From positions 3,476,001-3,540,000 of the forward strand of contig NZ_CP009928.1 in assembly GCF_001021975.1 (NCBI RefSeq): a DNA stretch of 64,000 bases, written 5' to 3'. Below the pieces are notes generated by a model. It had not been told where the DNA came from, made no database searches, and worked only from the letters and a program-made list of their open reading frames with translations. Both the position numbers and the translations under genes were made by a program. Shown here in pieces: positions 1 through 64,000 of the stretch; within the stretch, counting starts at the first letter, position 1, and every line of letters starts with the position of its first letter. This DNA comes from Chryseobacterium gallinarum. GTDB lineage: Bacteria; Bacteroidota; Bacteroidia; Flavobacteriales; Weeksellaceae.

Positions 1-405
1 AATAACCCCGATTCTTGCACAGGCCAGCATGGCGAAAAGGGTCTGCGGGATCATCGGCATATAGATAACGGCTGTATCTCCTTTCTGTAAGCCAAGAGAA
101 CTCAGCCCTCCTGCCAGTTTTGAAATTTCTTCCTGAGCTTCTCTGAAAGTATAAGTTTTTTTCTGGTGAGTAACAGGGGAATCATAAACAATAGCTGTCT
201 GGTCTCCAAAACCATCTTCAATATGCCGGTCAATGCATAAATGGCACATATTGAGTTTCCCGTCGGAAAACCATTGCGGGTAATCATTTTTATCTTTTGA
301 AAGAATAGTTTGAGGAAATTCAGACCATTTTATTTCCCTGGCCTGCTCTTTCCAGAATTCTTCTTTATCTTCTATACTTTGTTTAAATAAAATATCAGTA
401 TTCAT
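1..405 (-). CDS. Acyl-CoA synthetase (acetate/propionate--CoA ligase type), N-terminal part
   Basis: The reverse strand encodes an open frame from ATG at 405 that runs off the window edge, giving about 135 residues. It begins with the N-terminal cap typical of acetyl/propionyl-CoA synthetases (FWKEQAREIKW, then the QWFSDGKLNMCHLCIDRH block). The start of the AMP-binding domain follows (KKTYTFREAQ, LQKGDTAVIYMPMIPQ). The NxCxxxxDRH pattern is closer to PrpE/ACSS3-like enzymes than to classical Acs, so the substrate is a short-chain acid, acetate or propionate. The catalytic P-loop and hinge lie outside the window. It sits 24 bp behind the response regulator gene and is probably in one operon with the SLC5-type sensor kinase. 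Confidence 0.85.
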   Translation of the reverse strand, partial: MNTDILFKQSIEDKEEFWKEQAREIKWSEFPQTILSKDKNDYPQWFSDGKLNMCHLCIDRHIEDGFGDQTAIVYDSPVTHQKKTYTFREAQEEISKLAGGLSSLGLQKGDTAVIYMPMIPQTLFAMLACARIGVI

Positions 406-429
406 ATCAATAGTGTGTTTGGTATTTTT

Positions 430-789
430 CTAAAACAATTCTTCAATCTGCTGTATCAGCTTTTTAATAGAATAGGGTTTTGTAACATACGCATTAGCTC
501 CCATTTCAAGGCCCTTTTCAATGTCTTTCGGATTGTTTTTGGCGCTTAGGAAGATAACTTTGGTGTCTTTAAACTTTTCATCCTGCTTGATAATGTCCAG
601 TGTGCTGTATCCGTCAAGATTAGGCATCATGATATCCAATAAAATGACATCCGGGACCATTGTTTTTAAAAAATCAAGAACTTCTGTTCCGTCCCGTGCG
701 ATATAAACATCATAGCCGTTCTTCTTAAAACTGTATTCCAGTGACATTAATATTTTGTGTTCATCATCTGCAATGATTATTTTTTTCAT
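430..789 (-). CDS. Receiver-only response regulator
   Basis: The 119-residue protein is a single CheY-like receiver domain. Visible features are the acidic pair D8/D9, the phospho-acceptor D52 in LLDIMMPNLDG, and the conserved Lys in TKPYSIKKL near the C-terminus. There is no DNA-binding output domain, so it acts through protein partners or a phosphorelay. It starts 9 bp after the stop of the SLC5-STAC histidine kinase, its evident cognate kinase, and precedes the acyl-CoA synthetase gene. In CrbSR-type systems of Vibrio and Pseudomonas the partner regulator carries a LuxR-type HTH. This one does not, so gene control, if any, must be indirect. Confidence 0.93.
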   Translation of the reverse strand: MKKIIIADDEHKILMSLEYSFKKNGYDVYIARDGTEVLDFLKTMVPDVILLDIMMPNLDGYSTLDIIKQDEKFKDTKVIFLSAKNNPKDIEKGLEMGANAYVTKPYSIKKLIQQIEELF

Positions 790-798
790 AAATGGGTT

Positions 799-3507
799 TT
801 AATGGTGTTCAACTTCATTTTTAATCTCTTTTTTTATATTTTTTTCAGGAATATTGATTGTGAAGGTCACGCCGAGACCGCTGTTTTCTGCTTTTATATT
901 TCCACCGTGGGCCTGTACGATCTTTTTGGAAATTGCCAGTCCGAGTCCGCTTCCTGTTGGCTTTAATATATTCTGATTTCTGGATTGATAAAATTTGTCA
1001 AAGATCATTTCCAGATCTTCTTCAGGGATATGTTTGCCTGTATTGAAAATAGAAATCATTAATTGATGGTCTTTTTCAAAAAGTTTGGTCTGTATCGTTC
1101 CCTGTTCGTCGGTAAATTTCAATGCATTTCCCCAGATGTTCTGAAACAGCTGGATCATTCTCGCTTCATCATATTCAAAAATAATCTGGTTCAAAAGGTT
1201 GACTTCACTTAAATGAATATTTTTTTGTTGTATCAGATGGAGGAGTGGATTTAATGCTTTTTTATAGGTTTCAATAATATTATTTTCCCGGATATGTAAT
1301 GAGATTTCACCATGCTGAAGCTTATCCAGGTAGAGAATGTCATTGATGATTTCACTTAACCGGTCAGATTCTGTGATAATGTTATTTAAGAACTCCTGTC
1401 TGATTTCGGAAGGAATATCGTCGTCATCGGCTAAAATCTCTCCTGCAGAGCGGATGGCGGTAATCGGAGTCCTTAGTTCATGGGCTACGGAATCCAGGAA
1501 ATCATCCTTTTGCCGGTCTTTGATAATCAGGTTTTCATTGGCAGTCCTTAGATCGTCGGATAATTTCTGCAGTTCTTCAGACTGTTCCGTAAGCTTTTTA
1601 TTTAAGCTGATATTTTCTTTAGATTCCTCGAGAATGTTGAGGACTTCCTTCAAAGAGATTTTATCTTCTTTTGTTACGCCTTCTATCAGGATTTTGGCAG
1701 AGGCTGTTCCTATTCTTCCGGCCAGCAGGTTTTCAGAAAACTTAATAAACCTGGAATCAGCGGTTTCGGTGTTGGAGTCAATATTGTATTTTAAATTAAA
1801 AATTCTAAGGGCTTGTTCCGTTTTATTTTTACCTAGGAACCTTTCAAGGATATTCCTGATATCGGAAATATAGGCAGTTCCGCGCCAGATAAAGGCATTT
1901 TCATGATTTTGAATGTATTTGTCAATATCCACATACAGTTCGGCAAAATTTCTTTCCCGGTAATTTCCTTTGGTACTCACTGAAATAATGGTAAATAAAC
2001 CTGTGTTTACCAGAACAGACCAGAAAAAGATCTGCGGGATTCTTCCTAAATAAGGAATGCTGAAGAATCCGAAAGCATCATACATTTCTCTCAGGGCTCC
2101 TTTGAATTCCTGGTTGTAAGAAAAATAATACTGGGGAATAATTAACCCGAAATAGCAGATCGCGAGACCGGCAGCCAATCCCGCAACGGCGCCCTTATAG
2201 CTTCCTCTTCTCCAGAACAAAGCTCCGAAGAAAGCAGGGGCCAACTGGGCAATTACTACAAAAGAAATAAGGCCCACAGAATCCAGGGATGTCTTCAGGA
2301 TAAAGTATTTGTAAAAAACAAAAGCCATAATAATCAGGGCGAAAATGCTGAATTTCCTGATATTGGTAATACTTCTGGTATTTTGCTCTTCGTTTTCAGA
2401 TTTTAATTTTCCCAGCAGTCCATATGGGATGATGAGATTATTGGAAAGCATGATAGATAGTGTAATAGCAGAGATAATGATCATGGAAATACATGAGCTT
2501 AATCCTCCAAGGAAAACCAGAACGGTAATCAAAGTGTTGTCAAAATGCTGAGGAATTAAAATGGAGTAGAACTCGGGATTGACCTTCTGTCCATCGAAAA
2601 TTAATCTTCCACCCCAGGCAATCGGGAATATAAATATAGTGAAAATTAAAAGATAAAGCGGAAAAAACCATATGGCTGTTTTGATATGCTTTTCCTGTCT
2701 GTTCTCAACAATAGCAGTGTGAAATTGTCTCGGAAGGATACAAATGGCTGTAGCGGAAATCATACATAAAACCATCCAGTTCATAGCACCTTCAATTCCA
2801 TTGAATGTATTTTTTTCTTTAAAATCTTTAAATTGGCTGGCCTGGTGGTAGATATCCGAAAAGCCGTCGAACACATAATAGATTACGAAAAGCCCAAGTA
2901 TAATAATAAAGAAAAGCTTTAAAAAACTTTCCAGAGCAATAGCGGAGATAATTCCCAGGCGCTTTTCTGAAGCATCTACATACCGGGTTCCGTAATAAGA
3001 AGAGAATAGCGCGATGAGGACGACCACGAATGTCGCATTGTCTGTTAATATATCTTTTGACATTGCTGTCTCTGTCACCAGATGGAAAGTTTCGGAAATC
3101 GCTTTGATCTGAAGCCCGATATATGGAACAATGGCAAGGAGACAGACTATAGTAATGATGGCGCTGAGACTCCTGCTGTTTCCGTAGCGTAAAGCAATGA
3201 AATCGGCCAGACTGCTTATTTTATTGACCCTGGAAATCCTGATGATTCTGGTGTTGATATAGATCCAGGCAGGAATGATCATAATAGGTCCGATGTAGAT
3301 TGGCAGGTAGTTCAGTCCGCTTGTTGCCGCTACACCGATGCTGCCGTAATACGTCCAGGCGGTGCAATACACAGCCAGAGATAATGCATAAATATAGGGA
3401 TTGTTGATCCAGAGCTTGCTTCTTTTCTTCTCTGCCAGATGGGCAACTAAGAACAGGAGGGCGAGATAAAACAACACCACAAAAAATAATGCAAAACTAT
3501 TCATCAT
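799..3507 (-). CDS. SLC5 transporter-like sensor histidine kinase (SLC5-STAC-HisKA-HATPase)
   Basis: The 902-residue protein has an N-terminal sodium:solute symporter (SLC5) fold of about 13 membrane segments (roughly residues 1-515). A STAC linker follows (around 550-610; RFIKFSENLLAGRIGTA), then a coiled coil (about 625-665) and a HisKA domain with phospho-His676 in SVAHELRTP. The C-terminus is a HATPase domain with N box (NIWGNALKFTD) and G box (GSGLGLAISKK). This is the CbrA/CrbS architecture, in which transport or substrate occupancy is coupled to kinase activity; known members regulate acetate or amino-acid use. The adjacent acyl-CoA synthetase supports a carboxylate signal. It overlaps the upstream 64-residue membrane protein gene by 11 bp, which suggests coupled translation. 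Confidence 0.93.
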   Translation of the reverse strand: MMNSFALFFVVLFYLALLFLVAHLAEKKRSKLWINNPYIYALSLAVYCTAWTYYGSIGVAATSGLNYLPIYIGPIMIIPAWIYINTRIIRISRVNKISSLADFIALRYGNSRSLSAIITIVCLLAIVPYIGLQIKAISETFHLVTETAMSKDILTDNATFVVVLIALFSSYYGTRYVDASEKRLGIISAIALESFLKLFFIIILGLFVIYYVFDGFSDIYHQASQFKDFKEKNTFNGIEGAMNWMVLCMISATAICILPRQFHTAIVENRQEKHIKTAIWFFPLYLLIFTIFIFPIAWGGRLIFDGQKVNPEFYSILIPQHFDNTLITVLVFLGGLSSCISMIIISAITLSIMLSNNLIIPYGLLGKLKSENEEQNTRSITNIRKFSIFALIIMAFVFYKYFILKTSLDSVGLISFVVIAQLAPAFFGALFWRRGSYKGAVAGLAAGLAICYFGLIIPQYYFSYNQEFKGALREMYDAFGFFSIPYLGRIPQIFFWSVLVNTGLFTIISVSTKGNYRERNFAELYVDIDKYIQNHENAFIWRGTAYISDIRNILERFLGKNKTEQALRIFNLKYNIDSNTETADSRFIKFSENLLAGRIGTASAKILIEGVTKEDKISLKEVLNILEESKENISLNKKLTEQSEELQKLSDDLRTANENLIIKDRQKDDFLDSVAHELRTPITAIRSAGEILADDDDIPSEIRQEFLNNIITESDRLSEIINDILYLDKLQHGEISLHIRENNIIETYKKALNPLLHLIQQKNIHLSEVNLLNQIIFEYDEARMIQLFQNIWGNALKFTDEQGTIQTKLFEKDHQLMISIFNTGKHIPEEDLEMIFDKFYQSRNQNILKPTGSGLGLAISKKIVQAHGGNIKAENSGLGVTFTINIPEKNIKKEIKNEVEHH

Positions 3508-3691
3508 ACCTTTTTACGATTACAAAAGAAATCACAATGGAAATCATCCAGACTACAAACAGGTAGATCAGTATCATAGGATACCCCAGCACCTCTCTCT
3601 CGCTGTTGAAAAGCAGTGATATGGGAATGCTGAAAGCAATCATTAACCCAATACTCAGGATGATCAGTTTTTGTTCGTGTCTTTTTTTCAT
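3497..3691 (-). CDS. Small two-helix membrane protein next to the SLC5 kinase
   Basis: The 64-residue protein has a basic N-terminus (MKKRHEQK) and two hydrophobic segments (about 9-25 and 36-57). It is overlapped by the start of the SLC5-type kinase. Small membrane proteins with two helices commonly precede SLC5 symporter genes (DUF485 and DUF4212-type partners). By analogy this one may assist or regulate the kinase's transporter part. I cannot assign it to a named family from sequence alone. A longer overlapping frame in this region lacks hydrophobic pattern and is a shadow. Confidence 0.75.
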   Translation of the reverse strand: MKKRHEQKLIILSIGLMIAFSIPISLLFNSEREVLGYPMILIYLFVVWMISIVISFVIVKRYDE

Positions 3692-3756
3692 ACATGATAG
3701 CTGGCAAAAGATAATTGATGAATGCAGTATTCATCAATTATCCCAATTATTTTGTT

Positions 3757-3984
3757 TTATATTTTGTCGTCAGAATATTCTCCTGTCAGTGCATAATATC
3801 CGAAAACAGCCATTCCTCCTGAGATGATCGGCATCAGTACAAACAGAATGATAATGCCGAAAACCAGATCTTCCTGTTTTCCTGAGGCTATTTTGGGGAT
3901 TCCCAGAACCGTAATTCCGAAATATCCTACAATTAATGCTATTGCAATCCAGAGTATGCCTAATATCTTTTTTAGTCCGTTCAT
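3757..3984 (-). CDS. Small two-helix membrane protein (DUF6814-like?)
   Basis: The 75-residue protein has two predicted membrane helices (about 5-27 and 42-66) joined by a short polar loop (PKIASGKQEDL). It lies 43 bp downstream of the MFS carrier gene on the same strand and is probably co-transcribed with it. Short proteins of this shape accompany MFS or SSS carriers in Bacteroidota. The DUF6814 assignment is from memory of that family's look and is tentative. Role unknown, perhaps a carrier accessory subunit. Confidence 0.75.
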   Translation of the reverse strand: MNGLKKILGILWIAIALIVGYFGITVLGIPKIASGKQEDLVFGIIILFVLMPIISGGMAVFGYYALTGEYSDDKI

Positions 3985-4027
3985 TTTAGTAGTTTTAAAA
4001 TTAATAAAAATTTGATTGATTCAATGC

Positions 4028-5608
4028 TTAATCGTGAAGATTGTTGTTCTTATTTTTAAGATAGAACAATCCGATGATCAGACAAACAGCGGCTACCCCG
4101 ATCGGATACCAGAGGCCCTGAAGGTACCATGTCGGGTGACCTGCATCTTTACCTACGGTTACCAGATAGGTGGCAACGGCAGGAAGAAGCCCCCCGAATA
4201 CTCCGTTTCCGATGTGATAAGGAAGAGACATCGAAGTATAACGGATCCTTACCGGAAACATTTCAACAAGGAATGCTGCAATTGGCCCGTATACCATTGT
4301 TACAAATATCACCTGGATAAACACAAGAAAGATGATGTACCATTTTGTATTATCGCTCAGCTTTAAAGATTGTGAGACTTTAGCTTCTTCGGCTTTTCCG
4401 TCTTTCATTACAGGACCGGCAGGAGACCAGTGGAGAATACTGTCTTTTTTAATTAATGTTCCGTCTGTATAAAGGGTTTCTTTATGAAAAGTAATCAGGC
4501 TGTCGGTAGCAATAGCAGGATGGATTTTCGCTGTCCTTTTTTCTGAAATCCCGTTAGTGGCGATGGTTTTATTTTCCAGACTTACGCTTTTAAACATGCT
4601 GTCGTAGATGGGACGGTACGCTAAAATAGCCACCAGCATTCCGGTCATCATTACTGCTTTTCTTCCGATCTTATCCGATAGCCATCCGAAAAATACAAAA
4701 AAAGGTGTTCCCAGGAATAAGGCTGTAGCCATCAGTGAATCAACCTGTGTGGATTCTACATTCATTACCTTCTGTAGAAAGCTCATGGCATAGAATTGTC
4801 CTGTGTACCAGATAACTCCTTGTCCCATAGCTGCCCCGAATAAAGCAAGCAATACAAATTTAAAATTATACTTGTTCCCGAAACTTTCTTTTAAAGGATT
4901 TTTTGAAGTTTTTCCCTCACTTTTAGCTTTGGCAAAAAGCGGGGATTCTTTCATGTTTTTTCTGATAATATAGGAAACTCCTACCATTAGAATAGAGATC
5001 CAGAAGGGAACCCTCCATCCCCAGTTATCAAATTCTTCGGGAGAAAGGGATGTTTTGGTGATAAGGATAACAATCAGCGAAATAAAAAGTCCGGCTGTGG
5101 CGGTTGTCTGGATCCATGAAGTCCAGTACCCTCTCCTGTGGGGCTGTGCATATTCCGCAACATAAGTGGCAGCACCTCCGTATTCTCCTCCAAGAGCCAA
5201 CCCTTGTAATAATCTTAAAATTAAAACCAAAACGGGAGCTAAAAATCCGATGGTTTCATAACTTGGTATACATCCTATCAGGAAAGTGGAGAAACCCATG
5301 ATCAGTAAAGTAACAAGAAAAGTATATTTTCTTCCGATAAGATCTCCCAGTCTTCCAAAGAACAAAGCACCGAAAGGTCTTACTACAAATCCCGCAGCGA
5401 AAGTAGCCAGGGTAGATAAAAATGCTGCGGTAGGATTATCGGCAGGGAAAAATTTAGTGGCTAAAACAACGGCGAGACTTCCGAAAATATAAAAGTCATA
5501 CCATTCTATCAGGGTTCCGAGAGATGAGGCGGTGATCACGCTCCATATGGTGCGGTTCTTCTGCCTGTCGGTCATATTCTCGTAGCTTTCGTGGTGGTTT
5601 TCACTCAT
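4028..5608 (-). CDS. MFS transporter, metabolite:H+ symporter (MHS) family
   Basis: The 526-residue protein has 12 membrane segments with the MHS hallmark near the N-terminus (GTLIEWYDFYIFG). It carries both MFS loop signatures, GRLGDLIGRKYTF between helices 2 and 3 and GWLSDKIGRKA between helices 8 and 9. It belongs with ShiA/ProP/KgtP-like proton symporters, which carry carboxylates, shikimate or betaine. A hydrophilic insertion of about 80 residues (around 335-420) separates later helices; such an insertion is seen in Bacteroidota members and makes the protein longer than the usual 430-450. The setting beside an acyl-CoA synthetase and sensor kinase suggests a short organic acid substrate, which is inference. 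Confidence 0.92.
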   Translation of the reverse strand: MSENHHESYENMTDRQKNRTIWSVITASSLGTLIEWYDFYIFGSLAVVLATKFFPADNPTAAFLSTLATFAAGFVVRPFGALFFGRLGDLIGRKYTFLVTLLIMGFSTFLIGCIPSYETIGFLAPVLVLILRLLQGLALGGEYGGAATYVAEYAQPHRRGYWTSWIQTTATAGLFISLIVILITKTSLSPEEFDNWGWRVPFWISILMVGVSYIIRKNMKESPLFAKAKSEGKTSKNPLKESFGNKYNFKFVLLALFGAAMGQGVIWYTGQFYAMSFLQKVMNVESTQVDSLMATALFLGTPFFVFFGWLSDKIGRKAVMMTGMLVAILAYRPIYDSMFKSVSLENKTIATNGISEKRTAKIHPAIATDSLITFHKETLYTDGTLIKKDSILHWSPAGPVMKDGKAEEAKVSQSLKLSDNTKWYIIFLVFIQVIFVTMVYGPIAAFLVEMFPVRIRYTSMSLPYHIGNGVFGGLLPAVATYLVTVGKDAGHPTWYLQGLWYPIGVAAVCLIIGLFYLKNKNNNLHD

Positions 5609-5704
5609 ATTGGTTGGTTTTGATGTTAACAGAAAATATTATTTCATCCAGAATTTTATGGAAATGGATTTATTTTTTAAATTTTGTTTATTAATGGCTT
5701 ATAG

Positions 5705-7085
5705 TTACAGGTAGATCTGGAACTGTACAATGAATTCCCCTTTTGAAGATGGGCTTTCGGTGGGGCTGGTATAAACCGGTCTTGTTGAGTATTGGGTTGT
5801 GATTTTTGCGTGATGCCCATCGATGAACCAATTGGCCCCAATATCAAATTGAGATGAAGACTTGTCAAAAGCTTCAAAATTTTTGTGAGTATAAGCTGCA
5901 AAAGGCTGTATTCTGATTTTTGGCTTCTCTGCCTGGCTCGGCAACAGTAAACCGGCCTGTGCGTAGATAATATTACCTGTTCCGATGGTCGGCTGCAGGT
6001 TTCCTGGTCCTGCAATTGCTTTATTGCCGATGAAATTGGGATCATTGGCTCCGATATTCATGGTTCCCAGGTTCCTTACATACTTAGGACCGAAATTGTA
6101 GTTATAATATCCGGCATAAGCAGAAATGGCCATTTTGTTTTTAGCTTCTCCCAACGGAATATCTGCAAACGCATCTACTGCAAACAGGGTGATGTCATGC
6201 TTTTCAATATTGGAATTGACGGAAGTCCTCGTTCCGTCTGCCTGATGATAAAAACCAGCTCCCACATTAAACACTTTCTTTGTTCCCAGATAAGAACCTA
6301 CTTTGAAAGGAAGGGTGTTGGATTCCTCGTCAAGGAATTGATATTCAAGATATCCCGCTTTTGAAAAACTGGGATTGCCATTGTTGTCTACAGCTATAGC
6401 TTTGGAAGGGTCTGTTACATTTACCGGCGTGAGATCAGTAGCGAAAGGTTTGTTTAAACTTAAACGATATTCTAATTTTCCGTATTTCCCTTTGGCAAAC
6501 ATTCCCAGCTGTCTTGCAAACTGATCCGAATTGTCTATCAGCGGCCAGGAAAAAACAGGAGAATCTACGGTTAGGAAATTAAGTGTTGACGCCATGGTCA
6601 TCCGGGAAAGCCCCATGTAGTAATGGAGTCCTGCCCCTAAAGATAAACTGAATTTTCCGGCTTCCCCGGGTAAAATAACTGCATACTCATTCCAGGCATC
6701 ATGAAAGAACAGTTGTGTTTTTTTTTCCGTTTCCGTATCCTCCGGTTCCTGAAGTACCTGTGGCGCCACCGTTGATGAAGGTTTGATTGTTAATCCCGAA
6801 ATGAAGCAGGATCATATATCTTTTAGAGATCTGGGCATACGTTAAAGCACGCAGTCTCCTGTTTCCTATGTTCCAGGAATTGTCAGTAGGCTCTCCGCCA
6901 ACCATTGTTCCGGGATTCATGGAGGTATTCCTCAGCCAAAGCTGGTCCCATAAAATAAATCTGACGAATTTGTCTCCCTCAGGATTGAGGTTGAGTTTTA
7001 AGCCGCTGCCATAATCGGGAGAACCCTGCGAATATAAAGAACTGCTGATTAAGACTGCTCCAATGAATGTGAGTAATTTCTTCAT
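5705..7085 (-). pseudogene. Outer-membrane porin, frameshifted at an A9 tract
   Basis: Two overlapping reverse frames make one protein. The first (7085 to 6699) starts with a signal peptide (MKKLLTFIGAVLISSSLYSQ) and the first beta strands (FVRFILWDQLWLR). The second (ending at 5705) continues with LFFHDAWNEYAV, repeated amphipathic strands and a C-terminal strand ending FIVQFQIYL. The frames join at nine adenines on the coding strand (6718-6726): eight would give one continuous protein of about 459 residues. Composition and strand pattern fit a 16-18 strand porin for small solutes. It lies downstream of the MFS carrier and may supply the same substrate. The break could be a real mutation, phase-variable slippage or a homopolymer sequencing error. 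Confidence 0.8.
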
Positions 7086-7339
7086 AAATTATCAATTTTT
7101 GGCGTTGTTTTTTGTGAAAGCCAAATTGTAATTAATAATTTATTTATTAAAATTTAATATATATTACTGGTAATAGTATAGTTTTAATTGGAAATTACTG
7201 CTTGACCGTTTAAAAGGTTAATTATTTCTGTTGAAAAACAACCTTTTAGATCAATCAGTGAAATACATGATTTTATCTCATACCTTACAATCTCCTGCCT
7301 GATATCCAAAGTCTTTACTCTTTATTCTTTACTCTTGGT
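7086..7339. other. AT-rich spacer with a 9-bp inverted repeat
   Basis: No gene is seen here. The stretch holds the upstream region of the porin gene (7086-7200) and a perfect inverted repeat TAAAAGGTT (7211-7219) / AACCTTTTA (7240-7248) separated by 20 bp. It is followed by a short pyrimidine-rich direct repeat of TTTACTCTTTATTC type near 7315-7338. Confidence 0.5.
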
Positions 7340-7756
7340 TTACTTTTTAAATCTTTCCCATTTGATCAGCATGTATTTATCTGCAAACTGGGTAATGATG
7401 ATGCCTGAGTTTTTAATATTTTCTTCCTGAGCGATATATTCAATCAATTCATTTTGTTTCAGGACTTTATATACGGGATGGAATTCAGAATGAGGAGGTC
7501 TTGTAATGTTATACTTTTTGATCCATGAACTGATGGTCACATGAGAAACCCCTATGATCCGTTCTATTTCCCGGTAGCTTAAGCCTTCAAGATACAGCTG
7601 AAGGGCCTTGGTTACATAATAATCATCAATTTGTTTGCCTAACTTTTTAACGGTGAAATAATAGTTGCAGCCTTTACAATGAAAACGTTGCTTTTCGTTG
7701 ATGATGCCGCTTTTTACTACTTTGTTACTCTTGCATTTAGGACAGATATTTTCCAT
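7340..7756 (-). CDS. Zinc-ribbon and helix-turn-helix DNA-binding protein (IS1 InsA-like N-terminus)
   Basis: The 138-residue protein has an N-terminal zinc ribbon with four Cys (CPKC near residues 5-8, CKGC near 27-30). An HTH follows around residues 55-85 (LSYREIERIIGVSHVTISSWIKKY). The arrangement resembles the N-terminal half of IS1-type transposases, but the C-terminal 50 residues contain no DDE catalytic domain, and no terminal inverted repeats flank the gene. It is best read as a domesticated DNA-binding regulator. Two 16-bp direct repeats lie 12 bp upstream of its start and may be its own operator. Its gene is divergent from the arginine cluster, so it might also act there; that is inference. 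Confidence 0.8.
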   Translation of the reverse strand: MENICPKCKSNKVVKSGIINEKQRFHCKGCNYYFTVKKLGKQIDDYYVTKALQLYLEGLSYREIERIIGVSHVTISSWIKKYNITRPPHSEFHPVYKVLKQNELIEYIAQEENIKNSGIIITQFADKYMLIKWERFKK

Positions 7757-7768
7757 AGCTATATCTTT

Positions 7769-7803
7769 TTAGCAAATATATAATAAATTAGCAAATATAT
7801 AAT
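7769..7803. repeat. Two 16-bp direct repeats, period 19, in the divergent promoter region
   Basis: TTAGCAAATATATAAT occurs at 7769-7784 and again at 7788-7803 with identical sequence. Read on the minus strand each copy contains TATATTTG, a match to the Bacteroidota -7 box TAnnTTTG. The pair sits just upstream of the zinc-ribbon HTH gene (start 7756). It may be a doubled promoter element or an operator for that protein. Confidence 0.6.
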
Positions 7804-7863
7804 TTTCAATAAAGATAATTTTACCTGTTTAAATTTTTAAACCAAAAAAAATATCTTTTATAT

Positions 7864-7895
7864 TTGGTTTTTAAAGAAATTATATTTTAAATTTG
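7864..7895 (+). promoter_or_regulatory. Predicted sigma-ABfr-type promoter of the arginine cluster
   Basis: TTG at 7864-7866 and TAAATTTG at 7888-7895 are separated by 21 bp, fitting the Bacteroidota consensus (TTG-N17-23-TAnnTTTG). The first coding ATG follows 21 bp after the -7 box, so the 5' leader would be short. No clear operator is recognised. Confidence 0.6.
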
Positions 7896-7916
7896 CCAAA
7901 AAATTTAGATAAATAA

Positions 7917-8516
7917 ATGGAAATAGAAATTTCCTCATGCGAACATCTAATGTATGTGAGTGAAATACAGCAGGAAATGTACGATTCTGCACAGCGTAGA
8001 GGAACGGGAATCGCAAAACGTTCTATCGAATATTTGAGTAAGAAGATTTCAGAAGGCAATGCTGTGGTTGCCACTGAAAACGGTGAGTGGGTAGGTTTCT
8101 GTTATATAGAAACCTGGTCACATGGAAAGTTTGTTGCCAATTCGGGACTGATTGTGTCTCCGAAATTCAGGAACGGAGGAGTAGCTACTCAGATCAAGCA
8201 CAAAATTTTCCAGTTATCTAGAGAAAAATACCCGGATGCGAAAGTATTTGGGCTGACAACAGGGCTTGCAGTGATGAAAATCAACAGCGATTTAGGATAT
8301 AAACCGGTGATCTATTCGGAACTGACCCAGGATGAAGAATTCTGGAATGGGTGTAAGAATTGTGTGAATTATGAAATTTTAATGAAAAAGGAGCGAAAGA
8401 ACTGCTTATGTACCGCAATGCTTTTCGTTCCTGATAATAATAAAGTAAACGGTATTGCCAACAAGCAGCCGGAAAATAAATATAACAATGAACAAGAAAG
8501 TCATCTTAGCGTTTAG
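7917..8516 (+). CDS. GNAT acetyltransferase, likely N-acetylglutamate synthase
   Basis: The 199-residue protein has a GNAT fold with the acetyl-CoA loop RNGGVA (85-90) after the beta-4 strand GLIVSPKF. It is the first gene of a complete arginine cluster that lacks a classical argA or argJ, so it most likely makes N-acetylglutamate from glutamate and acetyl-CoA. The C-terminal part carries a Cys cluster (C146, C149, C163, C165) that could bind a metal. The last 29 bp overlap the start of argG in another frame, which implies translational coupling. An N-succinylglutamate synthase activity cannot be excluded, because some Bacteroidetes use succinylated intermediates. Confidence 0.82.
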   Translation: MEIEISSCEHLMYVSEIQQEMYDSAQRRGTGIAKRSIEYLSKKISEGNAVVATENGEWVGFCYIETWSHGKFVANSGLIVSPKFRNGGVATQIKHKIFQLSREKYPDAKVFGLTTGLAVMKINSDLGYKPVIYSELTQDEEFWNGCKNCVNYEILMKKERKNCLCTAMLFVPDNNKVNGIANKQPENKYNNEQESHLSV

Positions 8517-9684
8517 CGGAGGTTTGGATACTTCCTACTGTGCTAAATACCTTAGTGAAACACTGGGGTATGATGTGTACGCAGTTACTGTAAATACCGG
8601 AGGTTTTTCTAAAGAAGAAGAAAAAGAGCTGGAAAGGAAAGCTTTAAAACTTGGAGTAAAAGAATACAGGTGTGTGGATGCTCAGGAGGATTATTACAAT
8701 TCTTGTGTGAAGTATTTGATTTTTGGAAATGTGCTGAAAAATAATACCTATCCGCTTTCTGTAAGTGCGGAGCGTACGATCCAGGCGCAGGAAATTGCAA
8801 AATACGCAATGGAAGTAAATGCTGAGGCTATTGCCCACGGAAGTACAGGCGCGGGAAATGATCAGGTGCGTTTTGATCTGATTTTCCAGGTTATGTGTCC
8901 TGATGTTGAAATTATCACGCCGATCCGCGATATGGCTCTGTCCCGTGAAGAGGAAATAGAATTTTTGAAAAATCATGGATATGAGATGGAATTTCAGAAA
9001 GCACAATACTCAGTGAATAAAGGTCTGTGGGGAACCTCGGTAGGTGGTAAAGAAACCCTGACGTCCAGAAATTATTTGCCTGAAGAAGCATTTCCGTCAC
9101 AAATCCGGCAAACTGAGCCCTCAGAAATGGAGATAGAGTTTAAGAATGGTGAAATTATAGCGGTCAATGGTGAAAACTTTGAACACCCTGTATATGCGAT
9201 TCAAAAAATAGAAGAACTGGCCTCTGCTTATGGAATAGGGCGTGATATCCATGTAGGAGATACGATTGTAGGAATTAAAGGAAGAGTAGGATTTGAAGCG
9301 GCAGCGGCCTCGGTAATTATCAAAGCGCACCATTTGTTGGAAAAACATACCCTTTCAAAATATCAGCAGATGATGAAGTCGCAATTGTCAGACTGGTACG
9401 GAAACTGGCTGCATGAAGCACTTTTCCTGGATCCCGTGATGAGAAACATTGAATCTTTCTTGACGGATTCTCAAAAAACCGTAAGTGGGAAAGTATTTAT
9501 AACGCTTTATCCGTACAGGTTTATTTTAAATGGAATTGAATCCGGTCATGACCTGATGTCAGATAAATTCGGAAGCTATGGAGAAGCCAACAGGGCATGG
9601 ACAGGGCAAGATGTGAAAGGATATACAAAAATTGTAAGCAATTCCTTAAATATATACCACCAGATCAATAAAAATACCAATTAG
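8488..9684 (+). CDS. argG: Argininosuccinate synthase
   Basis: The 398-residue enzyme joins citrulline and aspartate with ATP to give argininosuccinate. The PP-loop SGGLDTS lies at residues 10-16, and HGSTGAGNDQVRFD, typical of the family, follows near 118-131. I chose ATG 8488 because it places the PP-loop at the usual distance from the N-terminus; an upstream in-frame ATG at 8455 lies deep inside the acetyltransferase gene. Length matches the family. Second gene of the arginine cluster; a palindromic spacer separates it from argC. Confidence 0.96.
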   Translation: MNKKVILAFSGGLDTSYCAKYLSETLGYDVYAVTVNTGGFSKEEEKELERKALKLGVKEYRCVDAQEDYYNSCVKYLIFGNVLKNNTYPLSVSAERTIQAQEIAKYAMEVNAEAIAHGSTGAGNDQVRFDLIFQVMCPDVEIITPIRDMALSREEEIEFLKNHGYEMEFQKAQYSVNKGLWGTSVGGKETLTSRNYLPEEAFPSQIRQTEPSEMEIEFKNGEIIAVNGENFEHPVYAIQKIEELASAYGIGRDIHVGDTIVGIKGRVGFEAAAASVIIKAHHLLEKHTLSKYQQMMKSQLSDWYGNWLHEALFLDPVMRNIESFLTDSQKTVSGKVFITLYPYRFILNGIESGHDLMSDKFGSYGEANRAWTGQDVKGYTKIVSNSLNIYHQINKNTN

Positions 9685-9727
9685 TTCCGAAGGAACGATT
9701 TAACCCCAAGATAGGACGCAGTCCTAT
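9683..9727. repeat. Two small hairpins between argG and argC
   Basis: GTTCC-GAA-GGAAC (9684-9696) is followed by a second hairpin, ATAGGAC-GCA-GTCCTAT (9711-9727). The first resembles the AGnnnCGTAGnnnCGACCT repeats between pyrB and carA and probably belongs to the same dispersed family. There is no T tract, so it is not a simple terminator. Confidence 0.6.
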
Positions 9728-9737
9728 CAGTTTAAAA

Positions 9738-10703
9738 ATGAAAAAAACAGTAGGAATAGTTGGAGCCAACGGTTATACAGGAAGCGAGCTGATACGCTTA
9801 CTGGCCTTCCATCCCCATGTGACATTGAGTTTTTTATATAGTCGTTCAAATTCGGGGACAAAGATATCGGATTTGTACCCGGATTTAACGACAGTTTGTG
9901 ACCAGGTTTTAACGGATGAGTTTGAGGAAGTGGATATTCTTTTTTTATGTCTTCCCCATAAGGAAAGCCGGAATTGGTTAGCTCAAAATCCTGTTAAGGA
10001 TGAAACACTGGTAATTGATCTCGGAAATGATTTCCGTTTAGAAGGAAATTTCGGGAATAGAAATTTTATCTACGGATTACCTGAAATCAATAAAAAACAT
10101 TTCCAGGGCTCAAAGAGTATTGCCAATGCGGGATGCTTTGCTACAGCTATCCAATTGGCATTGTTGCCATTGGCAGAAAAAGGAATGTTAGATGAGGTTT
10201 ACACCACAGGGATTACGGGTTCCACAGGAGCCGGCCAGTCTTTGCAGGCAACCACTCATTTTACCTGGAGAAATGATAATATTTCAGCCTATAAAACCTT
10301 AACCCATCAGCATGTGGATGAGATTTTGCAACAGCTGGTTTCATTGAATAATAAAGAAGTAACCCTGAATTTTGTTCCATGGAGAGGGGATTTTGCAAGA
10401 GGGATTTTTACAAGTTCCACGATCAAGACGGATTTGAAGCTGGAGGAATTAAAACAATTGTATCAGGATTTTTATGCAGAGGAGCCTTTCGTTACCGTTA
10501 GTAGCAGGGCGGTTGATTTAAAGCAGGTTGTCAATACCAATCGCTGTGTGATTCAGATTGAAAAGAGTGGAAATGTTGCCGTTATTCACTCAGCGATTGA
10601 CAATTTGTTAAAAGGGGCTTCAGGACAGGCTGTACAAAATATGAATATCGTCATGGACTGGGAAGAAAATGCAGGACTGAACCTGAAACCAATAGCATTT
10701 TAA
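9738..10703 (+). CDS. argC: N-acetyl-gamma-glutamyl-phosphate reductase
   Basis: The 321-residue NADPH-dependent enzyme reduces N-acyl-glutamyl phosphate to the semialdehyde. The nucleotide-binding motif GANGYTGSEL lies at 9-18 and the catalytic Cys133 sits in NAGCFATA. Other family blocks are LGNDFRL and STGAGQSLQATTHF. Length agrees with the shorter ArgC class. The start ATG at 9738 is close to the N-terminal beta strand KKTVGIVGA. It follows argG by 53 bp, a spacer filled by hairpins. Confidence 0.95.
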   Translation: MKKTVGIVGANGYTGSELIRLLAFHPHVTLSFLYSRSNSGTKISDLYPDLTTVCDQVLTDEFEEVDILFLCLPHKESRNWLAQNPVKDETLVIDLGNDFRLEGNFGNRNFIYGLPEINKKHFQGSKSIANAGCFATAIQLALLPLAEKGMLDEVYTTGITGSTGAGQSLQATTHFTWRNDNISAYKTLTHQHVDEILQQLVSLNNKEVTLNFVPWRGDFARGIFTSSTIKTDLKLEELKQLYQDFYAEEPFVTVSSRAVDLKQVVNTNRCVIQIEKSGNVAVIHSAIDNLLKGASGQAVQNMNIVMDWEENAGLNLKPIAF

Positions 10704-10787
10704 TACAGCAATGTACCAACTGATATTATGGGAAAAACTCGAAAATTGAATCCCGTTTCATTAATCAATTATCATTTATAAAAAGAC

Positions 10788-11927
10788 ATGAATTTATTCA
10801 ACGTATATCCATTATTCAACATAAATCCAATCAAAGCTCAGGGATCTTTCCTTTGGGATGATAAAGGCGAACAATACCTTGATTTTTACGGAGGTCATGC
10901 TGTTATTTCTATCGGTCACAACCATCCGCATTATCAAAATAAATTAAAAGAACAGCTGGAGAAGATCTCTTTCTATTCTAATTCTGTTCAGAATGAATTG
11001 CAGGCAGAGCTTGCAAACAAGCTTGGAAAGCTTTCAGGATATGAAGATTATAGCCTTTTTCTGTGTAATTCGGGAGCTGAGGCCAATGAGAATGCCTTAA
11101 AATTAGCTTCTTTTCATAATGGAAAAAGCAAAGTGCTTTACTTCTCAGGATCATTTCATGGAAGAACATCCGCAGCTGTTTCAGTAACGGATAATCCTAA
11201 AATTGTGGCTCCTGTAAACTTCTCAGAACGCTTTATTAGGTCTGAATGGAATAATGTAGAACAGCTTGAAGAGACCTTTGAGATTCATGGAAATGAAATT
11301 TCTTCTGTAATTATCGAAGGAATTCAGGGAGTAGGAGGGATTATGATTCCAACACCGGAATTTTTATCAAAAATTAAAGAATTATGCGAGAAATATGATG
11401 TTGTTCTTATTTTGGATGAAGTACAGTCCGGATACGGAAGAAGCGGATATTTCTTTGCCCATCAGGAATTTGGAGTTGAGGCAGATATTATCACAACAGC
11501 TAAAGGAATGGGGAATGGATTTCCGGTTGGCGGAGTTTTAATTCATCCTAAATTCCAGGCGAGCAATGGCTTATTGGGAACTACATTTGGCGGAAATCAT
11601 TTAGCTTGTGTAGCTTCTATTGCCGTTCTGGATGTGATGAAAGATGAAAATCTCATCAAAAATGCTCAACAAATGGGCGAGTATATTGAAAATAAAATTA
11701 AAGATTTACCACACATAAGATCCATCCGAAGGAAAGGACTGATGATTGGAATAGAACTCGACAGAGACTGCTCAGAAGTAAGGAAAAGCTTACTGTTCGA
11801 TCATCATATTTTCACAGGGAATTCTAATGATAAAACGGTGTTAAGGATTCTTCCGGCACTCAATATCAAGAAAGAGGAAACGGATCTGTTCATCAACGCT
11901 TTGAAAACGGTGTTAGAGAATATTTAA
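10788..11927 (+). CDS. argD: Acetylornithine (N-acylornithine) aminotransferase
   Basis: The 379-residue PLP class III aminotransferase converts N-acylglutamate semialdehyde to N-acylornithine. The cofactor-binding D210 lies in ILDEVQSGYGRSG, and the Schiff-base Lys239 in TTAKGMGNGFPVGG. The NSGAEANENALKLA block binds the PLP phosphate. It is slightly shorter than the usual 390-400. Its place between argC and the carbamoyltransferase fixes its role in arginine synthesis rather than ornithine breakdown. Confidence 0.93.
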   Translation: MNLFNVYPLFNINPIKAQGSFLWDDKGEQYLDFYGGHAVISIGHNHPHYQNKLKEQLEKISFYSNSVQNELQAELANKLGKLSGYEDYSLFLCNSGAEANENALKLASFHNGKSKVLYFSGSFHGRTSAAVSVTDNPKIVAPVNFSERFIRSEWNNVEQLEETFEIHGNEISSVIIEGIQGVGGIMIPTPEFLSKIKELCEKYDVVLILDEVQSGYGRSGYFFAHQEFGVEADIITTAKGMGNGFPVGGVLIHPKFQASNGLLGTTFGGNHLACVASIAVLDVMKDENLIKNAQQMGEYIENKIKDLPHIRSIRRKGLMIGIELDRDCSEVRKSLLFDHHIFTGNSNDKTVLRILPALNIKKEETDLFINALKTVLENI

Positions 11928-12097
11928 AATCACAAAGTCCCAAAAGAGTTTAAACCCTTAAGTGATGTTAAGAAACTACTGACGCTTTAAAAAGCACACT
12001 TGAGTTTTTTGAAAATATTAGATTTTCTGCTTATGTGAACTTTATATACAGTTTCATTTTAAACTTACTTAAGTGTTCTAACGTGTTTAAATAAAAA

Positions 12098-12120
12098 CTT
12101 TTGTGTCTTTTGTGGTTGAA
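12098..12120. repeat. Dispersed 23-bp repeat, copy 1 (argD-argF' spacer)
   Basis: The 238-bp spacer between argD and the carbamoyltransferase holds no gene. It contains CTTTTGTGTCTTTTGTGG plus five flanking bases, matched at 21 of 23 positions by 40604-40626 upstream of the tRNA gene. The AT-rich surroundings (TTAAGTG and TTAAG words) also resemble the spacer after argH. Confidence 0.55.
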
Positions 12121-12165
12121 TTAGCAATTAAGTAGGTAAAGAAAACCTTTAAAATCAATTTTAAA

Positions 12166-13125
12166 ATGAAAAAATTCACTACTGTAAATGATGTAGAAAA
12201 CTTACAGGAAATTATAAAAAAAGCTTTAAAAATAAAATTAAACCCACTTTCGGAGACAGAAAAAGGAAAAGGGAAAACAATCGGACTTGTATTTTTAAAT
12301 TCAAGCCTTAGAACCCGTCTGAGCAGCCAGATTGCAGCGCAAAACCTGGGACTGAATGTATTAACCTTAAACGCAGCCCAGGAAGCATGGAACCTTGAAT
12401 TTGCTGATGGAGCCGTGATGAATGGTGACACCGTAGAACATATCAAAGATGCCATTGAGGTTTTAAATCAATATTGTGACATCATTGCAGTACGGTGCTT
12501 CGCCGGAATGAAAAGCAAGGAAGATGATGTGAATGAAAGCATCCTGAGCCAGTTTGAACAGCATGCAAAAGTTCCTGTTGTTTCCCTTGAATCTGCAACG
12601 CGACATCCGCTGCAAAGCCTGGCAGACTGTATTACCATTACAGAAAACTGGAAAAAAGATCATAAGCCAAAAGTAGTGTTGACCTGGGCACCGCATATTA
12701 AGCCGATTGCTCATGCGGTAGGAAATTCCTTCGCAGAATGGATGCAGAAAATGGATGTTGAGCTGGTAATCGCTAATCCTGAAGGATATGATTTAGATCC
12801 AGCCTTTACAAAAGATACGCCGATAATTCATGACCAGGATGAAGCCTTGAAAGATGCAGATTTTATCTATGTGAAAAACTGGTCGTCTTTTGATGATTAT
12901 GCGGCAATGCCTGAAGTGAAAGAAAACTGGATGCTGACCAATGAAAAACTGGCCGGTACTAACCATGCAAAAGTAATGCACTGTCTTCCGGTTCGTCGTA
13001 ATGTAGAATTAAGTGATGAAGTAATGGACGGAGAAAATTCCATCATCTATCAGCAGGCAAAGAACCGTGTTTTCTCAGCGCAGGCTGTGTTCAGCGAAAT
13101 CCTGGATGAACTGAATGCTGAATAA
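12166..13125 (+). CDS. argF': N-acetylornithine (or N-succinylornithine) carbamoyltransferase
   Basis: The 319-residue protein transfers the carbamoyl group to an N-acylated ornithine, the branch used by Bacteroidetes and xanthomonads instead of ornithine transcarbamylase. The carbamoyl phosphate motif is SSLRTR (46-51), and HPLQSLAD and HCLPVRRN are conserved. In this family residue 90/92 sets specificity: Pro90 in the Bacteroides fragilis succinylornithine enzyme, Glu92 in the Xanthomonas acetylornithine enzyme. Here V90 lies at the equivalent point (NGDTVEHI), so the acyl group cannot be read from that rule. The GNAT gene at the head of the cluster favours the acetyl form. Confidence 0.9.
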   Translation: MKKFTTVNDVENLQEIIKKALKIKLNPLSETEKGKGKTIGLVFLNSSLRTRLSSQIAAQNLGLNVLTLNAAQEAWNLEFADGAVMNGDTVEHIKDAIEVLNQYCDIIAVRCFAGMKSKEDDVNESILSQFEQHAKVPVVSLESATRHPLQSLADCITITENWKKDHKPKVVLTWAPHIKPIAHAVGNSFAEWMQKMDVELVIANPEGYDLDPAFTKDTPIIHDQDEALKDADFIYVKNWSSFDDYAAMPEVKENWMLTNEKLAGTNHAKVMHCLPVRRNVELSDEVMDGENSIIYQQAKNRVFSAQAVFSEILDELNAE

Positions 13126-13128
13126 TCT

Positions 13129-13157
13129 TTACCCTTGTCAAGGGTAATCAAGGGTAA
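13129..13157. repeat. Palindrome plus direct repeat between argF' and argB
   Basis: TTACCCTTG (13129-13137) and CAAGGGTAA (13139-13147) form a perfect 9-bp stem. The right arm is repeated immediately (TCAAGGGTAA, 13148-13157). There is no T tract, so a processing or mRNA-stability element is as likely as a terminator. Confidence 0.55.
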
Positions 13158-13163
13158 TAAGAA

Positions 13164-13967
13164 ATGATAAAGATGAAACAGAAAATATACATCATAAAAA
13201 TAGGCGGAGCGCTCATTGATGATGAACGATTACTGGATCAGTTTTTAGACCAGTTTTCCGGAATTAAAGGCAAAAAGATCCTTGTGCATGGTGGAGGTAA
13301 GTTGGCAACAACATTGGCTGATAAGCTGGGTGTCGAGCAAAAGATGATCAACGGAAGGAGGATTACCGATAAAGAAACGTTGGATATTGTAACGATGGTT
13401 TATGCAGGTGGAATCAATAAGAATATTGTTGAAAAACTGCAGCAGAAAAAATGTAATGCCATAGGGTTTTCCGGTGCCGACGGGAATTTGATCAAGGCTA
13501 AAAAAAGAGAACATCCTGAAATTGATTTCGGATATGTAGGAGATATCAATAAGAAAAGTATCAATAAAAAATTACTTTCTAAATTGATCAAACTGGATCT
13601 TGTTCCTGTATTTTCTGCCATTACACATGATAAAAAAGGAAATCTGTTCAATACCAATGCAGATACCATTGCTTCTGTGATAGCTCAGGCTTTATCAGAG
13701 AAGTATGAAGTTGAGCTTCTGTATTGTTTTGATAAAGAAGGTGTCCTGGAAGATATAAATGATCCGGAATCTGTGATCAGAACTGTTTCCGAAGAAGAAT
13801 TTGCAGTGTTGAAACAGGAAGGAAAACTTCATAAAGGAATTTTACCCAAGCTGGAAAACGCCATTGGAGCAATAAAAAATAATGTAGATAAAGTGTTTCT
13901 GATTAAAGAAACCGAGCTGAAAAATCATATAGAAAATCATCATGCAGGAACTGAAATCTGTTTATAA
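13164..13967 (+). CDS. argB: Acetylglutamate kinase
   Basis: The 267-residue amino-acid kinase phosphorylates N-acetylglutamate with ATP, the second step of arginine synthesis. The nucleotide-binding IKIGGALID lies near the N-terminus and the substrate loop VHGGGK near 42-47. The frame opens at ATG 13164, but a second ATG at 13173 is equally plausible as the start. Its last 26 bp overlap the start of argE, which implies coupled translation. Length matches short Bacteroidota ArgB. Confidence 0.94.
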   Translation: MIKMKQKIYIIKIGGALIDDERLLDQFLDQFSGIKGKKILVHGGGKLATTLADKLGVEQKMINGRRITDKETLDIVTMVYAGGINKNIVEKLQQKKCNAIGFSGADGNLIKAKKREHPEIDFGYVGDINKKSINKKLLSKLIKLDLVPVFSAITHDKKGNLFNTNADTIASVIAQALSEKYEVELLYCFDKEGVLEDINDPESVIRTVSEEEFAVLKQEGKLHKGILPKLENAIGAIKNNVDKVFLIKETELKNHIENHHAGTEICL

Positions 13968-15024
13968 TAAAGAAGAACTGTTGAATAATGCAGTTGAATT
14001 GCTGAAAAATCTGATTGAAATTCCTTCATTCAGCAAAGATGAATTCAACACATCGGTAGAGATTGAGAAATTCTTCATGAAGCATCAGGTCCCGACAAAA
14101 CGTTTTAAAAATAATATCTGGGCCGTGAATAAGCACTTTGATGTATTTAAACCTTCTGTTTTGCTGAATACCCACCATGATACAGTAAAACCTAATAAAG
14201 CTTATACACTGGATCCGTTTGTACCGGTTGAAAAAGATGGAAAACTCTATGGGTTGGGAAGCAATGACGCAGGTGCATCATTGGTTTCTATGGCTCAGGT
14301 TTTTTTACATTTTTATAATAAGGAAGATTTACAATATAATTTAGTTATTGCTTTGACAGCAGAGGAGGAGATTTCAGGTTTTGACGGAATTGAGGCCTTG
14401 TTTCCACAGCTTCCTAATATAGAACTCGCCATTGTAGGAGAACCCACGCAGATGAATCTGGCGATTGCAGAAAAAGGATTGCTTGTGATAGATGGGGAAA
14501 TGAAGGGAACTCCTTCTCATGCTGCTCATCCTAATGATGATAATTCAATTGTAAAATGCATGCAGGATCTGCAGCATATTTTAAACTTTAAATTTCCAAA
14601 GGTTTCAGAATATCTGGGCGATGTTAAAATTACCTTGTCGGGGATTCATGCCGGCGTCCAGCATAATGTGGTGCCTGAGTCTTGCAGCTTTACATTGGAT
14701 GTAAGAGTAACGGATGAATACTCCAATAAGGAAGCTTTTGAGATCATTCAATCCCAAATGAAATCAACTCTTACTGCAAGGTCTTTCAGATTGAATTCTT
14801 CAAAAATTGAAATGGAACACCCGTTCGTACAGGCCGGATTGGAGATAGGAAGGACGACTTACGGCTCGCCTACTTCCTCAGACCAGGCTATCATTCCATG
14901 TACCTCGGTGAAGATAGGTCCGGGTGATAGTAGGCGCTCCCACACGGCAGATGAATTCATTTATATCAGTGAGATAGAAGAAGGAATTGATATCTATATC
15001 CGGATTTTGGAAAAAGTGTTATAG
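13942..15024 (+). CDS. argE: N-acyl-ornithine/citrulline deacylase, M20 metallopeptidase
   Basis: The 360-residue M20 family enzyme removes the acyl group, here probably from N-acetylcitrulline, because carbamoylation precedes deacylation in this pathway type. Metal ligands visible are H78 and D80 (NTHHDT), D109 (GSNDAG), the E141-E142 pair (TAEEEISG) and E167 (GEPTQ). It overlaps argB by 26 bp. Being in the arginine cluster, it is assigned argE rather than dapE. Confidence 0.92.
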   Translation: MQELKSVYNKEELLNNAVELLKNLIEIPSFSKDEFNTSVEIEKFFMKHQVPTKRFKNNIWAVNKHFDVFKPSVLLNTHHDTVKPNKAYTLDPFVPVEKDGKLYGLGSNDAGASLVSMAQVFLHFYNKEDLQYNLVIALTAEEEISGFDGIEALFPQLPNIELAIVGEPTQMNLAIAEKGLLVIDGEMKGTPSHAAHPNDDNSIVKCMQDLQHILNFKFPKVSEYLGDVKITLSGIHAGVQHNVVPESCSFTLDVRVTDEYSNKEAFEIIQSQMKSTLTARSFRLNSSKIEMEHPFVQAGLEIGRTTYGSPTSSDQAIIPCTSVKIGPGDSRRSHTADEFIYISEIEEGIDIYIRILEKVL

Positions 15025-15355
15025 AGATATATCAGAGATCAGGCATCAGAAATAATGACAAATAAAGAATCTGGTGTCTGACATCTGAATCTGGATATCT
15101 AATATATGTTTTGATTCTGCCCGGCAGGCACAAAGGTTTAGTTTTTAATAAGGATTTATGCAAAAATGAAGATTAGAAATGAAGACTTTAAATGAGGAAA
15201 TGTTTTTTTATAGTTAATAATAAGGATGCTCTGCCGGGCATGTCAAAACCGGACAATATTCAACTCGTTTTATGAATTACCATTAAGAATTTTATAATAA
15301 CAATGCAGATGGAAATGGTGATTACATATAACCTTAGAAAAATAGAGAATTACAT
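15025..15355. other. Noncoding spacer argE-argH with a 142-bp inverted-repeat element
   Basis: No gene is seen in 331 bp. The left part (15025-15105) is an imperfect palindrome of TCTGACATCTGAATC-type words. 15108-15127 (GTTTTGATTCTGCCCGGCAG) and 15231-15249 (CTGCCGGGCATGTCAAAAC) are near-perfect inverted arms bounding 142 bp, a MITE-like or REP-like layout. I see no convincing target-site duplication. Confidence 0.55.
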
Positions 15356-16660
15356 ATGAAAAAAATATGGCAGAAGGATGACCTGGCCACCAATATATTA
15401 GTCAATAACTTTACGGTAGGAAAGGATCTTGACTTTGATGAGCGTTTAGCAAAATATGATGTTAAAGGTTCAATGGCGCATTGCAAAATGTTGTCAGAAA
15501 CCGGGATTATTTCCCATGAAGAATCAGAACAGATGCTATCTGTGTTAAATACTATTTTAAATAAAATTGAAGAAGGCAGTTTTGAAATTGATAAAGAAGC
15601 TGAGGATATCCATTCTCAGGTAGAAGCAATCCTGATTGCAGAGCTTGGCGATACAGGAAAGAAAATTCATACGGCGAGATCCAGAAATGATCAGGTTTTA
15701 CTGGATATCAAGCTGTATCTGCTGGATGAGATCCGTGAGATTACAATACTTACTGATGAATTTTTCCAGATCCTGATTCAGCTGGCGGATCAGCATAAAA
15801 ATGTGTTGCTTCCTGGATATACGCATTTGCAGATTGCGATGCCTTCATCATTCGGATTGTGGTTCGGGGCTTATGCGGAAGCGCTTTTGGATGATGTGGA
15901 AATGTTGTTTTCGGTAAAGAATATCATCAATAAAAATCCGCTGGGATCAGCAGCAGGATATGGTTCCTCATTCCCGATTAATCGTGAAAGTACTACGTAT
16001 AACCTGGGCTTTCAGTCGATGAATTATAATTCGGTGTACGCTCAGATGACCCGCGGAAAGTCGGAAAAGTTGTTGGCAATGTCAATGGCTGCTTTAGCGG
16101 GAACGCTTGGTAAATTTGCCTATGATGTATGCCTGTATCTGAATCAGAATTTTGATTTCATCAGTTTTCCCAAAGAATTTACAACGGGAAGCAGCATTAT
16201 GCCCCATAAAAAGAATCCGGACATCTTTGAGCTGGTCCGGGCACGATGCAACAGAATCCAGGCTCTTCCCAATGAACTGATCCTTTTGACAAATAACCTT
16301 CCTTCAGGATACCACAGAGATGTACAGCTTACCAAGGAAATCCTTTTTCCGGCAATAGATTCTTTAAAAGAATGCCTGGAAATTTTAAGTTATACTTTAC
16401 CTAATATTCAGGTTAAAGACGGAATTCTTGAGGATAAAAAATATAAATACCTGTTCAGTGTGGAAAAGATCAATGAAGAAGTGAAAAATGGCAGTTCATT
16501 TCGTGATGCCTATATAAAAGTAGGACAGGAAATTGAAAATAATGAATTTGACTTTGAACCGGGTAACCTGGATCATACCCACCAGGGAAGCATCGGCAAT
16601 CTTTGTCTGGATAAAATAGAGTATCAGTTCAATAAACTGAAGAACAAATTATTGGGTTAG
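15356..16660 (+). CDS. argH: Argininosuccinate lyase
   Basis: The 434-residue fumarase-superfamily enzyme splits argininosuccinate to arginine and fumarate, the last pathway step. The signature GSSIMPHKKNPD lies at 278-289, and TARSRNDQV (107-115) and GYTHLQIAMP (154-163) hold substrate and catalytic residues. It is slightly shorter than the usual 450-460. It ends the arginine cluster and is set off by a 331-bp spacer, so it may have its own promoter. Confidence 0.95.
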   Translation: MKKIWQKDDLATNILVNNFTVGKDLDFDERLAKYDVKGSMAHCKMLSETGIISHEESEQMLSVLNTILNKIEEGSFEIDKEAEDIHSQVEAILIAELGDTGKKIHTARSRNDQVLLDIKLYLLDEIREITILTDEFFQILIQLADQHKNVLLPGYTHLQIAMPSSFGLWFGAYAEALLDDVEMLFSVKNIINKNPLGSAAGYGSSFPINRESTTYNLGFQSMNYNSVYAQMTRGKSEKLLAMSMAALAGTLGKFAYDVCLYLNQNFDFISFPKEFTTGSSIMPHKKNPDIFELVRARCNRIQALPNELILLTNNLPSGYHRDVQLTKEILFPAIDSLKECLEILSYTLPNIQVKDGILEDKKYKYLFSVEKINEEVKNGSSFRDAYIKVGQEIENNEFDFEPGNLDHTHQGSIGNLCLDKIEYQFNKLKNKLLG

Positions 16661-17040
16661 AATCTGAACCATTAAGATGTAAAAATACTTAGGTGAAATT
16701 GTACAGCGTTTTAAAATTACTTAATACTGTCTTACACACTCGTTGTGAAACCTTAATCTTAATAAATCTTACCTGCTTAAGTGATCTTAATGGTTAGATT
16801 TTACTCTGCTCTTTGAATTTGATGATTGATTTAAAATTATTGGATATAGTTGAATATCAGGATTAATATGCTGCCGGAAATTTTAAAGATGATCTTAGTG
16901 TTTTAAGTTTCGGAACTTCTTTGTGTCTTTGCTTTTTTAATAAGATAAGGTACTTAGAGAATGAAAGCGGTTGGTAAATGAGGCACAATTAAGAAAGATT
17001 TCCTGCAAGAAGTCAAACAGTTCCGGGATATATAATTAAG
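16661..17040. other. Noncoding spacer between convergent argH and lrp-like genes, with 140-bp inverted repeat
   Basis: No gene is seen. 16661-16678 (AATCTGAACCATTAAGAT) and 16784-16800 (ATCTTAATGGTTAGATT) are inverted arms, broken only by a two-base bulge, that span 140 bp. The remainder is AT-rich and contains a degenerate copy of the TTTGTGTCTTTG word near 16920-16935. The palindrome may end transcription from both sides. Confidence 0.5.
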
Positions 17041-17502
17041 CTATTCCAGATCGATTTTAAATTTGGTAGACTTTTTCACCTCATGAAGCACAATAGAGCT
17101 GTGGTATTGCCCGATGTTAGGAAGATTGGAAATTACACTTACAGCGAACTCATTATAGGAATTGATATCTTTTGCGATAATTTTCAGCATATAATCATAT
17201 TCCCCTGATAAGCTGGTGATTTCCTGAACTTCGTCGTATTTTGAAATGTTTTTCTCAAAGGTCTCCAGTACTTTCTTGGATTGCTCTTTAAGACGTACAT
17301 TACAATATACAATAATATTCAGGCCTAGTTTTTCACGATTCAAAAGACCTACATATTTTTCAATGACTCCTTGTTTCTCCAGTTGTTTGATCCGCTCATA
17401 AGTGGGAGTAAAGGTAAGACCTATCTTTTCTGAAATTTCTTTCACAGATAAAGTAGAGTCTTCCTGAATAATACTGAGAATCATTTTGTCTTTTAAATCC
17501 AT
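17041..17502 (-). CDS. Lrp/AsnC family transcriptional regulator
   Basis: The 153-residue protein has an N-terminal HTH (VKEISEKIGLTFTPTYERIKQLEKQG, quoted in pieces: VKEISEKIG, TPTYERIKQL) and a C-terminal RAM/AsnC ligand domain (EVQEITSLSGEYDYML). Lrp-type proteins form octamers and sense amino acids. It is convergent with argH and divergent from pyrB, so arginine or pyrimidine genes are plausible targets; that is inference. Confidence 0.9.
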   Translation of the reverse strand: MDLKDKMILSIIQEDSTLSVKEISEKIGLTFTPTYERIKQLEKQGVIEKYVGLLNREKLGLNIIVYCNVRLKEQSKKVLETFEKNISKYDEVQEITSLSGEYDYMLKIIAKDINSYNEFAVSVISNLPNIGQYHSSIVLHEVKKSTKFKIDLE

Positions 17503-17589
17503 AGGGTAAATTTGAGTTTTAACAAAAATATTAATTTTAAATGAGAATAAGGAAATACTGAAGTTTTTAATTTATTTTAAATTTAATTT

Positions 17590-17619
17590 TTGTGGGTTTC
17601 TAAAATTGTTGTATCTTTG
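17590..17619 (+). promoter_or_regulatory. Predicted promoter of the pyrB leader
   Basis: TTG (17590-17592) and TATCTTTG (17612-17619) lie 19 bp apart, matching TTG-N17-23-TAnnTTTG. The leader ATG at 17626 starts only 6 bp after the -7 box, so the transcript would be nearly leaderless. Confidence 0.7.
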
Positions 17620-17625
17620 CACCTA

Positions 17626-17697
17626 ATGAATAAAAAAGCATTTATATCATTAGACTTACCGGGCGAAAGCGCCCTTTACGATATTTATTGTTATTAA
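17626..17697 (+). CDS. Putative pyr leader peptide (23 residues)
   Basis: A 23-codon ORF starts right after the promoter (MNKKAFISLD...) and ends LYDIYCY with TAA at 17695-17697, directly abutting the 5' arm of a terminator hairpin (17698). Its 3' third is U-rich (Tyr, Asp, Ile, Tyr, Cys, Tyr codons). Size, position and overlap with the hairpins match the logic of the Escherichia coli pyrBI leader: a ribosome close behind the polymerase would mask the terminator. Translation has not been shown. The peptide itself probably has no function. Confidence 0.6.
   Translation: MNKKAFISLDLPGESALYDIYCY
17661..17674 (+). promoter_or_regulatory. Pause-type hairpin in the pyr leader
   Basis: GGGCG-AAAG-CGCCC forms a five-pair GC stem inside the leader ORF. 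It is followed by a U-rich stretch (TTTACGATATTTATTGTTATT in two parts: TTTACGATATT and TATTGTTATT), as expected of a UTP-sensitive pause site. Inference from layout. Confidence 0.5.
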
Positions 17698-17724
17698 GCG
17701 AAGATAGTTGTCTTCGCTTTTTTT
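17698..17724 (+). terminator. Intrinsic terminator (attenuator) before pyrB
   Basis: GCGAAGA (17698-17704) pairs with TCTTCGC (17711-17717), followed by seven T. It lies between promoter and pyrB start (17744), so it must be bypassed for pyrB expression and is best read as an attenuator. Confidence 0.8.
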
Positions 17725-17743
17725 ATGCCCAAAAATAAGAATT

Positions 17744-18634
17744 ATGTTTACGATTACAGAACTAAGCACCGAGAGAATCAACAGTATACTGACAGAAGCC
17801 CTGGCTTTTGCAAACGGTAAAACTGCTAAAATTGAAGGAGAAGTTTTTTGCTCAAACCTTTTCTTCGAAGACAGTACAAGAACAAAAACAAGTTTTGATA
17901 TTGCAGAAAGAAGATTAGGACTTCAGGTTGTGCCTTTTGATGCCTCACACAGTTCCGTAAATAAAGGGGAAAGCCTGTATGATACAGTGAAAACGATTGA
18001 AAGCCTGGGGGTAAACCTGGTGGTGATCCGGGATAAAAAAGACAGGTATTTTGAAGAATTGAAGAATATAAAGATTCCTGTAATCAATGGCGGTGACGGA
18101 ACGGGAAACCATCCTTCACAATGTATGCTGGATCTGATGACCATCTATCAGGAGTTTGGGAAATTTGAAGGACTGAAAGTAGGAATTGTAGGGGATGTGA
18201 AACACAGCCGTGTAGCCAATTCCAACGCAGAAGCACTAAGAAGGCTGGGAGCAAAAGTATATTTCTCAGGACCCGAACAATGGTTTGATGAAGGAGCTTT
18301 AATCAACGGAACATATCTGTCAGTAGATGAACTAATTGCCGAAGTGGATGTTCTGATGCTGTTAAGAATCCAGCATGAAAGACATGATGCAGCAATGAGT
18401 TTTACCGCTTCAGAATATCACAAAAGATATGGTCTGACCAAAGAGAGGGAAAAAGCCATGAAAAAAGAAGCAATCATCATGCATCCGGCACCTATCAACA
18501 GGGGCGTGGAAATAGATTCTGATCTGGTAGAATGCGAAAGATCAAGAGTGTTCAAACAAATGCAGAACGGCGTCTTCGCCAGAATGGCTATTTTGAAAGA
18601 AGCCCTGGAAGAGAAAGGGTTTACCTTTAAATAA
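17744..18634 (+). CDS. pyrB: Aspartate carbamoyltransferase, catalytic subunit
   Basis: The 296-residue enzyme makes carbamoyl aspartate, the first committed step of pyrimidine synthesis. The carbamoyl phosphate motif STRTKTSF lies at 44-51, and [12 protein letters not shown] near the C-terminus binds aspartate. I set the start at ATG 17744: an upstream in-frame alternative codon falls inside the attenuator hairpin. No pyrI regulatory subunit is nearby. Expression is probably set by the leader/terminator upstream. Confidence 0.95.
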
Positions 18635-18658
18635 AAGAACCAGGGTAAAAGTATGATG

Positions 18659-18811
18659 AGCTCCGTAGGAGCGACCTGTTAATAGCCAAGGATGAAATCC
18701 ATGGTAAATAAATGAAGCCAACAATTGGAAGCCCTGTAGGGGCGACCTGTTCATAACAACGGAAGAAACCCTTGAAAAAATAAAAAGCCTCGTAGAGGCG
18801 ACCTGTTAATA
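18659..18811. repeat. Three hairpin repeats between pyrB and carA
   Basis: Three 26-bp units (18659-18684, 18730-18755, 18786-18811) share AGnnnnGTAGnnnCGACCTGTT and differ in the stem: GCTCC/GGAGC, GCCCT/GGGGC, GCCTC/GAGGC. The stem changes are compensatory, so the fold is conserved. A weaker second hairpin (CCAAGGATGAAATCCATGG) follows unit 1. The units belong to a repeat type I believe is widespread in Bacteroidota intergenic DNA. Confidence 0.8.
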
Positions 18812-18834
18812 AAAAGAAAATCTAAATAGAAAAA

Positions 18835-19917
18835 ATGAAGAAAAAATTAATACTGGAGTCCGGTGAAGTGTTTCATGGAGAAGGTTTCGGAGCTGAATTG
18901 GAAACTGCAGGAGAAGTAGTTTTCAATACCGGAATGACTGGGTATCAGGAATTGATCTCTGATCCATCATATTGTGGTCAGATAGTTTGTATGACCTATC
19001 CGCTTATCGGGAATTATGGTATTAACCGTGATGATTATGAAAGTATCGAGCCGGCAATCAAAGGGCTTATCGTAAAAGAACTTTGCGATCTTCCTTCCAA
19101 CTTCCGTACTCAGATCACTTTAGATGAATTATTTAAAAAGAAAAACCTTTCAGGAATTTCAGGAATTGACACAAGAAGACTGACAAGAATTCTTCGTAAC
19201 CACGGAGTAGTGAAAGGAAAAATTGTGAATGCTGATGCTGATGAAAATGCTGTTGCGGCAGAATTGAAATCAACCAGCTTCCCGATCAATCAAGTGGAAG
19301 AAGTTTCCACTAAAACGCCTTACGCCAATCCAAACAGAGGTTTCAAAGTGGTATTGGTAGATTTCGGGGCAAAATTGGGAATTATCAGGGAATTATCTCA
19401 AAGAAACTGTGATATTATTGTAGTTTCCCAGGATACTACCGCTGAAGATATCCTGTTGATGAACCCGGATGGAATCATGCTTTCAAATGGCCCTGGTGAC
19501 CCGGAAGATGTACCACACGCATTAGATATGATCCGTGGATTATTAGGAAAAGTTCCAATCTTCGGAATCTGCTTAGGACACCAGCTGATTGGTCTTGCTT
19601 GTGGAGCAAAAACATTTAAATTAAAATTCGGACACAGGGGAGGAAACCACCCGGTACTGGATTTAGAAAAAAACAGGGTAGCCATCACTTCCCAAAACCA
19701 CGGATATGCCGTAGATCAGGAAAGCTTAAAAGGAACAGACCTTATCGAAACTCACATAGCCCTGAACGACAGGACAAACGAAGGTCTGAGACACAAAATC
19801 CACCCGTGCTTCTCTGTTCAGTACCACCCTGAAGCAAGTCCAGGTCCTGAAGATGCAAACTACCTGTTTGATGAGTTCATTGATTTAATGTACCAATTTA
19901 AAAATGTACCAGTTTAA
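18835..19917 (+). CDS. carA: Carbamoyl-phosphate synthase, small (glutaminase) subunit
   Basis: The 360-residue subunit releases ammonia from glutamine for CarB. The N-terminal half carries FNTGMTGYQEL; the C-terminal half is a class I amidotransferase with nucleophile C246 (FGICLGHQ) and the His/Glu pair in QYHPEASPG. Length is normal. It is separated from carB by a small four-helix-bundle gene and from pyrB by three hairpin repeats. Confidence 0.96.
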   Translation: MKKKLILESGEVFHGEGFGAELETAGEVVFNTGMTGYQELISDPSYCGQIVCMTYPLIGNYGINRDDYESIEPAIKGLIVKELCDLPSNFRTQITLDELFKKKNLSGISGIDTRRLTRILRNHGVVKGKIVNADADENAVAAELKSTSFPINQVEEVSTKTPYANPNRGFKVVLVDFGAKLGIIRELSQRNCDIIVVSQDTTAEDILLMNPDGIMLSNGPGDPEDVPHALDMIRGLLGKVPIFGICLGHQLIGLACGAKTFKLKFGHRGGNHPVLDLEKNRVAITSQNHGYAVDQESLKGTDLIETHIALNDRTNEGLRHKIHPCFSVQYHPEASPGPEDANYLFDEFIDLMYQFKNVPV

Positions 19918-19928
19918 CAATAATTAAA

Positions 19929-20291
19929 ATGATCAATTTCGAAAACAATCCTTTAATTGAAAAAACCGTTAAGTTCTCATTAGATATTATAGAGTACTGT
20001 GAATTATTGGAAAGTAAAAAGAAATTTATTATTGCTAAACAATTATTACGTTCCGGAACAAGTATTGGTGCAAATTCCTTTGAAGCACAAAATCCATACA
20101 GTAAAAAAGATTTTGTGAATAAAGTCAAAATTGCCGCTAAAGAGCTTGAAGAAACAAAATATTGGTTATACCTGTGTAAACACTCTCAAAGTTATCCATT
20201 TAATGAAAATTTGGAAACACAGATTATAGAAATTGGAAAGATTATTTATAAAATTTTAAGCACAAGTTTATCAAATGAAAACGGGCAGTAA
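19929..20291 (+). CDS. Four-helix-bundle protein (23S rRNA intervening-sequence protein family)
   Basis: The 120-residue protein matches the S23/IVP family pattern: IAKQLLRSGTSIGANSFEAQ and AAKELEETKYWL. Such proteins form pentameric four-helix bundles and are common in Bacteroidota, but their cellular role is unsettled. It lies 11 bp after carA and 46 bp before carB, inside what would otherwise be a carAB operon, and is surely co-transcribed. Whether it affects carbamoyl phosphate synthesis is unknown; insertion as a mobile cargo gene is an alternative. Confidence 0.88.
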   Translation: MINFENNPLIEKTVKFSLDIIEYCELLESKKKFIIAKQLLRSGTSIGANSFEAQNPYSKKDFVNKVKIAAKELEETKYWLYLCKHSQSYPFNENLETQIIEIGKIIYKILSTSLSNENGQ

Positions 20292-20337
20292 CATTGTTAC
20301 ACTGTTAGATTGATAAATTGTTACATTTTAAACCCCT

Positions 20338-23300
20338 ATGAAAAGAAACGATATAAAAACAATTTTAGTAATCGGTTCAGGACCTATCATCATCGGTCAG
20401 GCAGCTGAATTTGATTACGCAGGAACGCAGGCTTGTCTGTCTCTGAAAGAAGAAGGCTACAAGGTAATTTTGATTAACTCAAACCCTGCAACAATCATGA
20501 CAGATGTGGAAATCGCTGATAAAGTATATATCGAGCCGATTTCATTACAGTTTGTAAGCCACATCATCAGAAAAGAACGTCCCGATGCATTATTGCCGAC
20601 ACTCGGAGGGCAAACAGGACTTAACATGGCGGTAGAACTGGAAAAATCAGGAATTCTTGAAGAATGCAAAGTAGAAGTATTGGGAACTAAGCTTTCTGCG
20701 ATCAACAGAGCAGAAGACAGAGACCTTTTCCGTGAGCTGATGAGAGAACTGAATGAACCGGTTCCTGAATCTGATATTGTAAATACAGTAGAAGGAGCCC
20801 TCGCCTTTGCTGATGAAATCGGGTATCCTGTCATTGTTCGTCCTGCCTTTACCATGGGAGGAACGGGAGGCGGTATTGCTTCCACAGAAGCCGAATTGAA
20901 GGAGATTGCTGAGCTGGGATTAAAGCACAGCCCGGTTACCCAGTGTCTTATCGAAAAATCAATTGCAGGTTTCAAAGAAATAGAATACGAAGTAATGCGT
21001 GATGCAAACGACAACGCCATTGTAGTTTGTAACATGGAAAATATTGACCCGGTAGGAGTTCACACAGGAGACTCTATCGTAGTAGCACCTTCTCAGACGC
21101 TTTCAGACAGAGAATATCAGTTACTGAGAAATGCTTCTCTTAAGATCATCAGAGCCTTGGGAATTGAGGGAGGTTGTAATGTACAGTTAGCGCTGGATCC
21201 ACATTCATTCAACTACTATATCATTGAGGTTAACCCGAGAGTTTCCCGTTCATCAGCGTTAGCAAGTAAAGCAACAGGATACCCGATTGCAAAGATTGCT
21301 GCGAAAATTGCAGTAGGATTAACACTGGATGAAATCATGAACCCGGTAACAGGAAAAACATATGCGTGTTTTGAACCTGCCCTGGATTATGTGGTGACTA
21401 AATTCCCGAGATTCCCGTTCGATAAATTCGAAACAGCAGACAGAAGGCTTTCCACTCAGATGAAAGCAACAGGAGAAGTAATGGCGATCGGAAGAAACCT
21501 TGAAGAATCTTTACAGAAAGCAATCCGTTCACTGGAAACAGGGATTAGACATTTGGGATTAAAAACCAAGCAGGCCCAGGCCCTTACTGATGAAGAAATT
21601 GAAAGAAGAATCAGGGTGTGTGATGATGAGAGACTATTCATCATCGGAGATGCCTTAAGAAGAGGGTACGACTGGGAGCAAATCGTAGAATGGAGTAAAA
21701 TTGATAAATTCTTCATCTGGAAATTGAAAAAACTGGTTGACTTTGAAAAAGTAATTGCTGCTAATAAATTTGATAAAGAAACTTTAATTGAAGCTAAAAG
21801 ATTAGGTTTCGCAGATATCAATATCGCAGTTCTCTGGGAGGTAACAGAACGTGAAGTGTTCAACTTCAGAAAAGAAAACGGGGTAATGCCGGTATATAAA
21901 ATGGTAGACACCTGCGCTGCTGAATTTGAAAGCGAAACACCATATTTCTATGGGACCTACGAAGAAGAAAACGAAAGTGTTGTCTCAGATAAAGAAAAGA
22001 TCATCGTTTTAGGTTCAGGACCTATCAGAATCGGGCAGGGAGTTGAATTTGACTATGCAACAGTTCACTCGGTATGGGCAATTAAAGAAATGGGTTACGA
22101 AGCGATTATCATTAACAATAATCCTGAAACAGTTTCTACAGACTTCTCCATCTCTGATAAGCTATACTTTGAGCCATTGACGGAAGAAGATGTAATGAAC
22201 ATCATCGAACTTGAAAAACCTAAAGGAGTAGTAGTACAGTTCGGTGGCCAGACTGCCATCAACCTTGCAGATAAATTAGCTTCTCACGGAGTACAGATCT
22301 TAGGAACTTCACTGGAAGACCTTGACAGAGCTGAAAACAGGGATAAATTCGAAAAAGCACTTCAGGAACTTGGTATTCCTCAACCAAAAGGAAGAACTTC
22401 CACCTCAAAAGAAGAAGCCATCAAAATTGCCAATGAAATCGGGTACCCGGTATTGGTGCGTCCAAGCTACGTTTTAGGAGGTAGAGCAATGGAGATTGTA
22501 TATGGAGAATCAGAACTGGCTCATTACATGGAACATGCAGTAGATGCAAGTCCTGAGCACCCTGTTTTGGTAGACAAATACATGGTAGGAAAAGAAATCG
22601 AAGTAGATGCCATCTGCGACGGTGAAACTGTAGTAATCCCCGGAATTATGGAGCATATCGAAAGAGCGGGGGTTCACTCCGGAGACTCTATTGCAGTGTA
22701 TCCGCCACAGAATATTTCTCAAAGCGAAATCGACACGCTGGTTGATTACACCCAAAGATTAGCAAAAGGACTGAATGTTGTCGGATTAATGAATATCCAG
22801 TACGTTCTTTTCGAGGGCAATGTATATGTAATCGAAGTAAATCCGCGTTCTTCAAGAACAGTTCCTTTCTTATCCAAAATTACAGACGTTCCGATGGCCA
22901 ACCTTGCAACGAAAGCAATCTTAGGACAGAAGCTGGCAGATCTTGGTTATAAAAACGGTCTGGTTCCAAACAAAGAAGGAGTATTTGTGAAAGTTCCTGT
23001 ATTCTCTTTCTCAAAACTGACGAAAGTGGATATCTCCCTGGGGCCGGAAATGAAGTCTACAGGAGAGGTTATGGGGAAAGATACAACGCTGGAGAAAGCA
23101 CTTTATAAAGGTCTTGTTGCTGCAGGAAGAAAAGTTCCGATGCATGGATCCATTTTGTTTACGGTAGCCGATAAGCATAAAGAAGAAGCAGCAGCTCTTG
23201 CAGCAAGATTCCATGAAGTAGGATTCAGAATCTGGGCTACGGAAGGTACTGCGAAGTTCTTTGAAGAAAAAGGCATCCCATGCAAAATCGGATACAAAAT

Positions 23301-23517
23301 CGGAGAAGAGGATGTAAACCTGATCGACCTGATCCAGAAAGGAAAAGTTCAGTATGTAGTTAATACAACTACTAAAGGTAAACAAGCCGAAAGAGACGGA
23401 TTCCAGATCAGAAGAATGAGTGTAGAGAATGGAGTTCCTTGTTTAACATCAATGGACACTGTGGAAGCAATCTTAAAAGTAATCGAAAGCATGAGCTTCA
23501 AAATGGAGACGATGTAA
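20338..23517 (+). CDS. carB: Carbamoyl-phosphate synthase, large subunit
   Basis: The 1,059-residue subunit makes carbamoyl phosphate from bicarbonate, ammonia and two ATP. It has two homologous ATP-grasp halves, opened by [19 protein letters not shown] near residue 13 and [16 protein letters not shown] near residue 560. A C-terminal MGS-like regulatory domain follows (about 930-1,059). Its product feeds both PyrB and the arginine carbamoyltransferase encoded just upstream. Length is normal and all core motifs are intact. Confidence 0.97.
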
Positions 23518-23539
23518 TTCGGATAAAAGTAAATATAAT

Positions 23540-23567
23540 AAACCCAGCAAGCTTTCTTGCTGGGTTT
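23540..23567 (+). terminator. Terminator after carB
   Basis: AACCCAGCAAG and CTTGCTGGGTT form a stem of 11 pairs with a 4-base loop, followed by T residues. It ends the pyrimidine operon 22 bp after carB. Confidence 0.85.
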
Positions 23568-23686
23568 TGTTTGTTTGGTATTTCTCTTCCTTTATACTTT
23601 GTCAAAGAATTCTTGTGTGAAACTATATTACCTGGAATTTGGATTTTTATTATATTTAAAAAGTTTATTAGCTCAATAAAAACGTC

Positions 23687-24136
23687 ATGATTATAACCAG
23701 AAAATTCTTAAGCTCGTTTATTGCTTTTATCTTTCTTTTTACATTATCAGGATGTTCCATCCCCACCGATTTTTACCTTCAGAATTTAACCGGGACTAAA
23801 AAAATAATAAAAATAAATTATCCCGGAAATATTGTAAACTCTTTGGAAAAAGACACCTACGGAAGATTTAGCTTCAATTACATAGATGATGTAGTGAACC
23901 CAAGACTTTTTAAAAGAGAAAAAAATATTAAATCACTGGGAAAAATAAAAATTGATAGTACCAGTATTACAGTGGAAATGGGACCTGAATCTACTATGCG
24001 GGTTGAAAAAGCGCATAATTATCATTGGAACTGGAGGATTGCCAGTATTGAAATTGATGATAAGGTGTATACCATTAAAGAATTGAATGAAAATTCTGAT
24101 AAAATAAAAAATGATTATATCTTCAAAATTAAGTAA
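23687..24136 (+). CDS. Hypothetical lipoprotein
   Basis: The 149-residue protein has a lipoprotein signal peptide with lipobox LSGC near residue 23, then a mixed, mostly beta-strand body with many Lys and Ile. No family is recognised. The ATG at 23687 gives a normal signal peptide. It stands alone after the carB terminator. Confidence 0.75.
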   Translation: MIITRKFLSSFIAFIFLFTLSGCSIPTDFYLQNLTGTKKIIKINYPGNIVNSLEKDTYGRFSFNYIDDVVNPRLFKREKNIKSLGKIKIDSTSITVEMGPESTMRVEKAHNYHWNWRIASIEIDDKVYTIKELNENSDKIKNDYIFKIK

Positions 24137-24248
24137 TGCCTTCCATGTTGTTTTTTTTTGCAATTTATTTATAAATTAGAGCGTTAAAATTCAAGATGTT
24201 AATGCGATTTAAAAACTGATAAAAATTCCACCCAATCAAAAAATAACC

Positions 24249-24749
24249 ATGGCAGAATACCACGTAAAATCAAACAACTCTTTATCTTTTGAAATCACAA
24301 AAAGCAGCCAATTAGTTGGAAGCCTTACTTATAAAAGCTGGTTTACATTTAATGCTGAAATTGAAACTGCAGAACATCAACGCTATCAGATTGAGCCAAA
24401 AGGTTTTTGGGGAACTACTATTGAATTAAAGAATGGAGAGCAGGTACTCCTGAAATTCAGGATGAACTGGACTGGAGAAATTGTCATTCAAACCAGTTTC
24501 AACGGAATGAAAAATGGCTATGTTTTCAAGCACAGAGGTGTTTTTAAAGATTCATTTGTACTTACGGATCAGGAAGGAATTGAGCTTTTGGTGTTGAAGC
24601 CCAATTTGTCATGGAAACTGATGAATTATGAATATCAAATAATTACCACTGAACATTTTGAAACATTTCCCAATAAAGAAATACTGTTAATCACTGCATT
24701 ACATTGTGCCAATTATTATATGTCTATGATGGTAGGTGCGGTAATATAG
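24249..24749 (+). CDS. Hypothetical cytoplasmic protein, beta-rich
   Basis: The 166-residue protein starts MAEYHVKSNNSLSFEI and alternates short beta strands (SLTYKSWFTFNAEI, GEQVLLKFRMNW, GIELLVLKPN). This gives a tubby/LURP-like impression, but I cannot assign the family. The C-terminus has a short hydrophobic stretch (ILLITALHCANYYMSMMVGAVI, two pieces). No signal peptide. A strong bidirectional terminator follows. Confidence 0.7.
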   Translation: MAEYHVKSNNSLSFEITKSSQLVGSLTYKSWFTFNAEIETAEHQRYQIEPKGFWGTTIELKNGEQVLLKFRMNWTGEIVIQTSFNGMKNGYVFKHRGVFKDSFVLTDQEGIELLVLKPNLSWKLMNYEYQIITTEHFETFPNKEILLITALHCANYYMSMMVGAVI

Positions 24750-24810
24750 ATGAATAATTGATAATTATACAGGATGCTTGAATGTTTTAACTAAAAATAA
24801 CTTCAATAAT

Positions 24811-24847
24811 AAATAAAGGGTTTTCGATTTCCGAAAACCCTTTATTT
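24811..24847. terminator. Bidirectional terminator
   Basis: AAATAAAGGGTTTTCG and CGAAAACCCTTTATTT form a perfect 16-bp stem around a 5-base loop. It separates the hypothetical gene from the siderophore receptor operon. Confidence 0.85.
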
Positions 24848-24890
24848 ATGGCCTTTTTTAGAGTGAAATTTTATGATTTCCATCATGTTT

Positions 24891-24913
24891 TTATTTAGAA
24901 TCAATAAAAATAA
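24891..24913 (+). promoter_or_regulatory. Possible Fur-type operator before the siderophore receptor
   Basis: TTATTTAGAATCAATAAAAATAA is a partial palindrome (TTATTT / AAATAA outer arms) about 33 bp before the receptor start. A near-match to the -7 box (TAATTTAG) lies at 24916-24923. The left half resembles Fur-box halves; the right half is weak, so this is tentative. Confidence 0.35.
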
Positions 24914-24945
24914 ACTAATTTAGCGACACTAAGCTTAATTATAAA

Positions 24946-27132
24946 ATGAAAAAAACTATTATTTCTGCATCTTTATTGGCAGTAACCATGCTATGGGCTC
25001 AGGAAGCCGATACCATTAAAGTAGCTGAAATCCAATCCGTATCCCTTAAGGGAACCCAGAATTACAGAACGAAGAAATCAGAATCAATAGCAAGACTTCC
25101 TTTAGAAAACCTGGAAAATCCCACGGTGTATAACCTGGTTCCAAAGGAAATCATCAGTGAAATGAGTGCCATCGATTTTAATACAGCCATGGCTTCTGCC
25201 CCTGGAGTAGTAGTGAATAACAGTGTCAACGACAACGGAAATGATATTTTCCTGAGAGGCTTCAGTTCAAATGCCAGTTTTAGAAATGGATTAACACAAA
25301 ATCCCAGAGTCCAGTCAGAAATAGCAAACATTGAAAGAGTAGAAGTAATTAAAGGGCCATCAGGAACCTTATTTGGGGGAACATTGGCCAATTATGGCGG
25401 TGTAGTGAATGTGATCACCAAAAAGCCACAGGAAAATTTCGGTGGAATTATCAGTTATACCACAGGAAGCTGGGGAATGAACAGGATTACAGCAGATGTA
25501 AATACCCCTTTAAATAAAGAGAAAACAGCATTGGCAAGATTCAATGTGGCGGCATATTCCCAGGACTCTTTTCAGGATGCCGGTTACAACAAAGGAGTGT
25601 TTTTCTCAGGAAGCATCCTGTATAAAGTAAGTGATAAAACAACAGTAACACTGGATACCGAATTCCATGCCCCGGAAAAAACACTAAATGCCTATGTAAG
25701 GCAGTCTGAAAAATTAACACTTCGTTCCATGAAGGATCTTGCCGGGGCTCATGACAGATCATTCACCAGTAATGATATCGGTTCAAAAAGAACCAACTTT
25801 GTAACTATGGCCGAAGTAACTCATAAGTTCAACGACCGGTGGACTTCCAGAACATCTTATCAAAGAGGGGAAGCAAATGAAAATGAAGCCATATTTTTAG
25901 TTTTAAACTATTTGAATAACAATTCAGTCAGTAGAAGCATACGGCCTTTTGATAGTTATAAAATAACGACTGATAATATTCAACAAAATTTTATCGGAGA
26001 TTTTAAAATCGGAAAGCTCAGAAATCGCCTGGTAGTGGGAATAGATTATTTCCAGCAGACAAGTAAGAATCAATACCCGATGTTTAAGGTGGGCAGCAGC
26101 TCATCCGTTTTTGCCCCGTATCCGTTAAATGGAGTTTTTACAGATAGCTATGGTACACCTGAAGGAAATGATATTGTAATGCTGGATGACAGTTCTCCAT
26201 GGACTTCCATATCAAGGGATGTCATTAAAAGGCTTCCGAGAAGCGGAACCATGTATGATGTCAATAAAGTAACCACATTCAGTGTATACGCATCCGATGT
26301 TCTTAATATTACAGATCATCTATTGGTGATGGCGAGTTTAAGGATGGATAACTATAAAAATAACAATATCATTACAAATGGAGTGGAAGGAAAAGGAAAA
26401 TATACACAAACTCAATTTGCTCCGAAGTTCGGTTTGGTGTATGAGATCATCAAAAATGAAATTTCATTCTTTGCCAATTATGTAAACGGATTTAAAAACG
26501 TAGCACCTACCCGGGACCCCAGGGATAAAAGCGGGAATACCTTTATTGAATATAAACCGGAGCAAGGAAATCAGTTTGAGGCCGGATTTAAGGTAGATCT
26601 ATTCGGTAAAAAGCTTTTAACAACGGTGAGTTACTATAATATGAAAATCAAAAACCGTCTGATCGCAGATCCGTCAGGAATTTCAGGCCTTTATCTCCAG
26701 GATGGAAATATTAAGAATCAGGGGTTTGAAATAGATGTTGTAGCTAATCCGGTTAAAGGATGGAATATCATCGCAGGATATGGATATAATGACAATAAAT
26801 TTGATGACAGAAGCAGGGATGCCGGAAAAAGAAGTGCATGGACACCCAAACATGTAGCTAATTTTTGGACAAGCTACAAGATTCTTGACGGAACTTATGA
26901 AGGACTAGGTTTCGGTGCTGGGTTTAATTTTGTAGATAAAACTTACATTAATATCACCAATCATTTTCTGGCACCGTCATACACTACAGCGGGAGCCACT
27001 ATTTTCTATGATAAGAAAAAATACAGAATTGGCCTGAAGATGAATAATGCCCTTAATCAGACCTATTGGAATTTCTATGGTCAGCCACAGAAGCCAAGGG
27101 AAATCCTGGCCAACTTCGCTTTCAAATTCTAA
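24946..27132 (+). CDS. TonB-dependent siderophore receptor
   Basis: The 728-residue outer-membrane receptor starts with a signal peptide (cleavage near WAQEAD). It has a plug domain from about residue 45 to 165 (DIFLRGFSS, IERVEVIKGPSGTLFGG, YGGVVNVITKKP) and a 22-strand barrel ending REILANFAFKF. The plug wording fits the FhuA/ferrichrome-type siderophore class. It leads an operon with a PepSY membrane protein and an esterase, a set for uptake and breakdown of ferric siderophores. Carboxypeptidase-like N-terminal repeats typical of SusC are absent. Confidence 0.93.
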   Translation: MKKTIISASLLAVTMLWAQEADTIKVAEIQSVSLKGTQNYRTKKSESIARLPLENLENPTVYNLVPKEIISEMSAIDFNTAMASAPGVVVNNSVNDNGNDIFLRGFSSNASFRNGLTQNPRVQSEIANIERVEVIKGPSGTLFGGTLANYGGVVNVITKKPQENFGGIISYTTGSWGMNRITADVNTPLNKEKTALARFNVAAYSQDSFQDAGYNKGVFFSGSILYKVSDKTTVTLDTEFHAPEKTLNAYVRQSEKLTLRSMKDLAGAHDRSFTSNDIGSKRTNFVTMAEVTHKFNDRWTSRTSYQRGEANENEAIFLVLNYLNNNSVSRSIRPFDSYKITTDNIQQNFIGDFKIGKLRNRLVVGIDYFQQTSKNQYPMFKVGSSSSVFAPYPLNGVFTDSYGTPEGNDIVMLDDSSPWTSISRDVIKRLPRSGTMYDVNKVTTFSVYASDVLNITDHLLVMASLRMDNYKNNNIITNGVEGKGKYTQTQFAPKFGLVYEIIKNEISFFANYVNGFKNVAPTRDPRDKSGNTFIEYKPEQGNQFEAGFKVDLFGKKLLTTVSYYNMKIKNRLIADPSGISGLYLQDGNIKNQGFEIDVVANPVKGWNIIAGYGYNDNKFDDRSRDAGKRSAWTPKHVANFWTSYKILDGTYEGLGFGAGFNFVDKTYINITNHFLAPSYTTAGATIFYDKKKYRIGLKMNNALNQTYWNFYGQPQKPREILANFAFKF

Positions 27133-27250
27133 TTAAAAAACTTAAAGAATATATCCTTTGTTGGAAAATGCAAGACACTAAGATTTTGCCACTTAATGTA
27201 TTATTGAAAAGTTCCTGCATTCCAGCAACCAGATAACCTGATCAGCAGAT

Positions 27251-28519
27251 ATGGAAAACAAAAAAACTAACCTCAGGAAAAAACAAGGAAAATCCCTGAC
27301 AAAGAGAATTACAGGATGGCTGCATCTCTGGCTGGGACTCGTTTCCGGAATTATTGTATTCACCGTTACCCTTTCAGGAACAATATTTGTCTTTTGTGAT
27401 GAAATTATTGACCTGTTCGGAGGAAGTGCTAAATATGTTCAGGCCCCGGCTAATATAAAAAAAATGACTCCCGAACAACTTCTTGTTCAGTTTCATCAGC
27501 AGGTTCCGGACAGGAAACCTTTTTATTTCGATACTTATAAAGATGCGAACCGGAGTTTCCGGGTGGCCTCTGCAACTCAGCCACCAGAAAATAAAAATGC
27601 AGAAAAAGCAGCAAAACCAAAAGGACGTGGTCCCAGAGGAGTATTTGCCTACCACTATCTGGATCCTTATAGAGGAAAAGTGATCGGTTCTACCAAAAGC
27701 TATGAATTTTTTTATGTGGTAGCTCATATCCATGCGCAGTTACTGGCTGGGAAATTAGGGAAAACGGTAGTAGGCATTGCTTCTATTATCTTTTTCATTC
27801 AGCTGGTAGGCGGTTTGATATTGTGGTGGCCAAAAAAATGGAACAAAACGACAAGGACGGCTGCATTTAAAATCAAATCCGGAACAAAATGGCGCCGCAG
27901 GAATTATGATTTTCATAATGTTTTTGGCTTCTATTCAGTATTACCGGCAATATTTATTACCATTACCGGATTGATCATGGCTTATAAAGTTTTGTCAGAT
28001 CTTACCCAGGAAGCTTTTGGTGGCGTTACAGATGCTCACAAAATTGCTGAAAAGTATGAGCCTGAATTTGATTCTCAGAAAAAATCATTGTCCTATGCCT
28101 CTTTTGTAGAAAAAAGCTTTAGAGAATTTCCTGAAGCCAGGCAGGTCAGGATAGGTATCCCGGGAAAAGATTCCACAACAGTATACCATGTGGTGGCAGC
28201 TCAGTTTATCGGCTTGAAAAGTATCATGAATGGTAAGAGGATGGAAATCAATAAGTATACAGGAAATGAAATCAATTACCCTGAAAAAGTGAGGATGCAT
28301 GAAGTGATTGAACATACAAACTTTGATCTCCACGTAGGCTATTGGGGAGGGATGTTCGGGAAAATATTCACTTTCATTATCGGTATAATCTGCACAAGTC
28401 TTCCTGTTACAGGATTTCTGATCTGGTGGGGAAGAAGAAACAAATCCCCGAAAAAAGCAAAAGAAATTAAAAATATTCATCAACATAGAAAAGAAGAACA
28501 CTATGAACAAATGGTTTAA
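27251..28519 (+). CDS. PepSY-associated transmembrane protein
   Basis: The 422-residue inner-membrane protein has four predicted helices (about 23-48, 165-190, 218-245, 370-395), the first in WLHLWLGLVSGIIVFTVTLSG. Helix-flanking His residues (HIHAQLLAG; NFDLHVGYWGG) could hold haem, as proposed for this family. Members sit with siderophore receptors and are thought to reduce ferric siderophores; here the neighbours support that. The last 17 bp overlap the esterase gene. Confidence 0.9.
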   Translation: MENKKTNLRKKQGKSLTKRITGWLHLWLGLVSGIIVFTVTLSGTIFVFCDEIIDLFGGSAKYVQAPANIKKMTPEQLLVQFHQQVPDRKPFYFDTYKDANRSFRVASATQPPENKNAEKAAKPKGRGPRGVFAYHYLDPYRGKVIGSTKSYEFFYVVAHIHAQLLAGKLGKTVVGIASIIFFIQLVGGLILWWPKKWNKTTRTAAFKIKSGTKWRRRNYDFHNVFGFYSVLPAIFITITGLIMAYKVLSDLTQEAFGGVTDAHKIAEKYEPEFDSQKKSLSYASFVEKSFREFPEARQVRIGIPGKDSTTVYHVVAAQFIGLKSIMNGKRMEINKYTGNEINYPEKVRMHEVIEHTNFDLHVGYWGGMFGKIFTFIIGIICTSLPVTGFLIWWGRRNKSPKKAKEIKNIHQHRKEEHYEQMV

Positions 28520-29561
28520 ATGGGCATGCTTTGCACTGCTGATCATTTTTATTTCAGAAACGAAAGCACAGGAAAAAGTAACTGTAGGAGAAAAACAGAT
28601 ATTATTTTCAAAAATTTTAAAGGAGAACAGGGAAATTTGGGTACACCTTCCTAAAACCTATGATGACAACAGTATCAGCCCTGCAAAATATCCGGTAATT
28701 TACCTTTTAGACGGTGAAAATAATTTTGAATATTACGCCGGAATGACAGATTTTCTGTCAAGGCCTCCATACGCAGACCTCCCGGAATGCATTGTGGTGG
28801 GAATTAAAAATACGGAAAGAACCAGGGATCTTACTCCCACAAAATCCCAAAAGAAAAGCCCGGTAAACCCCAATCTGATTCTTTTCGCAGATAGCGGAGG
28901 AAGTGAAAATTTCAGAAGTTTCATACAGGAAGAATTGAAACCATTTATCCGTAAACAGTACAGAACCCAGGAGTATTCTGTTCTGGTAGGGCACTCATTT
29001 GGCGGATTGTTTGCCATTCATACTTTTCTTACCCATCCGGATGACTTCAATGCTTATGTCGCAAATGACCCGAGCCTGTGGTGGGATCATAAAATATTGA
29101 TTTCAAAAACAAGAGATTATCTGGAGAAAAACAAAAACTTCCCGGCAAAGAAATCTTTATATGTTTCCCAGGCAGATAATGAAGAACAGCAGAAAAACTG
29201 GAATTCCGATATGACCCAGGCCATCAATGAATTCAGAACCATTGTTGAGCAAAACGGAACATTGAATTATAAACATACATTCTTTAAAGGTGAAGTGCAT
29301 GGAACCGTTTCTTATCCCGGAAATTATGAAGCTTTGAAATTTATATTCAACGGATTCAGGACCAATATTAAAGAATTTGCCAAAAGTCCGGAACAGCTTG
29401 AAGAAAAATATAAAACGTTTTCCGATACAATAGGGGCTGAATTTATCCCTTCGGAATCTTATCTTAATATTATCATCAAATTTATGAAAAACAACGAATT
29501 TAAAAATGCGGAAACCTATTTCATGAATCTGAAGAATAAGCTTTATCCGGACATAAAATAA
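28503..29561 (+). CDS. Esterase of the ferric enterobactin/IroE type (alpha/beta hydrolase)
   Basis: The 352-residue protein begins with a signal peptide (FALLIIFISETKAQ) and has an esterase-D-like alpha/beta hydrolase domain. The nucleophile Ser lies in LVGHSFGGLFAIH and a His in FKGEVHGTVSYPGNYEA. Its gene overlaps the PepSY gene, so it probably hydrolyses the siderophore taken up by the receptor, in the periplasm. About 70 C-terminal residues beyond the hydrolase core are helical and of unknown role. Confidence 0.88.
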   Translation: MNKWFKWACFALLIIFISETKAQEKVTVGEKQILFSKILKENREIWVHLPKTYDDNSISPAKYPVIYLLDGENNFEYYAGMTDFLSRPPYADLPECIVVGIKNTERTRDLTPTKSQKKSPVNPNLILFADSGGSENFRSFIQEELKPFIRKQYRTQEYSVLVGHSFGGLFAIHTFLTHPDDFNAYVANDPSLWWDHKILISKTRDYLEKNKNFPAKKSLYVSQADNEEQQKNWNSDMTQAINEFRTIVEQNGTLNYKHTFFKGEVHGTVSYPGNYEALKFIFNGFRTNIKEFAKSPEQLEEKYKTFSDTIGAEFIPSESYLNIIIKFMKNNEFKNAETYFMNLKNKLYPDIK

Positions 29562-29598
29562 TCCGGTAAAAAGGAAGTCTGCCGTCAGTAAATGTACC

Positions 29599-29632
29599 AA
29601 CACACCCTACATAATGCATATAGGGTGTGTTT
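29599..29632. terminator. Bidirectional terminator between convergent genes
   Basis: AACACACCCTA (29599-29609) and TAGGGTGTGTT (29621-29631) form a perfect stem with flanking A/T runs, between the esterase gene and the minus-strand lipoprotein gene. Confidence 0.8.
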
Positions 29633-29713
29633 ATATTTTATAATAAAGATCAGCCTGAAAAGTAAGGTAATAAACAGTTTCCGAATTATCTACTCACCGG
29701 GCTGGAAAAGTTC

Positions 29714-30754
29714 TTAATGCCTGTTATCACAATTAATCACCATATCTTTTTCCTCTTTGTCTAAAAATGTAATGGACGGACAGCCGAACGATTGTACAGT
29801 AAATCCGAAAATTACAGGGGGTTTTCCTTTGAAAAGATAACCTGTCCATTGCATTAAATTAGATTCGTCAGTTTCTATTCCGTTGAGAGGAGAAAGTTCA
29901 GCACCATCATTTCCGGCCGGCGTTATAGTCCTTTCAAATATCTTTTCATTACGGTCATTGAAAACAGCAAGCTTACGTTCCATTACCATCTCTTCTTCAA
30001 GATAATCCTGCAGATAATAAGTAAGATTTTCATACCGGGCCTGGTATGTATTTCCGGATTTCAGTTTTGGATGGTTAAAATATTTCTTTCCAATATCAGC
30101 ACCCGCTTTTTTCCAGGCTATAGCTTGCATCTTGCCTTCAATGAATGGATTTTTACTTCCAAAATAAGCAATGGCATTCGTATATTTGTCGTAGATAGTA
30201 TTGTTTTGAAGGTGTTCAATCTGAAAGCCTATCATGTAGGAATCCGGGTCAACTTCTTCACCATCCGACTCATAAGGACTTAAATAAGCAACTGCTTTCA
30301 GCTTGTGTATGGGGATCTGCTGAAGTGTATTTAACGCATAATTGAAAATATAAAGGAAATCATTTTCAGTCAGTTTCAGCGCATCCATCATCTTTTTCCT
30401 ATGCTGGGCGTCAAGTTCCAGATATTGAATCTGTTCAAACGGAATATCCTTTTGTTTTTTTAAAGCACCTTCCTGTATCGGGTGCGGGTCGGTATAAATA
30501 TCAGATACAGAGATAAAAACATCTGCCAACGCATCTTTTTCTGCAGAAGACATTACGGAGATACTGTAAATATGAAAATTACTGTAATCCATTGTATCTT
30601 CCTGAGTAACCAAAGGAGTGGCTTTGATGGAATCGTTGGCTGTTTTTACAGTTTCGGCAGCTGTTTTTTTATTGCCTTTCTGACAGCTGACAAGAGTCAG
30701 TTGGACAAGTAAAATACTTAGAGCAGTGTTGATCTTAATATGTTTTCGTAGCAT
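29714..30754 (-). CDS. Hypothetical lipoprotein
   Basis: The 346-residue protein has a lipoprotein signal peptide with lipobox LVSC (about residues 22-25), a Thr/Lys/Ala-rich linker, and then a globular domain with no family I recognise. It contains a YFLYIFNYAL-like helical part (NDFLYIFNYALNTLQQI) and several acidic loops. It is followed on the same strand by a second exported protein gene upstream, 15 bp away, so the pair is an operon. Confidence 0.75.
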   Translation of the reverse strand: MLRKHIKINTALSILLVQLTLVSCQKGNKKTAAETVKTANDSIKATPLVTQEDTMDYSNFHIYSISVMSSAEKDALADVFISVSDIYTDPHPIQEGALKKQKDIPFEQIQYLELDAQHRKKMMDALKLTENDFLYIFNYALNTLQQIPIHKLKAVAYLSPYESDGEEVDPDSYMIGFQIEHLQNNTIYDKYTNAIAYFGSKNPFIEGKMQAIAWKKAGADIGKKYFNHPKLKSGNTYQARYENLTYYLQDYLEEEMVMERKLAVFNDRNEKIFERTITPAGNDGAELSPLNGIETDESNLMQWTGYLFKGKPPVIFGFTVQSFGCPSITFLDKEEKDMVINCDNRH

Positions 30755-30769
30755 GAAATATACGAGTGT

Positions 30770-31624
30770 TTAGTTAAGTTTGTAATAAGGGGCTGAAAAA
30801 TATCTGCTGGGTTTGATATAGGCAGTTTTTCTGTCTGCATCAAAGATCCAGATAAATCTCCGGAGCATGTCTGCACCGAAATAGCTGACATTTTGTGTCT
30901 TTAAGTCACCTGCAAAGAAACCTACAGGAATATCTTTGAAAACAATATTTCCAAGTGTAAAAAAAGGGAGAATGGCTTGTTGGGTAATAATGCTTTGCCC
31001 GTGGGAATTTTTCAGCATCTTTTCTCCGGTTATTTTTAATTTTTTATCCAGCTCATTTTTTTCTGCAAAGTCATTACTGTATAAAATTCCTCCCGAATAG
31101 CCGGATTGCAATGCAAAATAAGCTTTTTGCCGGCGATTTCCATCTATGGTATTGTCTGCTGAAATATAAAAAGCGTCATGATCAAAAATGGTTGTAAGAG
31201 GTTGGAAGCCTTTCAGATCAGGCTCTTTGTCATAAATAACAAATTGGCTGTTATCATAATCAATTTTAAATGTTTTTCCTTCAAAAAGTCTTGTCCCGAT
31301 CTTTCCGTCAGCTTCATGACCTGATAATTCATTATCAAAAAAGCGTACATTTTCCCAAGTTAAATTTCCGGTTTGTACAATGTTGTGATCGCTAACTTTT
31401 TCTTTATTAAAAATAATATGATCTGTTTTCCGCTGTCGTCCGGGGGACAGAGAGCCATCTTTCATGGCAATCTGAAACATCAGGTCAAGTGAGTCCTTTT
31501 TATTGACAAGGGTCTTTATAATGATATTATTATGTTTTGTAATCCGGAAGGGGATAGTTTGCTGAGCCTTCATCCCGAAAAATCCGGCAGAAAACAGCAG
31601 GAAAAGACATGTTTTTTTGAGCAT
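30770..31624 (-). CDS. Exported retropepsin-like protein, catalytic Asp apparently lost
   Basis: The 284-residue protein starts with a signal peptide (LLFSAGFFGMKAQQ). Two blocks recall bacterial aspartyl-protease-like domains: DGKIGTRLFEGKTFKIDYDN and YFGADMLRRFIWIFDADRKT. The place where a D-T/S-G motif is expected reads LQSGYSGGILYS, with Ser in place of Asp, so it is probably inactive as a protease. It precedes the 346-residue lipoprotein gene on the same strand. Family assignment is by eye and moderate. Confidence 0.65.
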   Translation of the reverse strand: MLKKTCLFLLFSAGFFGMKAQQTIPFRITKHNNIIIKTLVNKKDSLDLMFQIAMKDGSLSPGRQRKTDHIIFNKEKVSDHNIVQTGNLTWENVRFFDNELSGHEADGKIGTRLFEGKTFKIDYDNSQFVIYDKEPDLKGFQPLTTIFDHDAFYISADNTIDGNRRQKAYFALQSGYSGGILYSNDFAEKNELDKKLKITGEKMLKNSHGQSIITQQAILPFFTLGNIVFKDIPVGFFAGDLKTQNVSYFGADMLRRFIWIFDADRKTAYIKPSRYFSAPYYKLN

Positions 31625-31811
31625 TATGGTGATTCATGTTTAGAACTATAAAATTACCCATTCTCATTGGAACAGCAAATAAATAAATAGAATGGTAGAA
31701 AATTACTGAAGGCAGGATTCCTGGGGAAAGAAAGAATATGCAAAATGCATTTCACGATGGATCAACTAAAACTGGGAAATACTATCCTGAAAAAATAGTA
31801 TTTTTAAACCA

Positions 31812-32324
31812 ATGGAAATTATATATCAGAAAACCATACATACTCCACTGGGAGAGATGATAGCCTGTGCTGTAGAACAGGGTATCTGCCTGCTTGAATT
31901 TACAGACCGGAAAAATATTGAAAAGCAGATCCGTTCCTTATCAAAAGCTATAAAAGCAGAAATTATAGAACAGGAACACCCGCATTTTGAGCAGCTGGAA
32001 GCCGAACTGAAAGACTATTTTGAAGGAAAACGAAGCACTTTTGAGGTACCATTATATACAACAGGAACCGTGTTCCAGGAACAGGTATGGCAGTTGCTGC
32101 GTGAGATTCCGATGGGAGAAACAAGAACTTACAAACAGCAGTCCGAATTCCTGGGAAATCCCAAGGCCATCCGTGCAGTAGGAACAGCTAACGGGATTAA
32201 CAAGATTGCTATTTTAATTCCGTGCCACCGGGTGATTGGTTCCAATGGTGAACTGGTAGGTTACGCAGGTGGTATCTGGAGAAAACAGAAACTGCTGGAG
32301 CTGGAGAAAGCAATTCTTTTTTAA
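31812..32324 (+). CDS. ogt: Methylated-DNA--protein-cysteine methyltransferase
   Basis: The 170-residue repair protein takes methyl groups from O6-methylguanine onto C138 in IPCHRVIGSNG. The RAVGTANGINK block before it is the DNA-binding helix-turn-helix region. It is very similar to the C-terminal domain of the Ada protein encoded 330 bp downstream, including an almost identical C-terminal tail (WRKQKLLELEKAILF), so one probably arose from the other by duplication. Confidence 0.94.
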   Translation: MEIIYQKTIHTPLGEMIACAVEQGICLLEFTDRKNIEKQIRSLSKAIKAEIIEQEHPHFEQLEAELKDYFEGKRSTFEVPLYTTGTVFQEQVWQLLREIPMGETRTYKQQSEFLGNPKAIRAVGTANGINKIAILIPCHRVIGSNGELVGYAGGIWRKQKLLELEKAILF

Positions 32325-32422
32325 CCGCAGGTGCTGAATATTTTCAGCCTGCAATAAAATACTTGTTCATTTTTCGGTTGTATGTCCTGTAAGAATAGAG
32401 GTACTTTTGAAAAAAAAGAATA

Positions 32423-32650
32423 ATGATCGGTTTCAAAAATTTATATCAAAATGAAGAGCCTCTATTATCAGGAAATGTATGGAATGTACAAAGTGCAAAG
32501 GCATACGAAAAAGCAGGCTATATTACTCTTAAAAACTCAGGTGTAAAAAGAATTACTTCCGGGGCATTCTTAACCAGGCCTGTTTATGGTGATCTGGAAA
32601 AAGCCGGTGAGATGATTACAGATAACAATAATTTTAATTTACTTTTCTGA
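32423..32650 (+). pseudogene. Remnant of a PEP mutase/isocitrate lyase family gene with a large internal deletion
   Basis: The 75-residue frame reads as the N-terminal start of a PEP mutase-like protein (FKNLYQNEEPLLSGNVWNV, QSAKAYEKAGY) fused directly to its C-terminal end (SGVKRITSGAFLTRPVYGDL, then NNFNLLF). Intact members are about 250-280 residues; the whole barrel core with the metal-binding Asp/Glu residues is missing. It lies between two homologous MGMT genes and ends 2 bp before ada. The remnant is in frame and may still be translated, but cannot be an active enzyme. Confidence 0.75.
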
Positions 32651-32652
32651 TC

Positions 32653-33696
32653 ATGGAACTTACAGAAGAAATAATGTATCAGGCTTCCTATACAAAAGAC
32701 CCTTCATTTGAAGGAGTTTTCTGGATGGGAGTGAAAACTACCGGAATTTTCTGCCGGCCGACCTGTACAGCACGTAAACCTAAATTTCAAAATGTAGAAT
32801 TTTTTTCCAATACGAAAGACGCTCTATTGAAAGGGTATCGCCCCTGTAAAGTCTGCAAACCCCTTGAAAATCCTGACGTTACTCCTTTATATATTAAAGA
32901 ATTGTTGCATGAAATTACCGCAGATCCTTCATTAAAGCTGAAAGATTATGATCTCGTTAAAAGAGGGTGGGAGCCAGCTACGGTCCGAAGATGGTTTCTG
33001 AAACATCACGGGATGACTTTTCAGGCTTTTCAGAGAATGTCTAAGCTGAATACGGCATTTAAAAAGATTCAGCAGGGAGAATCTGTTACAGGGGTAGCTT
33101 TTGAGGTGGGATATGAGAGCCTTAGTGGTTTCAATGAAAGTTTTAAAAATATTTTTGGGGTTTCTCCTAAAAATAATACAATGGAAAAAATCATTGATCT
33201 TAAAAGAATTGAAACCATACTGGGAACCATGATAGCCTGTGCTGATGAAAACGGAATATGCCTCCTGGAATTTTCTGACAGAAAGGCTCTTCCCACGGAA
33301 CTTAAAAGTATATCCCGGTATTATAATGCCAATATCATACAGGGAGAGAACCCTCACTTTACCACTCTGGAAAAAGAACTTACCGAATATTTTGAAGGAA
33401 AAAGGAGCATTTTTACAGTTCCCCTTTCACCGGTGGGTACTGCATTTCAGAAGAAGGTATGGGAAATTCTGCAGGGTATTCCCTATGGATCAACGAGAAG
33501 CTATCAGGAACAGGCAGATATCTTAGGGAGTCCCCAATCTGTACGGGCTGTTGCCAATGCTAACGGCTTAAATAAAATATCCATTATCATTCCCTGCCAC
33601 AGGGTAATTGGAAGCAATGGTCAGCTAACCGGTTATGGTGGCGGGATATGGAGAAAACAAAAATTATTGGAGCTGGAGAAAGCTATTTTGTTTTGA
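32653..33696 (+). CDS. ada: Ada: methylphosphotriester repair, AraC-type activator and O6-methylguanine methyltransferase
   Basis: The 347-residue protein has three parts. An N-terminal zinc domain has Cys34, 38, 65 and 68 (FCRPTCTARKP and RPCKVCKP). An AraC-type HTH occupies about residues 90-175 (GVAFEVGYESLSGFNESFK). A C-terminal MGMT domain has acceptor C315 (IPCHRVIG). It repairs alkylated DNA and, once methylated, activates alkylation-response genes. The organisation equals Escherichia coli Ada. The adjoining MGMT gene is a likely target and paralogue. Confidence 0.93.
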   Translation: MELTEEIMYQASYTKDPSFEGVFWMGVKTTGIFCRPTCTARKPKFQNVEFFSNTKDALLKGYRPCKVCKPLENPDVTPLYIKELLHEITADPSLKLKDYDLVKRGWEPATVRRWFLKHHGMTFQAFQRMSKLNTAFKKIQQGESVTGVAFEVGYESLSGFNESFKNIFGVSPKNNTMEKIIDLKRIETILGTMIACADENGICLLEFSDRKALPTELKSISRYYNANIIQGENPHFTTLEKELTEYFEGKRSIFTVPLSPVGTAFQKKVWEILQGIPYGSTRSYQEQADILGSPQSVRAVANANGLNKISIIIPCHRVIGSNGQLTGYGGGIWRKQKLLELEKAILF

Positions 33697-33725
33697 TTTT
33701 TGTAATTTTAAACAAAAATTTACAC

Positions 33726-34328
33726 GTGAAAAAATTATTAGCAGCAGTTTGCATTTCAGTATCGGCATTCAGTTTCGCACAGGATTATTCCGTACCGGCA
33801 GCAAGCCCGCGACAAAGAGTAGAGCAGCAGTTTTCAATGTCCAAGATCACGATCGACTACGGAAGACCGGGAGTAAAAGGACGTAAGATTTTCGGAGAGC
33901 TGGTTCCTTATGGACAAGTATGGAGAGCAGGGGCGAACTCATCTACGAAGATTACCTTCGGACAAGCCGTTAATTTTGGAGGAAAAACGGTTCAGGCAGG
34001 AACCTATGGATTATTCATTGTTCCGACAGAAAAAGAATGGAAAGTTATTCTGAATAAAGACTTTCAGCAATGGGGGGCTTATACCTATGACCCTAAACAA
34101 GACGTAGTAGATGTTACTGTACCTGTCAGTAAACTTGCAGACAAGCAGGAATGGTTTGAAATTACCCTGAACCCTACAGATGAAAACTCAGGAAACCTAG
34201 TGATCAAATGGGATACGGCTCAGGCGGAAGTTCCGTTAAAGCCATCAAAGTTAGATACCGTAATCAAGATTTCCGACAAGTTAAAAGAAATCAAGAAAAT
34301 AGAATCAGATTCTACTAAAAAGAGCTAA
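33726..34328 (+). CDS. DUF2911 exported protein
   Basis: From GTG 33726 the 200-residue protein has a clean signal peptide (KKLLAAVCISVSAFSFAQ) and the DUF2911 pattern SMSKITIDYGRPGVKGRK, then WRAGANSSTKITF. I chose GTG because the longer frame reaches back into ada and would bury the signal peptide. DUF2911 proteins are abundant in Bacteroidota; function unknown. A Lys/Ser-rich tail ends the protein. It is followed 3 bp later by a GNAT gene. Confidence 0.85.
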   Translation: MKKLLAAVCISVSAFSFAQDYSVPAASPRQRVEQQFSMSKITIDYGRPGVKGRKIFGELVPYGQVWRAGANSSTKITFGQAVNFGGKTVQAGTYGLFIVPTEKEWKVILNKDFQQWGAYTYDPKQDVVDVTVPVSKLADKQEWFEITLNPTDENSGNLVIKWDTAQAEVPLKPSKLDTVIKISDKLKEIKKIESDSTKKS

Positions 34329-34331
34329 ATC

Positions 34332-34868
34332 ATGAATTTTTCTGTTCAGCCCGTTTTAGAGAATGAAGAACTTCAATTAATCCCCTTACAGCAAGGGGAT
34401 TTTGAATCTTTATATGAAGTGGCTTCTGATCCTGAAGTTTGGGAACAACATCCTAATAAAGACCGTTATAAGCGGGAAGTTTTTACAAACTTTTTTCAGG
34501 GAGCCATAGAAAGCAAGGGAGCCTTCAAAATTATTGAAAAAGCTACGGGAGATGTTCTGGGAAGCAGCCGTTATTATAATTTTGATGAGGATGACAACCA
34601 TATTTTTATTGGCTATACTTTCTATGGGACGAAATCCTGGGGAAAAGGGATCAATCCGCAGGTTAAAAAGTTGATGCTGGAATATATCTTTCAGTTTGTA
34701 GATAAAGTTCACTTTCATATCGGAAAAGAGAATTTCAGATCACAGATTGCTTTGGAAAGGCTTGGAGGCAAAAAAATAGCGGAAGAAGAAGTGGCATATT
34801 TTGGAGAACCCACGAGAACTAATTTCGTGTATGAAATAAAAAAAGAAGATTGGTATGAAAAAATATAA
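34332..34868 (+). CDS. GNAT family N-acetyltransferase (RimJ/RimL type)
   Basis: The 178-residue protein has the acetyltransferase-3 pattern: LQLIPLQQGDFESLYEVASD at the start, then IFIGYTFYGTKSWGKGINPQ with the acetyl-CoA loop, and IGKENFRSQIALERLGG near the end. Substrate unknown. It begins 3 bp after the DUF2911 gene and its end overlaps the cupin gene by 14 bp. Confidence 0.88.
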   Translation: MNFSVQPVLENEELQLIPLQQGDFESLYEVASDPEVWEQHPNKDRYKREVFTNFFQGAIESKGAFKIIEKATGDVLGSSRYYNFDEDDNHIFIGYTFYGTKSWGKGINPQVKKLMLEYIFQFVDKVHFHIGKENFRSQIALERLGGKKIAEEEVAYFGEPTRTNFVYEIKKEDWYEKI

Positions 34869-35226
34869 AATCCAGCAATCCCCATTTATAGTTCCTGCCA
34901 GAGATGGAAAGCTGATTGAGGAACACTGGGGAAATTCTACCGGAAACTCTGATATTTCCATTGCCCATATGGTAGCACCTCCGGAATGGAGCGAGCCACA
35001 CCAGACTCCGGAATTTGATGAATTTACCTATATTATTTCGGGAAAAAAACAATTTGAAATAGATGGAGAAATTGTAGTATTGGAAAAAGGCCATAGTATC
35101 CTCATTGAAAAGGGAGCCAGAATCCGGTACAGTAACCCGTTTTCAGAGCCTTGCGAATATCTTGCCATCTGCCTTCCCGCATTTTCTATGGAGTTGGTGA
35201 ACAGGGAAGAAGAAGGAGTAGACTGA
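34855..35226 (+). CDS. Cupin domain protein
   Basis: The 123-residue single cupin barrel has motif 1 around residues 44-66 (PHQTPEFDEFTYIISGKKQF) and motif 2 around 78-100 (KGHSILIEKGARIRYSNP). The metal-binding His/Glu set is only partly conserved. Role unknown; possibly sugar or small-molecule binding. Translationally coupled to the upstream GNAT gene; a terminator follows. Confidence 0.85.
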   Translation: MKKYKIQQSPFIVPARDGKLIEEHWGNSTGNSDISIAHMVAPPEWSEPHQTPEFDEFTYIISGKKQFEIDGEIVVLEKGHSILIEKGARIRYSNPFSEPCEYLAICLPAFSMELVNREEEGVD

Positions 35227-35251
35227 ATAATTAATGAATACAATAAAATAC

Positions 35252-35286
35252 AAAGCAAATCTGTCAATCAGCGGATTTGCTTTTTT
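35252..35286 (+). terminator. Terminator after the cupin gene
   Basis: AAGCAAATC and GATTTGCTT pair around an 11-13 base loop, followed by a run of T (35281-35286). Confidence 0.8.
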
Positions 35287-35445
35287 ATGGTAAAATGTCA
35301 TGTAAAATTAAAACCCTTTGTTTTAAAGACTTAGTAGTAAAGCTGGTTATAGAAGTATATTATTGATACGGATTAATACTTGTTATTGTGAATTATTTTG
35401 TATGTTCGCGCGCTGAAATAATAAGGAAATTAATTATTTAAATAT

Positions 35446-35841
35446 ATGAAAAACAAACTATCAGTTGCATTATTATTGGGTATTACAGTTTCTATGACTT
35501 CCTGCGCTTCCATGTTCACAGGAACTAAAGACAAAATATCTTTTACCTCAAGCCCTGAAGGCGTCAAAGTATTTCACAAAGGAATCGAAAAATGTACGAC
35601 TCCGTGTGTAGCTGAAATACCAAGATCATTGAGCAAACAAATGGTTACTTTTGAAAAAGAGGGCTATAACAGCAAAGAGGTGAAGCTGACTAAAACTTTT
35701 AACCCGGTAACATTGCTTAATATCCTTTTTGGTGGCGCTATCGGAGTAGGAATTGATGCGGCTACAGGTTCTTTGACGAAATATTCTCCAAAGAATTATA
35801 ACGTTGAATTGAGTGCTGCTCAGCAAGAAACGGTTCAGTAA
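35446..35841 (+). CDS. PEGA-domain lipoprotein
   Basis: The 131-residue protein has a lipobox MTSC near residue 19 and a PEGA-like beta domain (ISFTSSPEGVKVFHKGIEK; CTTPCVAEIPRS). A hydrophobic Gly-rich helix follows (LLNILFGGAIGVGIDAATG) that may dip into the outer membrane. Two Cys in KCTTPC could form a disulfide. PEGA lipoproteins are usually surface or cell-wall associated; the role here is unknown. Confidence 0.8.
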   Translation: MKNKLSVALLLGITVSMTSCASMFTGTKDKISFTSSPEGVKVFHKGIEKCTTPCVAEIPRSLSKQMVTFEKEGYNSKEVKLTKTFNPVTLLNILFGGAIGVGIDAATGSLTKYSPKNYNVELSAAQQETVQ

Positions 35842-35922
35842 TAAAAATCATCAATATAACAATGTACCGGGAATAAATTTCATCGGTACATTGTCAAACT
35901 GATCAAAAGGATATATTAAAGA

Positions 35923-36666
35923 CTATTTCAGTATTTCTTTCAGGAACATCAGGGTATGGTTCCATGCTCTTTTCGCCATTATTTCGTTATAATCGGGGGA
36001 TTTAGGATCCGTAAAGGTATGTTTGGAGTGGGCATAGGTAATGATCTGCCAGTCGGCATTTCCTTCATTCATTTCTTTGATGAGGTTATCATAATCCTGT
36101 GGTGTTACACTTTTATCATCTGCCGGGTTTTCAATCAAAATTTTAGCATTCAGTTTTTCATTTTTTCTGGTCTGGTCCTTAGCAAGGCTTCCATGGATTG
36201 ATACAACCCCTGCAACAGCTAAATTGCCTCTGGCTGCTTCCAAAGCACCTGTTCCTCCGAAACAGTATCCGATAACGGCTGTTTTCCCGGAAATAGCACC
36301 GTTTTTCTTCAACTGTTCCAATGCTAATGAAATCCTTTTCTGGTATTCCTGATAATTTTGTTTGTAATATCCTGAGCTTTTCGCAGCAGATTCATTATCA
36401 GCAGGAATTTTTCCTTCTCCGTAAATATCAGCGATAAAGGCAATGTATCCCTGCTTTTCAAGCTCAATAGCAGCTGTTTTAGCTTCTTCATCTATCCCTT
36501 TCCAGGCAGGAAGGATTAAAACTCCGGGAAGCTTTTTTCCTGCATTGGAAGTGATTAAACCATTTAGCTTCTGAGAACCGTCCTGGTAGGAAATTGTTGT
36601 AAGTTTCTGACTGAAAAGACTTCCTGATGTCATCATGAATGCGGTTAATAAGATTGAACGTATCAT
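35923..36666 (-). CDS. Dienelactone hydrolase family protein, exported
   Basis: The 247-residue alpha/beta hydrolase has the Cys nucleophile of this family (GYCFGG), an Asp (ENPADDKS) and a His (YAHSKHTF). I placed the start at ATG 36666, which gives a signal peptide (MIRSILLTAFMMTSGSLFSQ); the longer frame adds 17 unsupported residues. Likely periplasmic; substrate unknown. Confidence 0.87.
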   Translation of the reverse strand: MIRSILLTAFMMTSGSLFSQKLTTISYQDGSQKLNGLITSNAGKKLPGVLILPAWKGIDEEAKTAAIELEKQGYIAFIADIYGEGKIPADNESAAKSSGYYKQNYQEYQKRISLALEQLKKNGAISGKTAVIGYCFGGTGALEAARGNLAVAGVVSIHGSLAKDQTRKNEKLNAKILIENPADDKSVTPQDYDNLIKEMNEGNADWQIITYAHSKHTFTDPKSPDYNEIMAKRAWNHTLMFLKEILK

Positions 36667-36814
36667 ATTTTGTAATTTAGTAATGGGTATAATCTTGGTG
36701 TTTTTAATACAGGACAAATAAAATCCTCAACTAAATTAATGAAAATAACTTAATAGAGGATTATTAATCTTTTATGATGCAGGGATTTAGCTGTAGTGAA
36801 AGCTGTCTTTTAAT

Positions 36815-37246
36815 TTACTCAGGTCTGTAAAACCGGTATTGCCCGTCTTCGTAATACGCATTGATGTGCTGAAGTCCGTTGGTTAAAATAATTTCTTTAG
36901 CGCCCACAATAGAATTGTATCGTGCGGTCTGCTCAAATGTTTTTTCTGTGAGTTTGATTTGAGGAGCTTTACATTCAATCAGAATTATAGGCTCTGTTCT
37001 TTCGGTCACTAAAAGATCAATTCTTTTGGTTAAACCATTGAGAATAATTTTTTTTTCAGTAATTAAAGCCGATGTAGAGTAGGACTTTACGGTAAGATAG
37101 TAATGTACCCAGTGTTGTCTTACCCATTCCTCAGGAGTGAGCAGAAGATAAGTTTTGCGAACCAAATCATAAATAAAAAACTTATCTTTGTCTTTCTTGA
37201 ATTTAAAATCAAAAGTTTCCTGAAAATTCAGTTTTGGAAGTTCCAT
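36815..37246 (-). CDS. PD-(D/E)XK nuclease-fold protein (type I restriction HsdR N-terminal-like)
   Basis: The 143-residue protein starting at ATG 37246 matches the HSDR_N_2 pattern common in Bacteroidota. YLLLTPEEWVRQHWVHYYL is followed by the nuclease core RIDLLVTE...PIILIECKAP with the D-(E-x-K) residues. No helicase, methylase or specificity genes accompany it, so it is not a restriction system; role unknown. The longer start at 37279 would overlap the divergent holA. Start codons of the two genes lie only 7 bp apart. Confidence 0.85.
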   Translation of the reverse strand: MELPKLNFQETFDFKFKKDKDKFFIYDLVRKTYLLLTPEEWVRQHWVHYYLTVKSYSTSALITEKKIILNGLTKRIDLLVTERTEPIILIECKAPQIKLTEKTFEQTARYNSIVGAKEIILTNGLQHINAYYEDGQYRFYRPE

Positions 37247-37253
37247 TAGTAAG

Positions 37254-38291
37254 ATGAAAGAATTAGATTTAATCCTCAAAAATATTAAAAATAAAGAAGT
37301 TTTACCTATTTATTTTTTCCATGGAGAAGAACCCTACTTTATAGATGTTGCTGTAAAAGCCCTTGAACACGACTTTCTGGAAGAAGATGAAAAAGCTTTC
37401 AACCAGACCGTTACTTATGGAAAAGACACTTCCTATCAGGAGATTCTTTCTCTGGCAAGGCAGTTTCCTATGATGGGGAATAAACAGGTAATCATTGTCA
37501 AGGAAGCCCAGGATCTGAAACTGAATGAAGAGGAAAACAGGATCCTCGAATCTTATGTAGAAAATCCGGTACCTTCTACAGTACTGGTTTTTGCCCATAA
37601 ACATAAAAAGCTTGACAGCCGCAAAAAAGCCGCCAAAGCATTGGATAAGGCCAAAGCTCTTTTCCTGAGTGAACCTGTTAGAGAAAGCAATCTTCCCAAA
37701 TGGATTGCGGATGAATGTACAAAACTTCAAATCAAAACCGCTCCTAATATTTCCCATCTTCTGGCAGAATACCTGGGAAATGACCTGTCGAGAATAGCTA
37801 ATGAACTTAATAAGTTGAAAATGATTCTCAAAGAGGGTGAAATTCTTGACGGAACCATCATTGAAAATCATATCGGGATCAGTAAAGAGTATAACGTTTT
37901 TGAGCTTCAAAAGGCATTAGGAACAAAAAATGCCAATGCAGCTTTTAAAATTGCCCATTTCATGGGTAAAAACCCCAAGAATAATCCGTTTGTGATGATG
38001 CTGGCCAGCCTTTACAGTTATTTTTCAAACGTTATAATCTATCAGACCATGGCGGGACAACCTCCCCAAGCTATTGCTTCCCGGATGGGTGTGAATCCCT
38101 ATTTCATTAAAGATTATGCCGAAAGTGCCAGGTTATATCCTTTAAAACATGCCACAAGGGTGATCTCTATTTTAAGAGAATTTGATATGAAAGGGAAAGG
38201 ACTTGGAGCTGTGAATATGAGTGAAGCAGAACTGATCAAAGAACTGGTGTATAAGATTATTAATGTGGATAAGATCAAGATGAAAGTATAG
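37254..38291 (+). CDS. holA: DNA polymerase III delta subunit
   Basis: The 345-residue clamp-loader subunit opens the beta clamp. It has the AAA+-like fold without Walker motifs. The N-terminal region contains YFFHGEEPYFIDVAVKALE; later blocks are QFPMMGNKQVIIVKEAQ and NNPFVMMLASLYSYFSNV in the C-terminal collar domain. Length is as expected. It is divergent from the HsdR-like gene with a 7-bp gap. Confidence 0.92.
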   Translation: MKELDLILKNIKNKEVLPIYFFHGEEPYFIDVAVKALEHDFLEEDEKAFNQTVTYGKDTSYQEILSLARQFPMMGNKQVIIVKEAQDLKLNEEENRILESYVENPVPSTVLVFAHKHKKLDSRKKAAKALDKAKALFLSEPVRESNLPKWIADECTKLQIKTAPNISHLLAEYLGNDLSRIANELNKLKMILKEGEILDGTIIENHIGISKEYNVFELQKALGTKNANAAFKIAHFMGKNPKNNPFVMMLASLYSYFSNVIIYQTMAGQPPQAIASRMGVNPYFIKDYAESARLYPLKHATRVISILREFDMKGKGLGAVNMSEAELIKELVYKIINVDKIKMKV

Positions 38292-38333
38292 GGTTTGAGA
38301 GTCTGGCGAGTGCGAATTTTTTAATAATTATTA

Positions 38334-39224
38334 ATGCAAAAAAATATTTTACTATTTGTTTTATCCTTATTTTTACTAAGCTGTACTTCAGGGAAAGTTG
38401 TAAAAAACACAGAGAACAACAATCATTATGAAGTAACCCGGTCTGACAATCAAAAAGCGGTACTTGTTTTATTTCCCTGTTTTCCTTGTGATATTGAACA
38501 TACAAAAGCTGAAGCCGGCTTTTTGAAAAGTATTGAGAAAGAAGGTGTTACAACAATACTTTTAGATTATAATCAAAAACTATTTTTAAAAGAATCTGAA
38601 AAGAAGGAATATGCAGCTGTTTTAAACTCCATATTTGATCAGCATCATATTGATAAGGCCAATGTTTTTATAGGAGGATTTTCCAGCGGTGGTAATGTAG
38701 CCCTGTTACTTTCTTCTTTTTTAATCAAAAATGAAAACGCTATTCAGCCCAAAGGACTATTGGTGGTAGATTCACCTGTTGACCTGGAACAGCTCTATCA
38801 TAATGCTGAAAAAGATGTGGCTGCCAACGTAGATCCTGACGCAGTGGAAGAAGGGAAATTCCTTATCGGGCTTTTTGATCAGGAATTAGGAAAACCCGAT
38901 GAAAACCCGGCAACATATAAAACCGCTTCACCCTATCTGATGACTTCCAATTCAGTGGAAAATATTCAATATTTAAAAAATATCAAAACAAGGTTTTACT
39001 GTGAACCGGATCTGGATTGGCAACAGCAAAACAAAGGCAGAAAGTTTGAAGACCTGAACGCTTTTGTTCTTAAAAAAGCCAATGAAGCTTTAGTCAATCT
39101 TGGAAATCATACTGCAGAATACATAGAAACCAAGAACCGTGGTATAAGAGCCAACGGTAAAAAACATCCCCATTCCTGGAATATTGTGGAACAGAAGGGA
39201 CTGGTAAAATGGATGCTGGAGTGA
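38334..39224 (+). CDS. Alpha/beta hydrolase-fold lipoprotein
   Basis: The 296-residue protein has a lipoprotein signal peptide with lipobox LLSC (residues 14-17). A hydrolase-like core follows with LVLFPCFPCDIEHTKAEAG and a nucleophile elbow GGFSSGGNVALLLSS. The C-terminal region ends in KKHPHSWNIVEQKG with a possible catalytic His. Substrate unknown. It starts 42 bp after holA. Confidence 0.78.
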   Translation: MQKNILLFVLSLFLLSCTSGKVVKNTENNNHYEVTRSDNQKAVLVLFPCFPCDIEHTKAEAGFLKSIEKEGVTTILLDYNQKLFLKESEKKEYAAVLNSIFDQHHIDKANVFIGGFSSGGNVALLLSSFLIKNENAIQPKGLLVVDSPVDLEQLYHNAEKDVAANVDPDAVEEGKFLIGLFDQELGKPDENPATYKTASPYLMTSNSVENIQYLKNIKTRFYCEPDLDWQQQNKGRKFEDLNAFVLKKANEALVNLGNHTAEYIETKNRGIRANGKKHPHSWNIVEQKGLVKWMLE

Positions 39225-39430
39225 GGAGGTAGATGAAGAGATTAGAAGCGGATAAAATAATCGATCAATTTTAAAATCCGTGTCCTCATCCTAATCCCGC
39301 ATCTCATACCCTTCATTGACAATCCGCATATCTGATATTGACAAGTATCATTAAAATAACTTTAAAAAAACATTAAAAATTACGAAATTAGCGGACTTAA
39401 TTGAATTAAATCTTTTCGAACAAATAAATT

Positions 39431-40372
39431 ATGGAGCAAAACATTTTAGATTGTGTGATCGTTGGATCTGGACCTTCTGGTTTCACAGCTGCAATCTATG
39501 CAGCAAGAGCAGACTTAAAACCTGAATTGTATACAGGTCTGGAGCCGGGCGGACAATTAACTACCACTACTGAAGTAGATAACTTTCCAGGGTATCCGGC
39601 CGGGATTACAGGTCCTGAAATGATGATGGATCTGCAAAAACAGGCAGAAAGATTTGAAACAAAGGTTCACTATGAGATGATCACCAAAGCTGAATTTTCA
39701 AAAGAAGTAGGGGGTGTTCACAAACTATATGCAGGTAATAAAGAGATCTTAGCAAAAACTGTTATTATTTCAACAGGAGCTACCGCAAAATATTTAGGGC
39801 TGGAAGATGAGAAAAAATATGCCGGGGGAGGAGTTTCAGCTTGTGCTACATGCGACGGGTTTTTCTACAGAGGAAAAGACGTTGTGGTGGTGGGAGCAGG
39901 AGACACTGCTGCTGAAGAAGCTACTTATCTGGCAAAATTATGCAGAAAAGTAACCATGCTGGTAAGAAAAGATGTTTTCAGAGCATCAAAAGCAATGATT
40001 CACAGAGTAGAAAACACACCGAATATTGAGGTGAAATTCCACCATGAATTGATTGGAATAGAAGGAGAAAACAGTTTGGTGGAAAGAGCTGTGGTCATCA
40101 ACAACCAGACACAGGAAACTTCTAAGATAGATGTGGAAGGAATTTTCATCGCCATCGGTCACAAACCGAATACGGATATCTTTGTCGGCCAGGTGGATCT
40201 TGATGAAAATGGTTATATTCTGACAGAGAAAGGATCTTCAAGAACAAATCTTCCGGGAGTATTTGCAGCAGGAGACGTTCAGGATCATATCTACAGACAG
40301 GCTATTACCGCTGCAGGGAGTGGATGCATGGCGGCAATGGATGCAGAGAAATACTTAGCTGAATTACACTAA
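39431..40372 (+). CDS. trxB: Thioredoxin reductase
   Basis: The 313-residue flavoprotein transfers electrons from NADPH to thioredoxin. The FAD motif GSGPSGFTAAIYAARA lies at 12-27, the redox disulfide C138-A-T-C141, and the NADPH motif VVGAGDTAAEEA near 154-165. The C-terminal FAD-binding GVFAAGDVQD completes the set. Length is standard. It has its own upstream region of about 200 bp and a wobble-rich terminator. Confidence 0.96.
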   Translation: MEQNILDCVIVGSGPSGFTAAIYAARADLKPELYTGLEPGGQLTTTTEVDNFPGYPAGITGPEMMMDLQKQAERFETKVHYEMITKAEFSKEVGGVHKLYAGNKEILAKTVIISTGATAKYLGLEDEKKYAGGGVSACATCDGFFYRGKDVVVVGAGDTAAEEATYLAKLCRKVTMLVRKDVFRASKAMIHRVENTPNIEVKFHHELIGIEGENSLVERAVVINNQTQETSKIDVEGIFIAIGHKPNTDIFVGQVDLDENGYILTEKGSSRTNLPGVFAAGDVQDHIYRQAITAAGSGCMAAMDAEKYLAELH

Positions 40373-40393
40373 TATCCAGTGTTCAATGATACA

Positions 40394-40421
40394 GAGCGTG
40401 CCCAATGGGTGCGCTTTTTTT
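40394..40421 (+). terminator. Terminator after trxB
   Basis: AGCGTGCCC and GGGTGCGCT pair with two G-T wobbles around a 3-base loop, followed by seven T. Confidence 0.7.
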
Positions 40422-40922
40422 GATCTTTAGTTTCCCACAGATTGTTCGGATTTTCACAGATGTTTGTGGATACTTTTTTGTTTACAGATATACAGATACC
40501 GCAGATTATGCGGATATGGCTGATTATAAAATCTTTGATTTTTAAACTTCTGTGTTCTTCTTAACATAATGCTTATAACTTCAAAAACTAAAATGTTCAG
40601 AAGCTTTTGTGACTTTTGTGGTTAAATTGTAGCTACAGATGCAGAGAAAAGGAAAGTAGATTTAATAAGATTAATATGGTGGCAATTGAAAACAATATGG
40701 TTAAGGTGTTTAAGGATGATTTAAGAAAATTCAGAGAATTAAATAAATGTTGAAAGTTTACTATGAATGTGAATAGCAGGGAAAATAGATAGGATGAAAT
40801 AATTCCCTTGATTTCTAGTCTATTATTAAGTTCTGTTAAAATTTGTTCCTGAAAAGTTTTGCAGGAATTAAAAATCGTTCTATATTTGCACCACTGAAAA
40901 CAACGGTATAGCCGGAGTTTAG
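40422..40922. other. Noncoding region before tRNA-Ser, with dispersed repeat copy 2
   Basis: No gene is seen over 500 bp. 40604-40626 (CTTTTGTGACTTTTGTGG and five more bases) matches 12098-12120 at 21 of 23 positions. The segment 40430-40520 has CAGATT/ACAGAT words suggesting another degenerate repeat. The tRNA promoter lies at the right end. Confidence 0.5.
40859..40888 (+). promoter_or_regulatory. Predicted promoter of tRNA-Ser
   Basis: TTG (40859-40861) and TATATTTG (40881-40888) lie 19 bp apart, an exact match to the Bacteroidota housekeeping consensus. The tRNA begins 34 bp later. Confidence 0.75.
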
Positions 40923-41007
40923 GGAGAGTTGGCAGAGTGGTCGATTGCGGCAGTCTTGAAAACTGTTGACTGTAACAGGTCCGGGGGTTCGAATCCCTCA
41001 CTCTCCG
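40923..41007 (+). tRNA. tRNA-Ser (anticodon UGA)
   Basis: The acceptor arms GGAGAGT (40923-40929) and ACTCTCC (41000-41006) pair fully, with discriminator G at 41007. The anticodon loop CTTGAAA gives TGA at 40957-40959. A long variable arm (TTGACTGTAACAGGTC region) marks the class II serine type, and GGTTCGAATCC is the T arm. CCA is not encoded. Confidence 0.95.
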
Positions 41008-41014
41008 CAATAAT

Positions 41015-41049
41015 AAAAACCTACTGATCGCAGTAGGTTTTTATTTTTT
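41015..41049 (+). terminator. Terminator after tRNA-Ser
   Basis: AAAAACCTACTG and CAGTAGGTTTTT form a 12-bp stem with a 4-base loop, followed by a T-rich tract. Confidence 0.88.
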
Positions 41050-41457
41050 GAGTTTTTCCCATCCCAACTTTTGAGGGATCAAGTGCAAAGTTATGGTCTT
41101 ATAATATTTAGATCTATTTAATTTTTAAAATTCACCCAAAGATTTCTTTTTGATTACTCTTTATTTTAAATAAGCTAAGAAATGAATCGATTTTTAATCG
41201 CTTCTGATGAAGCGAAGACTTTGCATGCGCTTAGTCAGCAGCTATGCTGTCTTCTTTGCCTACTTGAAATGGAACATTATTTTTTTAAACTTTGCGTGAA
41301 AAACGATTTCAATAATTTTGAGCCAATCAATAATGAACAGAATTTTTTATATCCAGACCCAATTTATTATGTCACCAACTTTTGCTCCTGATCCCTTTTG
41401 AGACTGCCTCCCATTTTCACTTGTTGTAAATTGCCACAAAAATATTATGTTGCGTCA
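41050..41457. other. Noncoding region, no supported gene
   Basis: An open frame of 69 codons (41182-41391) has no recognisable domain and a low-complexity Leu/Cys stretch, so I do not call it. GAAGAC (41214-41219) and GTCTTC (41249-41254) could form a loose hairpin. The region may be a decayed gene. Confidence 0.45.
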
Positions 41458-42864
41458 TTATATAATCTCCTGTAGCTTACCACCAATTTCTTTTATTTTG
41501 CCTAAAAGACCCTTAAAATGACTTTCGTTAGTAAAAGGATTCTGAATCGAAACCCTTAACCAAAACTCCCCATTGATAGTTGTATTTACAATATAATAGG
41601 ACCCGTCAAGAAGAATTTCTTTTGAAATCGTATGGTTAATTACATTTAAATTATTACCGTTTTTATACCTGAAACAAACAATATTACTCATAGGTTCCAG
41701 GGCAGCTTCAAACTTATCATCATTCTCGATCATAAAATAGAATTTTCTTGCAAGATTGTATAAGGTATCTATATTCTCCCTGTAAATTTCATCACCATAA
41801 GTCCGTAAAATCATATAGGTATTTAAAATATGCATCGGTTTGGTACATTCGAAGGTACTCTTCCCGGATTCGCACCAATCATTTTTATCATGGTTGTCAA
41901 ATAAATAATCAGCTTCCTGCGCAAAGGTTTTTTTTGCATTTTTTCCGTCCCTATAAATAAGAGCCGTTGATAAAGATGGAGCCATCAATAGCTTATGAAA
42001 GTCCAGGATAATTGAATCTGCTTGTTCTGCTCCCTTTAGCAAATCCTTATAATCAGGTGAAAAAATAGCGGCACCACCATGTGCCCCATCAACATGAAAC
42101 CAGATATTATGCTCCCGGGCCCAGCTGCCAATAGCCTCAAGGTCATCATAAACCCCGAGCGATGTAGAACAGGCGCACCCTACGATACATAAAACTTTCT
42201 TCCCTTTCAAAGTTAAATCCCGATATACTTCTGTGAGTAATTCCGTCTGCAACTGAAACTTTTCATTTACTGGCAATTGTATAAGTCCTGAAGCTGGAAG
42301 TCCTGCAATTTTAGCCGCCCGTTCTATACTATAGTGGGCTTCCCGGGAAACAAGAATTACTAAATCAGGATGATCTTTTTCCTTAAATTGTGCTTTGGCT
42401 GCCAAAATAGCTGTAAGGTTTCCAAGTGAGCCTCCTGATGTAATAATCCCGGATGATTGATTCCCGAATCCGAACTTTGTTTTAATATGGTCGGTAACTA
42501 TTTTTTCTAATGCAGTCCCCACCATACCCATTTCATAAATAGGTAAGCTCTGGTTAAGACAAGAAATAAAAGCAGAGCTCAGTATGGTTAAAGGTAACGG
42601 ACAGGCAACCTGATGTCCCATATATTTGGGGTTTCTCACATTAATAGACCGGTCAGCTATTTCTTTAAAAAGAGTAACAGGATCGGAAAGCAGTCCCGAA
42701 CTGAAATCATTCTTCCAGAATTCCATCTGCTTTTCAGGAGCAATCCAGTTCATAGCAGAATGATCTGTGGATTTTTTGAGATGTTGAGCCAAAAGGCTGA
42801 TTAATTGATAGCCTTGTTGCTCAAATGATGCTGCAGAATATGCTTTACGTAATAATGTGCTCAT
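41458..42864 (-). CDS. PLP-dependent group II decarboxylase (aspartate/diaminobutyrate decarboxylase type)
   Basis: The 468-residue enzyme has the group II decarboxylase pattern: TSGGSLGNLTA for phosphate binding, H177 (SREAHYSIERAA) stacking on PLP, D259 (FHVDGAHGGAA) contacting the ring nitrogen, and Lys291 (LDFHKLLMAP) as Schiff base. Its substrate could be aspartate, 2,4-diaminobutyrate, glutamate or an aromatic amino acid; the sequence does not decide. It is divergent from a LysR regulator, its probable controller. Confidence 0.87.
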   Translation of the reverse strand: MSTLLRKAYSAASFEQQGYQLISLLAQHLKKSTDHSAMNWIAPEKQMEFWKNDFSSGLLSDPVTLFKEIADRSINVRNPKYMGHQVACPLPLTILSSAFISCLNQSLPIYEMGMVGTALEKIVTDHIKTKFGFGNQSSGIITSGGSLGNLTAILAAKAQFKEKDHPDLVILVSREAHYSIERAAKIAGLPASGLIQLPVNEKFQLQTELLTEVYRDLTLKGKKVLCIVGCACSTSLGVYDDLEAIGSWAREHNIWFHVDGAHGGAAIFSPDYKDLLKGAEQADSIILDFHKLLMAPSLSTALIYRDGKNAKKTFAQEADYLFDNHDKNDWCESGKSTFECTKPMHILNTYMILRTYGDEIYRENIDTLYNLARKFYFMIENDDKFEAALEPMSNIVCFRYKNGNNLNVINHTISKEILLDGSYYIVNTTINGEFWLRVSIQNPFTNESHFKGLLGKIKEIGGKLQEII

Positions 42865-42952
42865 GATATTTTATTTATGAACAAAATAACAAAGTAAAAT
42901 TTATTAAAAAAAATACTTATTTATCATCAACTTATTCCTAAATTGCATTAGT

Positions 42953-43843
42953 ATGGATATAGAAGTATTACGAAACTTTTTAAAGCTATCCGAAACATTA
43001 AATTTTACAAAAACCTCGGATAAGGTGTTTATTGCACAACCAGCTCTCAGCAGGCAAATAAAAAAGCTTGAAGATGAACTGTCAATTGTATTATTTAAAA
43101 GAAACAAGAGAAATGTAGAGCTTACCCCTGCGGGGGCATACTTTAGAAATGAGGTCCAGAAAATAATCAATCAGCTGGATTACTGTATTAAGCAAAGTGC
43201 ACAGATTGAGAAGGGAGAAATGGGCGAAATCAGAATTGCATACACTCATTCGGTAATGCAGTCTTTTTTACCGGATCTTGTAAAAAAGCTGAACCATGCC
43301 TTGCCAGGAATCAAAATCATATTGATAGAAATGTCAAATACCCGCCAGGTAGAAGCTATAAGAAACAGGGAAATAGATATCAGTCTTTCCACTAACCCTA
43401 CCATTAAAGGCAACTTAAAAAGCAAGGTGTTAAAAGAAGAAAACTTTGCTGTTGTTTTGCCTAAAAACCATCCAATAAACCATTCAAATTTTGTAAGTGT
43501 GGCTCAGTTTGAAACCGAGTCTTTTATATTAGCTCCGAAAGCTGATGGAGAATTGTATGTAGGAATCATTGAATCAATATGTATTGATGCCGGATATTTA
43601 CCAAACGTAATTCATGAATCTTCCCATGCCAGTACAGTTATAAGACTTGTAGAAGCGGGGATTGGGATCACCATTGAGCCGCTCTCCGGATTAATCAGGT
43701 ATCATAATAATAACATTAAATACATAGAATTAAAGAATATAAAACAAAAAGCGATCATTGTTATGTTATGGAATGCTGATCTGGAATCTACTCACGCCGG
43801 GATATTCTCATTAATTAACGACTTTGATTTTTATAATACATAA
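42953..43843 (+). CDS. LysR family transcriptional regulator
   Basis: The 296-residue protein has the LysR winged HTH at residues 1-60 (FLKLSETLNFTKTSDKVFIA; PALSRQIKKLEDEL) and a periplasmic-binding-like effector domain after residue 90. It is divergent from the PLP decarboxylase with an 88-bp AT-rich gap that should hold the operator. Effector unknown. A terminator follows 62 bp after the stop. Confidence 0.93.
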   Translation: MDIEVLRNFLKLSETLNFTKTSDKVFIAQPALSRQIKKLEDELSIVLFKRNKRNVELTPAGAYFRNEVQKIINQLDYCIKQSAQIEKGEMGEIRIAYTHSVMQSFLPDLVKKLNHALPGIKIILIEMSNTRQVEAIRNREIDISLSTNPTIKGNLKSKVLKEENFAVVLPKNHPINHSNFVSVAQFETESFILAPKADGELYVGIIESICIDAGYLPNVIHESSHASTVIRLVEAGIGITIEPLSGLIRYHNNNIKYIELKNIKQKAIIVMLWNADLESTHAGIFSLINDFDFYNT

Positions 43844-43905
43844 GATAAAAGTCTATCGGTTACAAGATGGTTTATTTAGGCTATAGCAACAAATCTGATC
43901 ATTAT

Positions 43906-43939
43906 AAAAGCCTTAGAGTTTGGATTCTAAGGCTTTTTT
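43906..43939. terminator. Bidirectional terminator between lysR and the peptide genes
   Basis: AAAAGCCTTAGA and TCTAAGGCTTTT form a perfect stem around an 8-base loop, flanked by T on the plus side and A/T on the other. It ends the plus-strand lysR and the minus-strand peptide transcript. Confidence 0.85.
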
Positions 43940-43960
43940 ATTCTGATTATGTATATGCTG

Positions 43961-44107
43961 TTAACTTAGTATATCACATGGCGCTACACAAACAATCCAG
44001 GGACATCTTTTTTTCCCCGGTGGTGGGCAGCATGCCTCAGAGCAGGTTAATGTTCCGCCATTAATATTTTTCAAATGCTCTCTCGGAATTTTCTTATAAT
44101 TTTTCAT
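43961..44107 (-). CDS. Double-glycine leader peptide, six-Cys core (bacteriocin-like)
   Basis: This is a 48-residue ORF. The leader MKNYKKIPREHLKNINGG ends in Gly-Gly at 17-18, the cut site used by C39 peptidase ABC exporters. The predicted core of 30 residues holds six Cys (C22, C26, C27, C35, C40, C44), a PPP turn and KKR. It lies 24 bp downstream of a sister peptide gene with a near-identical leader. I infer a secreted, disulfide-bonded or modified microcin-like peptide. No exporter, modification or immunity gene is in the window. Confidence 0.78.
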   Translation of the reverse strand: MKNYKKIPREHLKNINGGTLTCSEACCPPPGKKRCPWIVCVAPCDILS

Positions 44108-44131
44108 AATCAAGTAATTTAAGTGTACAAA

Positions 44132-44275
44132 TTAGGGCTGGTTTCCACCACCACATCCGTCATATGGCATGCATTGCCATTTTCCGTTGATTAAGCAAAT
44201 CTGGCCTCCAGGGCAATTAATACCACCTTTGATCGCTTTCAGTTCCTGTCTTTCGATTTTCTTTAAATTTTTCAT
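44132..44275 (-). CDS. Double-glycine leader peptide, four-Cys core (bacteriocin-like)
   Basis: This is a 47-residue ORF. The leader MKNLKKIERQELKAIKGG ends in Gly-Gly at 17-18. The core of 29 residues has four Cys (C21, C27, C35, C41), a Trp and a Gly-rich tail (GCGGGNQP). It shares about half of its leader positions with the second peptide just downstream, which implies the same exporter. GG peptides of this type are common in Chryseobacterium genomes and mostly uncharacterised. The start ATG lies at 44273-44275. Confidence 0.8.
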   Translation of the reverse strand: MKNLKKIERQELKAIKGGINCPGGQICLINGKWQCMPYDGCGGGNQP

Positions 44276-44286
44276 AAGAATATTGT

Positions 44287-44326
44287 TTTAGTTCAACCCG
44301 AAATTAATCAATTTTCGTCAACTAAA
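44287..44326. promoter_or_regulatory. Inverted repeat upstream of the peptide genes
   Basis: TTTAGTT (44287-44293) with GAAA (44300-44303) mirrors TTTC (44313-44316) with AACTAAA (44320-44326). The interrupted palindrome lies 12 bp before the first peptide start and could be an operator or a 5' hairpin of the message. Confidence 0.35.
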
Positions 44327-44523
44327 GTGTAATTATTTTGAAAATATTTAACTAAGGTGGGGTTTATTTTAAGTTTTTTGCTTTAAAATCTTTTGAACTG
44401 AATAAAATATAAAGCATTAAAATACATTACTTCCAAAAAATCTTGCCTTGTGACAAGTCGGTTTTCATAATGGCTTGGTAATTTTGAGTATGAATATTGA
44501 TTAACTTAAATCCAGATAATATT

Positions 44524-45396
44524 ATGAAAAATACATTCACTCCGGCTCGTTTCTTAAAGCCGCTACTGATAGCAATTATGATGTTTGCTGTATCATCATT
44601 ATACAGCCAGAAAGTAAAACCCTCCGTAAGCGGTTATATACCTGTTAACGGAATCAAAGTTTATTACGAAGTATATGGTGAAGGGAAACCTCTTGTACTC
44701 TTGCATGGTGCTTTTATGACCATTGATACGAATTGGGGACAGCTGATCCCTGACTTGTCGAAAAACCGGAAAGTTATCGCCATCGAGTTGCAGGGACACG
44801 GGCATACCCCATTTTCAGACAGAAAATTATCACACGCTAATCTGGCAAGCGATGTCAAAGGAGTAATGGATTATCTGAAAATTGATAAGGCAGATATTGC
44901 CGGATACAGCTTTGGCGGTGCAATAGCTTATCAATTTGCCATACAAAACCCTGATAGGCTTAATAAACTGGTAATAATCTCTGCAACCTATAAAAATACA
45001 GGCTGGATACCGGAGGTAAATAATGTCTTTAAAACAATGAAACCTGAACTGTTTACTAATAGTCCCATGCAGACTGCCTATGACCAGGTAGCTCCCGATA
45101 AAACAAAATGGACAAAATTTTTAGAGCAGATGATCGCTGCTGCAGGCCAGCCTTTTGATCTGGGCGATGCCAATATTTCTAAGATTTCTGCACCTGTTTT
45201 AATTATATCCGGTGACAATGATGGACTGGATAAGATTGAACTTGCAAAAACATATAAGCTATTGGGAGGCGGAGTTTCTGCCGATCTGTCCCCAATGCCA
45301 AAATCCCGCCTGGCTATTATTCCCGGACAGAGCCATGTGAGCCTGATGATGCAGACCGCAACAATCCTGAATGAGCTGAACAGTTTTTTAAAGTAA
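44524..45396 (+). CDS. Exported alpha/beta hydrolase
   Basis: The 290-residue protein starts at ATG 44524 with a signal peptide (LLIAIMMFAVSSLYSQ); a 9-codon upstream extension is not needed. The hydrolase core has LVLLHGAFM (oxyanion region), nucleophile Ser in AGYSFGGAIAYQ, Asp in ISGDNDGLDK and His in IPGQSHVSLM. It is a general hydrolase of the proline-iminopeptidase/haloperoxidase style; substrate unknown. A RibD-like gene follows 45 bp later. Confidence 0.88.
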   Translation: MKNTFTPARFLKPLLIAIMMFAVSSLYSQKVKPSVSGYIPVNGIKVYYEVYGEGKPLVLLHGAFMTIDTNWGQLIPDLSKNRKVIAIELQGHGHTPFSDRKLSHANLASDVKGVMDYLKIDKADIAGYSFGGAIAYQFAIQNPDRLNKLVIISATYKNTGWIPEVNNVFKTMKPELFTNSPMQTAYDQVAPDKTKWTKFLEQMIAAAGQPFDLGDANISKISAPVLIISGDNDGLDKIELAKTYKLLGGGVSADLSPMPKSRLAIIPGQSHVSLMMQTATILNELNSFLK

Positions 45397-45441
45397 CCGG
45401 TTGAATGGAATATAAAATATCTTAATTAAAAAATAATTACA

Positions 45442-46035
45442 ATGAGAAAAATAAGTGTTTTATCAATGATTACTTTAGATGGTGTGATGCAGGCTCCCGG
45501 CGGACCTGAAGAAGATACATCCGGTAATTTTGAATATGGAGGCTGGACAGTATCTTACGGTGATGAACTTTTTGGACAAATTATGCAGGAGGAAATGAAA
45601 CCTGCTGACTACCTTTTGGGAAGAAAAACATATGATATTTTTTCGTCATACTGGCCGGGCCATGCAGATTTCTGGCCGGCTATTAATAAAGGGACAAAAT
45701 ATGTTTTATCTCAAACCATGGAAAAATCAGATTGGGAAAATACTGTTTTCCTTAAAGATCTGGCAGAAATACAGAAGCTTAAACAATCCGAAGGACCCGA
45801 TATCCAGGTTTGGGGGAGTAGTGAACTTATCCATCTGTTGCTGAAGCATGATCTTGTCGATGAATTACGGCTTAAAATTTATCCGCTGATCCTTGGCGAA
45901 GGCAAAAAACTGTTTGACCATAATGCGGTGTCAGCAGCCTTTGCTTTGACAGAGAGCCATGTGACTTCAAAAGGAGTAATTATTGCCGTTTATAAACGTT
46001 CCGGAGAAATAATAACCGGTGATATTGAAATATAA
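45442..46035 (+). CDS. Dihydrofolate reductase-like (RibD C-terminal domain) protein
   Basis: The 197-residue protein begins MRKISVLSMITLDGVMQAPGG, the standard start of the RibD_C/YwjB group. It contains LLGRKTYDIFSSYWP and VWGSSELIHLLLKHDLVDEL for NADPH binding. The family reduces pterin- or pyrimidine-like substrates in some cases; most members have no known role. It ends 19 bp before the VOC gene, so the two are co-transcribed. Confidence 0.9.
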   Translation: MRKISVLSMITLDGVMQAPGGPEEDTSGNFEYGGWTVSYGDELFGQIMQEEMKPADYLLGRKTYDIFSSYWPGHADFWPAINKGTKYVLSQTMEKSDWENTVFLKDLAEIQKLKQSEGPDIQVWGSSELIHLLLKHDLVDELRLKIYPLILGEGKKLFDHNAVSAAFALTESHVTSKGVIIAVYKRSGEIITGDIEI

Positions 46036-46054
46036 ACAGATTATTGTATTGGAT

Positions 46055-46423
46055 ATGAATGTAAAATTTGAAGCAGGAATAAATATTGCCATAAAAATTC
46101 CAAAAAATAAATACGAAAAAACAGTTGCTTTTTACCGGGACATTCTCAAACTGGAGGTAGAAGAAAAACCGGTTGATAATCCAACTGTTTCCAGGACACA
46201 TGAAGTAAAATTTGGAAATAATATAATATGGCTGGATTGTGTAGATAACTATACCCATTCCGAAACCTGGTTGCAGCTCACCGTTCCTGATGTAGGAGAA
46301 GCTACGGAATATTTACAGTCAAAAGGAGTAGAAATCTGTGACGAAATAGAAGAACTTCCCGAAGATATGCATTGGATTATGGATCCGGCAGGGACTGTTT
46401 TTAATATACAGAAATCACAATAA
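46055..46423 (+). CDS. VOC family (glyoxalase/bleomycin-resistance fold) protein
   Basis: The 122-residue protein is a paired beta-alpha-beta-beta-beta vicinal-oxygen-chelate fold (INIAIKIPKNKYEKTVAFYRD; then WLQLTVPDVGEATEYLQSKG and DPAGTVFNIQ). I used ATG 46055 rather than an upstream ATG that overlaps the reductase gene. Metal ligands are not clear. Role unknown. Confidence 0.85.
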   Translation: MNVKFEAGINIAIKIPKNKYEKTVAFYRDILKLEVEEKPVDNPTVSRTHEVKFGNNIIWLDCVDNYTHSETWLQLTVPDVGEATEYLQSKGVEICDEIEELPEDMHWIMDPAGTVFNIQKSQ

Positions 46424-46482
46424 TTACTTGATTACCATAATAACGCGAGATTTGCGATAGTTTTGATTTATCGTTTCAGATT

Positions 46483-46517
46483 AAAAAGATACAGGTCATC
46501 AGGCCTGTATCTTTTTT
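46483..46517 (+). terminator. Terminator before the NRPS region
   Basis: AAAGATACAGG and CCTGTATCTTT pair around an 8-base loop, followed by T residues. It isolates the NRPS locus from the upstream genes. Confidence 0.85.
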
Positions 46518-47065
46518 ATTGTGCATATAGCCAGATAAAAGCTTTTTTATAGTTTTTTTTTCATAAATGTCACTGATATAAGAATTATTTTTTATATTTA
46601 TCACGCACCAAAAATTACAACTATGAATTATACCTTTCTTATGATGAATATGCTTCAGTACCGGTATTATCTTTCAATACCGGATCAATTGAATAAAGTT
46701 TAAGAGATGTGAGATCATACATCAGAGTGTCTTACTTTAGAGATCAGCACAAGAAAGTGTTCTTCTATTTACTACACCTCTGAACGCTTCCCAAAGATGT
46801 TAACAGGAACCTGCCATTTGAAGCCGATGCAGATTCTGTTTTTTTGGTTACTATCCGGCTTTTAACCTGAGAAATTTATTGTTTAAAGCTATATCCTTGA
46901 AAGCATGCTCTGTTTCAAGAGGATAAGAGCATGGTTAAGAATGAAATATATCCAAATAAATGTTGGATAGAGGATCATCTCTGGCTTTCCTGTTTCATAG
47001 CAGCCCGGATGGTGAATAAATGATAAATATTAATGACAAAAACTAATTTCTAAACTAAGATCTAA
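46518..47065 (+). promoter_or_regulatory. Long 5' region of the NRPS locus with short ORF and alternative hairpins
   Basis: No full gene is seen in 548 bp. A 26-codon ORF (46623-46703, MNYTFLMMNMLQYRYY...) follows a TATATTTA box (46593-46600). Inside it is an 8-bp palindrome CCGGTATT / AATACCGG (46661-46683). Further on, CTTGAAA/TTTCAAG (46896-46919) and CATGCTC/GAGCATG (46904-46933) form two mutually exclusive stems. This could be a regulated leader; none of it is proven. Confidence 0.4.
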
Positions 47066-50000
47066 ATGAGTACACTCAAGTATCCTTTACATCCCTCACA
47101 ACGGGAAATTTTTATTGACCAGATAATGAACCCCGACAGCGTGCGTAATAACCGTGGGTGTTATTTAATATTAAAAGGACCCGTGGAGAAAAACCTTTTC
47201 TTTTCAGCAGTCAACCAGATGTTATCTGCTCATGATGTCTTTCAGCTGCAGTTTAATGCAGATGAATTAGAATCAATGGCTCACCTTGTTCCAGCTTCTT
47301 CGGTCGCAGTTTTTTCAGAAAAAGATTTTACCGGAGAATCAGAAGAACAAGCATTATCATGGATGCAGGAACAATTAACGGAACCCGTACTTTTACAACC
47401 GGGAAGCTACCCACATTATCATTATTTGCTAAAGATCAGTGACGATACCTATTGGTATTTTATGCACTATCATCATATTATTCTGGATGGTTGGGGATTG
47501 GCAAACTGGTTTAAAGCATTAGCGGCATGTTATCGTGAATTAAAAGCAGGCAACAATCCGGTCATAAAAAGCCAGTCTTACGCCATTGCAATGACCAAAG
47601 CACACGATGATTATACCTCTTCTGCATACGAAGAAACCAAAAACTATTGGAAAAAGAAATTTAAAGATCCGCTTCCTTCGCTGCTCGAAAAGAAATATAC
47701 CATACAAAAGGAAGATCAGAGCGGTATATATACCATGCAATTGGATGAAAAGCAAAATGCTTGTTTAGCAGATCTGAAAGAACATACCGGTTCCGGCTTG
47801 TCTGCACTTTCGTTAGCCATGCTCAATGTATATTGGGCCCGGATTACCGGTGAGCATGAATTTGCTTTAGGGATAACTCTACATAAAAGAAGAACGGATG
47901 AAGAACGTTCCTGTGTGGGAATGTTTTCGGGTGTGTTGCCATTTCATTGCCGGTATGATCCGGAGAAATCCTTTACCGGGTTACTAGCTGAAATAGCCTC
48001 CGGACAAAAAGAAAGCTATCCGCATTATCGTTATCTGGTTTCCGATTTTAAAACACTATTCCCGGGTGATGAAGAAAAAATATCTCCCCTTGAGATTATC
48101 GTAAACCATGCAAGACTTGATTTTACACTGGATTTTGGATCTGACCTGTTTTCAGATCTGAAACTGATAAGGCACAATCACCAGTTATTTCCATTAGAAA
48201 TATTCTGGCGGGAATTCGGTGAAAATCACCCTTTACATATAGATTTTATATACAATAAAGCCTATTTTTCTCCTGACGAAATACAACTTTTTGCGAATCG
48301 TTTCCTGCATATTCTCGAACAATGTGCGCAGAACCCTGAAATCAAACTAAAAAATATTGCAGTAATACCCTCTGAAGAATTGTTACTGATAGAACAATAC
48401 TCTAATGAGAAGATTACATATACTTCTGATGATACCATTTTATCAATGTTTGCGGCACAGGTTGCTGCCCGTCCGGATGCGGTCGCGGTTATTTCGGGAG
48501 AAGAAAAACTTACGTACTCAAAGCTTGCAGGTCTTTCTGATGCATTGGCTGTACATTTAAAAGAAAGGGGAGTGGCTCCGGGTATGCCGGTGGTTGTATG
48601 TATGGAGCGTACCGCTGAATTGATGATTGCTGTTCTGGCCGTTCTCAAGGCAGGTGCAGCCTATGTGCCTGTAGAACCGGATTTCCCGGCAGAACGGTTA
48701 CAGGTGCTGATGGCAGAAATAGAAAGCAAAACTGTAGTAACTACCGGTGCTTATGCATCTTTGTTCAGTAATTCGGAAGTTGTTTGTCTGGATGTTTTAT
48801 CCTTAGTTTTGGGAGAACCCTTACATGCTGCAGTGGATAGCGGAGACATGGCTTACATTATGTTTACCTCAGGCTCAACAGGCAAGCCCAAAGGAGTAAT
48901 GGTTACTCATCGTAATGTAACCAGCCTGGTAAAAGCAACAGAATATTTTCCGATTACAGCAAATGATTCGATATTGGCAGGCGGATCTTTTGCCTTTGAT
49001 GCCAGTACTTTTGAATACTGGGGCGCTTTATTGAACGGAGGAACACTGGTGATGGCTACCAAAGCGGAATTAATAGATACTGCAACATTAAAAACCATTA
49101 TTCGAACGAAGGGTGTGACTAAAATGTTCTTCACAACAGGATGGTTTAATTTATTGGCAGATACAGATGTTTCGGTATTTGAGACATTGGAAGCTGTGAT
49201 AGTCGGAGGGGAGCGCTTTTCTATCCGGCATGCACGGAAGATACAAGCCCATTGTAAAGACTTACGAATTGTCAATGGCTATGGACCTACCGAAAATACA
49301 ACCTTTTCAATAGCGTACACAATTAATGATACTATTGAATCAGGAGAAACACCAATAGGGACGCCCCTTCAATACCGAAGTGCTTATATCCTCAATAACC
49401 ACCAGGAACATGTTCCCATTGGTGTAACGGGAGAACTTTATCTGGGCGGAGCGGGATTGTCTGATGGATATTACAACCGTCCTGAACTTACAGCTAAAGT
49501 CTTTATTCCCCATATATTCAAAGAAGGGAGTGGCGAAAGGCTTTATAAAACCGGTGACCTGGTTCGCTGGTTACCTGACGGGAATATTGTTTTTGCAGGA
49601 CGTACAGACGATCAGGTTAAAGTAAGGGGATTCCGCATAGAACCTGGTGAAGTAACAGCTGTACTGCTTCGGTCACCGATGATCAGGCAGGCAGTGGTGG
49701 TTGCCCGGCCTGATGCTACAGGCAGTTACCAGTTGGTAGCATATGTAACGGCTTCTGACCATACTTACCAGAAAGAAGATTTGTTACAGTGGCTTGAAAT
49801 GCAGCTGCCTGGTTATATGATTCCGGCCCATATCATTGTATTGGAAGCCCTTCCTCTCAATGCTAACGGTAAGGTAGACCGTAAGGCCTTACCTGTTCCT
49901 GAACAAACACGGTCCGAACAGGATAATGTCCCACGCAATGCAACGGAAAGTCGCCTGGCTGAAATCTGGCAGGAACTGTTACAGGTCTCTAAGGTCGGTA

Positions 50001-53000
50001 TCCATGATAATTTCTTCCATCTGGGAGGGCATTCTCTGATGGCAATGCGGGTAAGTGCCTTTATCAAAAATGAATGGGGACTGCGTGTGGCTCCTACTGT
50101 ATTGTTTAACTGTAAAACCATTGAACGCCTTGCTGCCCATATTGACCAGCTCAAGGGCCAGGATCCTGCAGGCAGTATAATCCGCTCCCCGGAACATTAT
50201 ACAGATCAAAAGCTTCCCCTTTCCTTTGGCCAGGAACGCCTATGGTTTATAGACTGCCTGCATGGTAGTGTTCAATACCATATTATCTCTGTATTCAGGC
50301 TCAAAGGACCTCTTGATATACCATCCCTTGAAAAAGCACTGGGATATATTGTAGACCGTCATGAAGCTTTGCGTACTGTAATCCGTGAGGAGGAGGGTGT
50401 TCCTTACCAGCATATCCTGGAGAAAAACAACTGGAAGGCTGATATTTATAAAGGTGAGCCATTGGATGAGCAAGGTGTTGATTCCCTGATAGATGATTGG
50501 GTGAGAACCCCTTTTGACCTTTCAGCAGAACATATGCTTCGTGCCCATCTCATTCCGGTTTCTTCCTCTGACCATATATTGGTAATCAATATTCACCATA
50601 TCGCGGCAGACGGCTGGTCTATGTCTGTTTTATCAAAAGAGCTTGATCTTTGCTACCGGGCTTATCTTCAGGGTGAAGAACCTGAATTGGCTGAATTGCC
50701 ATTACAATACAAAGAGTACTCAGTTTGGCAGCGCAGACAGGAATCTCTTTTAGAAGATAAACTGGAGTATTGGCAGCGTAAACTTAATGGAGTAACTTTA
50801 TTGAATATGCCTACTGACTATGTTCGTTCTGCACGGCAAAGTGTCCGTGGGGATTCGATGAAGTTCAGGGTAAATAAAGAGCTTACCGGGCAGCTTAAAT
50901 CCTTCTCTGTAAGGGAGGATGTTACATTGTATATGACGCTGTTGACAGCCTTTAAGGTGCTTCTTCACCGTTACTGTTCGCAGGATGACATTTGTGTGGG
51001 CGGAGCCATATCGGGGCGTTTACAGCAGGAGTTTGAACCTTTGATTGGCTTTTTTGTCAACACCCTTGCCTTACGTACGGATTTGAGCGGGGATCCTGAT
51101 TTCCGGGAAGCATTGCAACGTGTCAAAGGAACATTATTAGAAGCGTATGACCACCAGGAGGTTCCTTTTGAAAGAATTGTAAAAAAGGTAGTAGCGGAAA
51201 GGGATATAAGCCAGAACCCGCTTTTCCAGGTAGTATTTGTATTGCAGAATGCTCCGGATGCAGAAATGAATACCCTTGATGAAGTCAGCCTTGAAAAAAT
51301 GAACTACCAGTATCGTACCAGCCAGTTTGACCTTCATTTTTCGGTACATGAAACCCCGGATGGCTTGTTGGCTAACGTTGCTTACTGTAATGACCTTTTC
51401 AACTCTTCAACAATAGAACGTTTGCTGGGACATTTTGAACGGCTTTTAGAATCAGTGGTATCAATGCCCGATGTAGCGATTGGGAAAATGCCGATGCTAA
51501 GTGCCCGGGAAACCGACCAGTTATTATATTCCTTCAGTGGTATTCCGGCGAGTTATCCTGGTGATCAGACCATCGTGAGTTTGTTTACCGGCCAGGCACT
51601 GCGTACCCCGGACCATATTGCCGTTAGCTTCGAGGGAGAGCACCTGAGTTACCGTATGCTTGATGAGCAATCCACCGGGCTTGCGAAACGGCTGAAGCTT
51701 GCCGGGGTGGAAAAAGGCAGTCTTGTTCCCATCTGTACGGGTCATTGCCTGGAAATGATGGTAGGGATTTTAGCAGTTCTGAAAGCAGGTGGGGTATATG
51801 TACCTGTAGATCCTGAATACCCTGAAGACCGTATCCGCTTTATCCTGTCTGATACCCGGGCTGAAGTTGTACTGGTGCTGGAAAGTACATTAAAAGCTGT
51901 ACAGGATGTGTATGAATCCCTTTTCATATGCCTTGACGGAGAATGGTTCATGGAAGAGGAGCCTGTTGAGCTGCCTGTTTGTGAGCCAGATCAGCCCGCT
52001 TATATCATTTATACTTCGGGATCCACGGGACAGCCTAAAGGGGTGGTTATTCCCCACCGTAATGTGGTGCGTTTGTTTATGACTTCTGAGCCATTGTATG
52101 ATTTTAATGAACATGATGTCTGGACGATGTTCCATTCTTATTCTTTTGACTTTTCCGTCTGGGAAATGTATGGTGCCCTTTTCTATGGTGGAAGGCTGGT
52201 GATTGTTCCGCGTGTGATGGCCCGGGATAAGATGGCATTTACAAGGCTTTTGGAAGAAGAGGGAGTTACCGTCCTGAACCAGACCCCTTCAGCTTTTTAT
52301 GTTTTGCAGGAATCTGTTTTGCTGAATCCTGTTTCGCTGCAGGTTCGCTATGTTATTTTCGGAGGGGAAGCTTTACATCCGGTCCGGTTAAAAGGCTGGC
52401 ACAGGCTGTTCCCATCCTGCAAATTAATCAATATGTATGGGATTACGGAGACTACGGTACATGTTACCTATCATGAGATTACCGAAAAGGAGATGAATGG
52501 CAGCGGCAGTGTGATTGGTAAACCTATTCCTACATTGCGTGCTTATATCCTGGATAAGAACCTGCAGCTTGTTCCTGTAGGGGTTACAGGGGAGCTTTAC
52601 ATAGGCGGGGCGGGACTGTCTGATGGATATTACAACCGTCCTGAACTTACAGCTAAAGCCTTTATTTCCCATATATTCAAAGAAGGGAATGGAGAAAGAC
52701 TTTATAAAACCGGTGACCTGGTCCGCTGGTTACCTGACGGGAATATTGTTTTTGTAGGACATACGGACGATCAGATCATCATAAGAGGAGTTTGTGTAAG
52801 GACTGGTGAAGTAACAGCTGTACTGCTTCGGTCACCGATGATCAGGCAGGCAGTGGTGGTTGCCCGGCCTGATGCTACAGGCAGTTACCAGTTGGTAGCA
52901 TATGTAACGGCTTCTGACCATACTTACCAGAAAGAAGATTTGTTACAGTGGCTTGAAATGCAGCTGCCTGGTTATATGATTCCGGCCCATATCATTGTAT

Positions 53001-54316
53001 TGGAAGCCCTTCCTCTCAATGCTAACGGTAAGGTAGACCGTAAAGCTTTACCTGTTCCTGAGCAAACCTTATCTGAACAGGGTAATGACCCACGCAATGC
53101 AACGGAAAGCCGCCTGGGTGAAATCTGGCAGGAACTGCTACAGGTCCCTAAGGTCGGTATCCATGATAATTTCTTCCATCTGGGAGGGCATTCTCTGATG
53201 GCAATGCGGGTAAGTGCCTTTATCAAAAATGAATGGGGACTGCATGTAACTCCTACTGTATTGTTTAACTGTAAAACCATTGAACGCCTTGCTGCCCATA
53301 TTGACCAGCTCAAGGGCCAGGATCCTGCAGGCAGTATCATCCGTTCCCCGGAACATTATACAGATCAAAAGCTTCCCCTTTCCTTTGGCCAGGAACGCCT
53401 ATGGTTTATAGACTGCCTGCACGGTAGTGTTCAATACCATATTATCTCTGTATTCAGGCTTAAAGGACCTCTTGATATACCATCCCTTGAAAAAGCACTG
53501 GGATATATTGTAGACCGTCATGAAGCTTTGCGTACTGTAATCCGTGAGGAGGAGGGTGTTCCTTACCAGCATATCCTGGAGAAAAACAATTGGAAGGCTG
53601 ACATTTATAAAGGTGAGCCACTGGATGAGCAAGGTATTGATTCCCTGATAGATGATTGGGTGAGAACCCCTTTTGACCTTTCAGCAGAACATATGCTTCG
53701 TGCCCATCTCATTCCGGTTTCTTCCTCTGACCATATATTGGTAATCAATATTCACCATATCGCGGCAGACGGCTGGTCTATGTCTGTTTTATCAAAAGAG
53801 CTTGATCTTTGCTACCGGGCTTATCTTCAGGGTGAAGAACCTGAATTGCCTGAATTGCAGTTACAATACAAAGAGTATTCGATCTGGCAGCGGCAACAGG
53901 AGCCAGCACTGATCAGCGAACTGGAATATTGGCAGCGTAAACTCAATGGCGTGGCTCTATTGAATATGCCTACCGACTATGTTCGTTCTGCACGGCAGAG
54001 TGTCCGTGGGGATTCGATGAAGTTCAGGGTAAACAAAGAGCTTACCAGGCAGCTTAAATCCTTTTCTGTAAGGGAGGATGTTACATTGTATATGACACTG
54101 TTGACAGCCTTTAAGGTGCTTCTTCACCGTTACTGCTCCCAGGATGATATTTGTGTGGGCGGAGCTATATCCGGGCGTTTGCAACAAGAGTTTGAACCTT
54201 TGATTGGCTTTTTTGTCAACACCCTTGCCCTACGTACGGATTTGAGCGGGGGTCCTGATTTCCGGGAAGCATTGCAACGTGTCAAAGGAACATTATTAGA
54301 AGCATATGACCACTAG
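47066..54316 (+). CDS. Non-ribosomal peptide synthetase, first part (C-A-T, C-A-T, C truncated by amber stop)
   Basis: The 2,416-residue protein starts with a C domain (HHIILDG at 136-142), so it may take an acyl starter or an upstream peptidyl carrier. A1 (TSGSTG at 601-606) has pocket residues D-A-F-F-I-G-G-T-F, close to known valine codes. Carrier T1 uses Ser990. C2 (HH at 1177) leads to A2 (TSGSTG near 1650) with D-F-W-N-I-G-M-V-H, the standard threonine code. T2 uses Ser2043, then C3 begins (HH at 2230). TAG at 54314 cuts C3 where the sister module has CAG. The A2 A8 motif is degenerate (GHTDDQIIIRG). Arg codons are mostly CGN, unlike the neighbours. Confidence 0.93.
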   Translation: MSTLKYPLHPSQREIFIDQIMNPDSVRNNRGCYLILKGPVEKNLFFSAVNQMLSAHDVFQLQFNADELESMAHLVPASSVAVFSEKDFTGESEEQALSWMQEQLTEPVLLQPGSYPHYHYLLKISDDTYWYFMHYHHIILDGWGLANWFKALAACYRELKAGNNPVIKSQSYAIAMTKAHDDYTSSAYEETKNYWKKKFKDPLPSLLEKKYTIQKEDQSGIYTMQLDEKQNACLADLKEHTGSGLSALSLAMLNVYWARITGEHEFALGITLHKRRTDEERSCVGMFSGVLPFHCRYDPEKSFTGLLAEIASGQKESYPHYRYLVSDFKTLFPGDEEKISPLEIIVNHARLDFTLDFGSDLFSDLKLIRHNHQLFPLEIFWREFGENHPLHIDFIYNKAYFSPDEIQLFANRFLHILEQCAQNPEIKLKNIAVIPSEELLLIEQYSNEKITYTSDDTILSMFAAQVAARPDAVAVISGEEKLTYSKLAGLSDALAVHLKERGVAPGMPVVVCMERTAELMIAVLAVLKAGAAYVPVEPDFPAERLQVLMAEIESKTVVTTGAYASLFSNSEVVCLDVLSLVLGEPLHAAVDSGDMAYIMFTSGSTGKPKGVMVTHRNVTSLVKATEYFPITANDSILAGGSFAFDASTFEYWGALLNGGTLVMATKAELIDTATLKTIIRTKGVTKMFFTTGWFNLLADTDVSVFETLEAVIVGGERFSIRHARKIQAHCKDLRIVNGYGPTENTTFSIAYTINDTIESGETPIGTPLQYRSAYILNNHQEHVPIGVTGELYLGGAGLSDGYYNRPELTAKVFIPHIFKEGSGERLYKTGDLVRWLPDGNIVFAGRTDDQVKVRGFRIEPGEVTAVLLRSPMIRQAVVVARPDATGSYQLVAYVTASDHTYQKEDLLQWLEMQLPGYMIPAHIIVLEALPLNANGKVDRKALPVPEQTRSEQDNVPRNATESRLAEIWQELLQVSKVGIHDNFFHLGGHSLMAMRVSAFIKNEWGLRVAPTVLFNCKTIERLAAHIDQLKGQDPAGSIIRSPEHYTDQKLPLSFGQERLWFIDCLHGSVQYHIISVFRLKGPLDIPSLEKALGYIVDRHEALRTVIREEEGVPYQHILEKNNWKADIYKGEPLDEQGVDSLIDDWVRTPFDLSAEHMLRAHLIPVSSSDHILVINIHHIAADGWSMSVLSKELDLCYRAYLQGEEPELAELPLQYKEYSVWQRRQESLLEDKLEYWQRKLNGVTLLNMPTDYVRSARQSVRGDSMKFRVNKELTGQLKSFSVREDVTLYMTLLTAFKVLLHRYCSQDDICVGGAISGRLQQEFEPLIGFFVNTLALRTDLSGDPDFREALQRVKGTLLEAYDHQEVPFERIVKKVVAERDISQNPLFQVVFVLQNAPDAEMNTLDEVSLEKMNYQYRTSQFDLHFSVHETPDGLLANVAYCNDLFNSSTIERLLGHFERLLESVVSMPDVAIGKMPMLSARETDQLLYSFSGIPASYPGDQTIVSLFTGQALRTPDHIAVSFEGEHLSYRMLDEQSTGLAKRLKLAGVEKGSLVPICTGHCLEMMVGILAVLKAGGVYVPVDPEYPEDRIRFILSDTRAEVVLVLESTLKAVQDVYESLFICLDGEWFMEEEPVELPVCEPDQPAYIIYTSGSTGQPKGVVIPHRNVVRLFMTSEPLYDFNEHDVWTMFHSYSFDFSVWEMYGALFYGGRLVIVPRVMARDKMAFTRLLEEEGVTVLNQTPSAFYVLQESVLLNPVSLQVRYVIFGGEALHPVRLKGWHRLFPSCKLINMYGITETTVHVTYHEITEKEMNGSGSVIGKPIPTLRAYILDKNLQLVPVGVTGELYIGGAGLSDGYYNRPELTAKAFISHIFKEGNGERLYKTGDLVRWLPDGNIVFVGHTDDQIIIRGVCVRTGEVTAVLLRSPMIRQAVVVARPDATGSYQLVAYVTASDHTYQKEDLLQWLEMQLPGYMIPAHIIVLEALPLNANGKVDRKALPVPEQTLSEQGNDPRNATESRLGEIWQELLQVPKVGIHDNFFHLGGHSLMAMRVSAFIKNEWGLHVTPTVLFNCKTIERLAAHIDQLKGQDPAGSIIRSPEHYTDQKLPLSFGQERLWFIDCLHGSVQYHIISVFRLKGPLDIPSLEKALGYIVDRHEALRTVIREEEGVPYQHILEKNNWKADIYKGEPLDEQGIDSLIDDWVRTPFDLSAEHMLRAHLIPVSSSDHILVINIHHIAADGWSMSVLSKELDLCYRAYLQGEEPELPELQLQYKEYSIWQRQQEPALISELEYWQRKLNGVALLNMPTDYVRSARQSVRGDSMKFRVNKELTRQLKSFSVREDVTLYMTLLTAFKVLLHRYCSQDDICVGGAISGRLQQEFEPLIGFFVNTLALRTDLSGGPDFREALQRVKGTLLEAYDH

Positions 54317-55745
54317 GAGGTTCCTTTTGAAAGGGTTGTCAAGCAAGTGTTGGGAGAACGTGACACCAGCAGAAATCCGCTTTTCCAGGTAGTATTTGTA
54401 TTGCAGAATGCTCCGGATGCAGAAATGAATACCCTTGATGAAGTCAGCCTTGAAAAAATGAACTACCAGTATCGTACCAGCCAGTTTGACCTTCATTTTT
54501 CGGTACATGAAACCCCGGATGGCTTGTTGGCTAACGTTGCTTACTGTAATGACCTTTTCAACTCTTCAACAATAGAACGTTTGCTGGGACATTTTGAACG
54601 GCTTTTAGAATCAGTGGTATCAATGCCCGATGTAGCGATTGGGAAAATGCCGATGCTAAGTGCCCGGGAAACCGATCAGTTATTATATTCCTTCAGTGGT
54701 ATTCCGGCGAGTTATCCTGGTGATCAGACCATCGTGAGTTTGTTTACCGGCCAGGCACTGCGTACCCCGGACCATATTGCCGTTAGCTTCGAGGGAGAGC
54801 ACCTGAGTTACCGTATGCTTGATGAGCAATCCACCGGGCTTGCGAATCGGCTGAAGCTTGCCGGGGTGGGAAAAGGCAGTCTTGTTCCCATCTGTACCGG
54901 TCATTGCCTGGAAATGATGGTAGGGATTTTAGCAGTCCTGAAAGCAGGTGGGGTATATGTACCTGTAGATCCTGAATACCCTGAAGACCGTATCCGCTTT
55001 ATCCTGTCTGATACCCGTGCTGAAGTTGTACTGGTGCTGGAAAATACATTAAAAGCTGTACAGGATGTGTATGAATCCCTTTTCATATGCCTTGACGGAG
55101 AATGGTTCATGGAAGAGGAGCCTGTTGAGCTGCCTGTTTGTGAGCCAGATCAGCCCGCTTATATCATTTATACTTCGGGATCCACGGGACAGCCTAAAGG
55201 GGTGGTTATTCCCCACCGTAATGTGGTGCGTTTGTTTATGACTTCTGAGCCATTGTATGATTTTAATGAGAATGATGTCTGGACGATGTTCCATTCTTAT
55301 TCTTTTGACTTTTCCGTCTGGGAAATGTATGGTGCCCTTTTCTATGGTGGAAGGCTGGTGATTGTTCCGCGTGTGATGGCCCGGGATACGATGGCATTTA
55401 CAAGGCTTTTGGAAGAAGAGGGAGTTACCGTCCTGAACCAGACCCCTTCAGCTTTTTATGTTTTGCAGGAATCTGTTTTGTTGAATCCTGTTTCGCTGCA
55501 GGTTCGCTATGTTATTTTCGGAGGGGAAGCTTTACATCCGGTCCGGTTAAAAGGCTGGCACAGGCTGTTCCCATCCTGCAAATTAATTAATATGTATGGG
55601 ATTACGGAGACTACGGTACATGTTACCTACCAGGAAATTACCGAAAAGGAGATGAATGGCAGCGGCAGTGTGATTGGTAAACCTATTCCTACATTGCGTG
55701 CTTATATCCTGGATAAGAACCTGCAGCCTGTTCCTGTAGGGGTAC
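49440..55745 (+). repeat. Tandem duplication of an NRPS module, period 3,159 bp
   Basis: Equivalent landmarks lie exactly 3,159 bp apart: T Ser codons 50033 and 53192, C His codons 50594 and 53753, A-domain TSG codons 52013 and 55172. Copy 1 is about 49440-52590 and copy 2 about 52599-55745. The boundaries fall inside A domains, so the repeat unit is A C-terminal part-T-C-A N-terminal part. Similarity is near-complete except for a few sharply bounded patches. Confidence 0.9.
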
Positions 55746-58700
55746 CCGGAGAATTATGTATTGCAGGAGAAGGATTGGCTACGGGTTACTTAAACAGAAC
55801 AGAGCTTACAGCAGAACGGTTTATCAGGAATCCGTTCAGTGAAAACGATCAGGAAAAATTATACAAAGCCGGTGATTGGGGCAAATGGTTAGAAGATGGA
55901 AGCATCGAATACCTGGGACGTATAGATCATCAGGTGAAAATACGGGGTTATCGCATTGAGCTTGGAGAGATAGAGTATGCTGTAAACAAATTACCAGAGG
56001 TAATGGAAAGCTGTGTGGTGGTAAAGAACTCGGAAGATCAGACAGATAAAAAGCTGGTTTGCTATTATGTCCCTGAAGTAAATGTAGTGAAACAGTTGGA
56101 GAAGTCCCTTCATCAGGATCAGGTGAATAACTGGCAGGTGCTCTATGAAGATACCTATGGTAAAATGGATGCTGCTGATGAAACAATAGAATTTGATATT
56201 ACCGGCTGGAATGATTCTTTCACCGGAGAAGCTATTCCTGAACCCGAAATGAAGGAATGGCTTAATGATATCTGCCGGGTTATTCTTTCACAGCAGCCAC
56301 AACATGTGCTTGAGATAGGATGCGGAACAGGGATGATTTATTATCAGCTGGCCCCTCATATCAGGCAATATACAGGAGTAGATCTCTCGCACCATTCAGT
56401 AGAGCAGATACGCCGTCACATTAAAAATCACCCGGATGATTTCCCTGCCACACATCTGCGGGCCTGTGCGGCACATGAAGTAAGACCCGACGAAATGGAA
56501 CATACCGATACCATTATCCTTAATTCAGTCATACAGTACTTTCCGGGAGAAGATTATCTTACTGAGATTATTGCAGCAAATATTACCCGCCTGGATGGTT
56601 ATGGACGTATTATTCTCGGAGATGTAAGAGATAATCGTCTTTTATATGATTTTAAATCCCGGTTATGTCTGGATAAGATACAGGAACATGCAGAAATTAA
56701 TGAGTTCCGCTGGCTGGTAGATCAGGAGATGATGAAAGAGGAAGAACTATGTTTTGCTCCTGATTATTTTTATCAGCTGAAAAACAAGTTTCCTGAAATC
56801 ACCCATGTAGATATATGCTGGAAAACAGGAGAGGCAATCAATGAGCTTACCCTTTACCGTTTTACCGTTATCCTTCATATAGGAATAAATAAAAAACTGC
56901 TACAACCGGAATGGACGGATTGGAGTACCATCAGAACTGATCCTGAAAAATGCCTGGCTGATGATCTTCCGGTAGTGGCAATACGTGATATGCCAAACTA
57001 CAGACTATGGAAAGAACAGCAGTTAGCCGCCAGGCTTGCCGATAAAACAACAATGAATGTACGTGACCTGCTGTATGCTATTGAACAGCCTTCTCATGAA
57101 ACTGAAACGATATCAGCCTTGCTGAAGAAAGCAGCTGAGCGAGGATATCATATACGCATGATGCCTGCTACAAATGCTATGCATATTAATCTATTGCTTG
57201 AGAAAAATCCGGTAGCTGACTTTATAGAAACGCCTTATGAAGCGACTTCCTATATGACGTATAGCAATATTCCTCTTTTTCCGGATATCATGATTATCAT
57301 GCAAAAGAATCTTAGGGAAGCATTGGCCAAAGCTATTCCTGACTATATGATTCCTGCAGATATGATAGCCTTACAGCATATGCCTGTCACGTCCAACGGG
57401 AAAACAGATCGGGGGGTTCTCTCCCGGATTGAGGATCAGCAGAGAAAACGGAGTGCCGGATATGAAATTCCGTCCAGCCCGATGGAGATCCTGCTTGCGG
57501 ACATCTGGCAGGAATTATTAGGAATAGAACGTGTGGGAGCACTAGATAACTTCTTTGAGATCGGAGGAGATTCTATCCGTGTTGTAAAAGTAGCGGCACG
57601 CATTAAAAACAGAACCGGGGCAGAAGTGAGTGTAGCCGATATTTATGGGGCCCGTACCGTTCGTGATTTAGCAGCCTTATTGGAAAACGCGGATCAAGAC
57701 AATAAGAATGAAGTTGTTGCAGAAATAACCCGGGAACTGTTTGAGCTGGAACAAAAATATTCGTCTTTGCCGGATTATGAAGGGGAGTTAGAATCTGTTT
57801 ATCCTATGAGCAGTATTCAGAGTGGTATGATTTACGATTCATTGCGCAATCCGGACGCTGCCATTTATCATGATCAGTTTCTGTATCCTGTAAAAAAACA
57901 ATTGAATAAAGAACTTTTTGAACAGGCTTTAAAGCTGATGGCGGATAAACATGAGATATTAAGGACTGTTTTTTATCCGGGGCTTCACGATACCGGGTTA
58001 CAGGCAGTGTCCCGCACGATATCAGTAACCGTAGACGAACTGGATATGTCTGATGAGGATATGCATGCAGTACAGCAATATCTGGAAAGCTATCTGGCAA
58101 AAGAACGCTTACTCTCTTTCGATATCCAGAGAGGTCCTTTATGGCGAGCTGCTCTTTTACATTGGAAGGAAGGTACTGTCTTCATTCTGCAGTTTCATCA
58201 TGCTATCCTGGATGGCTGGAGTGTGGCAGCTTTTAATACGGAGCTTTTTAACCTTTATTTACAATTGGAAAAGAATCCTGTTTGCGAGCCGTTATCACGC
58301 TTAAATGGTCATTATCGTGATTTTGTGAAAGAAGAAATGAGCAGAAAAAAGCAGGCATTGGATCATGCTTTCTGGTTAAAAGAAATGGAAGACCATCACC
58401 GCCTTGATATTTTTACCCAGGAAGAGCATCATGAAAATATTGTGGAGGGATATGATATCCGGGTATTAAATGACCTTAAAGTTCTGACGAAAAATCATGG
58501 GCTCTCCCTGAAGGGGGTATTTCTTGGGGCTGCCCTGTATGCGTTGAGTATGTTCAGCTACAGGCGTAAAATTACCATTGGCCTGGTGACCAATAACCGT
58601 CCTATAGTGGAAGATGGTGATAAATTGCTTGGATGTTTTCTCAATACTATTCCGTTTGTCTTTGAGATGCCTGGACCAGATCTATCCTGGATAGACTATT

Positions 58701-61700
58701 TCAGAAGGGTAGAAGATAAGTTAAAAGAGCTGGAAATCCATGACCGTACACCACTTGCCGAAATTGCACGGATCAACGGTGAGTCTTCACCTCATGAAAA
58801 TCCTTTTTTTGATGTTATTTTTAATTTTATCAATTTCCATATTTATGACGAGCTTGAGAAAGATTTTGTGAATATAGGGCTAGGAAAAGAAACGCTTACG
58901 GGAAGTAGCTTCGGAGTGGCCAATACTTTTCTTGATTTTTCCGTAAGCCTTACAGGGAATGATCTGAAAACCATTGTCTCACTTACCAGGACGCTCCAAA
59001 GCGGCAAAACCCCTCAACACCTCAAATCTTATTTCGATCATGTCTTGGATTGTTTCTGTTACCATGCCGAAGAAACAATAGGTAAACAATGGGTATTGCC
59101 TGCAGATGAACAGGAATATCTCATTAAAAACCTTAACAATACGACGAAGGATTTCTCACAAGATGCCACACTTTCTTCTGCCTTCGACAAGGTAGCAATA
59201 GATTTTGCTGATAAGGTTGCATTGATTACCCCTGAAAAAGAGTACACTTACCAGACATTGCAGGAATGGGTGGACAAGCTGGTAGCCTTACTTATTAATA
59301 GCGGTGTTACTCCCGGAATGTATGTCCCATTGATTGCGGACCGCACTGCAAATACAGTGGCAAGCATATTGGCGATTATGAAAGCCGGGGCAGCCTACGT
59401 CCCGATCGATCCTAAAACTCCTCAGAACAGGATGGCCATGATATTGGATGATACGAAAGCCGGCCTTGTTTTAGGACATCATCAGCCTGTGTTTGAACTT
59501 CCTTCCGGCGTTACATTTATTTCTACAACGGAACTTCCTGATCTGTTAACCGATGTAGAGCTTCCGGAGTTGACCTCCTTATCCTCTGCCTATGTAATTT
59601 ATACTTCAGGCTCTACCGGGATGCCTAAGGGAGTACCGGTAAAACATAGATCTGTCATAAATCTGATAGAAGATTCCGGTTCGCATTTTGGTTTTACGGC
59701 GGATGAACGTTTACTCCAATTTGCAAGCTTTACTTTCGATGCATCAGTAGAAGGAATGTTCCTGTCCTTATTGAATGGCTCCACACTTGTATTACCGGGC
59801 AGTGAAGATTTATATGATCCTGATCTTTTCTGTCAGTTTGTAACCACACAACAGATTACTCATCTCGATCTTACGCCAGGTTTTTTACAAAGTCTCGGGC
59901 CTGTAAAACCAGCTCCTGCACTTAAGCGCATTGTTGTAGGAGGGGAAGAATGCCCGCCGGAGCTTGCCGTATACTGGTCTCAACATGTAGATTTTTATAA
60001 TGCCTACGGGCCTACGGAAACCACAGTAACGGCTACCCGGTATAAATACGCAGGTACAGCCTTAAGGAAAATACCAATAGGCAGGCCAATACAGAATGTA
60101 GCTGTATATATATTGGATGAGATGCAGCAATTATTACCGGCAGGTGTAGCCGGAGAAATCTGCATCAGCGGAGCAGGCGTAGCCGATGGCTACCTGCATC
60201 GTCCGGAACAAACGGCTCAAAGGTTTATACGCAATATTTTTGATGACGGTCCGGATGCCGTTTTGTACCGGACCGGAGATATAGGAAAATGGCTTCCGGA
60301 TGGTACTCTGGAATATCAGCACAGAGCTGACGACCAGGTAAAAATACGTGGCTATCGTATAGAACCGGGCGAGGTAGAAGCTGTATTATTAAAACATCCT
60401 GGTATTAAACAGGCTGCTGTAGTGGTGCAGGCAGATATACATCATGATAAACGGCTTGTAGCGTATGTATCACGATCTGTTGACGAACTGTCCACAGAAC
60501 ATATTATTTCTTACCTGCATGAACAGCTTCCTTACTATATGATCCCATCCTATATCAAGGTATTGCCGCAAATTCCGCTTACCGTTACAGGAAAGATAGA
60601 CCGGAATGCTCTCAGCATTAATTCCTCAGTACAATCTGAAAGCCGCCAACTCATTCTTCCGGCTAATCCAATGGAAGATATGCTGGCAGAAATATGGCAG
60701 GATTTATTAGGTATAGATGAAATCAGTACAGATGATGACTTTTTTGAATTAGGCGGGCATTCGCTCACTACGTTACAACTGCTTGGCCGTATACGGGAAG
60801 CAGGACATGAAATACAATTACGTGAAATACTTTCCCGGACAACTATAGCCAAACAGGCTATTTTCCTGATGAACCGTCAACAACCCCATGGAGCCTCTCA
60901 TTCACAGCATAGGCATATCCGGTTGCTAAATAACAGCCATCATCCCCAGAAAATATTTTTATTGCCGGGTTCAAATGGTAATTGTGACGGGTATGATGAA
61001 TTGGCAGATGCTCTTTCCTCATCAGCGAAAGTATTTGGTATTCAGATGATGGGTGTATTGGAAGGGGAAAAACCATTACACAGCATGAAAGAAATTGCCA
61101 AACTACAGCTGGACTGGATCCGGGAAATACAGCCTGCTGGTCCGTATCAGTTTATGGCGCATTCCTTTGGCGGGCATGTAATGTTTGAAATGATTCAACA
61201 ATTGGAACAAGCCGGTGAGAAAGTAGAAATGGCTTCCATACTGGATATGTCCACTACCTTACCGCATATGTTTTCTGATGCGGATGCCGTACTGGATTTT
61301 GTGATCGGTTCACTTGTTAAATACGGAATATTAAAAGATTCTGCGCCGGAATGGAAGGGAAATCTGCATTCTGAATTGACAGCATTAATGTCTCAGAAGA
61401 AGATTCCGGATATCAGCGGATTGCTGAAAGATAAACTCAAAACATCTGCTGAAGACACCGGGCTTATTCTTCGTATTATTGATTTGAATATCAGTAATAT
61501 GATGCTTGATTATACCATTTCGGGTAAAGTGAATGCCCCTCTTATTGTGATAAAAGCAACGGAGAATCCGGTTTCTCACGACCTTCCTGCATTTGGATGG
61601 GAACATCACAGTACATCGGTACAGGCAGCAGACGTTTCCGGAGGGCATTTTACAATGCTTTATAAAGATTCAGCAATAGAAATAGCAGGTTTATTACAGC

Positions 61701-61729
61701 AATTCATGGTTGAAATGATTGAACAGTAA
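54347..61729 (+). CDS. Non-ribosomal peptide synthetase, second part (C end-A-MT-T, C-A-T-TE)
   Basis: In the same frame as the first part after the TAG, the frame is open from 54317; GTG 54347 is the earliest start-like codon. It holds the tail of C3, then A3 (TSGSTG near 276) with the same threonine code as A2. An N-methyltransferase is inserted between A8 and A10 (VLEIGCGTG near 655). T3 uses Ser1076 (GGDS), C4 has HHAILDG at 1284, and A4 (TSGSTG near 1753) has pocket D-A-E-D-V-G-A-V-T. T4 uses Ser2139, and a thioesterase follows with Ser2273 (AHSFGG) and a His in GGHFTM. Read through, the whole synthetase would be 4,887 residues. No MbtH or exporter gene is in the window. Confidence 0.92.
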   Translation: MLGERDTSRNPLFQVVFVLQNAPDAEMNTLDEVSLEKMNYQYRTSQFDLHFSVHETPDGLLANVAYCNDLFNSSTIERLLGHFERLLESVVSMPDVAIGKMPMLSARETDQLLYSFSGIPASYPGDQTIVSLFTGQALRTPDHIAVSFEGEHLSYRMLDEQSTGLANRLKLAGVGKGSLVPICTGHCLEMMVGILAVLKAGGVYVPVDPEYPEDRIRFILSDTRAEVVLVLENTLKAVQDVYESLFICLDGEWFMEEEPVELPVCEPDQPAYIIYTSGSTGQPKGVVIPHRNVVRLFMTSEPLYDFNENDVWTMFHSYSFDFSVWEMYGALFYGGRLVIVPRVMARDTMAFTRLLEEEGVTVLNQTPSAFYVLQESVLLNPVSLQVRYVIFGGEALHPVRLKGWHRLFPSCKLINMYGITETTVHVTYQEITEKEMNGSGSVIGKPIPTLRAYILDKNLQPVPVGVPGELCIAGEGLATGYLNRTELTAERFIRNPFSENDQEKLYKAGDWGKWLEDGSIEYLGRIDHQVKIRGYRIELGEIEYAVNKLPEVMESCVVVKNSEDQTDKKLVCYYVPEVNVVKQLEKSLHQDQVNNWQVLYEDTYGKMDAADETIEFDITGWNDSFTGEAIPEPEMKEWLNDICRVILSQQPQHVLEIGCGTGMIYYQLAPHIRQYTGVDLSHHSVEQIRRHIKNHPDDFPATHLRACAAHEVRPDEMEHTDTIILNSVIQYFPGEDYLTEIIAANITRLDGYGRIILGDVRDNRLLYDFKSRLCLDKIQEHAEINEFRWLVDQEMMKEEELCFAPDYFYQLKNKFPEITHVDICWKTGEAINELTLYRFTVILHIGINKKLLQPEWTDWSTIRTDPEKCLADDLPVVAIRDMPNYRLWKEQQLAARLADKTTMNVRDLLYAIEQPSHETETISALLKKAAERGYHIRMMPATNAMHINLLLEKNPVADFIETPYEATSYMTYSNIPLFPDIMIIMQKNLREALAKAIPDYMIPADMIALQHMPVTSNGKTDRGVLSRIEDQQRKRSAGYEIPSSPMEILLADIWQELLGIERVGALDNFFEIGGDSIRVVKVAARIKNRTGAEVSVADIYGARTVRDLAALLENADQDNKNEVVAEITRELFELEQKYSSLPDYEGELESVYPMSSIQSGMIYDSLRNPDAAIYHDQFLYPVKKQLNKELFEQALKLMADKHEILRTVFYPGLHDTGLQAVSRTISVTVDELDMSDEDMHAVQQYLESYLAKERLLSFDIQRGPLWRAALLHWKEGTVFILQFHHAILDGWSVAAFNTELFNLYLQLEKNPVCEPLSRLNGHYRDFVKEEMSRKKQALDHAFWLKEMEDHHRLDIFTQEEHHENIVEGYDIRVLNDLKVLTKNHGLSLKGVFLGAALYALSMFSYRRKITIGLVTNNRPIVEDGDKLLGCFLNTIPFVFEMPGPDLSWIDYFRRVEDKLKELEIHDRTPLAEIARINGESSPHENPFFDVIFNFINFHIYDELEKDFVNIGLGKETLTGSSFGVANTFLDFSVSLTGNDLKTIVSLTRTLQSGKTPQHLKSYFDHVLDCFCYHAEETIGKQWVLPADEQEYLIKNLNNTTKDFSQDATLSSAFDKVAIDFADKVALITPEKEYTYQTLQEWVDKLVALLINSGVTPGMYVPLIADRTANTVASILAIMKAGAAYVPIDPKTPQNRMAMILDDTKAGLVLGHHQPVFELPSGVTFISTTELPDLLTDVELPELTSLSSAYVIYTSGSTGMPKGVPVKHRSVINLIEDSGSHFGFTADERLLQFASFTFDASVEGMFLSLLNGSTLVLPGSEDLYDPDLFCQFVTTQQITHLDLTPGFLQSLGPVKPAPALKRIVVGGEECPPELAVYWSQHVDFYNAYGPTETTVTATRYKYAGTALRKIPIGRPIQNVAVYILDEMQQLLPAGVAGEICISGAGVADGYLHRPEQTAQRFIRNIFDDGPDAVLYRTGDIGKWLPDGTLEYQHRADDQVKIRGYRIEPGEVEAVLLKHPGIKQAAVVVQADIHHDKRLVAYVSRSVDELSTEHIISYLHEQLPYYMIPSYIKVLPQIPLTVTGKIDRNALSINSSVQSESRQLILPANPMEDMLAEIWQDLLGIDEISTDDDFFELGGHSLTTLQLLGRIREAGHEIQLREILSRTTIAKQAIFLMNRQQPHGASHSQHRHIRLLNNSHHPQKIFLLPGSNGNCDGYDELADALSSSAKVFGIQMMGVLEGEKPLHSMKEIAKLQLDWIREIQPAGPYQFMAHSFGGHVMFEMIQQLEQAGEKVEMASILDMSTTLPHMFSDADAVLDFVIGSLVKYGILKDSAPEWKGNLHSELTALMSQKKIPDISGLLKDKLKTSAEDTGLILRIIDLNISNMMLDYTISGKVNAPLIVIKATENPVSHDLPAFGWEHHSTSVQAADVSGGHFTMLYKDSAIEIAGLLQQFMVEMIEQ

Positions 61730-61780
61730 ACAAAAACTTTAATAACGTTTATTGAATACACCAGGAACTTTACAGGTGAA

Positions 61781-61827
61781 AAAGTGAGCATTCACTTTAC
61801 AAAGGGTCAGATAAAGCAGGCCCTTTG
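61781..61827 (+). terminator. Terminator-like stems after the NRPS
   Basis: AAAGTGA/TCACTTT (61781-61798) is followed by CAAAGGG/CCCTTTG (61800-61827), with TTTT a few bases later. The second stem has a 14-base loop. Moderate support for transcription end. Confidence 0.55.
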
Positions 61828-61964
61828 CTGTTTTCTGACTGTGAGATGACCGGTGCTTGTTGGATTAGAGTTTGAATCCACCTACAATCAGCTCTGGAAG
61901 CTTGCACCAATATTGAAATAAGGGTAAGAAATACAAAGAAATCCGTCGTGAACTAAAAAAATTA

Positions 61965-62001
61965 AGCCACGAATGCGAGATAGAATCGTACATTCGTGGC
62001 T
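61965..62001 (-). terminator. Terminator of the minus-strand MoxR-type gene
   Basis: AGCCACGAATG and CATTCGTGGCT form a perfect 11-bp stem with a 15-base loop. On the minus strand it is followed by a T-rich run (TTAATTTTTTT), 30 bp after the ATPase stop. Confidence 0.75.
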
Positions 62002-62031
62002 ATTTTGAAGTAATTTTTTTGATCAAACCTT

Positions 62032-63486
62032 TTAATTCCGTAAAAACTGGCCGATTCCTATAGAATCAAAGGTAAATGCAGACTGATTTTCGGATTTATC
62101 GATTTTATTGCTGATTGTTAATGCCCATAACACCAGTTCTTTACAAAAGTTTTGGTCTTCAGGGCTTAACTCTGCCGCATTTTCTTCAACAACTGTTGTC
62201 AGTGGGGTAACTTTATCAAGTTTGGCATAAAATTCTTTATCTGTATCATTATAATTGAGCTGAAGATGGTTTTTGTTAAACCATTTGATCAGATCGGTAT
62301 ACGGGGTTTTTATTCCTTCTTTTTCAAGTTTGGCAATACGGGGGAATAGGCTTTCAAACTGGGTCATAACGGCCTTGTCTATTAACATTTTAGCCACATA
62401 ATCTGCTCCTTCCTGTTCTCCTTCATATACAAGTTCAATTTTCCCGGTAATAGAAGGTATAATCGACATGAAATCAAGTAAACGGACCGTTGTTTTGGGA
62501 GCTCCTGATTCAATCAGGCGTAATTTGGCAGCAGCAACCAAGTTTTCCATCGCACTGATGGTAAGACGGGCACTTACGCCACTTTTGGCATCCACGTATT
62601 CACTGCTTCGTGCGGCAAAAGCAACTTCTTCCAACAGGTCTCTGGATAGGCCGGGAATTTGTATCTGTAATTTATCCTCGGCTGATACAGCGGCTTCCTG
62701 CTCTGTGATCTGACGGGCCAGAGCGATCGTCTGGGGATAGTGGGTGAAAATTTGGGACCCGATTCTGTCTTTCAAAGGGGTTACAATGCTTCCCCGGTTG
62801 GTATAATCTTCCGGATTGGCTGTAAAAATAAATTGAATGTCAAGAGGCATTCTCAGCTGAAACCCACGGATCTGAACATCTCCTTCCTGCAAAATATTAA
62901 ATAAGGAAACCTGAATCCTTGCCTGTAAATCGGGAAGTTCGTTGAGAACAAATATTGAACGGTTGGCACGGGGAATCATTCCATAATGTAAAACCCGCTC
63001 ATCGGAATAAGGAAGTTTCAAAGTAGCAGCTTTAATAGGATCAATGTCACCAATCAAATCCGCAACGTTTACATCGGGAGTCGCCAGCTTTTCAAAGAAA
63101 CGGTCTGAACGGTGTACCCAGGAAATGGGAGTCTCATCCCCAAGTTCTGCAATGAGATCTTTGGCATATTTCGATATAGGATGAAACGGGCTGTCATTGA
63201 TTTCGGATCCTTTTACAATAGGCATATATTCATCCAGGAGACTTACCATACTTCTTGCAATCCTGGTTTTTGCCTGTCCTCGTAAACCCAGCAGATTGAT
63301 ATGATGACCTGCAAGAATAGCCTTTTTCAACTGAGGAATTACAGTGTCTTCATAGCCCCATAATCCTTCAAACACCGGCTCTTTTGCCCTGATCCTGGCA
63401 ATTAAATTGGCCTGAATTTCTTCATGAATTGTTTTATCAATATAACCGGAATCTTTTAGTTCTTTAAATGTGATATCTTTTTTCAT
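62032..63486 (-). CDS. MoxR/ChlI-like AAA+ ATPase
   Basis: The 484-residue ATPase has a Walker A variant GLRGQAKT (67-74) and a Walker B with Asn-Glu (FVLNELP, N182-E183) in place of Asp-Glu. Sensor and arginine-finger blocks (FTANPEDYTNRGSIVTPLKDR) match magnesium-chelatase-I/MoxR proteins. A C-terminal helical extension of about 150 residues is present. Such ATPases act with VWA proteins to remodel or load metals into partners; the gene just upstream on this strand encodes one. Client unknown. Confidence 0.88.
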   Translation of the reverse strand: MKKDITFKELKDSGYIDKTIHEEIQANLIARIRAKEPVFEGLWGYEDTVIPQLKKAILAGHHINLLGLRGQAKTRIARSMVSLLDEYMPIVKGSEINDSPFHPISKYAKDLIAELGDETPISWVHRSDRFFEKLATPDVNVADLIGDIDPIKAATLKLPYSDERVLHYGMIPRANRSIFVLNELPDLQARIQVSLFNILQEGDVQIRGFQLRMPLDIQFIFTANPEDYTNRGSIVTPLKDRIGSQIFTHYPQTIALARQITEQEAAVSAEDKLQIQIPGLSRDLLEEVAFAARSSEYVDAKSGVSARLTISAMENLVAAAKLRLIESGAPKTTVRLLDFMSIIPSITGKIELVYEGEQEGADYVAKMLIDKAVMTQFESLFPRIAKLEKEGIKTPYTDLIKWFNKNHLQLNYNDTDKEFYAKLDKVTPLTTVVEENAAELSPEDQNFCKELVLWALTISNKIDKSENQSAFTFDSIGIGQFLRN

Positions 63487-63570
63487 TTTCTTTAAATACT
63501 AGTGATTAGCTTTACAGAAGTCTTTATCATAAAGCTATAATAATGTTTCTAATTTTGTTTTTACGGCTGA

Positions 63571-64000
63571 TTATATTCTCTTTATTCTGTTTTTTTCATA
63601 ATCTTCAAAAATCATCTGTCCCAGACCGGATAAGCCTGTTAAAAATGCTTTCCCTTTATTTTGTGCAGTAAATGCTTCTACAAACTGACGCAGATAAGGA
63701 TCCTGGGCAATCATAAAAGTGGTAATGGGAATTTTCAGTTTTCTGGCCTGGGCGGCTCTGTTGAGACATTGGTTAACAATCATTTCGTCCAGCCCATAGC
63801 TGTTGGTATAGAACTCTCCGGTAGGAAGTTGGATACAGCTTGGCTTTCCGTCAGTAATCATAAAAATCTGTTTATTGGTATTTCTTTTCCTGCGGAGAAT
63901 ATCCATGGCCAGTTCCAGGCCTGCCACCGTATTGGTATGGTAAGGCCCTACTTTTAGATAGGGAAGGTCCTTGATTTTAATCGGCCAGGCTTCATTACCA
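63571..64000 (-). CDS. VWA-domain protein, C-terminal part
   Basis: The frame is open to the window edge, so the N-terminus is missing; about 142 residues are visible. VWA features are the MIDAS-type Thr in GPYHTNTVAGLELA and the Asp in FMITDGKPSC, then the last strands (IPITTFMIAQDPYLRQFVE). It pairs with the MoxR-like ATPase 84 bp downstream, a two-gene unit common in bacteria. The true start lies beyond 64000. Confidence 0.88.
   Translation of the reverse strand, partial: GNEAWPIKIKDLPYLKVGPYHTNTVAGLELAMDILRRKRNTNKQIFMITDGKPSCIQLPTGEFYTNSYGLDEMIVNQCLNRAAQARKLKIPITTFMIAQDPYLRQFVEAFTAQNKGKAFLTGLSGLGQMIFEDYEKNRIKRI

What the first reader, a model, noticed from the sequence alone, without database searches (positions are those of the whole stretch)
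17590..17744. Possible UTP-sensing transcription attenuator controlling pyrB in a Bacteroidota genome
The sequence shows a consensus promoter and a 23-codon leader ORF starting 6 bp after the -7 box. A GC hairpin (17661-17674) inside the ORF is followed by a U-rich stretch. An intrinsic terminator has its 5' arm directly at the leader stop codon. This is the same logic as the enterobacterial pyrBI leader, where high UTP lets RNA polymerase outrun the ribosome and terminate. I do not recall this being described in flavobacteria, so it may be independent evolution of the device. Novelty is inference.
Basis: partly seen in the sequence, partly recalled or inferred. Interest (0 to 1): 0.8.

Follow-up and report, generated by a model that had tools for sequence, protein, structure and literature searches.

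The report
Flavobacterial UTP-sensing leader switch before pyrB
Upstream of a pyrimidine-synthesis gene, Chryseobacterium and many of its family carry a tiny leader gene joined to a transcription stop signal, an arrangement like the E. coli pyrBI switch that reads UTP by a race between ribosome and RNA polymerase, but built differently and standing where related families carry the gene of a regulator protein.

Summary
Window 17612-17744 holds a Bacteroidota promoter box, a 23-codon ORF 6 nt later, a GC hairpin, a U-tract and an intrinsic terminator that overlaps the ORF's stop codon, 24 nt before pyrB. Promoter box, ORF and terminator are present at 163 of 167 family pyrB loci read (25 of 26 genera with pyrB), though leader peptides and hairpins differ in sequence. 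In 34 non-redundant leaders the ORF's frame is open to the terminator in 34 (other frames stop early in 32 and 25); 32 have the hairpin (codon shuffles 6.9); positions -12 to -5 before the terminator are 76% U (37% at 308 other terminator-like sites of this genome). No antiterminator pairing stands out. Related families have the PyrR gene next to pyrB; in this family 80 genomes gave no PyrR, only two weak partial hits. Best explanation: ribosome-mediated, UTP-sensitive attenuation of the pyrBI kind, independently evolved, with two differences from E. coli: the leader ORF is predicted to be leaderless (5'-AAUG), and it usually stops on the terminator instead of reading through it. UTP response, start site and translation are inferred, not measured. 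New variant of a known kind.

The parts
17590..17619 (+). Promoter: TTG (17590-17592), 19-nt spacer, -7 box TATCTTTG (17612-17619)
   Evidence: Read from sequence; TAnnTTTG was a criterion for the 163 device loci, in which the ATG follows at 5-7 nt; consensus and its -12..-5 position from passages of PMC9723704.
17624..17626 (+). Predicted transcription start (A17625 most likely), 1-2 nt before the leader ATG: leaderless leader ORF
   Evidence: Base before ATG is A in 33 of 34 and the one before that a pyrimidine in 33 of 34 non-redundant loci; inferred, not measured.
17626..17697 (+). Leader ORF, 23 codons plus TAA
   Evidence: frame open to the terminator in 34 of 34 non-redundant leaders.
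17661..17674 (+). Leader hairpin GGGCG-AAAG-CGCCC (probable pause hairpin)
   Evidence: 32 of 34 leaders have such a stem, 25 distinct 5' arms, against 6.9 (max 12) in codon shuffles; 160 of 163 loci.
17675..17695 (+). U-rich tract, probable UTP-dependent pause region (peak U at 17684-17691)
   Evidence: 76% U at -12..-5 in 34 leaders against 37% at 308 terminator-like sites of the genome.
17696..17724 (+). Intrinsic terminator (attenuator): 10-bp stem, T run
   Evidence: 5 of 9 consensus pairs show changes on both sides with pairing kept.
17744..18634 (+). pyrB, aspartate carbamoyltransferase catalytic chain (regulated gene)
   Evidence: NF002032 358 bits, cut-off 263.
18835..19917 (+). carA, same strand downstream, probably same operon
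   Evidence: carA follows pyrB in 137 of 139 family loci examined, 0 of 48 outside (1.5 kb downstream held).
20338..23517 (+). carB, probably same operon
   Evidence: ORF list; used as carB query; named from its sequence, not scanned against a family library.

Best explanation
A UTP-sensing, ribosome-mediated transcription attenuator of the pyrBI kind controls pyrB (probably pyrB-carAB). RNA polymerase starts 1-2 nt before the leader AUG, so a ribosome can load on the 5' end as soon as it emerges. Polymerase slows at the hairpin and the U-tract just before the terminator. If UTP is scarce it waits there, the ribosome melts the hairpin, follows closely and stands on or near the stop codon, where it covers the 5' arm of the terminator; the terminator cannot fold and pyrB is transcribed. 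If UTP is plentiful polymerase runs ahead, the terminator folds and transcription ends near 17724. Shown by comparison: conserved parts, open frame, hairpin, U bias, stop position, absence of PyrR. Inferred: start site, translation, pausing, UTP response.
For: 163 of 167 family loci have box, ORF and terminator, 25 of 26 genera with pyrB (hand count). Frame 0 open to the terminator in 34 of 34 non-redundant leaders (shuffles mean 7.5, max 15 of 34), frames 1 and 2 stopped early in 32 and 25; stop end exactly +2 of the stem start in 131 of 163, never more than 15 nt before it. Hairpin 32 of 34 vs 6.9 in codon shuffles, 25 different arms. U 0.76 vs 0.37. No leader:terminator 5'-arm pairing above shuffles. 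PyrR: no full hit in 80 family genomes, against 52 of the 53 order genomes outside the family that have pyrB (hand comparison). The published E. coli scheme (passage of PMC10135430) has the same parts.
Against: No expression, TSS or UTP data were available. Leader:3'-arm pairing is slightly better than in shuffles (6 of 100 sets as good). Nine of 163 ORFs read through the terminator. No hairpin by the rule in 2 of 34, 3 of 163. One genus (g17, 4 loci) has pyrB but neither device nor PyrR, and 23 of 80 family genomes have no pyrB at all. The U-tract could serve another purpose. Two loci (L116, L135) needed their terminator assigned by a fixed motif. The alignment tool found the terminator fold but not the leader hairpin as a consensus.
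Confidence: 0.8

Rival explanations
1. A ribosome-mediated attenuator that senses an amino acid or tRNA charging (trp type), for instance aspartate/asparagine, aspartate being the PyrB substrate.
For: Asn 1.75x and Asp 1.42x enriched in the 34 leader peptides against long ORFs of the window; carbamoyl phosphate and aspartate feed the pathway.
Against: No long run of one residue; the window's leader has only 2 Asp and 1 Asn; Arg 0.86x and Gln 0.63x; the Phe, Ile, Tyr excess goes with U-rich codons. No antiterminator with the 5' arm: a ribosome stalled upstream would give termination, the opposite of trp logic.
Confidence: 0.06
2. A coupling sensor without UTP specificity: it reports ribosome supply or general polymerase speed rather than UTP.
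For: The same anatomy would respond to any change in coupling; a hairpin pause does not need UTP.
Against: The tract before the terminator is U, with C+G 4%, where other terminator-like sites of the genome have A; the device was seen only before pyrB in the 2.46 Mb scanned.
Confidence: 0.1
3. Constitutive promoter plus terminator that make a small RNA or a functional micropeptide, with pyrB expressed by read-through or another promoter.
For: The leader would give a short RNA of about 100 nt.
Against: Peptide and hairpin sequences are not conserved between genera; a promoter box after the terminator start in 1 of 163 loci; the device stays with pyrB-carA while the upstream gene changes (lrp found upstream in 107 of 114 genus loci but 2 of 25 other-genus loci).
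Confidence: 0.03
4. PyrR-type control with an unrecognised PyrR-binding loop.
For: PyrR lies next to pyrB in 22 of 22 loci of other families of the order.
Against: No PyrR in 80 family genomes (two 45-residue hits at E about 5e-4 only); in 24 genus genomes NF003549 gives hits of about 30 bits at best, none over its cut-off of 138; hairpin sequence not conserved.
Confidence: 0.01

Closest known systems
pyrBI (pyrL) attenuator of E. coli/Salmonella
   Same: Leader ORF before pyrB, hairpin then U-tract then intrinsic terminator, ORF reaching the terminator; the stem GCGTCT/AGACGC, the U-tract and the terminator were read in E. coli L216.
   Different: E. coli: a GGAGG (Shine-Dalgarno) before the ATG, 44 codons, ORF reads 47 nt past the start of the terminator stem, UTP-dependent slippage at the start (pyrBI named in a passage of PMC6245113). 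Here: predicted leaderless start, 18-26 codons in most, stop on the terminator's first bases, no U-run at the start, unrelated sequence, PyrB 34% identical.
PyrR-mediated control (Bacillus, mycobacteria; PyrR gene next to pyrB in other Flavobacteriales)
   Same: Controls pyr genes; in Bacillus by premature termination (recalled).
   Different: Needs the PyrR protein, not found in this family.
trp/his-type leader-peptide attenuation
   Same: Short translated leader and intrinsic terminator.
   Different: No run of cognate codons and no antiterminator with the 5' arm.
Leader-peptide attenuators suggested in Flavobacterium psychrophilum (PMC9723704, passages)
   Same: Same phylum, same mechanism class, inferred from a transcriptome.
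   Different: Reported upstream of amino-acid operons; the passages seen do not mention pyrB.

Membership tests
pyrBI-type UTP-sensitive attenuation | Intrinsic terminator between promoter and pyrB | tested here: met
   163 of 167 family loci.
pyrBI-type UTP-sensitive attenuation | Leader ORF whose translation would bring a ribosome to the terminator | tested here: met
   Frame 0 open to the terminator in 34 of 34; the other frames stop early in 32 and 25. Translation itself not measured.
pyrBI-type UTP-sensitive attenuation | Hairpin followed by U-rich tract before the terminator | tested here: met
   Pausing itself not measured.
pyrBI-type UTP-sensitive attenuation | No competing antiterminator hairpin | tested here: inconclusive
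   5' arm: 42 of 100 shuffled sets as good, no signal; 3' arm: 6 of 100, marginal.
pyrBI-type UTP-sensitive attenuation | Termination rises with UTP | not testable with these tools
   No expression or in vitro data.
Enterobacterial pyrL lineage (homology) | Related leader sequence, SD-led ORF reading through the terminator, U-run start region | tested here: not met
   none of these is shared by the window; 9 of 163 loci do read through.
PyrR regulation | PyrR gene in the genome | tested here: not met
   No hit in 80 family genomes beyond two weak partial ones; 0 of 24 genus genomes over the cut-off of NF003549.
trp-type amino-acid attenuation | Run of cognate codons plus alternative antiterminator | tested here: not met
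   (3' arm pairing marginal).
Known Rfam leader family | Match over gathering score | tested here: not met
   Best 18.8 bits vs gathering 58.7; only a tRNA elsewhere in the window.
Leaderless mRNA | Transcription start within a few nt of AUG | tested here: inconclusive
   Predicted 1-2 nt from the box position (PMC9723704) and the pyrimidine-A before ATG; no TSS map.

The most novel reading that the evidence does not exclude
An independently evolved, leaderless UTP attenuator that took the place of PyrR control in the Chryseobacterium family: the ribosome loads at the very 5' end of the RNA (Bacteroidia ribosomes do not recognise Shine-Dalgarno sequences), and a ribosome halted at the stop codon serves as the anti-terminator. 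It would show that transcription-translation coupling in Bacteroidota is tight enough to regulate a gene.
Probability: 0.62. Interest if true: 0.75.

Novelty: new variant of a known kind. Interest (0 to 1): 0.62.

Why it matters
It would be a second, convergent solution of UTP-sensing attenuation, in a phylum whose ribosomes do not use Shine-Dalgarno sequences, with a leaderless leader gene. [quoted passage not shown]

Tried and rejected
Rejected: terminator of the upstream gene (that gene is divergent); trp-type antiterminator with the 5' arm; PyrR; known Rfam family; promoter after the terminator; conserved functional peptide. Led nowhere: an own-genome pattern search whose gap was too short for the real spacing (0 hits, my design error); MAFFT alignment A1 did not align the leader hairpins, so RNAalifold reported only the terminator and hairpins were counted by script instead. 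The genus g17 loci were looked at for a cryptic device; none was found.

What the counts rest on. One search kept the best 80 of 154 relatives, so the named loci are all close to Chryseobacterium; of 98 genus genomes with pyrB I read the upstream region of 34. In the family set 57 of 80 genomes have a true PyrB match; 56 were read (G152 is truncated), 52 with the device. Some genomes may be present twice (named and unnamed). Dropped before counts: the four g17 loci (no terminator by the criteria) from the 163-locus table. Box, ATG and terminator were criteria for the table; open frame, hairpin and U-tract were not. The strict scan misses 8 of 167 family loci (4 device loci and the 4 of g17), so it is not complete. 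The comparison of pyrB and PyrR genomes (52 of 53; missing G234, 60% complete) and the count of 25 of 26 genera were made by hand. Outside the family only 48 loci were scanned for the device.

Literature: ten searches of the CC-licensed library listed no paper that I could see to describe this device; papers were seen as listings, abstracts or passages, none in full. Two key reviews are not held, so absence from print is not established.

Full report
WHAT IS THERE. The window lies in a Chryseobacterium-like genome (G000, 4.63 Mb; the named pyrB matches are Chryseobacterium, one an unnamed Weeksellaceae MAG). At 17590-17619 is a Bacteroidota promoter (TTG, 19 nt, TATCTTTG); 6 nt later an ATG (17626) opens a 23-codon ORF that ends in TAA at 17695-17697. 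Inside it is a hairpin (17661-17674), then a U-rich stretch, then an intrinsic terminator whose stem begins at 17696, on the second base of the stop codon, with its T run ending at 17724. pyrB starts at 17744, followed by carA and carB. The coordinates of the finding hold.

CONSERVATION. Of 167 family loci, 163 have box, ATG and terminator in order, in 96 distinct sequences; 115 of the 163 are from the genus and 48 from other genera. The four without are all of one genus, g17, whose PyrB is only 51-52% identical. In the family set, 57 of 80 genomes have a true PyrB match, 56 could be read, 52 have the device: 25 of 26 genera with pyrB (counted by hand). The box-to-ATG distance is 6 nt in 158 of 163, 5 in 4 and 7 in 1. 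By the rules below, 160 of 163 have the hairpin and all 163 have at least 50% U at -12..-5.

CONTROLS. On 34 leaders less than 85% alike: the ATG's frame is open to the terminator in 34 of 34 (26 stop within -15..+5 of the stem start, 8 read through it); the other two frames stop more than 15 nt earlier in 32 and 25; shuffled leaders stay open in 7.5 of 34 on average (max 15 in 500 sets). The open frame was not a criterion for inclusion; box, ATG and terminator were. A stem of at least 4 pairs ends 12-35 nt before the terminator in 32 of 34 (codon shuffles 6.9, max 12 in 300), with 25 different 5' arms and median distance 21.5 nt; mean folding energy of that region is -6.65 vs -3.57 kcal/mol shuffled, 0 of 200 sets as low, while the 36 nt before the ATG show nothing. 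The eight bases at -12..-5 are 76% U and 4% C+G; at 308 terminator-like sites of the same genome they are 37% U, and A is the commonest base nearest the stem. U of 0.70 or more: 24 of 34 against 16 of 308. The leader shows no pairing with the terminator's 5' arm above shuffles (42 of 100 sets as good) and a marginal one with the 3' arm (6 of 100).

ONLY BEFORE pyrB, AS FAR AS SCANNED. In 2.464 Mb of the genome on both strands, the strict layout occurs at pyrB and once more at L316, which is the end of a gene. Allowing up to 60 nt between box and ATG, 13 rows appear in all; one (L315) precedes a purM-like gene and deserves a look. The scan recovers 159 of 167 family loci, so it is sensitive but not complete, and 47% of the genome was not scanned.

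PyrR. In other families of the order, PyrR lies directly upstream of pyrB in 22 of 22 loci read (18 of 26 at phylum level, 0 of 139 in the family). Of 53 order genomes outside the family with pyrB, 52 have PyrR (by hand), the exception being 60% complete. In the family, 80 genomes gave only two 45-residue hits at E about 5e-4. A second test with NF003549 gave weak hits (about 30 bits, E about 1e-7 to 1e-6) in all 24 genus genomes, none over the cut-off of 138, and hits over it in 9 of 15 others; I take the weak ones for other phosphoribosyltransferases. The family's PyrB is also divergent (42-45% identical to the eight order and phylum PyrBs compared), and its pyrB is followed by carA in 137 of 139 loci against 0 of 48 outside. 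No device was found in the 48 order and phylum loci. Absence of PyrR alone does not predict the device: 8 of 26 phylum loci lack PyrR next to pyrB and have no device either, nor has g17.

HOW IT WORKS. The parts are those of the E. coli pyrBI attenuator, for which a passage of PMC10135430 says that with abundant UTP polymerase quickly transcribes pyrL and terminates at the hairpin, while with scarce UTP it pauses on a U-rich template, which gives a coupled ribosome time to prevent the terminator from folding; PMC5021804 (passage) states, after Roland et al. 1988, that tight coupling across the leader is needed. The geometry fits: if a hairpin pause lies about 11 nt past the stem (recalled), polymerase would pause near -10, inside the U peak. 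A ribosome at the stop codon would cover roughly the next dozen bases (recalled), the whole 5' arm. ORFs that run past the terminator (9 of 163) would work as pyrL does; none stops more than 15 nt short of it. One caution from the literature seen: the pyrL pause site and its hairpin are themselves not settled (passage of PMC9291695).

WHAT DIFFERS. First, the leader seems leaderless. In F. psychrophilum the TAnnTTTG box lies at -12 to -5 (passage of PMC9723704), which puts the start here 2 nt before the ATG; the bases before the ATG are pyrimidine and A in 33 of 34 each, which suggests a start at that A. Leaderless mRNAs are rare in this phylum (5.5% in F. psychrophilum; about 3.7% with 5' UTRs under 10 nt in B. 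thetaiotaomicron, PMC7366714 passage), and ATGs at this spacing are hardly enriched in G000 (67 against a mean of 54 at spacings 21-60), so the fixed spacing is special. Bacteroidia ribosomes do not recognise Shine-Dalgarno sequences (PMC9976891, abstract and passages), which may be why. Second, the ORF usually stops on the terminator (154 of 163). Third, there is no U-run at the start, so the slippage control of pyrBI (PMC6245113 passages) is not expected.

LIMITS AND NOVELTY. Nothing here measures transcription, translation or UTP. Ten searches of the CC-licensed library listed no account of this device (Tried and rejected); F. psychrophilum work reports clues for leader-peptide attenuation before amino-acid operons, and a term search of the 2010 premature-terminator survey (PMC2965389) found no word beginning Bacteroid or Flavobact. 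A recent review passage (PMC13328217) assigns PyrR to Gram-positive bacteria, whereas here it is common next to pyrB in other Flavobacteriales. The two main reviews are not held. I rate it a new variant of a known kind.

Noticed in passing
window 18649-18815: Three direct repeats of a hairpin-like unit with the core GTAGGGGCGACCTGTT (up to 1 mismatch) between pyrB and carA; no other copies in the window (0.11 expected).
   Followed up: partly
window 19929-20291: A four-helix-bundle protein gene (TIGR02436) between carA and carB.
   Followed up: partly
L315 about 19489-19600: A 24-codon leader-like ORF after a TATTTTTG box, with a terminator at its end, about 120 nt before a purM-like gene (named from its sequence): a possible further attenuator.
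   Followed up: no
L131 and L207: One family genome (G109) has two pyrB copies, each with its own leader device of different sequence.
   Followed up: no
L211-L214: Genus g17 of the family has a different PyrB (51-52% identity), no PyrR and no device: its control is unknown.
   Followed up: partly
L215 (G062): A genome whose pyrB match is broken into pieces with stops (75% complete assembly) still has an intact leader device.
   Followed up: no
L043 and L069: Two genus loci that lack the usual stop codon; the ORF then reads into or through the terminator and does not stop early.
   Followed up: partly
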